From Methylobacterium sp. R2-1 (GTDB taxonomy: Bacteria > Pseudomonadota > Alphaproteobacteria > Rhizobiales > Beijerinckiaceae): a DNA stretch of 64,000 nt. Where the stretch lies: assembly GCF_014191355.1 (NCBI RefSeq), contig NZ_JACHWM010000004.1, positions 248,001-312,000 of the forward strand, written 5' to 3'. The translations under genes and the position numbers were made by a program. Position 1 is the first letter of the stretch, and every line of letters begins with the position of its first letter. Of this stretch, positions 1 through 64,000 are shown one piece after another. The notes below the pieces were generated by a model. It had not been told where the DNA came from. It worked only from the letters and a program-made list of their open reading frames with translations, and did no database searches.

Positions 1-1
1 C

Positions 2-727
2 GATCTGAACCGCAAGCTCGGCCTGATCGAGCCCGGCCGGGCCAAGCTCGTCGCCTTCGAGTCGGTCTATTCCATGGACGGCGACATCGCGCCGATCGAC
101 GAGATCTGCGACGTGGCCGAGGCCCACGGCGCGCTGACCTATCTCGACGAGGTGCACGCGGTCGGCCTCTACGGCGCGCGGGGCGGCGGCATCTCGGAGC
201 GGATGGGGCTCGCCCACCGGCTCGACGTGATCGAGGGAACGCTCGGCAAGGCCTTTGCCGTCCACGGCGGCTACATCACCGGCTCGACGCAGCTCTGCGA
301 CTTCGTGCGCAGCTTCGCCTCGGGCTTCATCTTCACGACCTCGCTGCCGCCGGCGGTCGCCGCCGGCGCCGCCGCGAGCATCCGCCACCTCAAGACGAGC
401 AGCGCCGAGCGGGCGCGCCACCAGGAGCGGGTGGCGCGGGTGCGGCAGGCGCTGGACGCAGCGGGCATTCCGACGCTGGCCAACCATAGCCACATCGTTC
501 CGGTGATGGTCTGCGACCCCGTGCTGTGCAAGGCGATCAGCGATGCCCTGCTCGATGAGTTCGGCATCTACGTGCAGCCGATCAACTATCCCACCGTGCC
601 GCGCGGCACGGAGCGCCTGCGCATCACGCCCTCGCCGCTGCATTCGAACGCCGACATCGACCACCTCGTGGATGCGCTGAGCACGATCTGGCGGCGAATC
701 GGATTGAGCAAGGCGGCGGCCGAGTAG
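2..727 (+). CDS. hemA: 5-aminolevulinate synthase, C-terminal part (start lies before the window)
   Basis: The pyridoxal-phosphate enzyme condenses glycine with succinyl-CoA to 5-aminolevulinate, the first step of the C4 tetrapyrrole pathway used by alphaproteobacteria. The frame is open from base 2, so the N-terminal part is outside the window; 241 residues are visible. Diagnostic stretches are [24 protein letters not shown] (the Asp that contacts the cofactor pyridine nitrogen) and GTLGKAF, whose Lys forms the internal aldimine. The C-terminal part has the fold-type I ending with [26 protein letters not shown] and the GTLGKAF context favour this over the related 2-amino-3-ketobutyrate-CoA ligase and AONS families. 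It ends convergent to the small gene at 743. Confidence 0.92.
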
Positions 728-742
728 GTTCGGAGGCTCGCG

Positions 743-1015
743 CTATATCTTCTTTTCGAGCGCGGCCTTCACCTGCATGAGCTGATCCCACACCACGCCG
801 GGGCTGGTGCCCATCGCCTCAAGGACGGCGTTCACACCCCAGAATAGGCCGAACAGAATCACCGGCACCAGGATCCAGCCCAGGATCTCCTCGCCGCGGT
901 GGCGGGCCTTGCGGCGGCGGCGGCGTCTCTCGCGAGACGTCAGCGGCTTCGGCCGCCCCGAATCCGGTTGTGGCGCGACAGGCGTGAGGGGCTCCTCCTG
1001 CGTGTCGCTCGTCAT
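743..1015 (-). CDS. small membrane protein of unknown function
   Basis: A 90-residue protein. The ATG at 1015 is chosen because GAGGG sits about 4 bases upstream; an upstream in-frame extension lacks such a site. The N-terminal third is polar and proline-rich, followed by a strongly basic run (residues about 25-40, ERRRRRRKARHR) and then one hydrophobic segment (ILGWILVPVILFGLFWGV). The positive-inside pattern suggests a single-pass inner-membrane protein with a cytoplasmic N-terminus. I do not recognise the family. It lies between hemA (convergent) and clpA (same strand, upstream), separated from clpA by a long hairpin. Confidence 0.7.
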   Translation of the reverse strand: MTSDTQEEPLTPVAPQPDSGRPKPLTSRERRRRRRKARHRGEEILGWILVPVILFGLFWGVNAVLEAMGTSPGVVWDQLMQVKAALEKKI

Positions 1016-1115
1016 GCTACCCTCATTGCTGGCCGATGCCGGGCCCTCTGGCAGAGCGCGGCGCCGCCCATATCCGGGAGCCGGCGCAGGAACGCAAGCC
1101 GCGCCAGCCTCGAAC

Positions 1116-1141
1116 GCCACTCACTCTTGCGAGTGAGTGGC
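1116..1141 (-). terminator. perfect 11-bp stem hairpin just after clpA
   Basis: GCCACTCACTC, a four-base loop, then GAGTGAGTGGC form a perfect inverted repeat starting 10 bases beyond the clpA stop. No T-run follows on the minus strand, so it may be a Rho-assisted or RNA-stabilising 3' structure rather than a classic intrinsic terminator. Confidence 0.55.
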
Positions 1142-1150
1142 CTTGCGCGG

Positions 1151-3634
1151 TCACACCTTGAGCGGGACCTTCGGCACGGTGCGGACGGAACCGCCGCCGG
1201 AGGAGCCACCGCCGGACGGACCACCGTCACGCTTGACCGCCTTCTTGCGGGGCGCCGAGCGCGGCTTGGAGCGCTTGCGCTTGGCCGCGTTGGCGACGTC
1301 CGTCTCGGGCTTCGGCGTAACCGGGCCGGCGGGGAATTCGAAGCCGAGTTCGCCCTTGCCCTTGCCGTCCTCGCCCTCCGGCTTCTTCAGCACGACCTTG
1401 ACGGCACCGCCGTCCTTGAGTCGGCCGAACAGCACCTCGTCGGCGAGCGGTGTCTTGATCGTGGACTGGATCAGGCGAGCCATGGGCCGGGCGCCCATCG
1501 CGTCGTCGTAGCCGTTCTCGACAAGCCAGTCGCGCGCCTCGTCCGAGAGTTCGATCGTGACGTTGCGGTCGGCGAGCTGCGCTTCGAGCTGGAGCACGAA
1601 CTTGTCGACGACCTTGGCCACGACCTCCTTCGGCAGGTGGCCGAATGAGATGATTGCGTCGAGGCGGTTCCGGAATTCCGGTGCGAACAGCCGGTTGATC
1701 GCCTCCACGTCGTCGCCTGTGCGCTTCGACTGCGTGAAGCCATAGGCCGACTTCGCCAGATCGGACGCGCCCGCATTCGACGTCATGATGATGATGACGT
1801 TGCGGAAATCGACCTGCTTGCCGTTGTGGTCGGTCAGCTTGCCGTGGTCCATCACCTGCAAGAGGATGTTGAACAGGTCCGGATGCGCCTTCTCGATCTC
1901 GTCGAGCAGGAGCACGCAGTGTGGATGCTGATCGATCCCGTCGGTGAGCAGTCCGCCTTGGTCGAAGCCGACATAGCCAGGAGGGGCACCGATCAGCCGC
2001 GAGACCGTGTGGCGCTCCATGTATTCCGACATGTCGAACCGCAGCATCTCGACGCCGAGGCTGGCGGCAAGCTGCTTGGCCGCTTCCGTCTTACCGACGC
2101 CGGTCGGACCGGCGAACAGGTAGGAACCGATCGGCTTGTCCGGATCACGCAGGCCGGCGCGGGCGAGCTTGATGGCCGAGGTCAGCGCCTCGATGGCGTT
2201 GGTCTGGCCATAGACGACCCGCTTCAGGTTCTCGGTCAGGTTCTTGAGCACCACCGCGTCGTCCTTCGACACGGTTTTGGGCGGGATGCGCGCCATCGTG
2301 GCGATGGTGGTCTCGATCTCCTTGACGCCGATGGTGCGCTTGCGGCGCGCCTCCGGCACCAGCATCTGCGAAGCACCGGTCTCGTCGATCACGTCGATCG
2401 CCTTGTCCGGCAGCTTGCGATCGTTGATGTAGCGCGCCGACAGCTCCACTGCCGCCTTCACGGCGTCGGTGGTGTATTTGAGCTTGTGGAACTCCTCGAA
2501 GTACGGCTTCAGGCCCTTGAGGATCTCGATCGTGTCCGGGATCGACGGCTCGTTGACGTCGATCTTCTGGAAGCGCCGCACCAGGGCACGATCCTTCTCG
2601 AAGTACTGGCGGTACTCCTTGTAGGTGGTCGAGCCGATGCACCGCAGGGCGCCGGAGGCGAGGGCGGGCTTCAAGAGGTTAGAGGCATCCATCGCGCCGC
2701 CCGACGTGGCACCCGCACCGATGACGGTGTGGATCTCGTCGATGAACATGATGGCGTTGGGGTGCGCCTCGATTTCCTTCATCACCTGCTTGAGGCGCTC
2801 CTCGAAGTCGCCGCGATAGCGGGTGCCGGCGAGCAGCGTGCCCATGTCGAGGGAGAAGACCGTCGCATCGGCCAGCACCTCGGGCACTTCGTGCTGGATG
2901 ATCTTGCGCGCGAGGCCTTCGGCGATCGCCGTTTTGCCGACGCCGGGGTCGCCCACCAGCAGCGGGTTGTTCTTCTGGCGGCGGCAGAGCACCTGGATCG
3001 TACGCTCCACCTCGGCGTGGCGGCCGATCAGCGGATCGATCTTGCCGTCGCGCGCCTTCTTGTTGAGGTTGACGCAGTAGGCGTCCAGCGCATCGCCCTT
3101 CTTCTTGGGCCGCGCCTCGCTGTCCTCAGGTCCGGGACGCTCGGAGGCGGCCTCTTCGTCGGCACCGCGCACGGGCTTGGCCTCGGAGGCCCCCGGCCGC
3201 TTGGCAATGCCGTGGCTGATGTAGTTCACCGCGTCGTAGCGGGTCATGTCCTGCTCTTGCAGGAAGTAGGCGGCGTGGCTCTCGCGCTCGGCGAAGATCG
3301 CGACGAGCACGTTGGCGCCGGTCACCTCCTCGCGGCCCGAAGACTGCACGTGGATCACAGCACGCTGGATCACGCGCTGGAAGCCGGCGGTCGGCTTGGC
3401 ATCCTGACGGCCGTCGCCGGTCAGGTTCGAAAGTTCGGTGTCGACATACTCGACGAGATTGCGGCGCAGCACGTCGATCTCGACGTTGCAGGCCCGCATC
3501 ACCGCGGCGGCATCCTGATCGTCGACGAGGGCGAGCAGGAGATGTTCAAGGGTCGCGTATTCGTGGCGGCGCTCTCCGGCCAAGGCCAGGGCGCGGTGGA
3601 GGGCTTGCTCGAGGCTGCGTGAGAAGCTTGGCAA
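1151..3634 (-). CDS. clpA: ATP-dependent Clp protease ATP-binding subunit ClpA
   Basis: The AAA+ unfoldase feeds substrates, including N-degron proteins delivered by ClpS, into the ClpP peptidase. The 827 residues contain an N-terminal double Clp-N repeat (about 1-145), a charged linker (about 148-180), AAA domain 1 with Walker A GDPGVGKT (228-235) and Walker B FIDEIH (297-302), and AAA domain 2 with Walker A GPTGVGKT (509-516) and Walker B LLDEIEKAH (576-584). clpS lies 22 bases upstream on the same strand, the usual clpS-clpA operon. Two oddities: the ClpP-docking loop reads YGF (631-633) where I expect I/L-G-F/L, and the protein ends in a long Lys/Arg/Gly-rich tail (about 750-827) absent from the 758-residue E. 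coli ClpA. Confidence 0.96.
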   Translation of the reverse strand: MPSFSRSLEQALHRALALAGERRHEYATLEHLLLALVDDQDAAAVMRACNVEIDVLRRNLVEYVDTELSNLTGDGRQDAKPTAGFQRVIQRAVIHVQSSGREEVTGANVLVAIFAERESHAAYFLQEQDMTRYDAVNYISHGIAKRPGASEAKPVRGADEEAASERPGPEDSEARPKKKGDALDAYCVNLNKKARDGKIDPLIGRHAEVERTIQVLCRRQKNNPLLVGDPGVGKTAIAEGLARKIIQHEVPEVLADATVFSLDMGTLLAGTRYRGDFEERLKQVMKEIEAHPNAIMFIDEIHTVIGAGATSGGAMDASNLLKPALASGALRCIGSTTYKEYRQYFEKDRALVRRFQKIDVNEPSIPDTIEILKGLKPYFEEFHKLKYTTDAVKAAVELSARYINDRKLPDKAIDVIDETGASQMLVPEARRKRTIGVKEIETTIATMARIPPKTVSKDDAVVLKNLTENLKRVVYGQTNAIEALTSAIKLARAGLRDPDKPIGSYLFAGPTGVGKTEAAKQLAASLGVEMLRFDMSEYMERHTVSRLIGAPPGYVGFDQGGLLTDGIDQHPHCVLLLDEIEKAHPDLFNILLQVMDHGKLTDHNGKQVDFRNVIIIMTSNAGASDLAKSAYGFTQSKRTGDDVEAINRLFAPEFRNRLDAIISFGHLPKEVVAKVVDKFVLQLEAQLADRNVTIELSDEARDWLVENGYDDAMGARPMARLIQSTIKTPLADEVLFGRLKDGGAVKVVLKKPEGEDGKGKGELGFEFPAGPVTPKPETDVANAAKRKRSKPRSAPRKKAVKRDGGPSGGGSSGGGSVRTVPKVPLKV

Positions 3635-3656
3635 TGCTCTGGCCTTCGCTGGATGC

Positions 3657-4052
3657 CTATTTCTTTTCCATAACGCACTGAAGCGGATGTTGGTGCTTGC
3701 GGGCGAAATCCATCACCTGCGTCACTTTCGTTTCCGCGACTTCGTAGGTGAACACGCCGCACTCCCCCACACCATTGTGGTGGACGTGCATCATGATCTG
3801 GTAGGCGTCTTCGTGGCTCTTGTTGAAGAACCGCTCCACGACGTGCACGACGAATTCCATCGGCGTGTAGTCGTCGTTGAGCAGCAGCACGCGGTACAGG
3901 CTCGGTCGCTTCGCCCGCGGCTTGGTCCGGGTGATGATCACGGTGCCCGAACGATCGTCGTCGCCCGGGTTGCGCGGGGTTGAGGCCGCACGCACCGGAA
4001 CCCGTCCCCGACCCGCCTCCTGCACTTCGTTCTGGATCAGCTTGGAAAACAT
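3657..4052 (-). CDS. clpS: ATP-dependent Clp protease adaptor ClpS
   Basis: ClpS binds N-terminal destabilising residues (N-end rule) and hands substrates to the ClpA N-domain. The predicted protein is 131 residues. After a disordered N-terminal extension (about 1-45) comes the conserved core with [13 protein letters not shown], the DD/TPMEFV substrate-pocket signature, then VVERFF and the HHNG segment. The start at 4052 (MFSKLIQNE) is preferred over an upstream in-frame extension with no family resemblance. clpA follows 22 bases downstream, so co-transcription is likely. Confidence 0.93.
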
Positions 4053-4473
4053 CTGAATCGAAGCGACCTTGGTCTGGCAGCCTTCGGCACCAGCGTCCCG
4101 GTGAGGGACGTAGCGCTCAAGAGGCAATCTATAGGCCGATCGGCGCCTGCGCCAGTGAGGTGCGTGAAACTGTCCGGCCCAGCCACACTCATCGGCTCGC
4201 ACGCGCACATACACGCGAAACGCGGGGTAGCGTTCGTCGGTGCCCGATGTCCACGCGCAGAACCATCGGCACGTGCCAGGCGCCGCCAGCGCGTCAAGAT
4301 TGGCTTAACCCCTGTGGCAAAAGGACGATCTCGTACTCGCATCGGGCAGCATTAACGGCCGCGTAACCGCGTTCATCCTACCGTCCTCGCCAGAGATTGC
4401 GGACCCGGTGGCGGCGTCCGTGAAGGGTGCCAGCCGGGCTAGAACGTCCGACTGTCGAGGCGAAGGTTTCGAG
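4053..4473. other. divergent intergenic region clpS / D,D-carboxypeptidase
   Basis: This 421-base region between two divergent genes should hold both promoters. I found no convincing coding frame, RNA gene, repeat or consensus promoter box in it. Short frames here lack ribosome sites and family resemblance. Confidence 0.6.
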
Positions 4474-5961
4474 ATGCGTCGCGTAGAAGGCCGGCCCACC
4501 ACGGGGTCCCGCGCTGTCGCCGTGCTGCTCCTGGCGACGAGCTTTCTCGTCGCGGTGGCCGATCCCGCCGAGGCCAAACGGCGAGGCCATGCCCGCAAGG
4601 CGGTGAGCGGCTACAATCCGCCCTATGCCGCCATGGTCGTCGACGTGAAGTCGGGTCGCACCCTGCATGCGGTCAACGAGGACGCGCTGCGCCACCCGGC
4701 CTCGATCACAAAGGTGATGACCCTCTACATGCTGTTCGAGCAGCTGGAGAAGGGCCGCTACGACCTCGACTCGCCGCTGAGCATCTCGGCCAATGCCGCC
4801 GCCCAGGCCCCGTCGAAGCTGGGCCTACGCCCCGGCTCGACCGTCACGGTCGAGGAGGCGATCAAGGCGCTCGTCACCAAGTCGGCCAACGACGTGGCCT
4901 GCGCCATCGGCGAGAACATCGCCGGCTCCGAGCCGCGCTTCGCCGAGATGATGACCCGCAAGGCCAAGGCGCTCGGCATGAGCCGCACCCACTACGCCAA
5001 CGCCTCCGGCCTGCCCGATCCCGACCAGATCACCACCGCCCACGATCTCACCATCCTGGCCCGTGCCATCCAGGATCGCTTCCCGCGCTACTACCGCTAC
5101 TTCCAGACCCGCTCCTTCGCCTTCCGCGGCCGGACCATCGGCAACCACAACCGCCTGCTCGGCAATGTCGAGGGCGTGGACGGTATCAAGACCGGCTATA
5201 CACGCGATTCCGGCTTCAACCTGATGACCGCGGCCAAGCTCGGCGACCGCCAGATCGTGGCGATTGTGCTCGGCGGCAAGTCGGGCGCGAGCCGCGACCG
5301 GATCATGGCCGATCTCGTGCGCGCCAACCTACCCCGCGCCTATGCCGGCGCCCGCCAGACCTCGCCCGTGGTGGAGGTGGCCGAGCGCGGCCGCCCGGCC
5401 GTCGTCGCCGAGGCCGACACCCGCACCCGCACCGTGATCGCCTCGGCGGACGATGACGACGGTGTCGAGACGACGAGTTCCACGAGCACCGCTCCACTCG
5501 ACATCCGCCCGGCCACCACGACGCCGGGATCGCGTCGCGCCGGCCTCCAGGCGCTGCCGAATGCCGCCCAGGCCTATGCCGGGCCGGCGAGCCAGGCACC
5601 CTTCCCGAGCGTCGGCGGCAAGTCGACCGCTCGCCTGCCTACCGTCGAGGGTGTCGCCTCCCGCGCCGAGGGTCCGCCGAAGGACGCCCGCAACGACAGC
5701 GCCAAGCCCGTCACCCCGAGCCCCTGGGTGATCCAGCTCGGCGCCATGGACGACGAGGACAAGGCGAAGTCGATCCTCGCCGACGCCCGCAGCCGCACCG
5801 GCATGCTCTCCAAGGCCGCCCCCTACACGGTGCGCGTGACCCATGGCGGCACCACGCTCTACCGCGCTCGCTTCTCGGGTTTCTCGGAGCAGAGCACCGC
5901 GCAGGATGCCTGCGCCGCGCTGAAGAAGAACGGCTTCAACTGCTTCGCCACCCGGAGCTGA
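4474..5961 (+). CDS. D-alanyl-D-alanine carboxypeptidase (S11/PBP5-6 type) with C-terminal SPOR domain
   Basis: A periplasmic low-molecular-mass penicillin-binding protein that trims the terminal D-Ala of peptidoglycan stem peptides. The start at 4474 (MRRVEGRPTT) has GAAGG seven bases upstream and gives a signal peptide with core AVAVLLLATSFLVAVA. Catalytic motifs are S77-ITK80 (SxxK, in HPASITKVM), SAN at 137-139 and KTG at 239-241, all in the order of the S11 family. A long low-complexity linker (about 300-405) leads to a SPOR domain (about 410-495, beginning PWVIQLGAM), which binds denuded glycan strands at the division septum. SPOR fusion to S11 enzymes is common in Rhizobiales. It probably acts at the septum together with other division proteins. 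Confidence 0.93.
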   Translation: MRRVEGRPTTGSRAVAVLLLATSFLVAVADPAEAKRRGHARKAVSGYNPPYAAMVVDVKSGRTLHAVNEDALRHPASITKVMTLYMLFEQLEKGRYDLDSPLSISANAAAQAPSKLGLRPGSTVTVEEAIKALVTKSANDVACAIGENIAGSEPRFAEMMTRKAKALGMSRTHYANASGLPDPDQITTAHDLTILARAIQDRFPRYYRYFQTRSFAFRGRTIGNHNRLLGNVEGVDGIKTGYTRDSGFNLMTAAKLGDRQIVAIVLGGKSGASRDRIMADLVRANLPRAYAGARQTSPVVEVAERGRPAVVAEADTRTRTVIASADDDDGVETTSSTSTAPLDIRPATTTPGSRRAGLQALPNAAQAYAGPASQAPFPSVGGKSTARLPTVEGVASRAEGPPKDARNDSAKPVTPSPWVIQLGAMDDEDKAKSILADARSRTGMLSKAAPYTVRVTHGGTTLYRARFSGFSEQSTAQDACAALKKNGFNCFATRS

Positions 5962-6088
5962 TCGTTTCCGACAAGCTTTCTCGGTGCGGCTGCCGGCGCG
6001 TTCGGCCGGCGGTCGCTCGATGACAAGAGCCGCAGCAACGCGGCCGCACTTCGTCCGTCACATCGACCCTGACAACGCGCGTGGAGTT

Positions 6089-6784
6089 TTAGCGATGTCG
6101 GTTCACCAGCCTGTCACGCGCCGCGTTCACGCGCGCCGCCCGTTCGACGCTGCCGCCCTGATCGGGATGCAGCCGCTTCATCAGCGTCCGGTGAGCCGTG
6201 CGGACGTCCTCCAGGGACGCCCCGCGCTCAAGCCCCAGGACCTGATAAGCCTCCTCCTCCGTCATCGTCCCTGGCTTCGCCGGGCCGCCCGGCCGCGGGT
6301 CTCCGTCGCCATCAGCGTCTACACGCCAGCCGGGCTGCCGGCGGTCGAGATACGCCTCTAACAGACCCGCGCCCTCGGGATCGTTGGCGCGCAGCAGCAG
6401 CACAAGCTCGATCAGCGCTTCCGGCGGCACTGCCGACAGGCGGCGCCCGGCGAAAGGGCCGACGAAAAGGGTCCCGTCCAACGGTACGCCATCCGAGCGG
6501 AGGTCGAGTTCGAGGGAGGCCGTGCGCACACACTGCGGCTCCCGATGCCCGCGCCACGCGCGGACGCGACGGATCACGCCCGCTTCGCCCTCGGCCAACC
6601 AGATCCCTCCCGCACCGAGCAGCAGGGCGGGGATGAAGCTGCCGCGCAGCGACAGCGCGAAGGCCGTCGCCAGGAGAGCGTACCCGGCCAATAGCCGAGG
6701 TGTCAGGCCGAAGGGCAGGCGCCCGTTGCGGCGTCCGAGCCACCAGAAACCGATGAGTGCCAGAAGGCCGAGGGCGAGGAGCAT
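6089..6784 (-). CDS. membrane-anchored J-domain protein
   Basis: A 231-residue co-chaperone expected to stimulate DnaK ATPase at the inner membrane. Two or three hydrophobic segments occupy residues 1-64 (MLLALGLLALIGFWWLG, LLAGYALLATAFALSL, IPALLLGAGGIWLA), followed by an uncharacterised middle domain (about 70-155) and a C-terminal J domain (about 174-231). The J domain carries the invariant HPD at 206-208 (KRLHPDQGG) and the short Tim14/DjlC-like layout. There is no Gly/Phe region or zinc centre, so it is not DnaJ itself. Related proteins in Rhizobiales are annotated as molecular chaperone DnaJ or DnaJ domain-containing. The client is unknown. Confidence 0.85.
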   Translation of the reverse strand: MLLALGLLALIGFWWLGRRNGRLPFGLTPRLLAGYALLATAFALSLRGSFIPALLLGAGGIWLAEGEAGVIRRVRAWRGHREPQCVRTASLELDLRSDGVPLDGTLFVGPFAGRRLSAVPPEALIELVLLLRANDPEGAGLLEAYLDRRQPGWRVDADGDGDPRPGGPAKPGTMTEEEAYQVLGLERGASLEDVRTAHRTLMKRLHPDQGGSVERAARVNAARDRLVNRHR

Positions 6785-6853
6785 CCTGCGGTCATCGTCC
6801 GGTTCGGAGCGCGGGTAAAGCGCTCATCCGGTGCACGACTCCGGGGAGGAGGA

Positions 6854-8023
6854 TTACAACCGCGTCTGCGCCACATCCGCCGTGTTGAGCCGAACGGTCC
6901 GCACCCGGCCGTCGCGCTCCACCAGCAGGGTGACCGGACGGTCGAGCCCAGCCTCCTCGACAACGGAGGTGAGGTCCGACAGGCGGTGGACCGGCCGGCC
7001 GTTGGCGCCGACGATGACGTCGCCGATATCCCCGGTGCGGGGATCGACACCGCGCAGGCCCGCCTGCGCCGCGGGCGAACCGGGAAGCACCCGCAGCACG
7101 ACGACGCCGTCGATGCCGAGCCGGGCGGCGGTCGCCTCCTGTCCGGCGATGATGCCGATGCCCGGGTTGCGGACGCGTCCGTTCTTGATGAGGTCGGGCA
7201 CCACCCGGTTCACCACATCGACCGGCACCGCAAAGCCGATGCCCGCACTGGCACCCGAGGGCGAGAAGATCGCCGTGTTGACGCCGATCAGGCGACCGGC
7301 GGAATCGAGAAGAGGTCCGCCGGAATTGCCCGGATTGATCGCGGCATCGGTCTGGATGACGCCCGACAATTCGCGGCCCTCCTGCGTCGGCAGGCGCCGC
7401 TGAAGCGCGCTGATGACGCCGGTGGTGAGAGTGTGATCGAGGCCGAATGGGTTGCCGATCGCGAAGGCCGATTGCCCCACCTTGAGATCGGCCGAGGTTC
7501 CGACGGCGAGGGGAGGGGGCATCTTGGCCACGCGGCCGAGTTGGAGCACGGCCAGATCGTAACTTGGCGCGATACCGACGACTCGCGCGCTGACCACTTC
7601 ACCGGAGGCGAGCCGCACGGAGATCGAGCCGCCGCCCTTGGTCGCGGCCTCGACCACGTGGTTGTTGGTCACGACGTGACCGGCCGCGTCCCAGACGAAG
7701 CCGGTGCCGGTTTGCGTACCGGAGCCCTGCTGCTGCTCGCTTCCTCCCGGCCCTTGGCCCAACTCGTCGTCGGGCTCCATCAGCGCTCGCCCCTGCGCCG
7801 CAGCCTGGGCGAAGACGTGGACCACGGAAGGGGAGGCGCGGGCAAACAGATCGACGGTGGTCTTCTCCGCCGAAGACAGGTCACCGCGCGCAGTGACCGA
7901 CCGGGGCGCGTCCGCCGAGTAGAGGAAGGCGAGGATGTAGGGCTGCGCCACGAAGGCGATCAGCAGACCCAGAGTCACGCCTAAGGCGATCCGCACAAAA
8001 CGTTCCGGCACCGACAACCCCAA
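6854..8023 (-). CDS. HtrA/Deg-type serine protease (S1C) with PDZ domain
   Basis: A periplasmic, membrane-anchored quality-control protease of 389 residues. An N-terminal hydrophobic anchor (about 11-33) precedes the trypsin-like domain with catalytic H122 (TNNHVV), D156 (SYDLAVL) and S234 (PGNSGGPLLD). One PDZ domain follows (about 285-380), so the architecture resembles DegS or the short HtrA proteins rather than two-PDZ DegP. The frame opens with TTG at 8023; a GTG at 8011 (VPERFVRIALG) is an equally reasonable start. The gene is followed on the same strand by the J-domain membrane protein. Confidence 0.9.
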   Translation of the reverse strand: MGLSVPERFVRIALGVTLGLLIAFVAQPYILAFLYSADAPRSVTARGDLSSAEKTTVDLFARASPSVVHVFAQAAAQGRALMEPDDELGQGPGGSEQQQGSGTQTGTGFVWDAAGHVVTNNHVVEAATKGGGSISVRLASGEVVSARVVGIAPSYDLAVLQLGRVAKMPPPLAVGTSADLKVGQSAFAIGNPFGLDHTLTTGVISALQRRLPTQEGRELSGVIQTDAAINPGNSGGPLLDSAGRLIGVNTAIFSPSGASAGIGFAVPVDVVNRVVPDLIKNGRVRNPGIGIIAGQEATAARLGIDGVVVLRVLPGSPAAQAGLRGVDPRTGDIGDVIVGANGRPVHRLSDLTSVVEEAGLDRPVTLLVERDGRVRTVRLNTADVAQTRL

Positions 8024-8574
8024 CCACTGACTCAGTCTTAGCCCAAGCCCTCGCTCGAGCTTTCCTCGTCCAGCCCGCGTGCGACCATCGACCGCGCAAC
8101 CCGCGCCGACGGAACGGGTCGCGTTCAGACTTGCTCGACCAAACTCCCAAATGAGCGGTCGGTGGCAACGGCGATCGTGGGACCTCGAAGAATGAGACTT
8201 AGCTGTGTCCGGTGTGGCTTCCGGTCAACAAATCCCCGCTTTTCCTCACAGGCGGGCTGGGTGCGACATCGCACGGTCAAGCCTGTCTACCGAGAGTAAC
8301 CAATTGCATACTGTTTCATACGCAGTGTCTTCCTACTGATGAAAAGGCATCGGTGGGCGGGCCTGGACCAATTCTTGGCGAAACCAAGGCAAGGCTCAGG
8401 CGAGGAACTGCGACGGAACGGTGACCGATTGGCTATCGAACACTCGAATTGATCGCAAAGCTGCCCCAGAGATGCTTCGATCGCCCACAAAACTTTGAAC
8501 ATACCGTCCCGGCGGCATCAGTCGTCGCGGCGTCCTTTCACGGACGAATACGGTTCGCACAGGAAGAACCAGAG
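8024..8574. other. intergenic region upstream of the HtrA-type protease and the 71-aa gene
   Basis: Roughly 550 bases without a convincing gene. The stretch from about 8270 to 8500 is less G+C-rich than its surroundings. Frames here (for example 8287-8502 on the minus strand) have no recognisable family or ribosome site. It probably contains the promoters of both flanking divergent genes. Confidence 0.6.
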
Positions 8575-8790
8575 ATGGAAACCGAAGCTCTCGAACGTCC
8601 TGCCGACCTCACGATCTGGCGCACGCTGCCGGCCTCTTCTCCGCTGGCCCAGCCCGAGCGCTACGACACCCTGCGCGAGGCGCTCGCCGCCGCGAAGGGG
8701 GCCCTGGGCGATCCCTCGAAGCAGCCCTGGATCATCACCGAAGAGGGCGAGATCCTCTCCCCGAACTGGATCCGCACCTACGTCAACTGA
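8575..8790 (+). CDS. small conserved-looking hypothetical protein (71 aa)
   Basis: The start ATG at 8575 is preceded by AGGAAG at a slightly long spacing. The protein is 71 residues, soluble and acidic. The C-terminal half (PWIITEEGEILSPNWIRTYV) has the compact hydrophobic/polar pattern of a folded domain, and codon usage resembles the neighbours. I do not recognise a characterised family. It stands alone between the HtrA-type gene and a convergent DUF817 gene. Confidence 0.65.
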   Translation: METEALERPADLTIWRTLPASSPLAQPERYDTLREALAAAKGALGDPSKQPWIITEEGEILSPNWIRTYVN

Positions 8791-8798
8791 TCGCGGCC

Positions 8799-9728
8799 TC
8801 AGCGCACGGCCTCCGGCTCGTTCGAAGCGGCGGGTTGCTCGGGTGCGGCGCCGGGCATCGGCTCCGGCCGGCTCACCAGTGTGACCAGCACGTAGGACAC
8901 GATCATCAGCAGGAACCACGAGCCGAGCTTGGCCGCCGAGACCGGCGACCAGCCGGCCGCCTGGTTCGGGTAGAGCCAGACGCGGCTTGCCGTGCCGATG
9001 TTCTCGGCGAGCCAGATGAAAAGCGCGACGAGAACGAAGCCGAGCAGCAGCGGCATCTGGCGGTGAACCTGCCAGACCTTGAAGTGGACGACGGTGCCCG
9101 CGAACAGCAGGCCGGTCGCGATGAACAGCACGCCCCGCATGTCGGCCACGTAATGGTGGCTGAAGAAGTTGACGTAGATCGCGCCCGCCAACGGTAGCGT
9201 GAACCTGAGCGGCGGATGCCGCGTGAAGCGGAAGTCGAACAGACGCCAGACGCGGGCGATGTAGGAGCCGATGCTGGCATACATGAAGCCCGTGAACAGG
9301 GGCACGCCGGCAATGCGCAGCAGGCTCGCCTCCGGATAGATCCACGAGCCGACGCCTGTCTTGAAGATCTCCATCGTCGTCCCGACGACGTGATAGATCG
9401 CGATGACCTTGGCCTCCTCCCAGGTCTCCATGCCGAGCGCCAGCAACGCGACCTGAATCAGCACAGCCGCGAGCGTCAGGAAGTCGTAGCGGCTGAGCGG
9501 TGCGTCGACCGGATAGAACAGGTGCGTCCCGATCAACAGGGCGCAGATCAGGCCGCCGAACAGGCAGGCCCACCCCTGCTTCACCCCGAACCGCAGAAAT
9601 TCGTAAGCGAAGGCCGGCAGGCGGCCCGCAGCGCGCGCATACTCGCCGAGCCGGCGCTCGGCCGCGACGAAGCCCGTCAGGAACGGCCAATTCCGTGCCG
9701 CGCTCGGCTCCGTTCGCCCTGTCGTCAT
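8799..9728 (-). CDS. DUF817 family integral membrane protein
   Basis: A 309-residue protein with about eight hydrophobic segments, matching by eye the DUF817 (Bacillus YoaT-like) family: WEEAKVIAIYHVVGTTMEIFK, VGSWIYPE and YVNFFSHHYVADMR are typical conserved stretches. The start at 9728 (MTTGRTEP) has GGGGGA about six bases upstream, which is better than the longer frame start. Function is unknown; conserved His and Glu residues inside membrane segments suggest a transport or metal/heme-related role, but this is speculation. Its stop lies eight bases from the convergent 71-aa gene. Confidence 0.8.
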   Translation of the reverse strand: MTTGRTEPSAARNWPFLTGFVAAERRLGEYARAAGRLPAFAYEFLRFGVKQGWACLFGGLICALLIGTHLFYPVDAPLSRYDFLTLAAVLIQVALLALGMETWEEAKVIAIYHVVGTTMEIFKTGVGSWIYPEASLLRIAGVPLFTGFMYASIGSYIARVWRLFDFRFTRHPPLRFTLPLAGAIYVNFFSHHYVADMRGVLFIATGLLFAGTVVHFKVWQVHRQMPLLLGFVLVALFIWLAENIGTASRVWLYPNQAAGWSPVSAAKLGSWFLLMIVSYVLVTLVSRPEPMPGAAPEQPAASNEPEAVR

Positions 9729-9844
9729 CCTGATCCCCCGTCCCGCGCGACGTCCTTCGCGACACGAGAGGTCGAAAGCGGCAGTTTGACGGTCACGCTC
9801 GCCTCGCCGCACATTCAGCGCGGCAAGCGCGACGGGGAGGGGGC

Positions 9845-10345
9845 GTGCAGGCGAGCGAGGTAGAGGATCGGACGCACGCTCGGCGGCGGACGGAGCGCGA
9901 ACTGCGCCGGCTCGAAGCGCTCGCGGCCCGCAAGCGCTTCCGCAGGCGAAGCCTGCCGGCCCTGCGCGGATCGGCCGGGGCGGCGGCAGCCTTCGCGGCT
10001 CTCCTGAAAGTCAAGGTGGTCGGGACGCTGGCGGGCAAGGCGGCCATCGCCGTCCTGGTCGGCCTCGGCCTTGCGTGGCCGGCCCTGGTGATCGGCGTGG
10101 TCGGCCTCGTCGGGATCGTGCTGGCTTTCGTCAGCCTGTTTTCCGGCGAGGGCGGCTCACACCACTTCGACTGCGATTGCCCTTGCGATTGTGCCGGCAA
10201 GGAGAAGCGGGCCGAGCGGCTCAAAGCTCTGATCGCGCAGCGCCGGGCATGGCTCGCTGCGCCGTCGGGTCCGGCTCCGAGCGTGCGGTGGGACGCGCGC
10301 GGGCGTCATCACCTGACAGGAAGCCGGCGCAAGCGCGGCCGGTGA
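9845..10345 (+). CDS. membrane protein with a CxCxCxC cluster, unknown function
   Basis: A GTG start at 9845 is preceded by GGGGAGGGGG. The 166 residues comprise a strongly basic, probably helical N-terminus (1-45), two hydrophobic segments (about 55-98), then HHFDCDCPCDC at 106-116 (four Cys alternating at 110, 112, 114, 116 after two His), and a basic C-terminal tail. The cluster could ligate a metal or form disulfides. I do not recognise the family. It is divergent from the DUF817 gene and upstream of mcmA. Confidence 0.7.
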   Translation: MQASEVEDRTHARRRTERELRRLEALAARKRFRRRSLPALRGSAGAAAAFAALLKVKVVGTLAGKAAIAVLVGLGLAWPALVIGVVGLVGIVLAFVSLFSGEGGSHHFDCDCPCDCAGKEKRAERLKALIAQRRAWLAAPSGPAPSVRWDARGRHHLTGSRRKRGR

Positions 10346-10450
10346 GCCCCGCCTTATGGACAGTGGCCGCGTTTGGTGGCTTGCCTATAATGCTCAAAAA
10401 AAATCTTCGTCTCCGCCGACACCGAGACTGACGCCAGGAACAGTTGCACG

Positions 10451-12616
10451 ATGAGCTCCCGGATTCCCGATTTCGCCTCGGTCGCCTACGCGGCGGACGG
10501 CTTCAAGGCGCCGCCTCCGCCGGTCTCGGAGCCGTGGATGACGCCCGAGGGCATTCCGGTGAAGGGGTTCTATGGCCCGGAGGACCGTGAGGGCTGCGAG
10601 GGGATCGATTCGTTCCCCGGCCTGCCGCCCTACCTGCGCGGCCCCTATCCGGCGATGTACGTCACCCAGCCCTGGACCATCCGGCAATATGCCGGGTTCT
10701 CGACCGCCGAGGACTCGAACGCCTTCTACCGGCGCAACCTCGCCGCGGGCCAGAAGGGTCTCTCGGTCGCCTTCGACCTCGCGACCCATCGCGGGTACGA
10801 TTCCGACCACCCGCGCGTCTCGGGCGACGTCGGGATGGCGGGCGTCGCGATCGATTCGATCTACGACATGCGCACGCTGTTCTCAGGGATTCCCCTCGAC
10901 CAGATGACCGTGTCGATGACGATGAACGGCGCGGTGCTGCCCGTGCTCGCCCTCTACATCGTCGCGGCCGAGGAGCAGGGCGTGCCACCGGAGAAGCTCG
11001 CCGGCACGATCCAGAATGACATTCTGAAAGAGTTCATGGTCCGCAACACCTACATCTATCCCCCCAAGGGATCGATGCGGATCATCTCGGACATCTTCGG
11101 CTACACCTCGAAGAACATGCCGAAGTTCAACTCGATCTCGATCTCCGGCTACCACATGCAGGAAGCCGGGGCGACGCAGGATCTCGAACTCGCCTACACA
11201 CTCGCCGATGGTGTCGAGTACATCAAGGCGGGCCTCGCGGCGGGCCTGACCATCGACCAGTTCGCCCCGCGCCTGTCGTTCTTCTGGGCGATCGGGATGA
11301 ACTTCTTCATGGAGATCGCCAAGATGCGGGCCGCGCGCCTGATCTGGGCGAAGCTCGTCAAGGAGTTCGAGCCGAAGAGCGACAAGTCGCTGCCGCTGCG
11401 CACCCACTCTCAGACGAGCGGTTGGTCGCTGACCGCGCAGGACGTGTTCAACAACGTCACCCGCACGTGCATCGAGGCGATGGCAGCGACCCAGGGCGGC
11501 ACGCAGTCGCTCCACACCAACGCGCTCGATGAGGCGCTGGCCCTGCCGACCGACTTCTCGGCGCGCATCGCCCGCAACACCCAGCTCTTCCTGCAGCAGG
11601 AGAGCGGCACGACGCGGATCATCGATCCGTGGGGCGGCTCCTACTACGTCGAGCGGCTGACCCGGGACATCGCGGCGCGGGCCTGGGAGCATATCCGCGA
11701 GGTCGAGGCGCTCGGCGGCATGGCGAAAGCCATCGAGGCGGGCATCCCGAAGCTGCGCATCGAGGAGGCCGCCGCCCGCGCCCAGGCGCGGATCGATTCC
11801 GGACGCCAGACGATCGTGGGCATCAACAAGTACAAGCCCGACGACGAAATGAAGATCGACCTGCTGCGCGTCGACAACGCCGACGTGCGCGCCAAGCAGA
11901 TCGACAAGCTCAAGCGCCTGCGCGCCGAACGCAACCAGTCGGACGTCGATGCGGCACTCGCCGCCCTGACGAAGGCCGCCGACGGCGAGGGCAACCTGCT
12001 CGAACTGGCGGTGAACGCGGCGCGGGCCAAGGCCACGGTCGGTGAGATCTCGGAGGCGCTGGAGAAGGCCTGGGGCCGTCACCGCGCCGAGATCCGCTCG
12101 ATCTCGGGCGTCTACAAGCGGGAGGTGGGCGGCATGTCGCCGGTGGTGGAGAAGGTCCGCGGCCTCGTCGAGGCCTTCGAGGAGAATGACGGGCGCCGTC
12201 CGCGTATCCTGGTCGCCAAGATGGGCCAGGACGGGCACGACCGCGGCCAGAAGGTGATCGCCTCCGCCTTCGCCGACCTCGGCTTCGACGTGGATATCGG
12301 GCCGCTCTTCGCCACGCCCGACGAGGCGGCACGCCAAGCGGTGGAGAACGACGTGCACATCGTCGGCGTCTCCTCGCTGGCGGCGGGTCACCTGACGCTG
12401 GTTCCGGAACTGAAGGCCGCGCTGAAGCAGGAGGGCCGCGACGACGTAATGATCGTGGTCGGCGGCGTGATCCCGCCGGGCGATTACGACGCACTCTACG
12501 CCGCGGGCGCCTCAGCGATCTTCCCGCCGGGCACCGTGATCGCGGAAGCGGCGGTGAAGCTTCTGGGTGAACTCAACAGCCGCCTGGGCTACGGAGAGCG
12601 GCAAGCGGCCGAGTAG
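10451..12616 (+). CDS. mcmA: methylmalonyl-CoA mutase, large (catalytic) subunit
   Basis: The adenosylcobalamin enzyme interconverts (R)-methylmalonyl-CoA and succinyl-CoA, in propionate catabolism and, in methylotrophic Rhizobiales, in the ethylmalonyl-CoA pathway for glyoxylate regeneration. At 721 residues it has the usual length. The N-terminal substrate barrel contains [20 protein letters not shown] with the active-site Tyr, and the C-terminal cobalamin domain has the DxHxxG motif D594-G-H596-D-R-G599, where H596 is the lower cobalt ligand. AGGA lies upstream of the ATG. The small subunit mcmB and the chaperone meaB are not in this window, so the genes are dispersed. Confidence 0.96.
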
Positions 12617-12639
12617 TCCGCCTTTCCAGTCTCGGCAGG

Positions 12640-12660
12640 GGCGAGGCACTCGCCTTTCAT
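12640..12660 (+). terminator. possible short intrinsic terminator after mcmA
   Basis: GGCGAG, loop GCA, CTCGCC followed by TTTCATTTG, starting 24 bases after the mcmA stop. The stem is only six base pairs plus a wobble pair, so this is a modest candidate. Confidence 0.4.
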
Positions 12661-12798
12661 TTGAATTTACCTGAATTCCAAGCGGCATCGCGCCTCGCGT
12701 GGTGCCACCTCCGGGGATCGGGTAAAACGGCGGAGTTTGTTCGCGCCCGCCGGCTTTCGAAGATCGGCAGCGCTCCCGTTCTTCGAAGGTGTTGGGCG

Positions 12799-14232
12799 AT
12801 GGCCGAGGCGGACCGGGAAAAGATCCTGCCCGTGATCCTGTGCGGCGGCTCGGGCACGCGGCTGTGGCCGGCCTCGCGCGAGAGCATGCCGAAGCAGTTC
12901 ACGCCGCTGGTCGATCCTACGACCTCGACCTTCCAAGCCACCGTCCGCCGCGTCGCCGACGGCAACGTCTTCGCCAAGCCGACGGTCATCGCCTCGGCCG
13001 AGTCCCGCTTCATCGTCGCCGAGCAGCTCGCGCAGAGCCGCATCGCCGCCAACATTCTGCTCGAACCCGAGCGGCGCGACTCCGCCGCCGCCGTCGCGGT
13101 GGCCGCCCTTCACGGTGCGCGCCAGGGCCCGGAGACGGTGGTGCTGGTGATGGCCGCCGACCACGTGATCGAGGATACCGCTGCCTTCGCGAGCGCCGCG
13201 CAGGAGGCCGCCCTCGGTGCCCGGCTCGGCCAGATCATGACGCTGGGCATCACTCCGACCCGGCCCGCGACCGAGTACGGCTACATCCGCACCGGCGGTG
13301 CCCTTCCCGACGCACCGGGCCTGCACCGAGTCGAGCGCTTCGTCGAGAAGCCGGACGCGGCCGGTGCCGAGCGTCTGATCGGAGAGGGCGCCCTGTGGAA
13401 CTCGGGCTACTTCCTGTTCCGTGCCGACGTGATGATCGCCGAGCTGGAAGCGCACGCACCGGAGGTGCTGGAAGCCGCCCGCGGCGCGCTTGCCAACGCC
13501 GCCACCGATCTCGACTTCGTCCGGCTCCAGGCCGAGTCCTTTGCCCAGGCGCCGAAAACCTCGATCGATTACGCGGTGATGGAGCGCACGACCCGCGCCG
13601 GGGTTCTCGCGGTCTCCTTCGCGTGGTCGGATGTCGGCACCTGGGATGCCGTCTGGCAGGTGCTGGAGCGCGACGCGCGGGGCAACGCCGTGCGAGGACG
13701 CGTCGAACTGGTCGAGACGACGGGGAGCCTCGTCCACAGCGAGGGCGACGGGCTCACCACCGTCGTCGGGCTCGACGACGTGGTGGTGGTCGCAACCCCC
13801 GATGCCGTGCTAGTCGCCTCCAAGGCGCAGTCGGGCAAGGTGAAGGATCTCGTGACGGTCCTGCGCGAGAAGGCGCATCCGGAAGCAGATGCCCATCGCC
13901 GGATGTACCGCCCCTGGGGCTGGTATCAGCGTATCGACATCGGCGAGCGCTTCCAGGTGAAGCGGATCATGGTGACGCCGGGCGGGCGGCTCTCGCTGCA
14001 GAAGCATTTCCACCGGGCCGAGCACTGGGTGGTGGTGAAGGGCACCGCCGAGGTGACGCTCAACGATCAGGTTATCCTCGTGCACGAGAACGAGGCGGTC
14101 TACCTGCCGATCGGCTCGATGCACCGGCTGACCAATCCCGGAAAGATCCCGCTCGAACTGATCGAGGTCCAGGTCGGCTCCTACACCGGCGAGGATGACA
14201 TCATCCGCCTGGAGGACGTCTACGGGCGCTGA
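12799..14232 (+). CDS. manC: mannose-1-phosphate guanylyltransferase / mannose-6-phosphate isomerase
   Basis: The bifunctional type II enzyme makes GDP-mannose for polysaccharide or glycan synthesis. The start at 12799 (MAEADREKIL) is chosen over a longer TTG frame because GAAGGTG precedes it and it places the nucleotidyltransferase signature GGSGTRLWPASRESMPKQF at 16-34. A left-handed beta-helix linker and a C-terminal cupin (about 390-470, HFHRAEHWVVVKGTAE) give the isomerase half with its metal-binding His and Glu residues. Predicted length is 477 residues, as in CpsB/XanB. It is not in a glycan gene cluster here. It overlaps the convergent glpD by 13 bases. Confidence 0.93.
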   Translation: MAEADREKILPVILCGGSGTRLWPASRESMPKQFTPLVDPTTSTFQATVRRVADGNVFAKPTVIASAESRFIVAEQLAQSRIAANILLEPERRDSAAAVAVAALHGARQGPETVVLVMAADHVIEDTAAFASAAQEAALGARLGQIMTLGITPTRPATEYGYIRTGGALPDAPGLHRVERFVEKPDAAGAERLIGEGALWNSGYFLFRADVMIAELEAHAPEVLEAARGALANAATDLDFVRLQAESFAQAPKTSIDYAVMERTTRAGVLAVSFAWSDVGTWDAVWQVLERDARGNAVRGRVELVETTGSLVHSEGDGLTTVVGLDDVVVVATPDAVLVASKAQSGKVKDLVTVLREKAHPEADAHRRMYRPWGWYQRIDIGERFQVKRIMVTPGGRLSLQKHFHRAEHWVVVKGTAEVTLNDQVILVHENEAVYLPIGSMHRLTNPGKIPLELIEVQVGSYTGEDDIIRLEDVYGR

Positions 14233-15734
14233 ACTCCGGGCCCCGCAGACAGGTCGGACAAGTGGCGCCCGAGCCGGGCAACGCCTTCCCGATCCATGCG
14301 GAGGCCGAGCTTCGAGCGGCGCCAGAGGATGTCATCGGGCAGGCGGGCCCATTCGTACCGCACGAGGTAGTCGACCTCACGGGCACTGAGATCGCCCCCG
14401 AAGGCTTGGCCGAGATCGGACAGCGAGCGCGCATCCCCGAGCAAACGTGCGGCGCGGGTACCGTAGGCCCGAGCAAGGCGCCGGACCGTGGCATCCGGCA
14501 GAAAGGGGTAATCGGCCGCGAGCCTCTTCGCGAACCCCTCGAAATCGGCGCCCGCCATATCACCACCGGGCAGGGGCGCGGCGCCCGTCCAGGCCGGTTT
14601 CATGCCCGGCAGGTGCGGTCCGAGCTTCTCCAGCGCGTGCTCGGCGAGCCTCCGGTAGGTGGTGATCTTGCCCCCGAACACGGAGAGAACCGGCGGCCCC
14701 TCGTGATCGAGGTCCAAGACGTAGTCGCGGGTTACCGCCGAGGCGTTCGCGGCGGCATCGTCGTAGAGCGGACGTAGGCCGGAAAAGCTCCAGACCACGT
14801 CGTCCGGGCCGATCTGCCGCTCGAACGAGCGGTTGATGCAGGCACAGAGATAGCGCGTCTCCTCGCTTGAAATGCGGACAGGGCCGGGGCCGCCCTCGTG
14901 CGCCACATCGGTGGTGCCGATCAGGGTGAAGTCGCGCTCGTAGGGGATGGCGAAGACGATGCGCCGGTCGGGCTGCTGCAGGATGTAGGCGTGCTCCCCG
15001 TCGTAGAGCCGCCGTACGACGATGTGGCTGCCCTTGACGAGCCGGACTTTCGGCCGCGCCTCGATGGAAAGCGTGCGCAGCAGGGTCTCACCGACCCAGG
15101 GACCGGCGGCGTTGACGACGATCCGTGCCCGCACGCTCTCCCGTTGCCGCCGCTCGGCATTGTAGAGGGTGACGGTCCAGACGCCGGCCTCGCGCCGTGC
15201 GGATTCCACGGTGGTTCGGGTGCGAATCCACGCGCCCCGCTCGGCAGCGTCGAGCGCGTTCAGCACGACGAGGCGGCTGTCCTCGACCCAGCAATCGGAA
15301 TACGCGAAGCCCCGGGTCAGCCGCTTCTGGAGCGGCGCGCCAGCCCCGTCTCGGCCAAGGCGCAGCGCCTGAGAGCCCGGCAGCGCCTTGAGTCGCGCGA
15401 GGTGGTCGTAGAGGAACAGTCCGAGCCGCAGCATCCAGACCGGGCGCAGGCCGGCATCGTGCGGCAGGACGAAGCGCAGCGGCCAGACGATGTGCGGCGC
15501 GAGCCGCATCAGCCGTTCACGCTCAGCCAGCGCCTCGCGCACGAGCCGGAACTCGTACTGTTCGAGGTAGCGCAGGCCACCATGGATCAGCTTGGTCGAG
15601 GCGGAGGAGGTGTGCTCGGCGAGATCGCCCCGCTCGCACAGCAGGACGCGCAAGCCCCGGCCGGCCGCGTCGCGGGCGATACCGGCGCCGTTGATGCCGC
15701 CGCCGATGACGAGGAGATCGAACGGTTCGCTCAC
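14220..15734 (-). CDS. glpD: aerobic glycerol-3-phosphate dehydrogenase
   Basis: The FAD-dependent membrane-associated enzyme oxidises sn-glycerol-3-phosphate to dihydroxyacetone phosphate and passes electrons to quinone. The N-terminal dinucleotide motif GGGINGAGIARDAAGRG (starting near residue 11) and the following SSASTKLIHGGLRYLE are characteristic. The GTG start at 15734 is supported by GTGA overlap with the stop of the upstream small membrane gene, implying translational coupling. The 504-residue length matches GlpD. The glycerol kinase and facilitator genes are not adjacent. The 3' end overlaps the 3' end of manC on the other strand by 13 bases. Confidence 0.94.
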   Translation of the reverse strand: MSEPFDLLVIGGGINGAGIARDAAGRGLRVLLCERGDLAEHTSSASTKLIHGGLRYLEQYEFRLVREALAERERLMRLAPHIVWPLRFVLPHDAGLRPVWMLRLGLFLYDHLARLKALPGSQALRLGRDGAGAPLQKRLTRGFAYSDCWVEDSRLVVLNALDAAERGAWIRTRTTVESARREAGVWTVTLYNAERRQRESVRARIVVNAAGPWVGETLLRTLSIEARPKVRLVKGSHIVVRRLYDGEHAYILQQPDRRIVFAIPYERDFTLIGTTDVAHEGGPGPVRISSEETRYLCACINRSFERQIGPDDVVWSFSGLRPLYDDAAANASAVTRDYVLDLDHEGPPVLSVFGGKITTYRRLAEHALEKLGPHLPGMKPAWTGAAPLPGGDMAGADFEGFAKRLAADYPFLPDATVRRLARAYGTRAARLLGDARSLSDLGQAFGGDLSAREVDYLVRYEWARLPDDILWRRSKLGLRMDREGVARLGRHLSDLSAGPGVQRP

Positions 15735-16036
15735 CGCCCACCCGGACCGCTCAGGAGACTGACGACGATCCCGATCAGCACGGCGGCCCCGAGACAGCGC
15801 CGCCATGGATTGACCCCGCGGACGATCTCATCGAGCGCCCAGACGGTGAGGCTCAGGAGCGCGACGACGCCAAGGCCCGCGAAGACCGGAGCGGGCAGAC
15901 CGGGCATCGTCGCCTCGAGCAGCCATTCCAGGGCCGAAGCCGCCGCGAAGATCCATAGGGGCCAGTTCGGCCACTGACCGATCACGACGGCGCCGCTGCG
16001 CCGGTCGCGGAAGAACCAATCGAAGGCCCGGCGCAA
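15731..16036 (-). CDS. small membrane protein translationally coupled to glpD
   Basis: About 101 residues if the TTG at 16036 is the start; a CTG or another codon overlapping the end of the upstream gene is also possible because no ATG or GTG lies between. It has a basic N-terminus (FDWFFRDRRS), then three hydrophobic stretches (WPLWIFAAASALEWLL, VFAGLGVVALLSLTVWAL, CLGAAVLIGIVVSLLSG). Its TGA overlaps the glpD GTG as GTGA, and its beginning abuts the stop of the 61-aa gene upstream, so the three genes look like one operon. No family recognised. Confidence 0.6.
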   Translation of the reverse strand: MRRAFDWFFRDRRSGAVVIGQWPNWPLWIFAAASALEWLLEATMPGLPAPVFAGLGVVALLSLTVWALDEIVRGVNPWRRCLGAAVLIGIVVSLLSGPGGR

Positions 16037-16044
16037 GCGGCGCC

Positions 16045-16230
16045 TCAGATCGCGTCCGTGCGCCTCGCGGCACGGATCGGCTCGCAGATCTTCGGGCTGA
16101 TCTGGTCGAGATGCGGGCAGGCATTGGTCTCGTACCAGCCCCGCAGCTCGGGCTGCTTCGGCGCGACATACATGGCCGTCAGGACGAAGCCGCCGGCGAT
16201 CATAATCAGAAGCAGAAGTAGGTTGCGCAA
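16045..16230 (-). CDS. 61-aa membrane or secreted protein
   Basis: Starts MRNLLLLLIMIAGGFVLTAMYVAP, a signal anchor or signal peptide, followed by a short polar domain with two Cys (NACPHLDQ and KICEPI) that could form a disulfide outside the cytoplasm. GGAGATC lies just upstream of the ATG. The stop abuts or overlaps the next small membrane gene, suggesting an operon leading into glpD. Function unknown. Confidence 0.65.
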   Translation of the reverse strand: MRNLLLLLIMIAGGFVLTAMYVAPKQPELRGWYETNACPHLDQISPKICEPIRAARRTDAI

Positions 16231-16335
16231 GGGAGATCTCCAATCCGGCGGGCCTGGACAGGAACGCCGGCATCATCGCGGCAGACGCGCGAAGGCCGGG
16301 AGAGTTCCCTGGCCGAGCCTCGCACCAGCCGCTCA

Positions 16336-16545
16336 TCAACGGCGAAGGTCGTCGATGGTCTGCGGCCGGGTGTGGGTCAGCGGGCCTTGCGAGCCGGGCA
16401 ACAACCCGAGATCCTGAAGCCAGAGCATCGCGAGCAGCGCCGCGATCAGGCTGCCCAGACTCATCAGGATCGTGAGATTTCGCCGCCGGACGATGATGAG
16501 GATCAGCACGACGAGCAGGGCGAGCGAGAGCGCGAGCGTCAACAT
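16336..16545 (-). CDS. 69-aa membrane protein
   Basis: Two hydrophobic helices (LTLALSLALLVVLILIIV and ILMSLGSLIAALLAMLWL) separated by a basic RRRNL turn, then a polar C-terminus. The arrangement is a plausible small two-pass inner-membrane protein. GAGGTCC lies close upstream of the ATG. It is separated by about 105 bases from the next small gene on the same strand. No family recognised. Confidence 0.6.
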   Translation of the reverse strand: MLTLALSLALLVVLILIIVRRRNLTILMSLGSLIAALLAMLWLQDLGLLPGSQGPLTHTRPQTIDDLRR

Positions 16546-16882
16546 GGAGGACCTCTTACGACGATACGGCCCGCGGCGTCCCGCCGGACGCGCATCCCTG
16601 CCGCAGGCGCGAGCGGCAGTTCATCTGCGAACCAGATCTGATCGGGACAGAGAGAATACATCGGAAAGCTGAGCCGAATTTTTCCCGAAGCTTTCGTCCG
16701 GCGGTGTCATCAAAAATTCACGGAACTGCACGTCCCACCGACCTTTGTAAGCTCGGCGGCGGATCCGTAGCGGTGGCAGGTGCTGCCCTGTCATTCGACA
16801 CTGGCCGGTCGTCGAGCGTGGACCGGCATGGTCCGATGCCGAACTGTACCGATTGCAGCGGTCGAAGTTCTTCGGAGTTCCG

Positions 16883-18526
16883 ATGTCAGACGCTCTCAGC
16901 CTGACCGGCAGCGGTTCGACGCCCGCTCCTGTCGGTGGATCGGCCCGCGGACCCAACCTCGATGGGCGCACGCATCCTGCCGGGATCGGCCTCTTCTTCC
17001 TCGTGCTCGCGGGTGGCGTCGGCTACGCGCTCTTCAACCTAATCACGGACATGCAGGCCGCCGGCCAACCGCCGCTCGCGATCGGTGCCTTCGCGCTGCT
17101 CGGCCTGGCGCTGCTCATCGCACTCGGCTTCGAATTCGTGAACGGGTTTCACGACACGGCCAACGCCGTGGCGACGGTGATCTATACGCACAGCCTGCCG
17201 CCCGTCGCTGCCGTGGTCTATTCGGGTGTCCTGAACTTCCTCGGCGTCGTCGTCTCGACGGGGGCCGTCGCCTACAGCGTGGTGACGCTGCTTCCCGTCG
17301 AACTGGTGCTCAAGGCCGGCTCCTCCGCGGGCTACGCGATGATCTTCGCGCTCCTCATCGCGGCCATCATCTGGAACTTGGGCACCTGGGCCCTCGGCTT
17401 GCCGAATTCGTCCTCGCACGCGCTGATCGGCTCGGTCCTCGGCGTCGGCTTCGCCAACCAGATCCTAGCGCCCGAGGGTTCGGAAACTTCCGGCGTGCAG
17501 TGGGATCAGGCGTGGAGCGTGCTGCGCGCCCTGCTGTTCAGCCCGGTTGTCGGCTTCGTCATGGCGGGCCTGCTGCTGCTGGCGATGCGGTTCGTGATCC
17601 GCAACCGCGCGCTCTACCGGGAGCCAGAGGCCGATGCACCGCCCCCGCTCTGGATCCGCGCGCTGCTGATCCTGACCTGCGGCGGCGTCTCGTTCGCCCA
17701 TGGCGGCAATGACGGGCAGAAGGGCATGGGCCTGATCATGTTGATCCTGATCGGCGCCGCGCCCACGGCCTACGCGCTCAACCGCACCATGGCGGAATCG
17801 GCGACGCCCCACTTCGTCGACGTCTCGGAGCGCGCCCGGTCGGTGTTCCGGGACCGCGCGGAACAGGCCCCGGTGCCGAGCGCGGCCGATGCGCGCGCAC
17901 AGATCACCAAGGCGCTGGGCAAAAAGGAACTCGACAGGCCGGAGATTTACGCGGCGCTCGCTGCCCTCTCGGACGACGTCGCCACGAAGGTGAAGGAGTA
18001 CGGAGCGATCCGACACGTTCCGGCCGAAGCGACGCCGAACCTGCGCAATGACATGTTCCTCGCCTCGGACGCCATCCACAGCCTGGAGAAGCGCGAGGGC
18101 CTTTTCGTCGGTGAGGAGGCGAAGACGTTGAGGGCCTACGAGACGAGCCTGAACGATGGCACCCGTTACATCCCGACTTGGGTGAAGGTGTCGGTCGCCC
18201 TGGCGCTCGGCCTCGGCACCATGGTCGGCTGGAAGCGCATCGTCGTCACCGTCGGCAGCCGGATCGGCAAGAAGCACCTGACCTACGCACAGGGCGCCTC
18301 CGCCGAGATCACCGCGGCCGGCACCATCGGCTTGGCGGAGGCCTACGGTCTGCCGGTCTCGACCACCCACATCCTGTCGAGCGGCGTAGCCGGCACCATG
18401 GCCGCCAACGGTTCCGGCCTGCAATGGGCCACCGTGCGCAACCTCGCCGTTGCGTGGCTGCTCACCCTTCCGGCGGCGATCACCTTAGCCGGGCTGCTCT
18501 ACGCCGGCCTGCGGGTCGTCCTCTGA
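16883..18526 (+). CDS. pit: PiT-family low-affinity inorganic phosphate transporter
   Basis: A metal-phosphate:proton symporter of the PHO4/PiT family in the inner membrane. The ATG at 16883 (MSDALSLTG) has CGGAG just upstream, in preference to a TTG ten codons earlier. The two inverted PiT signatures are present: FVNGFHDTANAVATVIYTHS near the N-terminus, and VSFAHGGNDGQKGMGLIM plus GLPVSTTHILSSGVAGTMAA in the second half. At 547 residues it is longer than E. coli PitA, mainly because of an enlarged cytoplasmic loop (about residues 310-430). It is followed after 13 bases by the convergent glcE. Confidence 0.93.
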   Translation: MSDALSLTGSGSTPAPVGGSARGPNLDGRTHPAGIGLFFLVLAGGVGYALFNLITDMQAAGQPPLAIGAFALLGLALLIALGFEFVNGFHDTANAVATVIYTHSLPPVAAVVYSGVLNFLGVVVSTGAVAYSVVTLLPVELVLKAGSSAGYAMIFALLIAAIIWNLGTWALGLPNSSSHALIGSVLGVGFANQILAPEGSETSGVQWDQAWSVLRALLFSPVVGFVMAGLLLLAMRFVIRNRALYREPEADAPPPLWIRALLILTCGGVSFAHGGNDGQKGMGLIMLILIGAAPTAYALNRTMAESATPHFVDVSERARSVFRDRAEQAPVPSAADARAQITKALGKKELDRPEIYAALAALSDDVATKVKEYGAIRHVPAEATPNLRNDMFLASDAIHSLEKREGLFVGEEAKTLRAYETSLNDGTRYIPTWVKVSVALALGLGTMVGWKRIVVTVGSRIGKKHLTYAQGASAEITAAGTIGLAEAYGLPVSTTHILSSGVAGTMAANGSGLQWATVRNLAVAWLLTLPAAITLAGLLYAGLRVVL

Positions 18527-18539
18527 AGCGACGCAGAGG

Positions 18540-19730
18540 TTACAGGCCGGCGTACATCCGGCCGGGGTTGAAGATGCCGGCCGGATCGTGCGCGGCCTTG
18601 ATGCCGGCGGTGATCCGCATCAGCGGCTCGGACAGCGGCTCGAAGACGGGCACGGCCGCGCGCAGCGCCTCGGGCGCGCGCACCAGCGTCGCGTGTCCGC
18701 TGCCGGCGGCCTTGACCGCGGCGCGGATCACGGCAGCGCCGGCCTCGTCCGAAGGATCGGTGGCGAGCCAGATCAGGCCGCCGCCCCAATCGTAGAACCA
18801 GCGCGCGGCACGCTCGCCCCCGATCGCCGCGGTGACCGCCGGTCCGCGGGTCGGCGCGGTGGAGATGCGCCAGATCGCGGCCTCGTGCGGCTCGGCAAGC
18901 AGGGTCGCGTCGCGCACGGCGCGCCAGAGCGCGGCGCTCTCCTCGCCCTCGACGACGTGCGGCTCGCCATACCGGCGCAGGAGGCGGCGCAGCTCGCCGA
19001 GGCGATAGCTCACCGACTTCGAAAAGCCCTCGATGCGCAACAGGGTGCGCGGCTCCGGGCCACCGATGCTTGCGGGCAGGTGGGCGGCGCCGGTCAGCTC
19101 GAACGGCGAGCCGAGGGCGGCCGCGAGCGCCTCGACGGCCACCGCGTCGCCGAGACCCGGTAGAACGAGGGTCGCGACCTGCTCCTGCACCGGCAGGACC
19201 TTGAAGGTGACCTCCGTCAGCAGGCCGAGGGTGCCCCAGGAGCCGGCCATCAGCTTCACGAGATCGAGGCCGGTCACGTTCTTCATCACCCGCCCACCGG
19301 ACTTGATCGGCTGGCCGCGGCCGTTGACGAAGCGCACGCCGATCAGGCTGTCGCGGGCCGCGCCCGCATTGATGCGGCGAGGCCCCGAATTGTTGGCCGC
19401 CGCCACGGCGCCGAAGGTCGGCTCGCCGGTCGAGCCGAGGAGCGGGCGGTGATCCATCGGCTCGAACGGCAGCATCTGGCCGCGCCCGGCCAGCAGCGCC
19501 TCGACTTCGGCGACCGGCGTCCCGGCGCGGGCGGCGACCACCATCTCGGCGGGCTCGTAGAGGGTGATGCCGGTGAGCCCGGTCGCGGAAAGCGTCGCCT
19601 CGTCCTGAGGCGGACGGCCGAACGCCGACTTGGTGCCGCCGCCGACGAGCCGCAGCGGTTCCGAGCGGCCGGCAGCCTGCGCGACGATGGCGGCCGCCTC
19701 CTGCTCGTCGGCCGGCGCGTATGAGGTCAT
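18540..19730 (-). CDS. glcE: glycolate oxidase FAD-binding subunit GlcE
   Basis: The FAD-linked oxidase is normally a partner of GlcD and GlcF in oxidising glycolate to glyoxylate. The start at 19730 (MTSYAPADE) has a GGAC/GGA-rich leader. The FAD_binding_4 core shows PLRLVGGGTKSAFGRP, PAEMVVAARAGTPVAEVE and GTFGAVAAANNSGPRR-type segments (here TFGAVAAANNSGPRRIN), followed by SGGRVMKNVTGLDLVKLM. The predicted 396-residue length fits GlcE rather than the about 490-residue GlcD. Neither glcD nor glcF is adjacent, which is unusual since the three are commonly an operon. Confidence 0.9.
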   Translation of the reverse strand: MTSYAPADEQEAAAIVAQAAGRSEPLRLVGGGTKSAFGRPPQDEATLSATGLTGITLYEPAEMVVAARAGTPVAEVEALLAGRGQMLPFEPMDHRPLLGSTGEPTFGAVAAANNSGPRRINAGAARDSLIGVRFVNGRGQPIKSGGRVMKNVTGLDLVKLMAGSWGTLGLLTEVTFKVLPVQEQVATLVLPGLGDAVAVEALAAALGSPFELTGAAHLPASIGGPEPRTLLRIEGFSKSVSYRLGELRRLLRRYGEPHVVEGEESAALWRAVRDATLLAEPHEAAIWRISTAPTRGPAVTAAIGGERAARWFYDWGGGLIWLATDPSDEAGAAVIRAAVKAAGSGHATLVRAPEALRAAVPVFEPLSEPLMRITAGIKAAHDPAGIFNPGRMYAGL

Positions 19731-19828
19731 CGTTTCCGTCCCGTCGGGTTTCTTATGGGCGTTTCGCAAGAACGTCCGGACTCAAACCCCGATTGGACGA
19801 AGCTGGCAAGCGGGCCTTGATGCACGTC

Positions 19829-21289
19829 TCAACGAGCCGGTGCGGGAAGCCGTTTCGGAAAACGCTCTCGCACGACGGTGCGCAGCCCCGCGATATCGAG
19901 GAACCAGACCAGCGCTCCGTAGACCACCAGCCCGGCCGCGACGCAGGCCGGCAGGGCGAGCGCCGGCTCCAGGCCGCGGAACGGCAGCACCGCCAGGATC
20001 ATGGCGAAGCAGGCGCAGGCGGTCAGCGCAAGGTCGCGGCTCGGCAGACGCAGGCGTTCGCCCCCTGTCAGCGCCCGCACGCCGAGCACGACGACCGCCG
20101 CGACGAGACCCAGGGTCTGCGCGACAGCGACCCCTTGCGGTCCCATCAACCGCGGCAGGACGACGAGACCGATGCCGTTGACGGCCAAGCCGACCAGGGC
20201 GGCGGAGACGACCGGACTCGTCCGGCGGCGGATCTGGAAGATGGGATTGAGGGCGAAGTTCATGATCGAGAGGCAGAACAGGCCCGGGATCAAAAGGCCG
20301 GTGTAATCCGCGAACGGCCCGCGGAACGCCTCCGGGACGATCAGTGCCTGCAGGGCCGGTGTCACCGCCCAGTAGCCGGCGGCGCAGGGCAGGAGCAGCG
20401 CCACCACGACGGCGATGTTGCGCGAGACCTGGGTCTCGGCAGCCTCGCGACCGTGGTGCTCCTCCGCCTGCACGGCGATCTGGAACAGCAGCAGGTCGAG
20501 CGCCGCGCCGAGCGTCGAGAAAGCCCGCGAGCCGAGATCCGCGGCGAGCGCGAAGTAGCCGGCCTCGGCAAAGCCCGCGGTCCCGGCGATGGCGGCGCGG
20601 TTGAGGAAGGGCATGATCTGATAGACGGCGTTGGCCGCGATCAAGGGCAGGCCATAGGCCGCGAACAGGCGCAGGGTCGCGCGGACCCGGCCGGAGGGGA
20701 GGGCGGGCGCGTGCCCCAGGAGCCCGTCACCGAGCACCCGACGCATCGGCAGCACCGCCAGGAACTGGCTCAAGCCCCCCGCGATCAGCACCCAAACGGG
20801 CTGCGGAAACAGCCAGGCTGTACCCGCCATCAGCACGAAGGCCAGCGCGTTCTTCCACACCACGAGCCGGAGATAGGCGCCTCCGATGAAGCGGGCGCGG
20901 GCAAGCGCCGCGTGGTAGTCGAACAATCCGATGCCGATCGCCGCGACCATGGTGCCGGCGGTGATCACCAGCCGGCCCTCGGGGGTCGGGTCGATGGCGA
21001 TCCCGAGGCCGGCGCAGAGGGCGGCCGCGGCGAACAATGCCAGTGCGACGGCACCGTAGGCCTGATCGAGTCCCCGGCGGATCCACGGCTCGGCCTCGCG
21101 CACCCGCGCCGAGTAGAACCGCGTCGCCGAGAGACGTAGCCACTCGAAAAGGAGGGTGTTGAGCACGACTGCGCCGGCGGTCGCCAGGGCGAAGCGACCG
21201 AAATCGGCCGGTCCCAGCATCCGGGCGATGGCGATGCCGAGGATGAAGTTCAGCCCGGCATTGAGAACGAAGGCGGCGATGACGGCCAT
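19829..21289 (-). CDS. polysaccharide flippase-like membrane protein (MOP superfamily)
   Basis: A 486-residue protein with about 12-14 hydrophobic helices. The N-terminus (FILGIAIARMLGPADFGRFALATA) is the Wzx/PST signature of lipid-linked oligosaccharide flippases. It likely moves a polyprenyl-linked glycan across the inner membrane, but no glycosyltransferase or polymerase genes flank it, so the substrate cannot be inferred. There is no clear ribosome site at the ATG of 21289. It lies upstream of glcE on the same strand with a 98-base gap. Confidence 0.85.
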   Translation of the reverse strand: MAVIAAFVLNAGLNFILGIAIARMLGPADFGRFALATAGAVVLNTLLFEWLRLSATRFYSARVREAEPWIRRGLDQAYGAVALALFAAAALCAGLGIAIDPTPEGRLVITAGTMVAAIGIGLFDYHAALARARFIGGAYLRLVVWKNALAFVLMAGTAWLFPQPVWVLIAGGLSQFLAVLPMRRVLGDGLLGHAPALPSGRVRATLRLFAAYGLPLIAANAVYQIMPFLNRAAIAGTAGFAEAGYFALAADLGSRAFSTLGAALDLLLFQIAVQAEEHHGREAAETQVSRNIAVVVALLLPCAAGYWAVTPALQALIVPEAFRGPFADYTGLLIPGLFCLSIMNFALNPIFQIRRRTSPVVSAALVGLAVNGIGLVVLPRLMGPQGVAVAQTLGLVAAVVVLGVRALTGGERLRLPSRDLALTACACFAMILAVLPFRGLEPALALPACVAAGLVVYGALVWFLDIAGLRTVVRERFPKRLPAPAR

Positions 21290-21505
21290 GGGACGGGTTG
21301 CGTTGCTCGCTCAGCCTCGAGCCTGGAAGGACGAGCCTCGCAGCTACCCGCCAACAAAGCCTGAATTGTGGGGCAGCCGCGTCACCGCCGTTCCGGTACG
21401 TCTGGGAACCCAGGCTCGCCGCAGCCCGTCGGTGCCAGCGCGCCGGCGCCAGGTTGAGGCCCGAGCCGTGCTATGGAGCCCCGGGGCTCGAAACAGAGGC
21501 TCGCG

Positions 21506-22147
21506 ATGTCTGTCGATCTGCCCTTCGTCACGAAAGTGTTCGCCGCCCTGTTCGCCATCATGAACCCGATCGCGAACGTGCCGGTGTTCCTTTCCCTCAC
21601 CGACGGAGCTTCTGACGCCGTGCGGCGGCGGGTTGCCGTCACGGCCGCCTTCGGGACCACGATCGGTTGCCTCATTTCGATCGTGGGCGGACAGGCCGTC
21701 CTGGATGCTTTCGGGCTCAGCATCGACGACTTCCGTCTGGCGGGCGGGCTCATCGTGCTGACGATCGCGCTCTCCATGCTGCAGGGCTCATCGAGCCGAA
21801 CGCACGGCCGCAGCCCCAAGGAGAAGGAAGACGAGATCGATGCGGCAAGCATCGCCATCTATCCGCTGACGATCCCCCTGCTCGTTGGTCCGGGAACGAT
21901 CGCGACGCTCATCGTCTACGGCCACGCCGCCGAGGCGCAAGCCAAATGGCTGGAACTCGCGATCGGTGTCGGCGCCTTTCTCGTCCTTCTGACGGTCGCG
22001 CTGCTCTCCGCCCCTTGGTTGGGCCGCCACCTGTCCGTAACGGCAACCGCGATCGCACGCCGCCTGATGGGCATGATCCTGGCCGCCGTTGCGATGGAGA
22101 TGATTGTGACGAGCCTGCGGAACCTGTTCCCCGGCCTCAGCCATTGA
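21506..22147 (+). CDS. MarC family (UPF0056) integral membrane protein
   Basis: A 213-residue protein with six predicted helices. [17 protein letters not shown] near the N-terminus and [20 protein letters not shown] in the middle are typical MarC stretches, which form an internal duplication. ATG at 21506 follows AGAGG. Despite the name, MarC proteins have no proven role in multiple antibiotic resistance, and the transported substrate is unknown. The gene is convergent with corA. Confidence 0.88.
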
Positions 22148-22190
22148 GCCGCCGGGAGCCCCCGGCACGCCGGCGCTTCTCGACGCGGCG

Positions 22191-23195
22191 TTACAGCCAA
22201 CCCTTCGCCTTGAAGTAGAGCAGCGGCACGATTGCCGAGATCGCGATCAGGGCGAGGCCGTAGGGGTAGCCGTAGACCCATTCGAGTTCGGGCATGTGCT
22301 TGAAGTTCATGCCGTACATCGAGGCGACAAGGGTCGGCGGCACACCGACCACCGACACGACGGTGAGGACGCGGAAGGCGTTGTTCTGCTCGATGTTGAT
22401 GAGCCCGAGCGTGGCATCGAGCAGGAACTGCACGGTTTCGGAGAGACGAGTCTCGAATTCGTCCAGCGAGGCGATATCCCCTGCCAAGGTGTCGAAGCGC
22501 GGCGCATCGCGCTCTTCGAGGATCTGGCCGCACTCGCTCTTGGCGAAGGCGACGATGCGCGCGAGGCCGAGCAGGCTGGCGCGGACCTTCGCCAGCGACT
22601 TGCCATGGCGCCCGACAGAGCGGAGGAGCCGGCGCAGCGCAAGGTCGCGCCGCCTCGGAGCGGTGGCGTCGCCCTTGCGGGCGCCGGGCCGGCCGCCGGC
22701 ATCGAAGTCGAAGATGCGGGTCGAGAGACTGTCAAGGTCGCCCGACATCTCCTCCAGAAGGTCGGCGAGGTTGTCGACCAGCTCCTCGACCACCAGCAGG
22801 AACATCCCCGTGCTGGTGCTGCCGTCGCCGTCCCCCTCGTCCACACGTTTTCTGACGGCCGCGATCGCCCGCATGTCGTGGAAGCGCACCGTGACGAGGT
22901 GATCCGCGCTGAGCAGGAAGCCCAACGGCTTCAGGGTGAAGTCGGAGCGGTCGAACGTCACCATCGGCGTCGAGAGGGACAGGCCGTCGCGGTTGCGGCG
23001 CAGGCGGCTCGACGATTCCACCTCGCTAAGCGCGGCCCGCGAGGGCACGCGGATGCCTGTCTTGCGCTCGACCAGTGCCGCCTCTTCCGCGGTCGGATCG
23101 TTGAGATCGATCCACAACGCGTGATCGGGCAGGTTCGCGCTGCCCTCTGCACCGTCGTGTTGGACGGCGCCGTTTGCCCCATGCAGGCTCATCAT
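22191..23195 (-). CDS. corA: CorA-family magnesium/divalent cation transporter
   Basis: A 334-residue transporter with a large cytoplasmic N-terminal domain and two C-terminal helices. The family signature GMN occurs in [16 protein letters not shown] at the end of the first helix, forming the outer mouth of the pore. The second helix ([22 protein letters not shown]) ends the protein. The N-terminal sequence [16 protein letters not shown] matches the usual CorA opening. The start may be 23195 or the adjacent ATG at 23192; neither has a strong ribosome site. It is divergent from groES, and the groES regulatory region lies 75 bases upstream. Confidence 0.93.
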
Positions 23196-23270
23196 CGGGA
23201 AGGATCGTCCGTGTCGTCGGGCTGCACGAGAAATTCGTGCAAAAACGCCGCAGCCGCGAGGAAGCTGCGC

Positions 23271-23299
23271 CTTGACTCAAAATCCGCCTGCGCCTATCT
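23271..23299 (+). promoter_or_regulatory. RpoH (sigma-32)-type promoter of groESL
   Basis: CTTGAC (23271-23276), a 17-base spacer and CTATCT (23294-23299), preceded by C to read CCTATCT, agree closely with the alphaproteobacterial heat-shock consensus CTTGAC and CYTATNT. The transcription start would fall near 23306, directly before the CIRCE element. The assignment is from sequence match only. Confidence 0.75.
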
Positions 23300-23310
23300 C
23301 GCAGCCGTCG

Positions 23311-23337
23311 TTAGCACTCACTTGCTTAGAGTGCTAA
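23311..23337 (+). promoter_or_regulatory. CIRCE operator (HrcA binding site) of groESL
   Basis: TTAGCACTC, nine bases, GAGTGCTAA: a perfect CIRCE inverted repeat with canonical 9-9-9 spacing. It is placed at or just after the predicted transcription start, where HrcA repressor would block groESL transcription until heat shock titrates GroEL away from HrcA. Confidence 0.95.
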
Positions 23338-23408
23338 CAAACAGGTGGAGCGCGGTCCATCCGGGCCGCATGAAGACCAACCGCCAATTCGAAGCAAGAG
23401 GGCAGCTC

Positions 23409-23699
23409 ATGAAGTTCCGTCCGCTGCACGACCGCGTCGTCGTCCGTCGCATCGAGAGTGAAGAGAAGACGAAAGGCGGCATCATCATCCCGGATACCGC
23501 CAAGGAGAAGCCGCAAGAGGGTGAGATCGTCGCCGTCGGCCCTGGCGCCCGCGACGAGCAGGGCCGCGTCAACGCCCTCGACGTGAAGGTCGGTGACCGC
23601 GTGCTGTTCGGCAAGTGGTCCGGCACCGAGGTCAAGATCGACGGCCAGGATCTCCTCATCATGAAGGAATCCGACATCATGGGCGTCGTCGTCGCCTAA
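23409..23699 (+). CDS. groES: co-chaperonin GroES
   Basis: The 96-residue cap of the GroEL folding chamber, seven copies per ring. Sequence begins [16 protein letters not shown] and contains the mobile loop [17 protein letters not shown] whose hydrophobic III tripeptide docks on GroEL, and ends [10 protein letters not shown]. The ATG at 23409 follows GAGGG at a suitable distance; a much longer open frame upstream is only the antisense of corA plus leader. groEL follows 84 bases downstream. Regulation by CIRCE and an RpoH-type promoter is visible upstream. Confidence 0.98.
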
Positions 23700-25424
<1,725 letters not shown>

Positions 25425-25453
25425 GTTCACGCCCATCATCGAGGAACGGAGGA

Positions 25454-25480
25454 GGGGTCGCCGCGAGGCGGCCCCTTTTT
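25454..25480 (+). terminator. intrinsic terminator of groESL
   Basis: Stem GGGGTCGCC and GGCGGCCCC with loop GCGA (one G-U pair), immediately followed by five T residues. It lies 30 bases after the groEL stop. Confidence 0.88.
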
Positions 25481-25643
25481 CGTCGCCAGGACCCGGATGC
25501 GGCCGATGATCGCCGGGGCGGCGCGCGGCTCACCGCAGGAAAACCACCGGGAGTATATCCAATGCAGTGGCCGCGGGCACCGGGTCTCGGCAGCTTCGAC
25601 TCGGCAGCTCTCTGACGTTGTCGGCCTGATTTCCCCGAGCACC

Positions 25644-25922
25644 GTGACGGATCGTATCCCCGCTCCCTCGACGCCGCATGTGCGCATCCGCGAGGAGATG
25701 CTGGGCCTGATGCAGGCGCTGTCGGAGGGGATACGGATTGATCGCCTGATGGCCGATCAGCTCTCACAGATCTCCGATCGCGCCAGGCTCTGCGGTGAGG
25801 GAGAGATGGCCGACGGTCTCCTCGACGTGACCCGCAGGCACCGGGTCGCCGAGCTGGAGGGGCAGGGCCGGCTCGCCGCCCTCGAAGCGCGGTATGCGAT
25901 CCTGTTCCCCGACGAGCCGTAG
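25644..25922 (+). CDS. hypothetical protein, about 92 aa
   Basis: A GTG at 25644 (then TDRIPAPSTPHVRIREEM) is the most plausible start; the open frame extends further upstream but that part (from 25497) is cysteine/arginine-rich and looks like read-through. The body is predicted all-helical (EEMLGLMQALSEGIRIDRLMADQ and following), with heptad-like leucines, so it may be a small helical or coiled-coil protein. No family recognised, weak ribosome site. It lies between the groESL terminator and the convergent lysine-tailed gene. Confidence 0.45.
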   Translation: MTDRIPAPSTPHVRIREEMLGLMQALSEGIRIDRLMADQLSQISDRARLCGEGEMADGLLDVTRRHRVAELEGQGRLAALEARYAILFPDEP

Positions 25923-25955
25923 AACGCATGTCGGACGGCACGTGTCCGGACGGGC

Positions 25956-26489
25956 TCAGCCCTTCTTCTTCTTGCCCTTCCGCTCCTTCTGATCCTTTTC
26001 CTTGCCCTTCTTCTCCCGGCCTTCCTTCGCGGCCGGCGCGTCGTGGTCCTTGCCGTCCCACACCGCGGCGAAGGCGCGGCTGGCCAGCGCCCGCTCCGGC
26101 GGAGCCGCGATGGCACGGGCCTTGGTCGCTGCATCCTCGGCCCGGGTCTCGCCCTTGCCGAACGGCGCGTCACCGGCGGCCAGGGCGGCGAGGCGGTGGC
26201 GATGCCAGCCCGGCGTCGCGCTCTTCAGCGAGGGGTGGTGCGGGTCGAGACGGGTCACGAGTCCCTTCATCTCCGCCTCGGACATCCCGTCCGCGATCAG
26301 GGCAAAGCTCTCGCTGCCGAGAACCTCGCGGATCATGCGCAGTGACGCCACGCGCAGGGTCCGGGCCTTGAGCTGCTTCACGACGAGAGAGCGGGCGACC
26401 TTGGGGATTTCGGTCCGGATGTCGGGAAACGCTTCCGGCGCGGCGGCCATCGCCTGCAACACGGCGTACCCATCGACATCAAGGGCCAT
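25956..26489 (-). CDS. hypothetical protein with lysine-rich C-terminal tail, partner gene of orphan ParA
   Basis: A 177-residue protein whose ATG overlaps the last 11 bases of the upstream ParA-like gene, a strong sign of coupled expression. Residues 1-80 look folded and helical (MALDVDGYAVLQAMAAAPEA, then IPKVARSLVVKQLKARTLR). Residues about 85-150 are alanine-rich and less ordered, and the last 30 residues are almost all Lys, Glu, Gly and Arg (ending RKGKKKKG), typical of a nucleic-acid- or polyphosphate-binding tail. No family recognised. It could be the adaptor or cargo-linking factor for the ParA-type ATPase; this is inferred from overlap alone. Confidence 0.75.
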   Translation of the reverse strand: MALDVDGYAVLQAMAAAPEAFPDIRTEIPKVARSLVVKQLKARTLRVASLRMIREVLGSESFALIADGMSEAEMKGLVTRLDPHHPSLKSATPGWHRHRLAALAAGDAPFGKGETRAEDAATKARAIAAPPERALASRAFAAVWDGKDHDAPAAKEGREKKGKEKDQKERKGKKKKG

Positions 26490-27378
26490 GGAGGAGTTCC
26501 TTCACTTCCGCGACGAGCGGAATCAGCACATTGGAGACGTGGGCGCCATACTTGGCGGAGAAGGTCGGCGGTGCACCATCGGCGGGAACCAGCGCGTCGG
26601 CCAGCGCCGCCGCCTGCGGGATGCGGGTTTGGAGCAGATGGAAGCCGGCATCCTCGGCCCTCGCCTCCGTCTGGAGTCGGGCCAGGGTCCGCTGATGCTG
26701 GCGGACCTGGGCCTGGAAGCGGGTGACGAGAACGTGCGGTGCACTCCTCGGGACGATGTGGCTCGCCTGCCGGCCGGAGCGCCGCCAGATCGTCTCGACG
26801 AAGGCATTGAGACCGTAGGTGGAAAGAAAATCGGGGATGGAAGTGACGAGCACGAGGTCGGCGGCACGCACTGCCACCTCGGTCATGGGTGAAATGCCCG
26901 GCGCGCAATCGAAGAAGATGTAATCGTAGTTTTCGGCCAGAGGCACGAAATCCTCTTGGAAGATCGACCACAGCTTCTCGTCGATGGCGTGCATCGAGAA
27001 TTTCCGCTCGGTCAACTCGTAGAGGATCTCCCGCTCGACGAGCCGCAGGTGCGGGCCGGACGGCAGCAGCGAGAGCGACAGCGGCGCGTTCTTATGGATG
27101 GTCAGGCTGACACCGGGTTGGATCCGAGCGGAGAGGTCCGGCTTGTGGCGGGTGATGAGCTTGAGGGCGAGATAGGCCTCCAAGGTGCGCCCTCGGACGA
27201 TCATCTCGCCGAGCAGCCTGTCACCCGCGAGGCAAACCGACACGCTCGCCTGCGGATCGAGATCGACCACCAGCACCCGCGCTCCGTCCGCGGCCAGCGC
27301 CTCGGCAAGCATGACCACGGTGGTGGTCTTGCCGACCCCGCCCTTCATGTTCGCCACCGCGATCAGCTTGCCGCCCAC
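26479..27378 (-). CDS. ParA/MinD-type ATPase (orphan)
   Basis: A 299-residue P-loop ATPase. The GTG at 27378 is selected because GAGGGG lies about seven bases upstream and because it places the deviant Walker A motif KGGVGKTT at 12-19, right after ANM. DLDPQAS (39-45) supplies the conserved Asp residues, and YDYIFFDCAPG is the Walker B. Deviant Walker A ATPases dimerise on ATP and position plasmids, chromosomes, chemoreceptor arrays, carboxysomes or secretion systems. No parB gene or parS-like repeat is nearby, so this is not the chromosomal parAB locus. The 3' end overlaps the lysine-tailed gene. Confidence 0.88.
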   Translation of the reverse strand: MGGKLIAVANMKGGVGKTTTVVMLAEALAADGARVLVVDLDPQASVSVCLAGDRLLGEMIVRGRTLEAYLALKLITRHKPDLSARIQPGVSLTIHKNAPLSLSLLPSGPHLRLVEREILYELTERKFSMHAIDEKLWSIFQEDFVPLAENYDYIFFDCAPGISPMTEVAVRAADLVLVTSIPDFLSTYGLNAFVETIWRRSGRQASHIVPRSAPHVLVTRFQAQVRQHQRTLARLQTEARAEDAGFHLLQTRIPQAAALADALVPADGAPPTFSAKYGAHVSNVLIPLVAEVKELLHGP

Positions 27379-27684
27379 CGATATCCCCTCAGAAACGAAC
27401 GCCGCGTCGAACCTGCTCCGCCCGCAAGTCGAGCTGCTTGAAGGCACTCTAGCGCATCGAGCGTTGCCGGTGTCCGACGACACCTTTCGGTAGAATGCTG
27501 ACTGTCATTCTGTCGCTTGCCGATCGACGCTGGATCTCCAGCGCCGATCCGTGACCGTCGCGGAATGAAACGCCTTCGTGATCGCCAGCACGGGCGGACT
27601 ACGGCGCCGATAATCCTATTTTGCGAAGCGCCAACGACAGCCGCCACTCCGGCGGGTCGCGCTCCCGATCCGAGGTTCTTCGCT
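27379..27684. other. divergent intergenic region ParA / MAPEG
   Basis: About 306 bases separating divergent genes. It should contain both promoters. I see no clear consensus boxes, dyad of note, RNA gene or coding frame with a ribosome site. Confidence 0.55.
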
Positions 27685-28083
27685 GTGATTTTTCCGACCA
27701 CCACGGCCTTCTATGCCGCGATCCTGGGCCTGATCTATGCTGGGCTGTCCGGCTGGGTGATCGGCGGCCGTCTCACCGGCAATGTCCTGTTCGGAGATGG
27801 CGGGCAGGATGTCCTCCAGCGCCGCATCCGCACGCACGGCAACTTCCAGGAATACGTGCCGCTGACCCTGCTGCTGCTCGCGCTCTACGAGGCGGGCGGC
27901 GGCTCCCATGCCTGGGTCCAGGGCCTGCTGATCGTGCTGGTGATCGCACGCATCCTCCACCCGATCGGAATGTTCGCGCCGACAAACTCGCCGCGCCAGT
28001 TCGCTTGCCGCGGCGGCGGCATCGTCGCGACGCTCGCCGTGATGACGGTTGCCGCGCTCCTGCTGCTTCTGCGCGCTGGTTGA
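27685..28083 (+). CDS. MAPEG family membrane protein
   Basis: A GTG at 27685 preceded by GAGG gives a 132-residue four-helix membrane protein. The MAPEG core RRIRTHGNFQEYVPLTLLLL is intact, including the Arg/Asn/Glu residues that bind glutathione in eukaryotic members, followed by ARILHPIGM. The bacterial YecN-like group may have glutathione-transferase or peroxidase activity. The longer frame from 27517 is unlikely because its N-terminal part is not membrane-like. Convergent with the cyclase gene, 19 bases apart. Confidence 0.88.
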   Translation: MIFPTTTAFYAAILGLIYAGLSGWVIGGRLTGNVLFGDGGQDVLQRRIRTHGNFQEYVPLTLLLLALYEAGGGSHAWVQGLLIVLVIARILHPIGMFAPTNSPRQFACRGGGIVATLAVMTVAALLLLLRAG

Positions 28084-28102
28084 CCAGTCGGCTAACTCGA
28101 TC

Positions 28103-29170
28103 CTACGGCGCGGCGGCGACTCGCGGCGCCGTCTCGTTCGACAGAGTCGCAGTCCCTCTGCGTTCGAGCGTCGCGACGGAGAGGGGTTGACCGCGCCCGC
28201 GCAGGGCATGCGTTCCGAGCGGTCTGACGACGACACCCTCGGGCAGCCGCGGCAGCCGCTTCAACAGATCCTCGGAGATCAGGGTGTCGACACCGAGTGG
28301 TCGGCATAGAGCCTCGACGCGGGCGACCACGTTCACAGCGTCGCCGAAATAGGCGATCTTGTGCCGATCCACCCCAACCTCGGCCGTGATGACCCGGCCG
28401 CCATGTAGGCCCGCCCGCAGCCGCGGAACCGTGCCGAAACGCGCCTCCCACGCTTCGGCCTCCGCCTCGATCCGCTCACGCACGGCGAACAGGCACTCGA
28501 CGCAGCGCGCGTCCTTCAGGCCGCGCTCCATCGGCCATGTGATCATCGCGAGGTCGCCGATGTAATCGTCGGTCGAGCCGTAGAACCGGCGCACCGGCTC
28601 CGCCAGAGTCGCGAAGACGGCGCCGAGATATTCCTGGGCGCGCAGATCACCGTGCGTTTCGGCGAAGGCGGTGGACCCAACGACGTCGAGGAACAGGAAG
28701 ATGCGCTCTTCCTCCACGGGGCGGTGGTAGCGCCCGACGAGGAAGTTGATGAAGACCTCGCCGCCGATCAGGTCGCGCATGCGGATCACGAAGACGAGCA
28801 GCGCCGAGACGGCGAGCGCGTAGGCCAGCACCCGCGGCGTGGTACGTACCGCCTCCTCCAGACTGTCCGCGGTCAGGCCGAGCAGCCAGACGACGAAGCC
28901 GCCGAGCGCGTTGCCGACGACGATCATCGCCACGTAGGAGAGTTCCGCCGCCACGACGTAGAGCCCGGCGGGCAGGCGGCGGATGCGCGACTGGACGCCG
29001 GCCAGGAGCACGCCCCGGTCGAAGGCCAACGCCGAGATGCCGACGCACAGGCCGTAGGTGAAGCCGGCCAGCGGCGTCGCGCCGCCGGCGAAGATGACAT
29101 TGTAGAGCAGCCCCGCCCCACCCGAGGCGAGGAGGATGAGGAGCCAGAACCAGCGATGGTGCGGCAGCAT
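28103..29170 (-). CDS. membrane-bound class III adenylate/guanylate cyclase
   Basis: A 355-residue protein from ATG at 29170: six hydrophobic segments (about 8-130) and a C-terminal class III cyclase domain (about 155-330). Metal ligands are D162 (FLFLDVVGST) and D206 (DDYIGD), and the transition-state pair N280/R284 lies in FGDAVNVVAR with D277. The position that normally holds the purine-selecting Lys (KYIGD) is Asp202 here, as I recall for a group of rhizobial cyclases, so nucleotide specificity should not be assumed. It probably makes cAMP in response to a membrane signal. PBP gene lies upstream on the same strand, 290 bases away. Confidence 0.85.
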   Translation of the reverse strand: MLPHHRWFWLLILLASGGAGLLYNVIFAGGATPLAGFTYGLCVGISALAFDRGVLLAGVQSRIRRLPAGLYVVAAELSYVAMIVVGNALGGFVVWLLGLTADSLEEAVRTTPRVLAYALAVSALLVFVIRMRDLIGGEVFINFLVGRYHRPVEEERIFLFLDVVGSTAFAETHGDLRAQEYLGAVFATLAEPVRRFYGSTDDYIGDLAMITWPMERGLKDARCVECLFAVRERIEAEAEAWEARFGTVPRLRAGLHGGRVITAEVGVDRHKIAYFGDAVNVVARVEALCRPLGVDTLISEDLLKRLPRLPEGVVVRPLGTHALRGRGQPLSVATLERRGTATLSNETAPRVAAAP

Positions 29171-29460
29171 CAGATCGGGCTCCGGCGGCCGTCGATGGAA
29201 GTGCCCGTCCCGCGCGCGGCAGCCCTCAGGCCATGCGGGCGACGGTCGGGCAGGCGGGTCGACACGGGGGCTCCTTCGGTCGCCGATCAGGAGGTGCGGG
29301 AGAAACCCTGATCCTCGCGAGGCTGTCGCAGGCTCATGCCCGCAACGTGGCGCGAATGTGGCGCGCCGCCGCGTGTAGGGCTCGAGCCGCGCCGAAAATT
29401 TTCTCACCCGTGACTCGGCGGGAGGGATTACCCGTTCCCGTCAGGAGGATTGCGCAGAAC

Positions 29461-31650
29461 CTACTCGCCGACCCCGAACAGCTTCTCGAGGAAGTTGCGG
29501 TCGTCCCGGCTCGGGCTGCGCTCCCGGCCAACGGGACGCGGGGGCAGGGCGGAGGCCGTCTGCTCCGGCTCGCCGAGCAGGGCGCCGATCAGGCCGCCGG
29601 GGCCGGACTCGCGCTCGGGCTGCGCCTCGGGCCGCGGTGTGCGCCAACGGTTCATGCCCGGCAGGCCCACCGGCTTCTCGCCTTTGAGCGCCGTGGTCAT
29701 GTAGGCCTTCCAGATGTCGACCGGCAGGCTGCCGCCCGAGGCTCGCTTGGTCGGTTCTCCGTCGTCGTTGCCGAGCCAGACACCCGTCACGAGCGTGGCG
29801 GAGTAGCCGACAAACCACGCATCGCGAAACTCCTGGCTGGTGCCGGTCTTGCCGGCCAGTTCCCAGCCGGGGATGTCGGCCTTTTTCGCCGTGCCCATGG
29901 TGAAGACGTCGTGCATCATGGCGTTCATCATGCCGACGGCGTTGGGGTCGATGACGCGGCCGAGCCCGCTCTCGCCACGCTTGTAGAGCACCTTGCCGGT
30001 GGCGCTCTTGATGCTGGCGATGACGTAGGGAATCACCCCGTTGCCGCCATTCGCGAAGGCGCAGTAGGCGCCCACCAGTTCGAGCGGCGTCACCTCGGAA
30101 GTGCCGAGCGCGATCGAGCCATTGGCCTGCAGCGAGGAGGAGATGCCGAGCCTCTGTGCGGTCTGCACCACCGCCTTCGGGCCCACCTCCTGGCCGAGCT
30201 TCACCGCCACCGTGTTGAGCGAGAGCGCCAGCGCCTCGCGTAAGGAAACCGGGCCGCGGTAGTTGTGCGAATAGTTCTCCGGCGCCCAGTTGCCGATGCG
30301 TACGGGCGCGTCGTCGCGGATCGTGTCGGGGGTCAGGCCACGCTCGAGCGCCGCGAGATAGACGAAGGGCTTGAAGGCCGAGCCCGGCTGGCGCTTGGCC
30401 GTGGTGGCACGGTTGAACTGACTCTGCGCGTAGTCGCGCCCGCCGACGAGCGCACGGATCGCCCCGTCCGGCCGCATCGAGACGAGCGCGCCCTGCGCGA
30501 CGTTGTAGCGGCTGCCCTTGGCGTTGAGTTCGTCGGTGAGCGCCTTCTCGCCGGCCGTCTGCATGCCCGCATCGACGGTGGTGGCGACGACGATGTCCTC
30601 GTCGAATTTCGGCAGGAAGTCGTCGAGCACGTCCATCACGAGGTCAGCGACGTAGTTCGGCGAGCCACCACCTCGCGTCGAGGCCGGCCGCGCGGGCTGC
30701 GCCAGTGCCACCTTCACGTCCGGGGCCTTGGCGAAGCCGAGATCCTCCATGGCCGCGAGCACCTGGGCGGCGCGCGCCTGCGCCGCCTTCAGGTTGCGGT
30801 TGGGTGCCAGCCGCGAGGGGGCCTGAACGAGGCCGCCGAGCATGGCCGCCTCCGCCAGCGTCACGTTCTTGGCGGGCTTGCCGAAATAGCGCTGGGCCGC
30901 CGCCTCGACGCCGTAAGCGCCGGCGCCGAAATAGACCCTGTTGAGGTAGAGTTCGAGGATCTCATCCTTGGTGTATTTGTGCTCCAGCCACAGAGCCAGG
31001 ATCGCCTCTTGGATCTTTCGCGAGGCGGAGCGCTCCGGCGTGAGGAACAGGTTCTTGGCGAGCTGCTGGGTCAGGGTCGAGCCGCCCTGCGCCACGCCGC
31101 GCCGGGTCAGGTTCTGCGTGATCGCGCGGGCGATCCCCACGGGATCGATGCCGAAATGGTCGTAGAAGCGCCGGTCCTCGATCGCGACGAAGGCGCGGGG
31201 CAGGTAGGGCGGCAATTCCTTGATCGAGACCACGCGTCCGCCGGTCTCGCCGCGATTGGCGAGCAGGCTACCGTCGCTCGCAAGGATTGCGATGTTTGGG
31301 GGCCGCTTCGGCACGGCGAGCTGGTCGATCGGCGGCAGCTGTGAGGCGTGGTAGGCGATGAGGCCGGCCAGCCCGATCACCGCCCAGATGCCGAGCACGA
31401 TGCACGCATAGACCAGACGTCCGAGCCAGGAGCGCCGCCGCGGCGGCCGCCGGCCGCCACCGCCGGATGCCTTGCGCGCGCGTGCCTTCGGTGCAGATGG
31501 GGCGCGGCCGGCCGGCGCGCGCTGCGCGCCGGCGGACCGGTCGTTGCGCGACAGGCGCACGTCGAGGCGGCCCGGCTCGCTTCCCTCCGGGATGTCGAAT
31601 GTGGGTTCGCTGCGTGGTTTGCGTCCGCGAGACTGCGCCATACGTTCCAT
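29461..31650 (-). CDS. mrcA: bifunctional class A penicillin-binding protein (PBP1A-like)
   Basis: A peptidoglycan polymerase with glycosyltransferase (GT51) and transpeptidase activities. From the ATG at 31650 the protein has 729 residues; an ATG at 31641 is an alternative. A basic, disordered cytoplasmic N-terminus is followed by one membrane helix (about 77-101). GT51 motifs: catalytic E158 in AIEDRRFYDHFGIDP, then GGSTLTQQLAKN at 189-200. Transpeptidase motifs: SAFK 424-427, SLN 477-479, KTGT 601-604. The order and spacing are standard. The long Arg/Pro-rich head of about 75 residues is larger than in E. coli PBP1A. It is divergent from the PepSY protein. Confidence 0.93.
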   Translation of the reverse strand: MERMAQSRGRKPRSEPTFDIPEGSEPGRLDVRLSRNDRSAGAQRAPAGRAPSAPKARARKASGGGGRRPPRRRSWLGRLVYACIVLGIWAVIGLAGLIAYHASQLPPIDQLAVPKRPPNIAILASDGSLLANRGETGGRVVSIKELPPYLPRAFVAIEDRRFYDHFGIDPVGIARAITQNLTRRGVAQGGSTLTQQLAKNLFLTPERSASRKIQEAILALWLEHKYTKDEILELYLNRVYFGAGAYGVEAAAQRYFGKPAKNVTLAEAAMLGGLVQAPSRLAPNRNLKAAQARAAQVLAAMEDLGFAKAPDVKVALAQPARPASTRGGGSPNYVADLVMDVLDDFLPKFDEDIVVATTVDAGMQTAGEKALTDELNAKGSRYNVAQGALVSMRPDGAIRALVGGRDYAQSQFNRATTAKRQPGSAFKPFVYLAALERGLTPDTIRDDAPVRIGNWAPENYSHNYRGPVSLREALALSLNTVAVKLGQEVGPKAVVQTAQRLGISSSLQANGSIALGTSEVTPLELVGAYCAFANGGNGVIPYVIASIKSATGKVLYKRGESGLGRVIDPNAVGMMNAMMHDVFTMGTAKKADIPGWELAGKTGTSQEFRDAWFVGYSATLVTGVWLGNDDGEPTKRASGGSLPVDIWKAYMTTALKGEKPVGLPGMNRWRTPRPEAQPERESGPGGLIGALLGEPEQTASALPPRPVGRERSPSRDDRNFLEKLFGVGE

Positions 31651-32077
31651 GCGTCCGGGGCTCCCGATCCGTGAGGGATCTCGAGCCTTCCGCGACTGTG
31701 CTCCCCTGCTCGGAATCCGCGCGTCGATGTTCTGCCGGACCAATCCCGTCGAACGCGCGAGCTGGCCCGGCGGCACGGCGGTTCGACCCTTGCGTCAGAG
31801 ACAGTAATTGCGGCGGGTTTAAGGGTTGTTAAACCAGCCGGAGCACGCCGCGCCGGCCTTTACCGGATCTTCACGCGTGATCGTTTCGCGTGGTTCTTAG
31901 AGCCGGCCGAGGGCTGGCGCATCGGCGCGACAGCCATTATCGAATCTCCCGCTCTCGCAGCGCCTGCGCGGGGAGCCGGACTGAACCGGACCGGGACACT
32001 TTCGTCCAAGGACCGGAGGCCTTTCCTTCTCCGACGGTGCCCGGCCGAGCCGTCCCGGAACGAGGCTCGAGGGTTTG
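31651..32077. other. divergent intergenic region PBP1A / PepSY protein
   Basis: About 427 bases without a convincing gene. Small frames on both strands lack ribosome sites and family resemblance. Presumably promoter-bearing; no specific box recognised. Confidence 0.55.
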
Positions 32078-33370
32078 ATGGCACGCTCCGTTTTTGTTCT
32101 GCTGCATCGGTGGGCGGGTCTGGCAATCGCCGCCTTCCTGCTGGTGGCGGGGCTCACCGGCGCGGTGATCTCCTGGGACCATGAACTCGACGATTGGCTG
32201 AACCCGCATCTCCATACGGTCGAGAGCCGCGGTGAGGCGGTTCCCGCCCTCGACCTCGCGCGGCAGTTCGAAGCGCGGGAGCCGCAAGCGCGTGTCGCCT
32301 ATATCCCGCTAGCGGCCGAGCCCGGCGAGTCGCTGTCCCTGTTCGTGGTGCCACGGGTCGATGCGTCGACCGGCCGTCTGCACAAGCTCGGCTACAACCA
32401 GGTCTTCCTCGACCCCGTGACGGGGGCCGAACTCGGCCGGCGGGAATGGGGGCAGGTCTGGCCGATCACCCGCGAGACGCTGATCTCGTTCCTGTACAAG
32501 CTGCACTACTCGCTGCACCTGCCGGAGATGTGGGGCGAGGAGCGCTGGGGCATCTGGCTGCTCGGGATCGTCGCCGTAGTCTGGACCCTCGATTCCTTCG
32601 TCGGCTTCTACCTGACGCTGCCGGCGCGCAAGCCTGCCAATCCGCGGCGCCCGGCGGCGGTCGAACGGCAGCTCGGCCGGGGCTGGTGGTCGCGCTGGAA
32701 GCCGGCCTGGAAGGTGAAGACCTCGGGCAGCGCCTACCGGGTCACCTTCGACCTGCACCGCGCCTTCAGCCTCTGGACCTTCGCACTCCTGTTCCTGCTC
32801 GCTTTCACGGCGTTCTCGCTCAATCTGTACCGGGAAGTGTTCCTGCCGCTGATGTCGAGCGTTTCGCAGGTGACACCCGACCCATCGAACACCCGCCCCT
32901 TCGTTTCGCCGCTCAAGCCAATCGAGCCGGGGGTTGATTACAACCGTATCCTTGAGGTGGCGCAGGCAGAGGGGCAGCGCCGCGGCTGGAAGGAGCCCGT
33001 CGGCGCGCTGGCCTATACGCCGATGCAGGGCTTCTACACCGCACGCTACTTCGAGCCCGGCGACGATCACGGCGCCGCGGGAGTCGGTCCGGCCGCGATC
33101 TATTTCGATGGACAGGACGGCAGGGTGATCGGCGACCGCCAGCCCTGGGTCGGCACCGCCGCCGACATCTTCGTGCAGGCGCAGTTCCCGGTCCATTCGG
33201 GCCGCATCCTCGGCCTCCCGGGGCGCATCCTGATCTCGTTCATGGGGCTCGTCGTCGCGATGCTCTCGGTCACCGGCGTCGTGATCTGGTGGCGCAAGCG
33301 CGCGGCGCGGCTTTCCGTGCGCCGCAAGGCCGTGGCGCTGCCCACCGGCCGGCCGGTGCCGGCGGAGTAG
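32078..33370 (+). CDS. PepSY-associated transmembrane protein (iron-regulated membrane protein family)
   Basis: A 430-residue inner-membrane protein with about four helices. The first helix region HRWAGLAIAAFLLVAGLTGA and the last ISFMGLVVAMLSVTGVVIWW are typical of the PepSY_TM family (PiuB-like), with periplasmic PepSY-type regions between. GAGGG precedes the ATG at 32078. Family members are often linked to siderophore receptors and may reduce ferric siderophores, but no TonB-dependent receptor or siderophore gene is nearby. Convergent with the Mrr-type gene, two bases apart. Confidence 0.87.
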   Translation: MARSVFVLLHRWAGLAIAAFLLVAGLTGAVISWDHELDDWLNPHLHTVESRGEAVPALDLARQFEAREPQARVAYIPLAAEPGESLSLFVVPRVDASTGRLHKLGYNQVFLDPVTGAELGRREWGQVWPITRETLISFLYKLHYSLHLPEMWGEERWGIWLLGIVAVVWTLDSFVGFYLTLPARKPANPRRPAAVERQLGRGWWSRWKPAWKVKTSGSAYRVTFDLHRAFSLWTFALLFLLAFTAFSLNLYREVFLPLMSSVSQVTPDPSNTRPFVSPLKPIEPGVDYNRILEVAQAEGQRRGWKEPVGALAYTPMQGFYTARYFEPGDDHGAAGVGPAAIYFDGQDGRVIGDRQPWVGTAADIFVQAQFPVHSGRILGLPGRILISFMGLVVAMLSVTGVVIWWRKRAARLSVRRKAVALPTGRPVPAE

Positions 33371-33372
33371 TC

Positions 33373-34155
33373 TCAGCGTCCGGCCGTCAGAACGCGACGG
33401 CCGGCCCGGCGCGTCGGAGCCAGCGTCGAGAGATCGTCGTGGTGCAGGAGCAGGACACCGGTTGTGCCGGCAAGCTTGCGGGCAGCGGGCGTGAAGCCCG
33501 CGTTCGAGACCACGGCCGCCATGTCGCCGGACCAGTGAAGGGCCGCCGCCGCGACCTCCTGCACCGCCGCGTTGCCGACCGGGCGACCGTAGCGCTTGCA
33601 TTGCACCACGAGTCGCAGACCCGCCTTCTCGGCGATCACATCGCAACCCTGGTCGCCGCTCGCTCCCGTCGGGCGGGCATCCCAGCCCGCTTCGCCGAGA
33701 AGCTCGGCACAGTATCGCTCGTAGGCGACACCGTCCTCCGGCGTGTCGATCTCGTCGGGCAGTTCATGCGCACAGGTGACCCGCTCGACGATCGCCACCA
33801 TCTCGTCAAAACGCGGTTCGACGTAGTCGGAGAAGCCGCGATCCTCCACGAGCGGCAGAACGGTGCGCTCTACGAAGTACACGCGCTCGCGTAGCCAGCC
33901 GTCCTCGATCGTGTTGCCGTAGGCGTCGAGGAAGCGTTCCTGCCGCCGTCTCAGAGCCAGCGTTGCGGCGTGACGTCGGGCGATGCGGCGCACGAGCGAG
34001 CGGAACCGGCGTGGGCGGTCGAGGCGGTGGAGGAGGATCGCGAGACAAGCCGCACCCGTGGCGGCGAAGGCCGGCGTCCCGTAGCGGAGACTGGCACATC
34101 CCCCGAGGACGACGGTCCAGAACAGGCGCGTGGCGGTGGGCGACCGTCCGGACAT
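33373..34155 (-). CDS. membrane-anchored restriction endonuclease-like (Mrr_cat) protein
   Basis: A 260-residue protein. Residues 11-44 contain one or two hydrophobic segments, followed by a helical basic linker (45-80) and a C-terminal Mrr-type nuclease fold (about 140-255). The PD-(D/E)xK catalytic elements read as Asp172 in GDQGCDVIAEKAG and the QxK form Q185-C-K187 in VVQCKRYG, with upstream Glu146 or Glu151 as the helix acid. GGGAG precedes the ATG. Mrr-type enzymes cut modified DNA or act in repair. No methyltransferase or specificity gene is adjacent, so this is not a classical restriction-modification pair. Confidence 0.83.
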   Translation of the reverse strand: MSGRSPTATRLFWTVVLGGCASLRYGTPAFAATGAACLAILLHRLDRPRRFRSLVRRIARRHAATLALRRRQERFLDAYGNTIEDGWLRERVYFVERTVLPLVEDRGFSDYVEPRFDEMVAIVERVTCAHELPDEIDTPEDGVAYERYCAELLGEAGWDARPTGASGDQGCDVIAEKAGLRLVVQCKRYGRPVGNAAVQEVAAAALHWSGDMAAVVSNAGFTPAARKLAGTTGVLLLHHDDLSTLAPTRRAGRRVLTAGR

Positions 34156-34359
34156 CAGATCTCCCGCGAGAGGCCGGACCTCGGCCCGGTTTCCTCGCGA
34201 ACTCTTCCGGTCAACGCGTTGCGCGATTTCTAACGCCGCCGCCTCAACCCGCCGCCCCTACAAGCGGACGGCACATCGCGTGTGGATAAGGCGCTTACGT
34301 CAACTTCGGCACCGCGATGACGGCCACGTCCGTCTCGCGGGTTGCGAGCACGGTTGCGC

Positions 34360-34878
34360 TCAGGCTGCGTCCCCCGAACGGGTCCGGCCGCGGCGGCGCG
34401 GCGCCGACGTGCTGCTTTCATGGGCTGGCTCGGATACGGCCTCCGGAGCTGCCTTAGACGGCCACTTCCGGCGCTGCTGGCCGAGACCCATGGTCCGGGC
34501 GAGTTCCGATCGAGTGGCGGCGTAGCTCGGGGCAACCATAGGATAGTCGTCGGGAAGGTTCCAGCGCGCGCGATACTCGTCCGGCGAGAGGTTGTAGCGC
34601 GTCCGCAGGTGCCGCTTGAGCGACTTGAACTTCTTGCCATCCTCGAGGCAGATGAGGAAGTCATGTTGAATCGAGCGCCGAATCGGCACGGCCGGCGTCA
34701 AAGCCGGTTGTTCAGGCTCGGCCGGATTGTTTGACAGTTGCGCAAGGGCACCGTGAACCGCGGTGATCAGCCCGGGCAATTCGCCGACTGCCAGCGAGTT
34801 GTTCCCCACATAGGCTGACACGATGTCGACGGCTAAGGTCACGTAATCGCCAGCGGAGCCATCCTCGAGCGACATCAT
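34360..34878 (-). CDS. mucR: MucR/Ros family transcriptional regulator
   Basis: A 172-residue alphaproteobacterial regulator that binds A+T-rich DNA, often described as H-NS-like, controlling exopolysaccharide, motility and other surface traits. The ATG at 34878 follows GAAGGG. The MucR domain carries FLICLEDGKKFKSLKRHL and the stretch LSPDEYRARWNLPDDYPMVAP. Of the four zinc ligands expected for Ros, C77 and H90 are present, but the second Cys is D80 and the last His position is R94, so zinc binding may be absent or altered. An unusually long A+T-rich region lies directly upstream and may be its own control region. Confidence 0.92.
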   Translation of the reverse strand: MMSLEDGSAGDYVTLAVDIVSAYVGNNSLAVGELPGLITAVHGALAQLSNNPAEPEQPALTPAVPIRRSIQHDFLICLEDGKKFKSLKRHLRTRYNLSPDEYRARWNLPDDYPMVAPSYAATRSELARTMGLGQQRRKWPSKAAPEAVSEPAHESSTSAPRRRGRTRSGDAA

Positions 34879-35600
34879 CAATATCCCTTCTGATATGTGC
34901 AAACGACGAGCGCCAATACGCGCCGCGCAAACGACGCCATCATTGCGGAGCACGCAGTGACTGCGCTGAATGACGCAGGACTTAACCTTTGATCGGTTCG
35001 GCCGCAAGATGGAATTTACGTACTTTAAAAAATCAACTGAACTTTTGCCCAGCTAGAAACCGGGCTCCGCGAAAAGTCGCATACAAGATTCCACAATACC
35101 GTCCAAAAATTTCGACGCAAATCCACAGTGCAAGACAGGAAAAGTGAGCAGATCCGCCGGACGAAGTGCCCAGGACCGGGAGGCCGCCTTCCGTCGAGGC
35201 TGCGGGAAGAAGGTGCGGACAGTTGCAGCAGGAATGCGATCGCATAGCGATCTTGCCGCGGTCGGGCGACCCGATCGGGTCTCTTTCGATCGGCGATTCA
35301 GTACATACTGACTAAATCGGAAATTTTTCCACAGATGAACTGTTTATTTTGCAGCAGCATGATCAATATATAACACAATCGATCTTGACCAAACAAGGGC
35401 GAGACAATTTACGAGAGACCTGACTGTACCGCGGCATCGATGTATTCCGATAATGATGGCACAAATATAAGATTGTCAATTCGATCAAATGTACAGATCG
35501 AGGGCTTCGAGGCCCACGCATGGCAGTGGTCTCACGGCGAGATTGCAACGAGATCGAGAAGCACCGCTATCGCCTGCATTCAGGCCAGTGCCCATAAGCG
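34879..35600. other. A+T-rich intergenic region upstream of mucR
   Basis: About 720 bases, visibly far less G+C-rich than the rest of the window, especially 34990-35130 and 35290-35480. No gene can be supported: small frames such as 35440-35631 have no ribosome site or family resemblance. It contains several dyads, listed separately, and TA-rich stretches such as TCAATATATAACAC. Likely contents are the mucR promoter and MucR binding sites, and possibly an RNA gene or remnants of transferred DNA. Confidence 0.65.
35238..35311. promoter_or_regulatory. cluster of three short palindromes upstream of mucR
   Basis: GATCGC-ATA-GCGATC (35238-35252), the perfect palindrome GACCCGATCGGGTC (35268-35281) and TCAGTA-CA-TACTGA (35298-35311) occur within 74 bases in the A+T-rich region. 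Each is a plausible operator for a dimeric regulator. No protein can be assigned from sequence. Confidence 0.45.
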
Positions 35601-36290
35601 TCAGTGGCCGGACTTCTCCCGCGGGCCGTAGGACCGAAAGCGCTCAACAGTCTCAGCGACCTCGGCGTCGGACAGAATCACCGGCGTGCCGACCTGCAAT
35701 GCAATCGCATACTGGCGGCACAGAGCCTCGACTTCGACGGCAAGCCACATCGCTTTCGACAGGTTGGGACCGGTGGCGATCATACCGTGGTTGGCGAGCA
35801 GGCAGGCGCTGCGGCCCTCGAGAGCGTCGAGGGCGAAATCCGAGAGCCGCTGCGTGCCGTAGGGCGCGTAGGGAGCACACCGAATGGTCGGCCCTCCTGC
35901 CATGGCGATCATGTAATGCACGGCCGGAATCTCACGACCGCAGATCGCGAAGCCGGTGGCGTAGGGCGGATGGGCATGGACCACGGCGCCGATCTCCGGC
36001 CGCGCCGCCAGGATGTCGCGATGAAAGCGCCACTCGGAGGAGGGCGCGAGCGGATGGTCCCAACGTCCGTCGAAATCCATCTCGACGAGGTCGTCGGGAC
36101 TGAGCTGCTCGGCAGGGATTCCGGATGGAGTGACGAGAAAACCCACGCCGGATCGAACCGAGAGATTTCCCGAGGTCCCCTGGCTGAGGCCGAGATCGAG
36201 CATACGGCGCATCGACTCGACCATCGCTTGGCGGGTCGCGAAGGACGGCACGGGCAACTCCTCGGGCGAGAAACCGATCGTGTGACGCAC
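35601..36290 (-). CDS. class II aldolase/adducin family protein (FucA-like)
   Basis: A zinc-dependent aldolase-fold protein of about 229 residues. The GTG at 36290 (then RHTIGFSPEELP) is a weakly supported start; the longer frame is not plausible. Zinc-site residues are visible: the Glu in PSSEWRFHRDI, HAH in AVVHAHPPYATGFA, and a later His in LLANHGMIATG. TSGNLSVR is the phosphate-binding loop. Members cleave L-fuculose-1-phosphate, rhamnulose-1-phosphate or 5-methylthio-sugar phosphates. No kinase or isomerase gene is nearby, so the substrate cannot be named. Confidence 0.88.
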   Translation of the reverse strand: MRHTIGFSPEELPVPSFATRQAMVESMRRMLDLGLSQGTSGNLSVRSGVGFLVTPSGIPAEQLSPDDLVEMDFDGRWDHPLAPSSEWRFHRDILAARPEIGAVVHAHPPYATGFAICGREIPAVHYMIAMAGGPTIRCAPYAPYGTQRLSDFALDALEGRSACLLANHGMIATGPNLSKAMWLAVEVEALCRQYAIALQVGTPVILSDAEVAETVERFRSYGPREKSGH

Positions 36291-36595
36291 GCCTGGAACG
36301 GGCGCGGTCGGGCGCGGTTGGACTGTTAACCAGCGGGACCGCGTCACGACACTAGCCGCAGGAGCCTGCCGGTGAAACAGGGATGGGTTACCCTTGCGGA
36401 CATCGCCCGGATGCAGAGCCTGATCTGTGATGCGGCCTGTCGCCTCGCCGAGCGCGGGCATTGGCCGATGGCTTTCAAGCAGTACGAGACTTTTGTGCTG
36501 CCTCAGCGCAGGAATACCTGAGGGCCATCCGATCGCGCGGCCGGTTGAGGCCGTTTGACGCTCGGTCTCACGCCTCGGGATGCTATAGGCGGCCC
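36291..36595. other. divergent intergenic region aldolase / Pat-like protein
   Basis: About 305 bases. No supportable gene, dyad or consensus promoter; the minus-strand and plus-strand frames that cross it are extensions of the flanking genes. Confidence 0.5.
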
Positions 36596-39298
36596 ATGAG
36601 CACCTATCGATTCGAGGCTCTGCTCGCGCCGCGCCGTATCGCCGTGGTGGGAGCGGGCGATCGGCCCGGCTCCGTCGGCCGGGCCATCATCGACGGCCTG
36701 CGCGCCGGCGGCTTCAGCGGCGACATCGTTCCGGTCCATCCGCGCGAGGCCAGCGTCGACGGTTTGGCGTGCAGCCCGCGGCTCGCCGACATGCCCCAGC
36801 CTCCCGATCTCGTCATGGTCGCGACGCCTCCAGCGGCGGTGCCGGCGATTGTCGAGGAGGCAGGCCGGATCGGCGCGGCCGCGGCGGTGATCCTGTCCGC
36901 CCATCTCGGTCACGGCGAAGCGGCCCCGGCCGGCGCCGCCCAGGCAGCGGCGCGGCAGCACGGCCTGCGGCTGATCGGACCCGACAGCATCGGATTGAGC
37001 GTGCCGGCGCGTGGCCTGAACGCGACCCTGCTCGCGCGCCCGCCGAAGCCGGGCGACCTCGCCCTCATCTCACAATCCGGAACCGTCGCCTCGGCCATCG
37101 CCGAGTGGGGGTGGCGGCACGGCGTCGGCTTCTCGGCGGTGATGACGCTGGGCCGCTCCACCGACATCGATATCGCGGATTGCCTCGATTACTTCGCCGA
37201 AGACTATCACACCCGCGCGATCATCCTGTCCCTGCACCACGTCGCGGATGCGCGAAAATTCCTGACAGCCGCGCGGGCGGCCGCCCGCGCCAAGCCGGTG
37301 GTGGTGCTTCGCACCGGCCGCCACGAGGCACCGGGCCGCCAGCCGGAGACCCATACCGGAGCGCTTGCCCGACCTGGCGCCGTCTACGAGGCCGCCTTCC
37401 GCCGCGCGGGACTGCTCGCGGTGGACGGGCTCGATGCCATGTTCTCCGCCGTGGAGACCCTGGGGCGCCAGCGGCCCTTTCCCGGCAACAGGCTGATGAT
37501 CGTCTCCAACGGGCGCGGCATCGGGGCGCTCGCCGCCGACCATCTCACCGACCGCGGCGGCACGCTCGCGGCGCCGGCCGAGGCGACACTGGAAAGTCTC
37601 GCCCCCGTGCGGCACGGTCGGCACGCCAATCCCCTCGATCTCGGCATCGATGCAGTGCCGGGCGACTATGTCCGCGCGCTCGAACCGCTGCTCGCGGGCC
37701 GCGACAGCGACGCCATTGTCGCAGTCCATGTACCGACCGCGCGGGCAGGTAGCCGCGAAGTGGCCGAGACCGTGGCCGGCACCGTCGCCAAGGCCCGTAC
37801 GGCCGGACGCCGCAAGCCCGTCTTCGCCGTATCGATCGGCGAGGACGAGGCGATCCGGGCAATCTACGCCGACGCAAAGATCCCACTCTTCGCCACCGAT
37901 GCCGACGCGGTCGAGGGCTTCCTGCACCTCGTGCGCTACCGCGAGGCCCAGAACGACCTGATGCGCACGCCCGACGCCTTGCCGCGCGATTTCTCGCCGG
38001 ACGTCGTGGCCGCCCGCCGGATCGTGAACCAGGCACTGGCCGAGGGGCGCAGCTGGCTCGACCCTTACGCCGTGACCGAATTGCTGACGGCCTACCGGAT
38101 CGTCTCGGTGCCGGTGACGCTGGCCCCCGATCCCGACGGGGCGGCGGCGGCCGCTTGGCCGCTGATCGCCGGCGGCGGCACGGTGGTGCTCAAGCTCGTT
38201 TCGCCGGACGTGGTGCATAAGTCGGAAGTCGGCGGAGTGCGCCTCGGCCTCACCTCGGAGGCCGACGTGCGCGAGGCGGCGCGCGCGATGATCGCGCGGG
38301 TCAGGGAGCTGCGCCCCGACGCGCGGGTGGCGGGCTTCGCCGTGCAGCCGATGCTGCGAAGGCCGCAGGGGCGGGAGCTGATCGCCGGGCTGGCCGAGGA
38401 TCCGGTCTTCGGGCCGGTGGTCGTGTTCGGCCGGGGCGGTACGGCGGTGGAGGTGATCGATGACCGGGCGCTGGCGCTGCCCCCCCTCGACCTCGCGCTG
38501 GCGAGCGAGCTGATTGGCCGCACCCGCGTCGCCCGGCGGCTCGAAGCCTATCGCGACGTCCCGGCAGCGGACCTGCCTGCCATCGCCTTGCTGCTGGTGA
38601 AGCTCGCCCAGCTCGCCGCCGACCTGCCGGCGGTGCGCGAACTCGACATCAATCCCCTGCTCGCCGATGCCGAGGGCGCCATCGCCCTCGACGCGCGCGT
38701 GCGCATCGCCCCGGAGCTGGGCCCCTCGGAGCGCCGCCGCGGCAACTGGCACCCGCGCTTCGCGATCCGACCCTATCCATCCGACTGGGAGCGGCGCCTC
38801 AATGTCGGGGAACGCTGCGTCCAAGTCCGGCCGGTGCGGCCCGATGACGAGGACATGTTCCGCACCTTCTTCGCACAGGTGGATCCGGAGGACGTGCGCC
38901 TGCGCTTCTTCGCGCCGGTGCGCGACTTCAGCCACACCTTCCTCGCGCGGCTGACTCAGCTCGACTATTCCCGGGCCATCGCCTTCGTCGCCATCGACGA
39001 GGCGGCGGAGGAGGACCGGCGCATGCTTGGTGCCGTGCGCCTGCATGCCGACGCGAATCACGACACGGGTGAGTTCGCCATCCTCGTACGCTCCGACATC
39101 AAGGGGACCGGTCTCGGCGTCGCCCTGATGCGCATGATGATCGATTGGGCGCGGGCTGAAGGCATCGGCTGCGTCGAAGGGAGCGTCCTCGCCGAGAATC
39201 GTCCAATGCGCGCCGTCTGCCGCCATCTCGGCTTCGAGGAGAAGCCGATGCCGGACGATGCGAGCCTCGTGAAGGCGATCTTGAAGGTTGGAAGATAG
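36596..39298 (+). CDS. bifunctional acyl-CoA synthetase (ADP-forming type) / GNAT acetyltransferase, Pat-like
   Basis: A 900-residue protein with the Pat (YfiQ/PatZ) layout: CoA-binding domain (about 10-100, RRIAVVGAGDRPGSVG), succinyl-CoA-ligase-like domains (about 130-440), an ATP-grasp domain (about 480-690, PLIAGGGTVVLKLVSPD) and a C-terminal GNAT domain (about 735-900, VQVRPVRPDDEDMFRTFFAQV). Pat enzymes acetylate lysines of acyl-CoA synthetases and other proteins. His253 in ETHTGALARPG sits where ADP-forming synthetases carry the phosphohistidine, so residual ligase chemistry is conceivable. The start at 36596 (MSTYRFEALL) is preferred to a 45-residue longer frame. Confidence 0.88.
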   Translation: MSTYRFEALLAPRRIAVVGAGDRPGSVGRAIIDGLRAGGFSGDIVPVHPREASVDGLACSPRLADMPQPPDLVMVATPPAAVPAIVEEAGRIGAAAAVILSAHLGHGEAAPAGAAQAAARQHGLRLIGPDSIGLSVPARGLNATLLARPPKPGDLALISQSGTVASAIAEWGWRHGVGFSAVMTLGRSTDIDIADCLDYFAEDYHTRAIILSLHHVADARKFLTAARAAARAKPVVVLRTGRHEAPGRQPETHTGALARPGAVYEAAFRRAGLLAVDGLDAMFSAVETLGRQRPFPGNRLMIVSNGRGIGALAADHLTDRGGTLAAPAEATLESLAPVRHGRHANPLDLGIDAVPGDYVRALEPLLAGRDSDAIVAVHVPTARAGSREVAETVAGTVAKARTAGRRKPVFAVSIGEDEAIRAIYADAKIPLFATDADAVEGFLHLVRYREAQNDLMRTPDALPRDFSPDVVAARRIVNQALAEGRSWLDPYAVTELLTAYRIVSVPVTLAPDPDGAAAAAWPLIAGGGTVVLKLVSPDVVHKSEVGGVRLGLTSEADVREAARAMIARVRELRPDARVAGFAVQPMLRRPQGRELIAGLAEDPVFGPVVVFGRGGTAVEVIDDRALALPPLDLALASELIGRTRVARRLEAYRDVPAADLPAIALLLVKLAQLAADLPAVRELDINPLLADAEGAIALDARVRIAPELGPSERRRGNWHPRFAIRPYPSDWERRLNVGERCVQVRPVRPDDEDMFRTFFAQVDPEDVRLRFFAPVRDFSHTFLARLTQLDYSRAIAFVAIDEAAEEDRRMLGAVRLHADANHDTGEFAILVRSDIKGTGLGVALMRMMIDWARAEGIGCVEGSVLAENRPMRAVCRHLGFEEKPMPDDASLVKAILKVGR

Positions 39299-39372
39299 CT
39301 GGTGGTCTACCCCATCGGTCGACTGTCATCGCGCCCCGAAGCGAGGCGGCTTAGGCCCGCACGAGACCACCC

Positions 39373-39409
39373 AAAAAAAGAACCGCCGACCCTTTCGGGC
39401 CGGCGGTTC
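39373..39409 (-). terminator. intrinsic terminator of dps
   Basis: Read on the minus strand: GAACCGCCGGCCC, loop GAAA, GGGTCGGCGGTTC (one G-U pair), then seven T residues. It starts 27 bases after the dps stop. Confidence 0.9.
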
Positions 39410-39435
39410 CTCGGCACGCAGGCGCCGGGTGCGGA

Positions 39436-39963
39436 TCAGTGGCCGCCGTCGGTGGCCTCGCGGGTCGCCTCGTAGAGGAACCAGGTCCGCTCCTCGGACT
39501 GGTCGATCCACTCCTCGAGAAGACTGGTGGTCGAGACGTCCTTGGCATCGTCGGTGATGCCGTGCAGCTCGCGCATGTTGGCGGTCAGCGCCTTGTTGTC
39601 GTCGCGCAGCTCCTTGAGCATCTCCAGCGGGCTCACGTAATCCGCATTGTTATCCCGGACGCGCTTGAGCTTCTCGGCCTGGCCGAGCGAGCGCAGCGTG
39701 GTGCCGCCGATCTTGCGGGCCCGCTCGCCCACCGCGTCGATGATGCCGAAGATCTGCTCGGACTGCTCGTCGAGCAGCAGGTGGTAGTCGCGGAAGTTCG
39801 GACCGCTGACATGCCAGTGGAAGTTCTTCGTCTTGATGTAGAGGGCGAAGAGATCCGACAGGAGGACGGTCAGGCCCTCGGAGATCTTCGCGACGTCGTT
39901 CGGATCGAGGTCGGTCGGGGTGTTGAGCCGATCGCTGGCGACGCGCAGCTTAGCGTTGGCCAT
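39436..39963 (-). CDS. dps: Dps family DNA-protecting ferritin-like protein
   Basis: A 175-residue dodecameric mini-ferritin that oxidises and stores iron with hydrogen peroxide and shields DNA during starvation or oxidative stress. The ferroxidase-site signature KTKNFHWHVSGPNFRDYH followed by LLDEQSEQIFGIIDAVGERA is intact, with the His, Asp and Glu ligands shared between subunits. The ATG at 39963 follows AGGAACC; a long upstream extension of the frame is spurious. A strong intrinsic terminator follows, so it is probably monocistronic. Stress regulation is likely, but I did not find a convincing promoter box. Confidence 0.95.
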   Translation of the reverse strand: MANAKLRVASDRLNTPTDLDPNDVAKISEGLTVLLSDLFALYIKTKNFHWHVSGPNFRDYHLLLDEQSEQIFGIIDAVGERARKIGGTTLRSLGQAEKLKRVRDNNADYVSPLEMLKELRDDNKALTANMRELHGITDDAKDVSTTSLLEEWIDQSEERTWFLYEATREATDGGH

Positions 39964-40109
39964 GGTGCTGGTTCCTAACAATCTGCAACCGAATTTCAGC
40001 CGGCGACAACTGCGTCGGCACTCGATCGGCAGAATGAGGAAGCGGAAGGCTTTGTTCCGCCTCGCATGGCAGCGCTGCTGTGGATGGGAGGCGAGAGTTC
40101 GAGGCGCCG

Positions 40110-41900
40110 TCAGCCGCGTCCGCCGACGAGTCCGGGCGGCAGGAGTACCGGTTCGCCGTCCTGATTGCGTGCAGGCGGCAGGGCCTTGCGGGCCTGCGGC
40201 TTCTGCGGGGCAGGGCGCACGGTCGCAGGGGACGAGGCAGCGGGCGTGGGCATTGCAGAAACGTCCCTGGCCGCCGGTTTGGCCGGGTCGGGCTTGGCGG
40301 CCGCGGGCTTGGCGGACATGCCCTGCGCCGTGGAGGGTTGAGACCGCGGCGCCGCGCTCGAGGCCGGCGGGCGCGGCATCGGCGCGCGGGGCGTGATGGC
40401 GCCTGTGGTCGTGACGTCCGGCGCCGGCGGTGTGGCGGCGGCCGGCGCGGGCGGCGTGTCGAGGCCGTAGATGTCGTCGCGGAAATGCACACGGCCGTCC
40501 GAGGTCGCATAGCCGGTGAGATAGACGAAAGCGACGGGCGTCGGCTTCACGAGCTTCACGTCGCGCCGCTCGCCCGCGGCAATGGCGGTCTCGATCTCGA
40601 TCGGGCCCCAGGCCGAGCCGGGACCGTTCGGTCCCTCTGTGCCCTGAAGCAGCCACGCGGCGAATTCCTTCACCTGCCCGACACGGACGCAGCCGTGGGA
40701 GTGGAAGCGCACCGAGCCCGCGAACAGCGACTTCGAAGGCGTGTCGTGCATGTAGATCGCGTGCCGGTTCGGCATGTCGATGCGGATCTGCCCGAGCGAG
40801 TTGTCGAGGCCGGAATCCTGGCGCAGGGTATAGTTGACTGCCTTCTGCGTGTTCCAGTCGATCGTGGTGGGATCGACCTCGACGCCACCGGGGCCGAGGA
40901 TGCGGATACGGTTCTTGGACAGATAGCCTGGGTTCTTGCGCATCGTCGGGATGATCTCGTTCTTGATCACCGAAACGGGCACGGTCCAGGTCGGATTGAG
41001 GTTCACGTCGGTGATACGGGTCTCGACAGCGGGGGTCTGCTTGTCGGGTGAGCCGACCACCGCGACGTAGCGGCGCGTGACGGATCCGTTCTCCACCGCC
41101 TCGACGGTGGCGGAGGGGATGTTCACGGTGACGTAGCGCTCGCCGAACCCGAAATTCGAGCCCATCAGCCGCTGCGCCGAGGCGCGCAGCTGCCGCTGGC
41201 GCACATCGGCCGGCACGTTGAGGGCATTCAGCGTCAGGCGGCCGACGATGCCGGCATCCGGCAAGCCGTGCCGGGCCTGGAACGCCTTCACCGCAGACAC
41301 CAGCGGCGGATCGTAGCGGTCGGAGGGCGGTGCGTCGGCGGGAAGGTCGCCGGTGAGCGTCAGGTGGTGGCGCAGCGAGGGAATGGCAGGGTGGCTGTCG
41401 CCGGGCTTCGGGGCGAAGTCGGCGGGCAGCATCTTCCAGCCACCGGCTTCGGCATAGACCTGATAGCGTTCGGCGGCGCGCATCGTTTCGACGAAGGTCT
41501 GCGCCGTGTAGGTCGGCACCGGATCCTCCGAGACGCGGGCGTAGACCACGGGCGGGAGCTCGCGCGAGGCCTTCTTCGCCAGCGGCGTCTCGGTCGGGAC
41601 GGCCACGGTGTCGGCGGTCGGACGCTCCAGCTTCGGATCGGGCTTGGGGTCGGATTTGGCCTCCGCCTTCTCGCGGCGCGGCTCCGGCTTCGGGTCGGCC
41701 CGCAGTTCCCGCTTCGGTTCCGGCACGCCCTCGGCCTTCGGCTCGATCCGTAGATTGATGCGGGAATCGGGCTGCGGCTCGGGCGCGGGTGAAGGCTCGG
41801 CCCGGAGCGGGGTGGCAAGCAGGAGAGCCAGGGCCGCCCCTGTCCCGCCGAGGAGCCGGGCGCGGCGGGGCCCGCGCGGGGCGTTGAAAACGTTCGGCAT
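40110..41900 (-). CDS. L,D-transpeptidase (YcbB-like, YkuD domain)
   Basis: A 596-residue periplasmic enzyme forming 3-3 peptidoglycan crosslinks or attaching proteins to peptidoglycan. From the ATG at 41900 there is a signal peptide (RARLLGGTGAALALLLATPLRA), a Pro/Lys/Glu-rich region, a peptidoglycan-binding_1 segment (about 197-232, LVSAVKAFQARHGLPDAG) and the YkuD domain (about 255-450) with the catalytic HSHGCVRV at 400-407 (nucleophile C404). A proline/alanine-rich tail of over 100 residues follows. The layout resembles E. coli YcbB (LdtD), but the long low-complexity regions at both ends are additions. Confidence 0.92.
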   Translation of the reverse strand: MPNVFNAPRGPRRARLLGGTGAALALLLATPLRAEPSPAPEPQPDSRINLRIEPKAEGVPEPKRELRADPKPEPRREKAEAKSDPKPDPKLERPTADTVAVPTETPLAKKASRELPPVVYARVSEDPVPTYTAQTFVETMRAAERYQVYAEAGGWKMLPADFAPKPGDSHPAIPSLRHHLTLTGDLPADAPPSDRYDPPLVSAVKAFQARHGLPDAGIVGRLTLNALNVPADVRQRQLRASAQRLMGSNFGFGERYVTVNIPSATVEAVENGSVTRRYVAVVGSPDKQTPAVETRITDVNLNPTWTVPVSVIKNEIIPTMRKNPGYLSKNRIRILGPGGVEVDPTTIDWNTQKAVNYTLRQDSGLDNSLGQIRIDMPNRHAIYMHDTPSKSLFAGSVRFHSHGCVRVGQVKEFAAWLLQGTEGPNGPGSAWGPIEIETAIAAGERRDVKLVKPTPVAFVYLTGYATSDGRVHFRDDIYGLDTPPAPAAATPPAPDVTTTGAITPRAPMPRPPASSAAPRSQPSTAQGMSAKPAAAKPDPAKPAARDVSAMPTPAASSPATVRPAPQKPQARKALPPARNQDGEPVLLPPGLVGGRG

Positions 41901-42082
41901 CGCGGATCTCGTCGAGAGCACGTGCCGATCATCGGCGGTGTTGGTTACCAACTCGCTGAAGACCTCCCGCGCGGCGTGTGCCACGTCACGTCGCCCTCTT
42001 GGTTCGGGGCCGATTGGCCGCGGTGGCCCCGGCGCGCCGGATGTGCAAAACGCGAGGCCAGCCGACGCCCCGCGAGATCCCC

Positions 42083-43153
42083 GTGAGCGAAGACAAGACC
42101 CCTAAGCCCGGCAAGACCCTGCTGAGCCCCGAGCGCAAGGCGGACGATGTCGATCAGTCGATCCGCCCCTTAAGTCTGGCCGAGTTCATCGGGCAGCGCG
42201 CTGCGCGCGCCAACATGCAGATCTTCATCGAGGCGGCTAAGAAGACCGGCCAAGCCCTGGACCACGTCCTGTTCGTCGGCCCGCCGGGCTTGGGCAAGAC
42301 GACGCTCGCTCAGATCGTCGCCCGCGAACTCGGCGTGAACTTCCGCTCGACCTCCGGCCCGGTCATCGCCAAGGCTGGGGATCTTGCCGCGCAGCTCACC
42401 AACCTGGAGGAGCGCGACGTTCTGTTCATCGACGAGATCCACCGCCTCAACCCGGCGGTGGAGGAGATCCTCTATCCGGCGATGGAGGATTACCAGCTCG
42501 ACCTGATCATCGGCGAGGGCCCGGCCGCCCGCTCGGTGAAGATCGAGCTGCCGAAATTCACGCTCGTCGGTGCCACGACCCGGGCGGGCCTGCTCACCAC
42601 GCCGCTGCGCGATCGCTTCGGCATCCCGATCCGGCTCGAATTCTACGAGATCGACGAGCTGGAACTCATCGTCCGTCGCGGCGCGCGCGTGCTCGGCCTC
42701 GGCATGTCCGAGGAGGGCGCCAACGAGATCGCCAAGCGGGCCCGCGGCACGCCGCGCATCGCCGGGCGCCTGCTGCGCCGGGTCCGCGACTTCGCCATCG
42801 TTGCGGACGCGCAGACCGTGAGCCGCGCCATCGCCGACAGCGCGCTGCAGATGCTCGACGTCGATCCCGTCGGCCTCGACGTGATGGACCGCAAATACCT
42901 GACACTGATCGCCACCTCCTTCGGCGGCGGCCCGGTCGGCATCGAGACCATCGCCGCCGCGCTCTCCGAGCCGCGCGACGCCATCGAGGACATCATCGAG
43001 CCCTACCTGATCCAGAAGGGCTTCGTGCAGCGCACCCCTCGCGGACGCGTGCTGACGCCGCACGCCTTCCGCCACATGGGCTTCGCCGAGCCTCGTCGCG
43101 ATCCGAGCAGCCAGTTCGGTCTGTTCGGCGGCAGCGACGACCCGGATGCCTGA
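42083..43153 (+). CDS. ruvB: Holliday junction branch-migration helicase RuvB
   Basis: The 356-residue AAA+ motor drives branch migration with RuvA and RuvC. The GTG at 42083 (then [10 protein letters not shown]) matches the family start. Walker A GPPGLGKT is at 66-73, and Walker B LFIDEIH ends near 120. The sensor and C-terminal winged-helix region ([13 protein letters not shown]) is intact. ruvC and ruvA are not adjacent, unlike the usual ruvCAB order. The last eight bases overlap the following metallophosphoesterase gene, implying coupled translation. Confidence 0.97.
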
Positions 43154-44114
43154 GGCGGACGACCGCGTTTGGGCGCGTGAAAGCAGGCCCGTTTCCGTCA
43201 CACGCCGCACGGTCCTGATCGGCCTCGGCGCAACGGCACTGACCGGTGCCGGCACGGGCGCCTACGCGGTCGGCATCGAACCGATGCGCCTCACGGTCAC
43301 CCGCTACAGGCTCAAGCCAAAAGGGCCGTGGCCGGATGGCCTGACGCTGCGGATCGTCGCGCTGGCCGACATTCATGCCTGCGAGCCGTGGATGTCGGCC
43401 GCGCGCATTGAGGGCATCGTCGCCGCCGCGAACGCCCTGAAGGGCGACGTGACGGTGCTGCTCGGCGACTACGTTTCCGGCATGAACCTCGTCACCCGGT
43501 ATGTCGACGCCGCCGAGTGGGGACCGGTCCTGGGACGGCTCCAGGCGCCACTCGGCACCTACGCGATCCTCGGCAATCACGATTGGTGGGAGGATCGGTC
43601 GGCCCAGGCGCGCGGCAGCGGTCCGACGATCGCGGGCGAGGCCTTGCGGCGCAACGGCATCCGGGTGCTGCAGAACGAGGCGTTGCCGCTCGCGGTGCGG
43701 GGGCATGACGTCTGGCTCGCAGGCCTCGGCGACCAGATCGCCTTCGTCCCGAGCGCGAAGAAGCGCGGTCATCCCCGGATCGGCGTCGACGATCTGCCCG
43801 GTACGCTCGCCCAGATCCCGGAGGGCGCGCCGGCGATTCTTCTGGCGCATGAGCCCGATATCTTCCCCCAGGTGCCGCCGCGGATCACCCTCACGCTCTC
43901 GGGGCATACCCATGGCGGGCAGGTACGCCTGTTCGGCTACGCGCCGGTCGTGCCCTCCCGCTACAAGGATCGCTTCGCCTACGGCCATGTACGCGAGCAG
44001 GCGGACCTGATCGTCTCCGGCGGCCTCGGCATGAGCATCGCCCCGGTGCGGCTCGGCATACCGCCGGAGATTGTGGTGATCGATCTTGAGAATGCGGGGC
44101 GTCCGACCAGCTAA
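43146..44114 (+). CDS. membrane-exported metallophosphoesterase
   Basis: A 322-residue calcineurin-like phosphoesterase. Metal motifs: D75-I-H77, GDY (107-109), GNHD (143-146), HEPD (235-238) and GHTHGG (253-258). The N-terminus has [20 protein letters not shown], an RR-containing signal that could be Tat-type or a membrane anchor. The family includes YaeI-like proteins, lipid phosphatases such as LpxH-type and UDP-diacylglucosamine hydrolases, but the substrate is unknown here. The ATG lies inside the end of ruvB. Confidence 0.9.
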
Positions 44115-44419
44115 GCATGCGGCGAACGCATATCGGATAGCGCGGTCGTTCGATCGAAACGATCACCCGCCAGCAGATGTCCCCCGCCGCAGCCGCGACG
44201 ATCAAGGGGCGCACCTCGCTTAAACCATTAATAAATCTGCGTCGCATGCGTCATTGCATTGCGCACACAGGTTCGGCCGTCGGAAGGATGATCCTGTGAT
44301 CACAGACTTCCGCGTCCGTGGAACATGCATCCACCGCACAAGTTGAGGCTGCGACCCCGCTTGCCGGGAGCGCCGGCAACGGCACGCATCTCTACAAAAC
44401 CTCCAAGGAAACAGCCGCC
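44115..44419. other. intergenic region upstream of the DUF4142 gene
   Basis: About 305 bases without a gene. Contains the A+T-rich stretch CCATTAATAAATC and a candidate stress promoter at 44320-44344, listed separately. Confidence 0.55.
44320..44344 (+). promoter_or_regulatory. candidate EcfG-type (general stress response) promoter
   Basis: GGAAC (44320-44324), 16 bases, AGTT (44341-44344): one mismatch from the alphaproteobacterial EcfG pattern GGAAC-N16/17-CGTT. It is 75 bases before the ATG of the DUF4142 gene. Match by eye only. Confidence 0.35.
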
Positions 44420-45133
44420 ATGAAGTCGCCCGTCCTGGCCGCCCTCGGCCTGTCCGTCACCCTGACCGTACCCGCCCTGGCCCAGGACGCACTGCCGCTG
44501 CGCATCGGCGCCGACGCCCCGATCGGCGGCGCGGCCACCGACACGCGGGAGTTCCGCGCCGAGGCCCTGCGTTCGGACGCAGTCAGCATCGAGGCGAGCC
44601 GGATCGCGCTCGAGCGTTCCCGCAACCCGCACGTGCGCAACTACGCCAACCGCGTGCTGGTCGAGCGTGAGGCCACCACCAAGGCGCTGCTGCCCGAGGG
44701 CACCTCGCTCACCGCGAGCGGCCGCGTCGTCTCCGACCAGCAGGGCATCCCGACCCGCCTCGACAATCCGGTCGGCGTGGTGCTCGCCCCGGTGACGCTG
44801 GCCGCCAACATCGGCACCGGCATCGTCGGCGGCGTGCTCGGCGGGGTCGGCCTGATCGACAACAGCTCGGGCGATCCCGGTCGCCGCGTCGCGCTCGGAC
44901 CGAACGGTCAGCAGCGTCTGGAGCGCCTACGCTCGGCCCGCTCCGCCCGCGAGTTCGACCGCACCTACATCAACGGGCAGGCCCGCTCGGACGCCCGGAC
45001 GCTCGCCCTCTACAGCAGCTACGCCCGCAACGGCGACAGCGTCGCCGGCCGCACCTTCGCCAACGAGGCGCTGCCCTACATCGCCGACGAGCACGCCCAC
45101 TCCGCAACGCTCGCCGACCGCATCGGCGGCTGA
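44420..45133 (+). CDS. DUF4142-like secreted protein
   Basis: Start at 44420 with AAGGAAAC upstream gives a signal peptide (MKSPVLAALGLSVTLTVPALA, cleavage likely before QDALPL) and a mature protein of about 215 residues. Segments FRAEALRSDAVSIEASRIAL and HVRNYANRVLVEREATTKAL resemble the ferritin-like helical DUF4142 family. A glycine-rich hydrophobic stretch (ANIGTGIVGGVLGGVG) interrupts the two helical halves, which is atypical. The function is unknown; DUF4142 genes are often stress-induced. A strong terminator follows. Confidence 0.75.
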   Translation: MKSPVLAALGLSVTLTVPALAQDALPLRIGADAPIGGAATDTREFRAEALRSDAVSIEASRIALERSRNPHVRNYANRVLVEREATTKALLPEGTSLTASGRVVSDQQGIPTRLDNPVGVVLAPVTLAANIGTGIVGGVLGGVGLIDNSSGDPGRRVALGPNGQQRLERLRSARSAREFDRTYINGQARSDARTLALYSSYARNGDSVAGRTFANEALPYIADEHAHSATLADRIGG

Positions 45134-45154
45134 GCGATCCGAAGCTGACGCGTC

Positions 45155-45187
45155 GGCAGGGCCGCCTTCGAAAGGGGCGGCCCTGCC
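45155..45187 (+). terminator. terminator-like perfect hairpin after the DUF4142 gene
   Basis: GGCAGGGCCGCC, nine-base loop, GGCGGCCCTGCC: a perfect 12-bp stem 21 bases after the stop, followed by CGTTTG. The T-run is poor, so efficiency is uncertain. Confidence 0.6.
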
Positions 45188-45283
45188 CGTTTGGGCGCCC
45201 GGCCGGACACGCCGTCGCGGAAAGCGGGCCTCTCGCCAGCGCGGACGGGAGCCGGTAAAGACCGGCTTCCTCTTCAAATCCGG

Positions 45284-45721
45284 ATGCCCATGGATCCGAT
45301 GACCGGCGCCGACGCGCACCGCCTTCCGCTGCGCGTCTACTACGAGGACACCGATTTCTCGGGCTTCGTCTATCACGCGAGCTATCTGCGCTTCATGGAG
45401 CGCGGGCGCACCGAGTTGCTGCGTAACCTCGCGGGCGACCAGTCTGATCTGCATGCCGAGGGCACGGGTCTCGTCTTCGTCGTGCGGAAGATGAATCTCG
45501 ACTTCCTCAAGCCCGCCCGCATGGACGACCTGATCGAGGTGCACACCCGCTCGAGCGAGTTGCGCGGTGCCTCCATGCATCTGGCTCAGGAGGTGCGCCG
45601 CGGCGAGGAGGTGCTGGTTCGCGCGGAGGTCGTCGTCGCCTGCGTTCGGAACGGGCGGGCGATCCGCCTCCCCGACAGCCTGCGCCGTGTTCTGACGCCG
45701 CCGGATCCGAGAGCCACCTGA
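45284..45721 (+). CDS. ybgC: tol-pal system-associated acyl-CoA thioesterase YbgC
   Basis: A hot-dog-fold thioesterase of about 145 residues, routinely the first gene of tol-pal clusters; it hydrolyses short-chain acyl-CoA and may act with phospholipid enzymes. The active-site motif is YYEDTDFSGFVYHASYLRF, with the conserved Asp and the His of the GxVxH pattern. Start may be the ATG at 45284 or 45290; neither has a clear ribosome site. tolQ starts about 294 bases downstream. Confidence 0.92.
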   Translation: MPMDPMTGADAHRLPLRVYYEDTDFSGFVYHASYLRFMERGRTELLRNLAGDQSDLHAEGTGLVFVVRKMNLDFLKPARMDDLIEVHTRSSELRGASMHLAQEVRRGEEVLVRAEVVVACVRNGRAIRLPDSLRRVLTPPDPRAT

Positions 45722-46015
45722 CTTCGAACGCCCTTTAGGGTTGGCCGCCCGATCGGCCCTCATGGTCCGGGCTGAGGCCGACTCGGCCCTCCGGCGGTCG
45801 ATCGCACGCGCCCAAGCAACGGTTTCTTAACCCTGTCCCAGGCTTAGACTCGTGTGCAGGAAGGCGTGAACTGCGGCGAGGCACGGGTCGCTCCGGATAC
45901 GCTCCCGACCCTTACTTTCGACAGATTCGCGAGTGATCTCAGGTCTCATCGCTCAAAGGATCAGTCGGCAGTCCGGTGCGCTCTTGCGCGGCCCTGACGA
46001 CGCGAGGATCGTTCG

Positions 46016-46732
<717 letters not shown>

Positions 46733-46766
46733 CCATCGCAGCAGACTTGAAGCGGGAGCCGGATCG

Positions 46767-47216
46767 ATGGGCATGACGCACGGCGCGGCGCAGGGCGGCC
46801 GCAAGCGCCGCCGCCGCGGACGGCGCGGACACGGCGCCATCAACGAGATCAACATGACGCCGTTCATCGACGTCGTGCTGGTTCTGCTGATCGTCTTCAT
46901 GGTGGCCGCACCGATGATGACGGTGGGCGTGCCTCTCGACCTGCCGCAATCGAAGGCGAGCCCGCTCAACTCCGACGTCAAGCCGATCACGCTCTCGATC
47001 CGCCGTACCGGCGAAGTCTATCTCGGTGAGGTCGAGCTGAAGGACGACGACATCGTGCCCCAGCTCATGCAGACCTCGAAGACCGGCACCGAGGAGCGCG
47101 TGTTCGTGCGCGGCGACAAGCGCGTCGATTACGGCCGCGTGGCGCACGTGATGGCGATCGTGACAGGGGGCGGCTTCAAGAAGGTCGCCCTCGTCACCGA
47201 GCCGGAATCGAACTAG
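46767..47216 (+). CDS. tolR: Tol system protein TolR
   Basis: A 149-residue single-pass protein. A basic cytoplasmic head (GGRKRRRRGRRG) leads to INEINMTPFIDVVLVLLIVFMVA, whose Asp is the proton-carrying residue of TolR/ExbD. The periplasmic domain ends with FKKVALVTEPES. The ATG at 46767 follows a GGGAG. Between tolQ and tolA with short spacings, so one operon. Confidence 0.96.
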   Translation: MGMTHGAAQGGRKRRRRGRRGHGAINEINMTPFIDVVLVLLIVFMVAAPMMTVGVPLDLPQSKASPLNSDVKPITLSIRRTGEVYLGEVELKDDDIVPQLMQTSKTGTEERVFVRGDKRVDYGRVAHVMAIVTGGGFKKVALVTEPESN

Positions 47217-47229
47217 CGGAGCGAGAAAA

Positions 47230-48618
47230 GTGGCTCTGCGCTGGCCCGAGTCTTTTCGAAATCGCGAACCGGGTGTCTGGATCTCCGCCGGGGCGCATGC
47301 CGCTGTGCTGGGCCTCGCGCTGTTCGCGGTGGCCGCCCCGGCGCTGCCCGACGCGCAGGAGGGCGTGCCGGTTGAGGTGCTGACGGAGCAGCAATTCTCG
47401 GAGCTGACCCGCGGCGAACGCAACGCCGAGAAGCCGGAGAACAATCCGAACCGCGCCGACCGCGTCTCCGAGAAGATGGAACAGCGCGAGCCCGAGAACG
47501 CGAAGACCGACGCACCAGCCGCGCCCACCCGCACCGCCGACACCAAGCTCGCCGCCGTCGACGCCATGCCCCTGCGCGCCGACACCGCCGACCCGGTGAA
47601 GGAGGAGGCGGAGGCTGCCGCAGCCAAGGCCGAGGCCGCGAAAGCCGAGGCCGAGAAGGCCGCTGCCGCCAAGGCCGCCGAGACAAAGGCCAAGGCGGAA
47701 GCCAAGGCGAAAGCGGATGCCGCGGCCAAAGCGGAAGCCGCAAAGGCCGAGGCCGCCAAGGCGGCCGAAGCCAAAGCTGCTGCCGCGAAGGCAGAGGCCG
47801 AGAAGCGCGAAGAACTGCAGAAGCTGGTCGAGCGCGAGCAGGCGGAGGCCGAAGCCGCCGCCAAGGCTGCAGAGGCGAAAGCCAAGGCGCGGGCAGAAGC
47901 CAAGGCGAAGGCTGACGCCAAAGCCAAAGCGGAGGCCAAAGCCGAGGCGGAGGCGCACGCCAAGGCGGAAGCCGAAGCGAAGGCCAAGGCTGAGGCTGCC
48001 GCGAAGGCCGAAGCGGAGGCCGAGCACCGCAAGCAGGTCGCCGAAGCCAAGGCGAAGGCGGAAGCCGAGGCGAAGGCCAAGGCCGAGGCCGCCGCGAAAG
48101 CCAAGGCGAAGGCGATGGCCGACGCCAAGGCGAAGGCCGATGCCGAGGCCAAGGCGCGCCACCAGGCGGAACTCGCCAACAAGTTCAGCCCCGGCGACAT
48201 CCGCCAGGCACTCGCCTCGAAGGCCGCTTCACAATCGACCGGCGCCACCGGCCGCGAGGTCCAGCGCACGGCCTCGCTCGGCGCGGCGACCGGCAATGCC
48301 CAGCGCCTCTCACCTTCGCTGCGCGATGCCCTGGTTGGCATGCTGCAGCAGCAGATCGAGCGGTGCTACTCGGCGCCGCCCGGTGCGACGCAGGGCGTGG
48401 TGCTGCCGATGCTCGATATCCGCCTCAATCCGGACGGCTCGCTCACCGCCGAACCGCGCGTGATGCGCGCCGGAAACAACTCGGTCGATCAGTCGATCGC
48501 TCAAGCCGCGCTGCGGGCGGTGCGGCGTTGCGCGCCGTACAAGATTCCGGCCCAGTACGCGCCGTACTATAACGACTGGAAGGCCATCAACGCCGAGTTC
48601 GAGTTCTCGCCCGTGTGA
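47230..48618 (+). CDS. tolA: cell envelope integrity protein TolA
   Basis: The inner-membrane-anchored rod links TolQR to TolB and the outer membrane. GTG at 47230 follows GGAG. The 462 residues comprise an N-terminal helix (GAHAAVLGLALFAVAAPAL), a very long Ala/Lys/Glu coiled coil (about 120-320) and a C-terminal TolA/TonB-like domain (about 345-462) with conserved Cys in EQRCYS-like context (QIERCYSAPP) and RRCAPYKIP. The DNA of the coiled coil is a degenerate AAGGCCGAGGC-type repeat. Overlapping high-GC frames are shadows. Confidence 0.93.
   Translation: MALRWPESFRNREPGVWISAGAHAAVLGLALFAVAAPALPDAQEGVPVEVLTEQQFSELTRGERNAEKPENNPNRADRVSEKMEQREPENAKTDAPAAPTRTADTKLAAVDAMPLRADTADPVKEEAEAAAAKAEAAKAEAEKAAAAKAAETKAKAEAKAKADAAAKAEAAKAEAAKAAEAKAAAAKAEAEKREELQKLVEREQAEAEAAAKAAEAKAKARAEAKAKADAKAKAEAKAEAEAHAKAEAEAKAKAEAAAKAEAEAEHRKQVAEAKAKAEAEAKAKAEAAAKAKAKAMADAKAKADAEAKARHQAELANKFSPGDIRQALASKAASQSTGATGREVQRTASLGAATGNAQRLSPSLRDALVGMLQQQIERCYSAPPGATQGVVLPMLDIRLNPDGSLTAEPRVMRAGNNSVDQSIAQAALRAVRRCAPYKIPAQYAPYYNDWKAINAEFEFSPV
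47600..48175 (+). repeat. degenerate Ala-Lys-Glu coding repeat in tolA
   Basis: Long run of degenerate short units encoding KAEAKAKAEA-type sequence, forming the TolA coiled-coil rod. It is prone to in-frame length variation. Confidence 0.85.
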
Positions 48619-48696
48619 TCCGCCGGCTCGACCGGCCGATCCACCGCGTCATCGGCCTTTCTCCTTCGCACTCCCTGACCGACCTGGACTTGTCCC

Positions 48697-50037
48697 ATGC
48701 CTGGAACAGCCTTCACCCGGCGCGGCCTCTTGCCGGCATTTACGGCCGCGCTCGGCGTCCTCGCGCTGGCGCTCCCCGCCGCCACTCCGGCGCAGGCGCA
48801 GTTGCAGCTCCGCATCGGCAGCGGCGCCTTCCAGCCGATGCCGATCGCCGTCGCCGACTTCGCGGGGGATGCCAGCCTCGGCACGCTGGTCTCCAGCGTC
48901 ATCACCAACAACCTGCGCCGCTCCGGCTATTTCACGCCGCTCGAGAAGGGGCGCTTTCCCGAGAACCCGAGCTTCGACGCGGCGCCGAACTTCGAGGCGT
49001 GGAAGGGCGCGGGCGTCCAGGCCCTGGTGACGGGCCGGGTCGGGCGCGACGCCTCGGGCCGGCTCACCGTGGCCTTCCGCCTCTGGGACGTGGCTTCGGG
49101 CCAGCAAATCACAGGTCAGCAATACGGCACCGACGTCGCCAATGCGCGCCGCACCGGGCATCTTGTGTCGGATGCGGTTTACACCAAGGTGACCGGCCTC
49201 GGGCCTTGGTTCGACAGCCGCGTCGCCTTTGTCGACGAGTCCGGCCCGAAGGAGAACCGCCGCAAGCGGCTGATGGTGATGGATCAGGACGGCGCCAACG
49301 TCCGCGCACTGACCGGGGGCGGTGACGTCTCGGTGGTGGCGCCGCGCTACTCGCCGGCGGGGCAGGACATCGCCTTCATGACCCAGGCGCCGGGCCAGCA
49401 GCCCAAGGTCCAGATGATCGACCTCGAGACCGGCAAGCGCCAGACCGTGGGCAACTTTGCCTCGATGAGCGCGAGCCCGCGCTTCTCACCGGACGGTCGC
49501 CGCCTCGTGATGAGCGTGCAGCAGGGCGGCAACGCCGATATCGTCACCGTCGATCTCGCCTCGAAGGCGCAGACGCCGGTCACACAGGGGCTCGCGATCG
49601 ACACCTCGCCGAGCTACTCGCCGGACGGCAGCCAGATCGTGTTCGAATCCGACCGTGGCGGCTCGCAGCAGATCTACGTGATGGGCGCCGACGGCTCGAA
49701 CCCGCGCCGCCTCTCCTTCGGCGAAGGCTCGGCCTCGCAGCCGGCTTGGTCACCCCGCGGCGACCTCATCGCCTTTACCCGGCAGCGGAAAGGGGGCTTC
49801 GCCATCTGCGTGATGAAGCCTGACGGTTCGGGCGAGCGGGTGCTGACGGAGGGCTTTCACAACGAGAGCCCGACATTCGCGCCGAACGGCCAGTACGTGA
49901 TGTTCTTCCGCGATCCCGGCGGGCAGGGCGGCGGCAAGCTCTACATGGTCGACATCACCGGCAAGGTGGAGCAGCCGGTGCCGACCCCGTCCTTCGCCTC
50001 GGACCCGACTTGGTCGCCGCTTCTGTCGGGAAAGTAG
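48697..50037 (+). CDS. tolB: Tol-Pal system beta-propeller protein TolB
   Basis: A 446-residue periplasmic protein. Signal peptide with core FTAALGVLALALPAATPAQA, an N-terminal alpha/beta domain (about 35-170), and a six-bladed beta-propeller (about 190-440) built from PD40/WD40-like repeats such as PRFSPDGRRLVMS and PSYSPDGSQIVFESDR. TolB binds Pal and colicins. pal, which normally follows, is absent; 884 non-coding-looking bases come next. Confidence 0.96.
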   Translation: MPGTAFTRRGLLPAFTAALGVLALALPAATPAQAQLQLRIGSGAFQPMPIAVADFAGDASLGTLVSSVITNNLRRSGYFTPLEKGRFPENPSFDAAPNFEAWKGAGVQALVTGRVGRDASGRLTVAFRLWDVASGQQITGQQYGTDVANARRTGHLVSDAVYTKVTGLGPWFDSRVAFVDESGPKENRRKRLMVMDQDGANVRALTGGGDVSVVAPRYSPAGQDIAFMTQAPGQQPKVQMIDLETGKRQTVGNFASMSASPRFSPDGRRLVMSVQQGGNADIVTVDLASKAQTPVTQGLAIDTSPSYSPDGSQIVFESDRGGSQQIYVMGADGSNPRRLSFGEGSASQPAWSPRGDLIAFTRQRKGGFAICVMKPDGSGERVLTEGFHNESPTFAPNGQYVMFFRDPGGQGGGKLYMVDITGKVEQPVPTPSFASDPTWSPLLSGK

Positions 50038-50921
50038 TCCGACCGCTTGCGACCGGCCTCGTCCCGCGAGGCCGGCGACGAACGCCTCTCGCAAGGTGGG
50101 CCATCGCCGGTGGCGCTACGTTCTCGGAGATCGATCCGACACGCGCCCGTCGACGGTCGCACGCCAACGACAAAAATCCGCGCGAGCCTCGATGGCCGGC
50201 ACGGTGAAAGCTCTCTCGCGTGCGATAGAAACCGCGGCGGAAGCGGTCCAAAGGTGGGGCTAATGCGTGTTCGAAGTCGCGCCGTGTCGGCCGCTTCTGC
50301 GCCCCTAGGGATCCGCTTCCGTCCGGTGTTCGTGGCGGGCCGCTAAGTCCGAGACCGAACGGGTTCTCAGGCTATCGTTGCGGCTTTGCGCTGCGGTGGA
50401 GTCATCCCTGTCTCCTCCAGCTTTCGCCAACAAACCGTGCGCGGACGAGCGGTTTCTTGGCCGATGTGCTTGCGACTGCGAAGCACGCATAGAGACTGCG
50501 TCCGTATTGGCAGGTCGTCAAGCGGAAATCTGCTGCCAAGCCGACTGTTTTTTGCCAGGGCGAACTCTTTCTAGACAAAACCGTTCGCCGGCAACGGCTT
50601 ACGGCAAGCTGCGGAAAGGTCCTGTGCGCACAAGTCAGGAACCCCGACGCACCCCATCCCGCGACCGGTCGGGACCCATCTCGGCACCGGTCCCGGAGGC
50701 GGTTCTTGCCGAGGTCGTGTATGGAGCAAGTCGGAGAAGTGCCGGAGGCACGGACACAAAGCAGCATCAATCGACTGGGAAACTGGGATGCCCGTTCGTG
50801 CTGCATCCCCCGGCAAACGGACGGGCTCGCGGGCCGGCACGACGTGCATCAACAGGCGTGCCGGCTCGCGGAGAACGTCGGCTACGGTCGTGACGAAGAG
50901 TCGCCCTCCACTGCCGTGCGC
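50038..50921. other. long intergenic region after tolB, where pal would be expected
   Basis: About 884 bases between the convergent tolB and glutathione transferase genes. No reading frame has family resemblance or codon usage like its neighbours: the longest (50378-50893 plus, 50402-50806 minus) are Arg/Cys-rich and lack ribosome sites. No lipobox or OmpA-like domain can be seen on either strand. Possibly a relic or a region with an RNA gene I cannot identify. Confidence 0.6.
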
Positions 50922-51557
50922 TCAGATCGCGCCGAGGCCGCGCTGCACTGCCGGGCGGGCGAGCAGCGTGTCGAGCCAGCGGCGCACGTTCGGGTGGCCG
51001 TCCAGCTCGATGCCCTGCTTGCCATGGAATTTTGCCCAGGTCAGCGCGGCGATGTCGGCGATCGAGTACGTGTCGGCGAGAAATTCATGGGCGGCGAGCC
51101 GCCGGTCGAGGACGCCGTAGAGGCGCTTGGCCTCCTCCGTGAATCGCTCGATGGCGTAGGGGATCTTTTCCTGCGCGTAGATGCGGAAATGGTGTGCCTG
51201 TCCCAACATCGGGCCGAGCCCCCCCACCTGCCAGAACAACCACTCGTCCACCGCCGTGCGAGCGCGCTCGTCGCTGGGATAGAGACAGCCGGTCTTCCGA
51301 CCGAGATACTGCAGGATCGCACCCGACTCGAACACCGAAATCGGCGCGCCGCCCGGCCCGTCGGGATCGACGATGGCCGGGATCTTGTTGTTGGGTGAGA
51401 TGGTGAGAAAGTCGGGCGCCATCTGCTCGCCCTTGCCGATATTCACCGGTACGATCCGGTAGGGTAACCCGCACTCTTCGAGCATGATCGGGATCTTCCA
51501 CCCGTTCGGCGTGCTCCAGGTGTAGAGTTCGATCGGCTGCGCCGTCGTGACCGCCAT
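50922..51557 (-). CDS. glutathione S-transferase family protein (YfcG/Ure2p-like)
   Basis: A 211-residue cytosolic protein. An N-terminal thioredoxin fold starts ELYTWSTPNGWKIPIMLEE; the TPN stretch is typical of the YfcG (nu-class) disulfide-reducing transferases. NNKIPAIVD gives the cis-Pro loop, and FESGAILQYLGRK contains the Glu-Ser that binds the gamma-glutamyl group. The C-terminal helical domain has ADTYSIADIAALTWAKF with the N-capping Ser and Asp. The ATG at 51557 follows GGGAAG. Probably a glutathione-dependent disulfide reductase or detoxification enzyme. Confidence 0.92.
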   Translation of the reverse strand: MAVTTAQPIELYTWSTPNGWKIPIMLEECGLPYRIVPVNIGKGEQMAPDFLTISPNNKIPAIVDPDGPGGAPISVFESGAILQYLGRKTGCLYPSDERARTAVDEWLFWQVGGLGPMLGQAHHFRIYAQEKIPYAIERFTEEAKRLYGVLDRRLAAHEFLADTYSIADIAALTWAKFHGKQGIELDGHPNVRRWLDTLLARPAVQRGLGAI

Positions 51558-51755
51558 GCTGGCTTCCCGGAAAAGCGGGCCCGCGCCCATCCTCGGCTAA
51601 GGAGGTAGCGCGGAACGGGTCGAAGGCTCAAGCCGAAGGCCAAGCTTGCCTCCAATCGTGCGCAAGTTGCAGGGGACGCTTGCTCTTTGATCGCCGATGC
51701 GGCTGAGATGCGGCGTACGGCGACGCTGCCGAATCCGTCCCACCGGAGTTGCCCG

Positions 51756-52037
51756 ATGCTCTCTCGTCTCCTCGCCGCCGCGGCTCTTGCCGCGCCGCTT
51801 CTCCTGGCTCAGGCCGCGACGGCCAAGGAGGCCTGGAGCGCGCCGAGCGCCAAGGAAGCGGCGAAGGAGCAGACGGCGAAGGAGCCGAGCGTGGCCCAAT
51901 CCGCTGCCCGCGAGCGGCAGAAGAAGTGCGGCGCCGAGTGGCGCGCGCTCTCGGCCACCGAGAAAGCCGCTCAAGGGCCGAAGTGGCCGCAATATTACAG
52001 CAAGTGCGTCAAGCGCCTGAAGGAGCAGAAGGCCTGA
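51756..52037 (+). CDS. small secreted protein with a two-cysteine C-terminal motif
   Basis: A 93-residue precursor. Signal peptide MLSRLLAAAALAAPLLLAQAATA, then a Lys/Glu/Ala-rich spacer and a short domain with two Cys, two Trp and a Tyr pair (KKCGAEWRAL, then WPQYYSKCVKRL). The arrangement is reminiscent of PsiF-type repeat proteins but not close enough to assign. GGAG precedes the ATG at 51756. Periplasmic location is likely. The function is unknown. Confidence 0.72.
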   Translation: MLSRLLAAAALAAPLLLAQAATAKEAWSAPSAKEAAKEQTAKEPSVAQSAARERQKKCGAEWRALSATEKAAQGPKWPQYYSKCVKRLKEQKA

Positions 52038-52214
52038 CGAGTCCGAAGGATCGCTCACGCCGTTGACGGGATAGGTCGTACGAGACAGGTCGCTTGTGAA
52101 CCGAATGGTGGCGCGCGAGTTGCCCGCCGCCCTGTTCGGAAACGCTCCCGGGCCGAAGCGGAGTTCGGTTCCGCGCGGGAGCGCATCGAAGCGAAGACGG
52201 GAAGCCTCACCGAC

Positions 52215-52649
52215 ATGGAGCGTGAACGCCGCATCCTGCAGCGCACGGTGGCGGTCGCCGCGGTCGTGCCTGTCCTGGCGGGCCTGTACGGCGTCCTGTT
52301 CGGCATCGATGGAATCGGCGGCGGCACGCCGGTCAACGTGTCGGCCGACAGCCATTTCCGGTACTTGTCCGGCCTGCTGACCGGCATCGGCATCCTGTTC
52401 CTCACCTGCGTACCGGGGATCGAGGACAAGTCGCGGCTGTTCCGCTTCCTGACCCTCGTTGTGGTGCTCGGCGGGCTGGCGCGGCTGCTCGGGCTCTCCC
52501 TCACGGGCGTGCCGTCGCTGACCATGCTCGCGGCGCTCGCCCTCGAACTCGTCGTCACGCCGCTGCTCTGCCTGTGGCAGATGCGGGTCGCGCGCCTCGC
52601 CCGGGATCGGAGGCAGGCTCTGGAGCCAGGTCTCGAGGTCGTACAGTGA
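52215..52649 (+). CDS. DUF4345 family membrane protein
   Basis: A 144-residue four-helix protein. SADSHFRYLSGLLTGIGILF, FLTLVVVLGGLARLLGLSL and LALELVVTPLLCLWQMR are the three conserved parts of the DUF4345 family. Its TGA overlaps the GTG of the following FUSC gene (GTGA), so the pair were translationally coupled when the efflux locus was intact. Function unknown. Confidence 0.82.
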   Translation: MERERRILQRTVAVAAVVPVLAGLYGVLFGIDGIGGGTPVNVSADSHFRYLSGLLTGIGILFLTCVPGIEDKSRLFRFLTLVVVLGGLARLLGLSLTGVPSLTMLAALALELVVTPLLCLWQMRVARLARDRRQALEPGLEVVQ

Positions 52650-53570
52650 GTGGGGCGGCGCGGCGGGCCGACCGGGCGGGTCCGGGCGAGCGCCTGCTCG
52701 ACGCAATCGACCGCTGGGTGCCCAAACCCGCCGCCTGGGCCTTCGCCCTCCGGATCTGGCTCGCCATGATGCTGGCGCTCTACGCCGCATTCTGGCTCCA
52801 GCTCGACAGCGCCTCCTCGGCCGCCGTCTGCGTCGCGATCCTGGCCCAGCCGAAACGCGGTCAGGCCCTCTCGAAAGCCGGCTACCGCTTCCTCGGAACG
52901 GTGGTCGGTGGCCTTGTCGGCTTGGTGCTGATGGCGCTGTTCGGGCAGGATCGCGTGCTCCTGCTCGTCAGCTTCGCCTGCTGGTTGGGCCTGTGCGTCT
53001 TCGTCGCGCAGTTCCTGCAGGACACCCGCGCCTACGGGGCGATGCTCTCCGGCTACACCGTGGCGATCGTCGCGATCGCCCATATCGATGCACCCCAGAC
53101 GGTGTTCGATGCCGCCATCGGTCGCGTCGCCGCAATCGCGGTCGGCATCGTCGCGATCACCTTCATCAACGACGCGCTCGCCTCACCGAGCACGTGGCAG
53201 GCCCTTCTCCCACGCCTCGCCGAGGCCCACGCAGCCGTCACGTCAGGGCCTTTGCCCGCGAGAGCCTGACCCGAAGCGATCCCGGACCGGAGCGCACGGC
53301 CGCTCTGATCCGGCAAGTCGCGCCGATGCGGGCGGATGCGAGCGCCATCGCCGGCGAACTCGATGACGGCATCCACCGGGCCGCGGGCGCCCGCAGCACC
53401 ATCGCTGCGCTCTACGTCCTGGCCGCGGCCAGCCGAGCGCTGGCGGCGGCGATGGAGCGCATCGACAGGCCCGGCCCGCGGGTGCGCGAGGCACTTGCCC
53501 CCGCTCTGCGCTCGGTCGCGGAGGGCAAGGGGCGTCCGGCCGAAGCTCTCGCCCGCGGCCGCGACCCGCA
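52646..53570 (+). pseudogene. FUSC/AaeB-type efflux membrane protein, frameshifted and truncated
   Basis: From a GTG at 52646 the first 207 residues are a good FUSC N-terminal half, with about six helices (RIWLAMMLALYAAFWLQL, SSAAVCVAILAQPKRGQAL, YGAMLSGYTVAIVAIAHI and others). The frame stops at 53269. The expected continuation (RAFARESLTRSDPGPERTAA) lies in the next frame, so an indel occurred around 53230-53245. That second frame runs to about 53565 and then loses similarity. The C-terminal helices and second cytoplasmic domain of a normal 650-700-residue FUSC protein are missing. Presumed nonfunctional; a sequencing error could explain the frameshift but not the missing second half. Confidence 0.75.
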
Positions 53571-53806
53571 CTCAGGACCTGCCGAACGTCGATCCGGTCT
53601 ATACCTGGGTGCGGCTCGCCCAGCGGGTGCCGGTGCGGATCCGTATCGATCATGTGCCGTCCGAGGTGACCCTGGTCGCGGGCATGACGGCCACCGTGGT
53701 CGTCGGCGATGGCCGCGAGGGGCAGCCGCAATGGGTCAAATCACTGCGCGATCGGCTTTTCGGCACTCCCAACCGGACGGAACCCGGTGCCGAGCGGAAG
53801 AACTGA
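53571..53806 (+). pseudogene. 3' remnant of an HlyD/AaeA-type membrane fusion protein
   Basis: About 78 residues, in the first FUSC reading frame, match the C-terminal end of AaeA/HlyD periplasmic adaptors: LPNVDPVYTWVRLAQRVPVR, then the beta-barrel element HVPSEVTLVAGMTATVVV. The N-terminal anchor, hairpin and lipoyl domains are absent. The fragment is joined directly to the truncated FUSC gene, so one deletion seems to have removed the end of FUSC, any DUF1656 gene, and the beginning of the adaptor. Confidence 0.72.
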
Positions 53807-53862
53807 AGCCGCCGCTGGGCACAGACGGTGCGATGCCTGCAAAAATTCGGTAGAGCGGCGCC

Positions 53863-55212
53863 ATGGTCGCCTCTCCCCTCGTCCGCTTCGCCCCTTCGCC
53901 GACCGGCTTCCTGCATATCGGCAATGCCCGGCCGGCGCTGTTGAACGCTCTGTTCGCCCGGCGCGAGGGCGGCCGCTTCCTGCTGCGCCTCGATGACACC
54001 GACCGGGAGCGGTCGACGGAGGAGTTCGCCGCCGCCGTGGCCGAGGATCTCGGCTGGCTCGGCATCCAGCCGGACCTGTTCTTCCGCCAGAGCGATCGCA
54101 CCGCGCTCTACGACGCGGCGGCCGAGCGGCTGAAGGCGGAGGGTCGGCTCTATCCCTGCTACGAGACGCCGGGGGAGTTGGAGCGGCGGCGCAAGCGCCA
54201 GCTCGGCCGCGGTCTGCCGCCGATCTACGATCGGGCGGCGCTCGCCCTGACCGAGGCCGAGCGCGCCGCGCTGGAGGCCGAGGGAAGGCGCCCGCACTGG
54301 CGTTTCAAGCTCGATCACCGGGTCGTCGCCTGGAACGACCTCGTCCGCGGCGAGAGCCACGTCGATTGTGCCTCGCTCTCCGACCCGGTGCTGGTGCGCG
54401 CTGACGGCAGCTACCTCTACACGCTGCCCTCGGTCGTGGACGACGCGGAGGTCGGCGTCACCCACGTGATCCGCGGCGAGGATCACGTGACGAATACCGG
54501 CGTTCAGGTGCAGCTCTTCGAAGCGCTCGGCGCGTCGGTCCCCGCCTTCGGCCATCACAACCTGCTGACAACCGCGGACGGGGAGGGGCTGTCGAAGCGC
54601 CTCGGCCACCTGTCCCTGCGCTCCCTGCGCGAGGCCGGCTACGAGCCCGCCGCCGTGCGCTCGCTCGCGGTGCTGACCGGCTCGGCCGAGGCCGTGCGTC
54701 CGATCGCCTCCCTCGACGAGCTGGCGAGCCTCGTTGATCTCGCCCACCTCTCGCGCGCTCCGGCCCGGTTCGACCCGGCCGAGCTCGACGGGATGAATGC
54801 GCGTCTCGTCCACGACATGCCGCTCGACGCGGCGCGCGAGCGGCTGGTCAACCTCGGCGTCCCGGAAGAACAGGCCGAGCCGTTCTGGCTCGCGGTGCGA
54901 GCCAATCTCGGCCGCGTCTCCGATGCCGCCGATTGGTGGCGGGTGGTGGAGGGGCCGGTCACGCCGGTGATCGCCGAGCCGGATTTCATCGCCAAGGCCG
55001 CCCGCCTGCTGCCGGAGGCGCCGTTCGACGCCGGCACGTGGAAGGTCTGGACCGACGCGGTGAAGGCCGAGACCGGCGCCAAGGGCCGCGCCCTGTTCAT
55101 GCCGCTGCGCCTCGCGCTGACCGGTCTCGACCACGGGCCAGACCTCTCGGCGCTGCTTCCGCTGATCGGACGCGAGCGGGCTGCAAAGCGTCTGGCGGGG
55201 GCGGCGGCTTAG
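53863..55212 (+). CDS. gltX: glutamyl-tRNA synthetase (second, short type)
   Basis: A class I aminoacyl-tRNA synthetase of 449 residues. HIGH motif as HIGN at 18-21 in [14 protein letters not shown], and the KMSKS-equivalent as L243-S-K-R246 ([10 protein letters not shown]). The altered GLSKR form is typical of the shorter GluRS paralogue found alongside the main GluRS in many alphaproteobacteria; in such organisms one copy charges tRNA-Glu and the other may charge tRNA-Gln for transamidation. The anticodon-binding domain is at the C-terminus. The end overlaps the convergent methyltransferase gene by four bases. Confidence 0.95.
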
Positions 55213-55988
55213 TCCGAAACCCCGTCGGGCTCGGCCTCGATCATCATCACGTCGAGGGTGAAGCTGCCGTCTTCCTCCAGCGCGAAATGGGACCGCACCG
55301 GTTCGGGTGCCGCCTGTTGCAGGGTGCGGATCGCCGCGACGCTCGCCTCCGGCGTGCCCATCCGAGCAATCCAGGACGGAAAATCCATGCGCACCCGCCA
55401 GCGCCGGACGGCACCGGGCACGAAGCCGGCCTCCGCCAGCATCCGGCGCCATTCCCCCTCGCCGTAATCCCGCACGTGGGACGGGTCGCGCAGCAGCTCC
55501 CAGGCCTGAAGATGGGTATCGAGGAGCGGCGGACCCGGATGCACGACATCGACGAGGCCGAGGCGTCCATCGGGCGTCAGCACGCGGTGCGCCTCCCGCA
55601 GGGCCGCGGGCACGTCGCCCCAGTGATGGGCGCTGTAGCGCGAGAGCACGCGACCGAAGCGTGCATCCGCGAAGGGCAGCGCCTCGACGCTGGCTTGCTG
55701 GGTGGCGACATTCGCCAATCCGCGGCGTCCCGCCTCGGCGGCGACCGCATCGAGCATTGCCTGCGACAGGTCGAGGGCGGTCACCGAGCGCACATGCGGC
55801 GCCACCGCATAGGTGACGTGGCCGCCGCCACAGCCGAGATCGAGCACGGCCGCATGGGGGAGGGCACCGAAGCGGGCCAGAGCCGCGAGATCCTCGCCAG
55901 CGGCGTGGACGGCACTTGCGACGTAGTCGGCGGCACGGCTGCCGAACTGGCTCTCCGTGTGGGCGTCGTGGCTCGGCGCTGGAGTCAT
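55209..55988 (-). CDS. class I SAM-dependent methyltransferase (UbiE/Coq5-like)
   Basis: A 259-residue enzyme. Motif [10 protein letters not shown] at 48-56, the acidic end of strand 2 in [10 protein letters not shown], and motif post-[41 protein letters not shown] is the common motif III region. The substrate is not deducible. Its ATG overlaps the stop of the upstream VOC gene (ATGA), so the pair are coupled; the VOC neighbour does not clarify the reaction. Confidence 0.9.
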
Positions 55989-56476
55989 GTCGTCGCTTCT
56001 CCGCCGGCCGCCGCCCGTTCAAGAGCGGCGACATCGAGCTTCACCATATCCTGCATCGCGGTGAAGACGCGGGCGGCCACATTCGGGCTGGGATCGGCGA
56101 GGAGGCGCGGCAGGATCTCGGGCACGATCTGCCACGGCACGCCCCATCGGTCGCGCAGCCAGCCGCAGGCGATCTCCGCGCCGCCCTCGGCGGTGAGCGA
56201 AGCCCACAGACGGTCGACCTCGGCCTGATCTCGGCAGGTGACCGAGATCGACGCGGCGGTTCCGTATTCGACCGGCGTGCCGCCGTTCAGCGCCTGGAAG
56301 CTCTGCCCACCGAGGGTGAAGACGATCAGGATCGGCTCGCCGGCCTCGCCGCCCGGCCAGGGACCCGGCGCGCGCTGAATGTGGTCGATGCGCGAATTGG
56401 CCACGAGCGAGACGTAGAGGCGGACGGCCGCCTCCGCGTCCTTACCGAACCAGAGGCAGGTGCTGACGCTGGACAT
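55985..56476 (-). CDS. VOC superfamily (PhnB-like) protein
   Basis: A 163-residue protein of the PhnB/3-demethylubiquinone-methyltransferase-like domain family: STCLWFGKDAEAAVRLYVSL at the start, FTLGGQSFQALNGGTP in the middle, and ACGWLRDRWGVPWQIVPEIL near the end. The fold is a vicinal-oxygen-chelate barrel; most members have no defined activity. The start at 56476 (MSSVSTCLWF) is chosen over a longer frame. The ATGA overlap with the methyltransferase gene indicates one operon. Confidence 0.88.
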   Translation of the reverse strand: MSSVSTCLWFGKDAEAAVRLYVSLVANSRIDHIQRAPGPWPGGEAGEPILIVFTLGGQSFQALNGGTPVEYGTAASISVTCRDQAEVDRLWASLTAEGGAEIACGWLRDRWGVPWQIVPEILPRLLADPSPNVAARVFTAMQDMVKLDVAALERAAAGGEATT

Positions 56477-56552
56477 GCTGTGCTCTCCCACTCTGTCGGC
56501 AGGATAACGGCCGCAGCCGCCGAAACTCAATCGTTGGCCCGGCGGTCGGACG

Positions 56553-57776
56553 TCAGGACGTTGGCCCGCCGGCCGGCGGAAGCGGCGCGAGCCGCGTCAG
56601 GCGCAGCGCGACGAGGAGGGCCGCCACGTAGAGGCTGCCGAAGAAGCCCGCGACCCCCGGCCAGCCGTAATGCAGGAAGAACCAGCCACCGGCCGTGCCG
56701 AGCAGGGACGAGCCGAGATAGTACATGCAGAGATAGATCGCCGAGGCCTGCGCCCGGTCGCTGGAGGCTCGGCGCCCGACCCAACTCGACGCGACCGAGT
56801 GCGCGCCGAAGAAGCTGACCGTGACGACGACGATGCCGCCGATGATGAGGACGAGGTTGTCGGCAAGCGTCAGGGCGATGCCGCCGATCCCGAGCAGGAT
56901 CGCCAGCCACAGCACCTTGCGGCGCCCCAATACCCCGGCGACGTGGCCGGTGATGGCCGAACTCGCCGTGCCCGCGAGGTAGACGATGAAGATCAGCCCG
57001 ATCACCGTCTGGCTCAGCGAGAAGGGCGGATCGAGCAGGCGGAAGCCGATGTAATTGTAGACGCAGACGAAGCCGCCCATCAGCAGGAACGGTTCGAGAA
57101 AGAGCCAGGGCAGGCCGGCATCGCGGAAATGGTGGGTGAAGGTGCCCGGCACCTCGCGCCAGCGCATGCGGTGTGCGAGAAAGTGGCGCGAGGCCGGCAG
57201 GGCGAACTGGAAGGCGAGGGCTGCGAACAGCGCCAGCACGCCGATGATCCCGAGCCCCCAGCGCCACGAGGCGTGGTCGGCGATGACGCCCGCGAGCAGC
57301 CGCCCGACCATGCCGCCAAGCGCGTTGCCGCCGATGAGGAGCCCCATCGACAGGCCGATGGCGCGCCCGTGCATTTCCTCGCTGAGATAGGCCATGGCGA
57401 CGGCGGGCAGGCCGCTCGCGGCGATGCCGGTCAGAGCCCGCAGCATCAGGAAGCCGTGCCAGGTCGGCATCAGAACGGCACCGATGGTGAGCAGGGCCGA
57501 GGCGAACAATGAGGCCGCCATCACCCGCTTGCGTCCCCAGACCTCGGAGAGCGGGCTGACGATCAGCAGAGAGACGGCGAGCGTGGCGCAGGGCAGCGAC
57601 AGCGCGAGGCTGCTTTCGGCCGGCGAGACTGCGAAGGTGTCGTGGAAGACCGGCAGCAGAGGCTGAACGCCGTAGAGCACCGCGAAGGTGGAAAAACCCG
57701 CCGCGAAGAGGGCGAGCGTCGCCCGGCGGAATGTCGGCGTCCCGGCCTCGATGAACCGGTCGCTGTCGTCCGCCAT
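56553..57776 (-). CDS. MFS transporter (YnfM-like exporter)
   Basis: A 407-residue twelve-helix major facilitator. The loop motif SPLSEVWGRKRVMAAS between helices 2 and 3 and MAYLSEEMHGRAIGLSMGLLIG in helix 4-5 region resemble E. coli YnfM and arabinose-efflux-type drug/proton antiporters. The N-terminal tail is acidic (ADDSDRFIEAG). A second overlapping frame on the same strand is a shadow. The substrate is unknown, and no regulator is adjacent. Confidence 0.88.
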   Translation of the reverse strand: MADDSDRFIEAGTPTFRRATLALFAAGFSTFAVLYGVQPLLPVFHDTFAVSPAESSLALSLPCATLAVSLLIVSPLSEVWGRKRVMAASLFASALLTIGAVLMPTWHGFLMLRALTGIAASGLPAVAMAYLSEEMHGRAIGLSMGLLIGGNALGGMVGRLLAGVIADHASWRWGLGIIGVLALFAALAFQFALPASRHFLAHRMRWREVPGTFTHHFRDAGLPWLFLEPFLLMGGFVCVYNYIGFRLLDPPFSLSQTVIGLIFIVYLAGTASSAITGHVAGVLGRRKVLWLAILLGIGGIALTLADNLVLIIGGIVVVTVSFFGAHSVASSWVGRRASSDRAQASAIYLCMYYLGSSLLGTAGGWFFLHYGWPGVAGFFGSLYVAALLVALRLTRLAPLPPAGGPTS

Positions 57777-57853
57777 CGCTGTCCCGTGCTCTTAAGCCCA
57801 CGCGTAACTTTCCCCCACCTGCGCCGCAGGCGGGGGAGGGTCAAGAGCCTCGA

Positions 57854-59950
57854 TCAGCGCGGCGCGGCCGGCGGTTGCCCCTCCGCCTGCTGCTGGAGCA
57901 GCGGGGTGATGCGGCGAACGGTGACGCGGCGGTTCTCGCGGTTGGCCTCCTGCGTGTTCACCTTCAGGTACTGCTCGCCGTAGCCCTGTGTGGTGAGGTT
58001 CTCCGGCGGAACCTGGAAGTTCTGCGTCAGCACCGCCGCCACCGACTGCGCCCGGCGGTCGGAGAGCGAGAGGTTGTCGATGTCCGACCCGACGGCGTCG
58101 GTGTAGCCCTCGATCAGGAAGACCTCCTGCGGGTTGTCCTTGATCGTCCGGTTGATCGCCGCCGCGATGGTCGAGAGGCGCTTGGCCTGATCGGGTGTGA
58201 CGGTGAAGGAGCCGGTGTCGAAGGTGATCGTGTTGATGTCCACCGAGGGCATCCGCGCGCGCAGCTGCGGGCTGTAGCGCACCTGATCCAGGGTGTAGCG
58301 CCGATCGAGCTTCTGGACCGGCGGAGCGGAGAGCGCCTCGAACACGGTGCGCTCGTCGGCCTGTTCGTAATCGACGACGTAGCGGTCGCGCGGAATGCGG
58401 ATATCCGGCGGCGGCAGTTCGACCACGTCCTCGTAGATCGGCCGGGGTGCGCCGCCGTAGACGTTGTTGATGAGCACGACCTCACGCCCGTCGCGGTAAC
58501 GACGGGACCGGCGCAGGAGCCGGCCATCGTCGTCGACGACGGTGATGATCTGGCCGCCCGCCGGGCTGTCGACGTAGCTGTAGATCTCGCCGCCGCGGCG
58601 CTCGCTGCGGTAGCCTCGCTCGCCGTAGAGGGTGCGGAACCGCTCGTTCTCGTCGTGGCGGATGAAGGTGGTGTCGCGGTCGCGAACGATGATGCGGCCG
58701 GGCTCACGGTAATAGGTCCGGCCATCGACGTCGTACTCGCGGCGATCGCGGCGAATCGTATCGTAGTCGCGCCCGCGATAATCGTCGTCGCGGAAGCCGC
58801 CGGGAACGTAGGCGGGCGTTCCGGGCACGTTGAAGCGGTCGCGACGGTCGTTGCGATCGCCCCGCCGGTCATCGTCACGCCGGTCATCGCGTCGGTCGTC
58901 GTCACGGCGGTCGAGCCGGTCACCGCGCCGTTCGCCATCGCGACGATCATCGAGACCGCGCTGATCCGAGCGGCCGTCGGGCTGGTTCGGCACCGTGGCA
59001 TCGGGCGGCGTGCCCGGGGGTTGGACAGGGCGACCGGGAACGCCGGGCTGCTGGTTGGGAGCCACCGGTCGGCCGGGAACACCCGGCTGCTGGTTCGGCG
59101 GCGTGCGGCCGCTGGGAGCCTCTCGGGTCCCATCGGGCGGAATCGCCGTCGGCGGGGTCGGCTGATCGGGACGGGTGGGCTGCTGCGGATTCGGCGCGAC
59201 GGGACGCCCCGGAACGCCAGGCCGCTGGGTCGGCTGACTCTCGGGCTGGGATGGACGCGGGGCAGCCGGCGGGGTCGGACGCTCCGGGCGCTCGGAAGCG
59301 GGCGGTGTCGGCGCATCCGGAGCCCGGCGCTGGCTCGGTGCGGCGTCCGGGCGTTCGGTGTCGCGGCCACCCGGACGCCCCGGACGGTCCTGGCCATCGC
59401 GGTCGGACCTGTCGGGGGCATCGCGGCGGGCCGGCGTTTCACGGTCCGGGTTCCGCTCACGGGCGGCCGGCGGGGTCGGACGCTCCTCCGATCGATCCGG
59501 CCTCTGGGCCGGGGCCGGCGCCCGCTCGGGCCTCTGCTGCTGCGGCGGCGCCCCGCGCTCGGGAGCGGTTGAGCGCTCGGGTCGCTCCGGACGCTCCTGG
59601 CGTTGTTCCTGCGACGCCGGCCTCTCGGGACGTGCCGGCCGCTCGGCAGGCTCAGGCCGTTCGCGGGCAGCAGGTGCCTGACGCGGCTCGGGCCGCTCCG
59701 GACGCTCGGATCTGTCCGGCCGCTCCCGTGCCGGCGGGCCGCCACGCTCGACCCCGCCGCGTTCGGCCGGACTAGCACCGCCGGGCGCACCTGGCCCGCG
59801 CCCGCCACCGCGCGGCCCCTCTTCGGCACCCTCGCGCTGTGCAAGTTCGATCCGCTCCCCGTCCCCGAGAGAACGGGCGGAGGACGAATCGGACAAGACG
59901 AGCGCCGGCAGAATCGTGCCGGCCAGAAGCAAGGAGCGGGTTATCCGCAT
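57854..59950 (-). CDS. OmpA-family protein with long Pro/Arg/Glu-rich disordered region
   Basis: A 698-residue secreted protein. Signal peptide MRITRSLLLAGTILPALVLS; a disordered region (about 35-370) built from PERPERPE, RPTPPA and PGVPGRPVAPN units; a highly charged RRDDDRRDDRRDD segment; a middle domain of beta character (about 375-560); and a C-terminal OmpA peptidoglycan-binding domain (about 570-698) with IEGYTDAVGSDIDNLSLSDR and RRVTVRRITPLL. It is probably an outer-membrane or periplasmic protein clamped to peptidoglycan. It is not Pal: it is far larger and lacks a lipobox. Same strand as the DUF2865 gene upstream. Confidence 0.87.
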   Translation of the reverse strand: MRITRSLLLAGTILPALVLSDSSSARSLGDGERIELAQREGAEEGPRGGGRGPGAPGGASPAERGGVERGGPPARERPDRSERPERPEPRQAPAARERPEPAERPARPERPASQEQRQERPERPERSTAPERGAPPQQQRPERAPAPAQRPDRSEERPTPPAARERNPDRETPARRDAPDRSDRDGQDRPGRPGGRDTERPDAAPSQRRAPDAPTPPASERPERPTPPAAPRPSQPESQPTQRPGVPGRPVAPNPQQPTRPDQPTPPTAIPPDGTREAPSGRTPPNQQPGVPGRPVAPNQQPGVPGRPVQPPGTPPDATVPNQPDGRSDQRGLDDRRDGERRGDRLDRRDDDRRDDRRDDDRRGDRNDRRDRFNVPGTPAYVPGGFRDDDYRGRDYDTIRRDRREYDVDGRTYYREPGRIIVRDRDTTFIRHDENERFRTLYGERGYRSERRGGEIYSYVDSPAGGQIITVVDDDGRLLRRSRRYRDGREVVLINNVYGGAPRPIYEDVVELPPPDIRIPRDRYVVDYEQADERTVFEALSAPPVQKLDRRYTLDQVRYSPQLRARMPSVDINTITFDTGSFTVTPDQAKRLSTIAAAINRTIKDNPQEVFLIEGYTDAVGSDIDNLSLSDRRAQSVAAVLTQNFQVPPENLTTQGYGEQYLKVNTQEANRENRRVTVRRITPLLQQQAEGQPPAAPR
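59010..59235 (-). repeat. GVPGRPVxPN coding repeats in the OmpA-family gene
   Basis: Three near-identical copies encode PGVPGRPVAPN or PGVPGRPVQPP, two in tandem and one about 120 bases away. Part of the disordered wall-spanning region. Confidence 0.75.
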
Positions 59951-60108
59951 GAAGTCAGCCTCGTGAAACGCAATCGGCGGTTCCGAACACAGTCGGGCCG
60001 GATTGGTTCCCCATCGCTCCGGGTCGAAGCTCGATTGGGCCTGGTCGAGGCGCAGCTTTTGTTTGCCGTCATCCGGCCGGCGGAGGGGCCGAAATCGCTC
60101 AGTGTGCC

Positions 60109-61113
60109 CTATGGCGCGGGCGTCAGCGCCGGCGGCGGAAGCAGGCTCGGAACGATGACGCGGATCGCGCTGCGGCTCTCAGCGGTCGCGCCGGTCAGCT
60201 CGCCGCCTTCCTTCGCGGTCTGCGCCGCTGCCGCGCCTTCGCGGTTGGCCGCGTCCGCCGCGAGACTCGCCGCCGTCCGGTCGGCACGTCCGACCAGAGT
60301 GAGGCGCACCTTCGGCGCTCGGGAGAGCCTCTCGGCCGTCATCGGCGTGACGAAGATATCGCCCTTGTGCCGTACCAGCATGCTCTCGGCCTTGGCGAGC
60401 GATTGCGCCCAGCTCTGGCCCTCCCGCTTGCAGGAGCAGTCCGGCGTGAAGCTCTTGCGGAACTTGAAGGCGGCCGGCAGCGCGGTGTAGGCGCGATTGC
60501 CTTTGATCGTCGCGGCGTATTTCAGCGCCTCGTCGCCGTGCGGCATCGAGTAGGCAACGGCTTCCGTGCCGGGGCAGAGCGCCTGGCACATCTCGTCGGC
60601 CCCGCCGCGCCCGTCGGGCAGGTTCGCCATCGGAAAATAGGACCCGTCGCAAGTCTTCACGCAGACCACCTGCGCGCCGCCACGGGCCGTCTGGTTGCCG
60701 GCCGTCTGCCCCTCCTGTCCCTCTCCGGCGATCAGGCCTGTGCAGGCGCTCGACACGGCGGCAACGAGTTGCCGTCGCCGGGCAGCGACCACCTCGCCGT
60801 CGCCCCCGCCATAGGTAGCGTTGAGCGAGCGGATCCGCGCTTCGACGGCACCGCATTGCGGAGGCCGCGTGTCGAAGAACAGGAACTTGCCGCCCTCACA
60901 GTTCAGGCTGCGATAGTAGGTTTCGAGACGCGCGACCTCGCTCTGGAGAGCCGACGCAGTCGAGGCGCTGGCGTTGAGGTTGGCGAGTTCCGTGCGGTAG
61001 CGCTGGCAGGCCCAGACATCCGGCGCGGCCGCAGCCGGCGACGCCCCGCCGAGGGCGAGCGCGGCAAGGACGGCGCCGAGTGCGCGGCGAAACTGCGGTC
61101 CGATCATCGGCAT
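60109..61113 (-). CDS. DUF2865 domain-containing secreted protein
   Basis: A 334-residue precursor. Start at 61113 (MPMIGPQFRR; the ATG six bases on is also possible) gives a signal peptide with core GAVLAALALGGASPAAAA. The DUF2865 core has conserved cysteine motifs VVCVKTCDGSYFPM, MCQALCPGTEA and PDCSCKREGQSW, likely disulfide-bonded in the periplasm. The C-terminal 60 residues are Ala/Pro-rich. The family is common in Rhizobiales, function unknown. The longer frame from 61257 lacks a better signal. Confidence 0.87.
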   Translation of the reverse strand: MPMIGPQFRRALGAVLAALALGGASPAAAAPDVWACQRYRTELANLNASASTASALQSEVARLETYYRSLNCEGGKFLFFDTRPPQCGAVEARIRSLNATYGGGDGEVVAARRRQLVAAVSSACTGLIAGEGQEGQTAGNQTARGGAQVVCVKTCDGSYFPMANLPDGRGGADEMCQALCPGTEAVAYSMPHGDEALKYAATIKGNRAYTALPAAFKFRKSFTPDCSCKREGQSWAQSLAKAESMLVRHKGDIFVTPMTAERLSRAPKVRLTLVGRADRTAASLAADAANREGAAAAQTAKEGGELTGATAESRSAIRVIVPSLLPPPALTPAP

Positions 61114-61277
61114 GGTGCGGATGCTGGGGATCTCGGGCAGGAGGTCGCGGGGGATACAGCGAGGATGCCGAGCCGCGCGAAGCGGCACCAGCGATCGTCC
61201 ACATGTGTTAAAGCCCCTCGCCCTTTCGCGACAGAGACACCATGTCTCTGAAGCCAAGCTTTGAGGGGATTGCGTCG

Positions 61278-61823
61278 ATGATGTGGCTCACGGGCACCAA
61301 TGGGGACGGCGGCCGACGCGCAGCAGCCTGCCTCGCCGCCAGCGTCACCTTCTGCCTCGCTCTGGCCGGCCCGGCCCAGGCGCAGGAACCCGACCGGATC
61401 TTCGACAAGTCAACGGTCTGGCGCCCGCTGACGCCCAACGACAAACTCGTGGTCTACGGCATCGACGACCCGGCGGTGGCCGGCGTCGCCTGCTGGTACA
61501 CTCAGCCCGAGAAGGGCGGAATCAAGGGCACGCTCGGGTTGGCGGAAGATGTCTCCGACATCTCGCTCGCCTGCCGGCAGGTTGGCCCGGTCCAGTTCAA
61601 GGACAAGGTCAAGCAGGGCGAGGTGGTGTTCAGCGAGCGCCGCTCATTGATCTTCAAGTCGATGCAAATCGTCCGCGGCTGCGACGCCAGGCGCAACACG
61701 CTGATTTACATGGTCTATTCCGACAGGGTGATCCAGGGTTCGCCCAAGAATTCCACCTCGGCCGTGCCGCTCGCCCCCTGGGGGACCGAGCCGCCGCCGA
61801 AATGCGCGGATTTCGTGAAGTAG
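61278..61823 (+). CDS. creA: CreA family periplasmic protein
   Basis: A 181-residue precursor from the ATG at 61278, chosen because GAGGGG lies upstream; an in-frame ATG at 61242 is also possible. Signal peptide core AACLAASVTFCLALAGPAQA. The mature part matches CreA closely: DKLVVYGIDDPAVAGVACWY, GGIKGTLGLAEDVSDISLACR, VVFSERRSLIFKSMQIVR and YSDRVIQGSPKNSTSAVPL. CreA's role is unknown in spite of its name. Divergent from the DUF2865 gene. Confidence 0.92.
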   Translation: MMWLTGTNGDGGRRAAACLAASVTFCLALAGPAQAQEPDRIFDKSTVWRPLTPNDKLVVYGIDDPAVAGVACWYTQPEKGGIKGTLGLAEDVSDISLACRQVGPVQFKDKVKQGEVVFSERRSLIFKSMQIVRGCDARRNTLIYMVYSDRVIQGSPKNSTSAVPLAPWGTEPPPKCADFVK

Positions 61824-61852
61824 GGCGGTTGCGGCTCCGATCCCGACAGGTC

Positions 61853-62179
61853 TCAATCCTGGCAGGTGATGCGCAGCGGGCGCGGCGCGCTCTTCACCGG
61901 AGCGGCATCGCCGATGGCGCCGGTGTATTCGTCCTGCGCGGCGATGCCGTAATTGCTCGCGCTGGCAAAGCCTTGCGACTCGCACCACGCGTTGGCCACG
62001 ACCTGTCCGCACTCGCTCGGGCCACCGCTCAAGCACTCACCGACGCCGTAGCCGTCCTCGGCCGGGATCAGGAACGTCTTCTCGACATGCTTGATCGCCG
62101 TCGATTCATTGCCGGCGCTTGCCGGCAGGGCAGCGGTGGCGAGAACGAGAGCGAGAAGAACGGCGGCCGGTCGGCGCAT
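61853..62179 (-). CDS. small secreted cysteine-containing protein
   Basis: A 108-residue precursor with signal peptide MRRPAAVLLALVLATAALPASA. The mature part has four Cys (GECLSGG, SECGQVV, AWCESQG and ITCQD), a likely two-disulfide periplasmic protein. AAGGTC precedes the ATG at 62179. The frame is open far upstream but that is read-through. I do not recognise a family. Convergent with creA. Confidence 0.78.
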   Translation of the reverse strand: MRRPAAVLLALVLATAALPASAGNESTAIKHVEKTFLIPAEDGYGVGECLSGGPSECGQVVANAWCESQGFASASNYGIAAQDEYTGAIGDAAPVKSAPRPLRITCQD

Positions 62180-62506
62180 GGTGAAGACCTTGTGAACGGG
62201 TTCGTTCGAGTGCGGAGTGTTCGGACGGCGCGGTAAACAAATCCTTGCCGGTCCGCTCACGGTCGGCTGAGAAGCGGCCGGTCCGCCGCCCTTCTCGAAT
62301 TCATCACCGTTTTGGGGTAGCCCAAGCTCGTTGCGGCGGCCGTCGCGGCGGTGCAACAGCGGCAGGTGGCGGGTCGGGCGACACTGTGGCGGGGGCGGTA
62401 CCAGCCCCACCGGTCGGCCCGTCGAAGGTGCTGTGCTGCAACGACAAACGACGAGGGCGGCACACGCCGCAAGGGAGGCCGGGCGAGCCCGGCAGGAACG
62501 CAGTCG
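62180..62506. other. divergent intergenic region upstream of cysS
   Basis: About 327 bases. Nothing convincing beyond presumed promoters of cysS and the small secreted gene; no leader peptide, T-box or attenuator-like structure recognised. Confidence 0.5.
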
Positions 62507-63895
62507 ATGACGCCGATGTTGCGCCTCTACAACACGCTGACCCGCGAGAAAGCGGCCTTCGCCCCGATCGATCCGACGAACGTGCGGATGTATGCCTGTG
62601 GGCCGACGGTCTACGACGCGGCGCATATCGGCAACGCCCGGCCAATCATCGTCTTCGACCTGCTGTTCCGGCTGCTGCGCCAACTCTACGGCGACACGCA
62701 CGTCACCTATGCCCGCAACGTCACGGACGTGGACGACAAGATCAACGCCCGCGCGTTCGAACGCGGCATCACCATCCGCGAACTCACGGACGGCACGCTG
62801 GCGCAGTTCCACCGCGACATCCGCGACCTCGGCGTGCTGATGGCCGAAGACGTGAACCGAGAAGGTGAACCGGCGCGCTTCATCGAGCCGCGGGCAACCG
62901 ACCACATCACGGAGATGCACCGGCTGATCGAGGGGCTGGTGGCTGCCGGCCACGCCTACGTTGCGGAAGGGCATGTTCTCTTCGACGTGCCGTCCATGCC
63001 CGATTACGGCGCGCTCTCGAAACGCCCGCTCGACGAGATGGAGGCTGGCGCCCGCGTCGAGGTCGCGCCCTACAAGCGCTCGCCACTCGACTTCGTGCTG
63101 TGGAAGCCCTCGAAAGCGGGCGAGCCCTCCTGGCCCTCACCCTCCGGAATCGACGCGCCCGGCCGGCCCGGCTGGCACATCGAGTGCTCCGCAATGTCGT
63201 GGAAACACTTGGGAAAAACCTTCGACATCCATGCCGGCGGCATCGACTTGATCTTCCCCCATCACGAGAACGAGGTGGCGCAGTCGCGCTGCTGCTTCGG
63301 CACCGACGTGATGGCCAACGTCTGGCTCCACAACGGCTTCCTGCAGGTCGAAGGGGAGAAGATGTCGAAATCGCTCGGCAACTTCATCACCATCCGCCAG
63401 GTACTGGATGACTGGCCGGGCGAGGTCGTGCGCCTCAACATGCTCAAGACACATTACCGTCAGCCAATCGACTGGACCCTGCGCGGCCTGGAGGAATCGA
63501 GCCGGATGCTCGACCGCTGGTACGAGGCGGCCGGCGAGGCGGCGCCCGACGCGTCGGCGCCTGCGGGCGTGGTCGAGGCGCTGAGCGACGACCTCAACAC
63601 GCCGGCCGCCATCGGCGAGCTACACCGACTCGCCGGCGCCGACGCCGGAGCGCTCAAGGCCGGCGCGGGGCTGATGGGCTTCTTGCCCCGCACGGCGGCA
63701 CAGCGCGAGGCGGAGCGGGTCGGCGCGGCGGGGATCGACGTGGCCCGGGTCGAGGCACTGATCGCCGAACGCAAGGCGGCCCGCGCCGCCAAGGACTGGG
63801 CCGCCTCCGACCGGGTCCGCGACGCGCTCACCGCCATCGGCGTGAGCGTGAAGGACAACAAGGACGGCACCACCACTTGGACGGTGGCGGGCTGA
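62507..63895 (+). CDS. cysS: cysteinyl-tRNA synthetase
   Basis: The class I synthetase charges tRNA-Cys, 462 residues. Zinc ligand C31 in [14 protein letters not shown] at 40-43 (AAHIGNARP), and KMSKS at 285-289 in [11 protein letters not shown]. The substrate-thiol-binding [10 protein letters not shown] region and HHENEVAQS are present. The ATG at 62507 has GCAGGAA upstream; longer frames are antisense artefacts. Length and motifs regular. Confidence 0.97.
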
Positions 63896-63899
63896 AGCG

Positions 63900-64000
63900 T
63901 CAGCCCGTCAACCGCTGCAGCCAACTGCTGCCGTTGGCGAAGGAGCGTCCACCGAGACGGCGTAGGGCGTCCTCCGTCGAGGTGAGCGGGTGCTCAGCAT
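63900..64000 (-). CDS. C-terminal end of an unidentified minus-strand gene (continues past the window)
   Basis: The minus-strand frame ending with TGA at 63900-63902 is open to the window edge and reads PLTSTEDALRRLGGRSFANG then SSWLQRLTG, which has the look of a real C-terminus. It is convergent with cysS, five bases apart. Too short to name. Confidence 0.4.
   Translation of the reverse strand, partial: AEHPLTSTEDALRRLGGRSFANGSSWLQRLTG

Follow-up and report, generated by a model that had tools for sequence, protein, structure and literature searches.

An orphan ParA-type ATPase and a putative dedicated partner protein in a Methylobacterium genome, with a predicted nuclease encoded beside related ATPases

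Introduction

The partner proteins of ParA/MinD-type ATPases are extremely diverse, and those described contact the ATPase through a positively charged, disordered N-terminus, according to the accessible parts of two accounts (PMC10241942; PMC12204374). The accessible part of the first gives this diversity as the reason why many ParA/MinD ATPases are termed orphans, i.e., their partners are too diverse to be recognized (PMC10241942). A further orphan ParA, ParI of Pseudomonas putida, destabilizes IncP-7 plasmids, as stated in the available portion of its description (PMC9178275).

Here we analyze a locus of Methylobacterium sp. R2-1 in which a ParA-type ATPase gene overlaps the gene of a small protein, p2. 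The stretch of DNA analyzed, hereafter the window, comprises 64,000 nucleotides of a 5.83-Mb genome (G000:C4:248001-312000). One partner family without a credible match in Pfam or NCBIfam is identified and its anatomy described, and in relatives a third component was unexpectedly found, a predicted nuclease, through which the role of the system can be tested directly. Among the open-licence papers listed by literature searches, no title or abstract opening describes this pairing of ParA and partner, or of nuclease and ParA, and the word ParA does not occur in PMC11090510.

Results

The ATPase gene and its overlapping neighbor

The parA-like gene lies at 26479..27378 on the minus strand and encodes 299 aa from a GTG start, with GAGGGG 6 nt 5' of it (by eye); an alternative longer frame of 334 aa, beginning with the GTG at 27483, is also open. 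The three features of the ParA/MinD (deviant Walker A) class, i.e., KGGxGK[TS], the A' motif and Walker B, are all present, as KGGVGKTT at residues 12–19, DLDPQAS and DYIFFDCAPG, and Pfam AAA_31 matches the product with E 4.2e-32, in agreement with an earlier note on this DNA, which had assigned the class from the first two motifs. The ParA of Methylorubrum rhodesianum is 93% identical. The gene of p2 (25956..26489, minus strand; 177 aa), the candidate cognate partner, starts with an ATG inside parA, with AAGGA 8 nt 5' of the ATG (by eye), and the coding overlap of 11 bases reported in the earlier note is confirmed at 26479..26489 (minus strand). Between the stop of p2 and that of a convergent ORF (25497-25922) there are 33 bases.

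A ParA scan of species genomes gave 527 relatives, and the best 80 were kept as loci. From these best 80 of 527, 42 of the 49 loci L015–L063 entered a p2 alignment, which with the window has 43 rows. Outside it stand L058 and L059, where a p2-like gene was recognized by eye, L056, where a p2-like gene is apparently split over two frames, and L055, L060, L061 and L062, with no convincing p2 beside ParA. In the 43 rows, again drawn from the best 80 of 527 ParA relatives, KGGVGKT is kept in 42, the window's included, and the A' motif in all, and with the chosen starts parA and p2 overlap in every pair (11 bases in 29, 4–17 bases in 13, 85 bases in one). The ParA of Methylobacterium sp. J-090 (L024:4001-4879) reads KGGVGLTT, i.e., Leu replaces the P-loop Lys; its frame is otherwise open and p2 adjoins it.

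Compared with L016, L017, L032 and L019, dN/dS is 0.10–0.22 for parA and 0.13–0.29 for the whole of p2, the p2 tail alone evolving faster (0.21–0.55). Given the AAA_31 match of ParA and the low dN/dS of both, parA and p2 look like real genes that are maintained.

Co-occurrence and chromosomal site

A check of co-occurrence across the order had been suggested in the earlier note. Among 397 genomes of the order, a p2 profile, used without ParA as bait, matched in nine, and a ParA orthologue (E 1e-30) was found in eight of the 397, which are the same eight as those found by the p2 profile; in the ninth p2 genome, G295, a diverged ParA (KGGIGKTT) overlaps p2. The single p2 sequence gave six matches in 149 genomes of the family: three already counted, two new ones (G125 and G102) with ParA beside p2, and one in G099 (L014; E 2e-4) that was rejected as spurious, with four internal stops and no ParA P-loop nearby. 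In all 11 genomes in which a credible p2 was found without ParA bait, the window's included, parA lies directly upstream; the genes overlap in 10 of them, and in G102 the p2 ATG directly follows the parA stop, provided that no upstream GTG serves as the start. On this ground parA and p2 are regarded as a dedicated pair. The earlier note's view of the two as linked is thereby upheld, and the pattern it had named as contrary, p2 homologues regularly found without ParA, did not appear. In the 397-genome searches at most nine (p2), five (ParA) and six (gene A, see below) first-look candidates were scored per genome, so absence in them is not absolute. Presence is patchy (of the 11 genomes listed for the genus, 5 have the pair), which is unusual for a housekeeping positioning system.

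The chromosomal site is marked by groEL (23784..25424, plus strand), a conserved neighbor that is not part of the module. A further neighbor, cyclase-like by eye, lies at 28103..29407 on the minus strand, and its homologue is found next to groEL in two genomes without the module. Sixteen Methylobacteriaceae module loci were compared: groEL adjoins in 12, and both groEL and the 28103–29407 neighbor in six, two of which (L022 and L150) look like one genome. In Methylobacterium sp. Leaf108 (L020) the groEL site holds gene A, parA and p2. In the two genomes of the genus without the module (G443/L158 and G130/L159), the homologues of groEL and of the 28103–29407 gene adjoin, with no ParA or p2 match between them, and the module is therefore optional at the groEL site. 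At L160–L163 there is no groEL near the 28103–29407 homologue.

Orphan status and plasmid partition

The ATPase had been called an orphan in the earlier note, and this is borne out. The adjacent ParB gene that defines ParABS is missing at this locus, and the sole ParB_N match in the window's genome lies on another contig (C2:178098), about 400 bases after another ParA; the AAA_31 match adjoining it (C2:177153-177695) is the top-scoring one in the genome. In the whole genome there are 12 AAA_31 matches in about 11 frames, as two share a frame, against this one ParB_N match, so other ParA/MinD-type proteins in it are also without ParB.

Membership of the ParA superfamily would equally be expected of a plasmid-type partition ATPase stranded on the chromosome, with a remote parB, an objection that the earlier note had itself raised. 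This origin is very improbable and largely excluded: the one ParB_N match adjoins another ParA, no relative of the window ParA was found among 72,556 plasmids at E 1e-25 or better, and its score with the NCBIfam partition ParA model NF041546 is 90.1 bits, under the curated cut-off of 180. For p2, there is no match in the 72,556 plasmids at E 1e-3. Records close to the window's genome may be missing from the plasmid and phage collections.

Anatomy of p2

The p2 model, predicted from the 43-sequence alignment, has six helices within residues 1–108 (26166..26489, minus strand), the first of them starting at residue 7, with pLDDT mostly >90; after residue 108 confidence is low, and the tail is predicted to be disordered. 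Within the tail, residues 131–150 (PERALASRAFAAVWDGKDHD; 26040..26099, minus strand) are the window form of a motif common to many family members, and residues 151–177 with the stop codon (25956..26039, minus strand) make up a Lys/Glu-rich end that is a lineage-specific extension of the basic C-terminus. The last 30 residues comprise 11 K, 2 R, 4 E, 3 D and 4 G, i.e., they are Lys-dominated with mixed charge, which confirms the Lys-rich tail that the earlier note had singled out. As a feature of the family this holds for the basic C-terminus, present in most members; the poly-Lys run as a conserved element was rejected, being long only in close relatives of the window. Long Lys/Glu tails occur in Methylorubrum and near relatives, and other members have short ends, e.g., RKR or RPRQQE.

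The last 12 residues carry a net charge of at least 3 in 32 of the 43 p2 members (from the best 80 of 527 ParA relatives) vs 18% of 467 control ORFs, which were called mechanically and in some cases are open at a contig end. Averaged over the 43 members, the charge is −1.7 in the N-terminal 20 residues (range −4 to +2) and +4.1 in the C-terminal 20. A motif sampler run on 25 non-redundant p2 tails returned a shared block with LLR 238.3, vs 174.9 (s.d. 5.2, maximum 186.5) in 12 shuffles with search effort equal to that for the real data; earlier shuffles with less effort had given 170.9 (s.d. 5.2). By eye, the block takes forms such as RALGSxxFAAxWDGKD, FLSSEAMAAVRKR and LESMKAK. The tail motif is regarded as real in many members and not as universal, since a loose pattern, composed after viewing the sequences, occurs in 26 of the 43 members (best 80 of 527 ParA relatives) vs a mean of 3.8 in 200 shuffles (maximum 9); some of the sampler's picks resemble chance. 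Judged from the alignment, the common element of the family is thus a basic C-terminus, preceded in many members by a short motif.

No Pfam or NCBIfam family matches p2 up to E 1. Searched singly against Pfam, the 43 members hit nine families, one member each, with a best E of 0.0019, and none is credible; the best PDB match of the p2 profile, a transcriptional regulator (E 0.029), is not convincing, and a fold search with the model gave no reliable match (best Foldseek E 2.2; best VIA-align Z 3.4). The N-domain aligns with FliG (1lkv; Z 3.4, 52 residues aligned, rmsd 2.7) and MgtE (2zy9; Z 2.5, 71 aligned, rmsd 5.4), both at Z below the reliable level.

With a pI of 9.9 for p2 and 9.3 for its folded domain, itself basic, and a basic C-terminus in most of the family, p2 could be a nucleoid-associated or an RNA- or polyphosphate-binding protein that acts chiefly via its tail, with ParA regulating this binding and not the positioning of a cargo. 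A weak SAP/HeH resemblance in one member of another small-partner family (see below) points the same way, but these matches (E 0.03 and 0.094) lie below the Pfam cut-offs and concern that different family, and in p2 itself tail length and composition vary strongly between lineages. We consider such a role improbable.

A nuclease-like third gene in relatives

Among the best 80 of 527 ParA relatives, 14 of 44 loci have an additional gene, gene A, of about 270 aa, whose end coincides with the parA start or lies close to it; the window is one of the 44 and does not have the gene. Remnants of gene A upstream of parA were found in none of 30 loci, for which up to 4 kb was searched (about 0.6 kb in L025 and 3.5 kb in L015). 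L055, L056, L058, L060, L061 and L062 were left out of this upstream scan, and a separate neighbor comparison showed no gene A beside them; the gene A profile scan did not take in L064–L094, none of which the gene A cluster contained.

Six members of gene A have no match in Pfam. The model has a winged helix at residues 1–74 (delimited by fold matches), followed by an α/β domain. Its two best VIA rows are both PaqCI (Z 12.2 and 11.7; 154 and 141 residues; rmsd 3.5 and 3.4), and of the other high rows most are confined to the winged helix; 3dnx, a protein of unknown function, covers the second domain (Z 9.4); the best Foldseek match is AF2093 (E 3.7e-4). All 11 diverse members aligned share E91, D137, E160 and K162. 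A pattern of E, D and E-x-K is that expected of PD-(D/E)XK nucleases. Both the core fold and the conserved acidic and Lys residues of this class are found, and the gene A product is predicted to be a winged-helix, PD-(D/E)XK nuclease-like protein.

On the ParA tree of the 44 loci (14 with and 30 without gene A; from the best 80 of 527 relatives) the distribution of gene A takes nine changes, at least eight of them on supported branches, vs a mean of 12.0 with shuffled labels, 16 of 500 shuffles being as low as nine. This scatter fits an old association with repeated loss; repeated gain is conceivable. A first ParA-tree test, in which the gene A loci were set against the clade with the other partner, gave one change and was discarded as no measure of scatter.

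Of the 397 genomes of the order, 12 match the gene A profile. The nuclease-like domain is spanned by seven strong matches, from six genomes, and a frame with a ParA P-loop follows directly in six of the seven. Of these six diverged ParAs, one runs into a contig end, that of G295 has p2 after it, and another small protein follows the remaining four. There is no ParA P-loop near a stronger match with Cys for Pro in the motif (L127), or near the weak profile matches L164–L168; large-ORF matches in G539, G354 and G359 were left out of the inspection. Among 385 genomes of the class there were four weak matches, and the three checked have no adjoining ParA P-loop. Gene A has no match elsewhere in the window's genome, and none of the eight genomes with a ParA orthologue, the window's included, has one, which counts against a tight link of gene A with the p2 type of partner. 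Because gene A has no match in eight of the nine p2 genomes of the unbiased draw of 397, ParA-p2 cannot have the nuclease-like protein as its sole client. The two-gene system proposed in the earlier note is accordingly retained as regards the pair, which is conserved and dedicated, and revised as regards its being purely two-gene, some relatives having the nuclease-like gene upstream. By its gene content the window has the two-gene form of the module, and its parA-p2 unit is probably a reduced form of the three-gene one.

Several other arrangements were seen. At L128:6826-8776, L129:6643-8460, L130:6034-7505 (together with the gene that follows parA) and L132:6505-8319, a ParA and a small partner form compact operons with a nuclease-like gene that has no winged helix. 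At L125:2146-10001 a reverse-transcriptase ORF is followed by a large ORF with a DNA-methylase domain and an ORF with a ResIII match, and the N-terminal winged helix of the methylase ORF resembles that of gene A. At L043:2-2991 a gene A module lies beside a transposase-like ORF (by eye), and this locus also has two ORFs that resemble a three-Cys-motif partner and a DUF5131-type protein (by eye).

The strongest rival explanation takes the full module for a restriction or anti-mobile-element system, in which a ParA-type ATP switch and a small partner would control a nuclease on incoming DNA, the window carrying a decayed or repurposed version without the nuclease. It would account for a nuclease-like gene with invariant E, D and E-x-K by ParA at 14 of 44 loci (best 80 of 527 relatives) and at six of seven diverged ones, for PaqCI, a Type IIS restriction enzyme, as the best PDB match of gene A (Z 12.2, 154 residues, rmsd 3.5), and for a winged helix that matches the N-terminus of the large methylase-domain ORF beside the ResIII ORF. 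Also in keeping with it are the patchy presence, the nuclease-like gene having been gained or lost eight times or more, the two genomes in which the whole module is missing from the groEL site, and the two weak matches that the L030 gene A has on plasmids (Paraburkholderia megapolitana, 25% identity over 76%; Ensifer adhaerens, 29% over 51%). We nevertheless hold it to be unlikely. PADLOC (2023 library, six proteins) gave only weak partial matches, of PDC-M28B and mad8 to the ParAs and of LmuA to one p2, and the surroundings of 11 of the 14 gene A loci, read by eye, are mostly housekeeping, with one locus beside a transposase-like ORF. Furthermore, purifying selection maintains parA and p2 where the nuclease-like gene is missing, and on mobile DNA neither a plasmid match of p2 nor a close plasmid ParA was found, nor a gene A match in phage records. 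The 18 pattern matches of gene A in viral contigs include no relative, and PHROGs has no match for p2, gene A or the other partners (six proteins).

A second family of small partners

A second ParA clade (L064–L092, among the best 80 of 527 relatives), mostly from Hyphomonadaceae, has a different small partner directly downstream, in many cases ending in KRAERDxKLFDY, and recurrent neighbors, e.g., a glutathione-reductase-like gene (by eye). Three of the four small proteins that follow the diverged gene A–ParA pairs align with this partner family at low identity, and the fourth is alike by eye. With hhalign, the p2 domain matches the other family with E 6.6e-4 (55 columns, probability 27%) and 5.1e-4 (98 columns, 31%), vs E of at least 0.071 for 10 reversed or column-shuffled controls and 0.11 for gene A; whole p2 gives E 1.7e-3 and 1.1e-3 (probabilities 16% and 21%). 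These values are suggestive of a distant homology between the two families, which we do not accept as shown. A nuclease-like gene, a ParA and a small partner may thus constitute a general layout with two partner types. At L089:4849-5808, downstream of a Propionibacterium ParA, SAP-like repeats were recognized by eye in a protein of 319 aa, and on account of this locus the partner type may reach Actinomycetota.

Discussion

Our preferred reading, to which we give a probability of roughly 0.58, is that an orphan ParA-type ATPase and a partner dedicated to it, p2, are encoded at this locus and work by a positioning-type mechanism; we infer the positioning role from the family membership of the ATPase. 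ATP-bound ParA dimers would sit on the nucleoid, ParA thus acting as a DNA-bound ATP switch, and the basic C-terminal end of p2, with the short motif where present, would contact ParA and trigger ATP hydrolysis and release. The helical N-domain of p2 would bind or build the cargo. In the three-gene form the client would probably be the nuclease-like protein or DNA held by it. The window's lineage has no gene A, and ParA-p2 would therefore have another target there or a role independent of the nuclease. Several findings speak against this reading: the loose tail pattern occurs in only 26 of the 43 members, the p2 tail evolves faster than the remainder of the protein, the folded domain is basic as well, and the distribution of the pair is patchy.

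For the three-gene modules we put forward, tentatively and as a possibility rather than an expectation, that the ParA-type ATPase and the small partner position, load or gate a winged-helix PD-(D/E)XK nuclease on DNA, and that repeated shedding of the nuclease has left two-gene units. If true, this kind of ParA system would have had a DNA-cutting enzyme as its original cargo, and with the nuclease as the original client, ParA-type switching would extend to the control of such an enzyme.

Comparison with known systems places the locus among, and apart from, several of them. It shares the ATPase superfamily with ParABS chromosome and plasmid partition, but has no adjoining ParB, no close plasmid relative that was found, and in p2 a protein with no ParB-family match in Pfam or NCBIfam. 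ParI of Pseudomonas putida is, like the window ParA, a chromosomal orphan; in contrast to the present module, no partner or nuclease-like gene is mentioned for it in the available part of its description (PMC9178275). The gene A of relatives resembles the PaqCI-type PD-(D/E)XK restriction enzymes at the fold level and in the E, D, E-x-K pattern, but differs from PaqCI in having an N-terminal winged helix and in being tied to a ParA, and no adjoining methylase was noticed in the loci read. Similar in layout are McdA/McdB, which position carboxysomes, and other systems of a ParA/MinD ATPase with a partner, where, as here, the gene of a deviant Walker ATPase is accompanied by that of a small partner with a charged segment and little sequence conservation. 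Compared with the described partners and their positively charged, disordered N-terminus, as given in the accessible parts of the sources (PMC10241942; PMC12204374), p2 appears to be built the other way round: its N-terminus is predicted to be ordered, with a model confident from the first block, and is slightly acidic (mean charge −1.7), whereas the basic, low-confidence part is C-terminal. A further difference from McdA/McdB-type systems is that some relatives of the window module have a nuclease-like gene.
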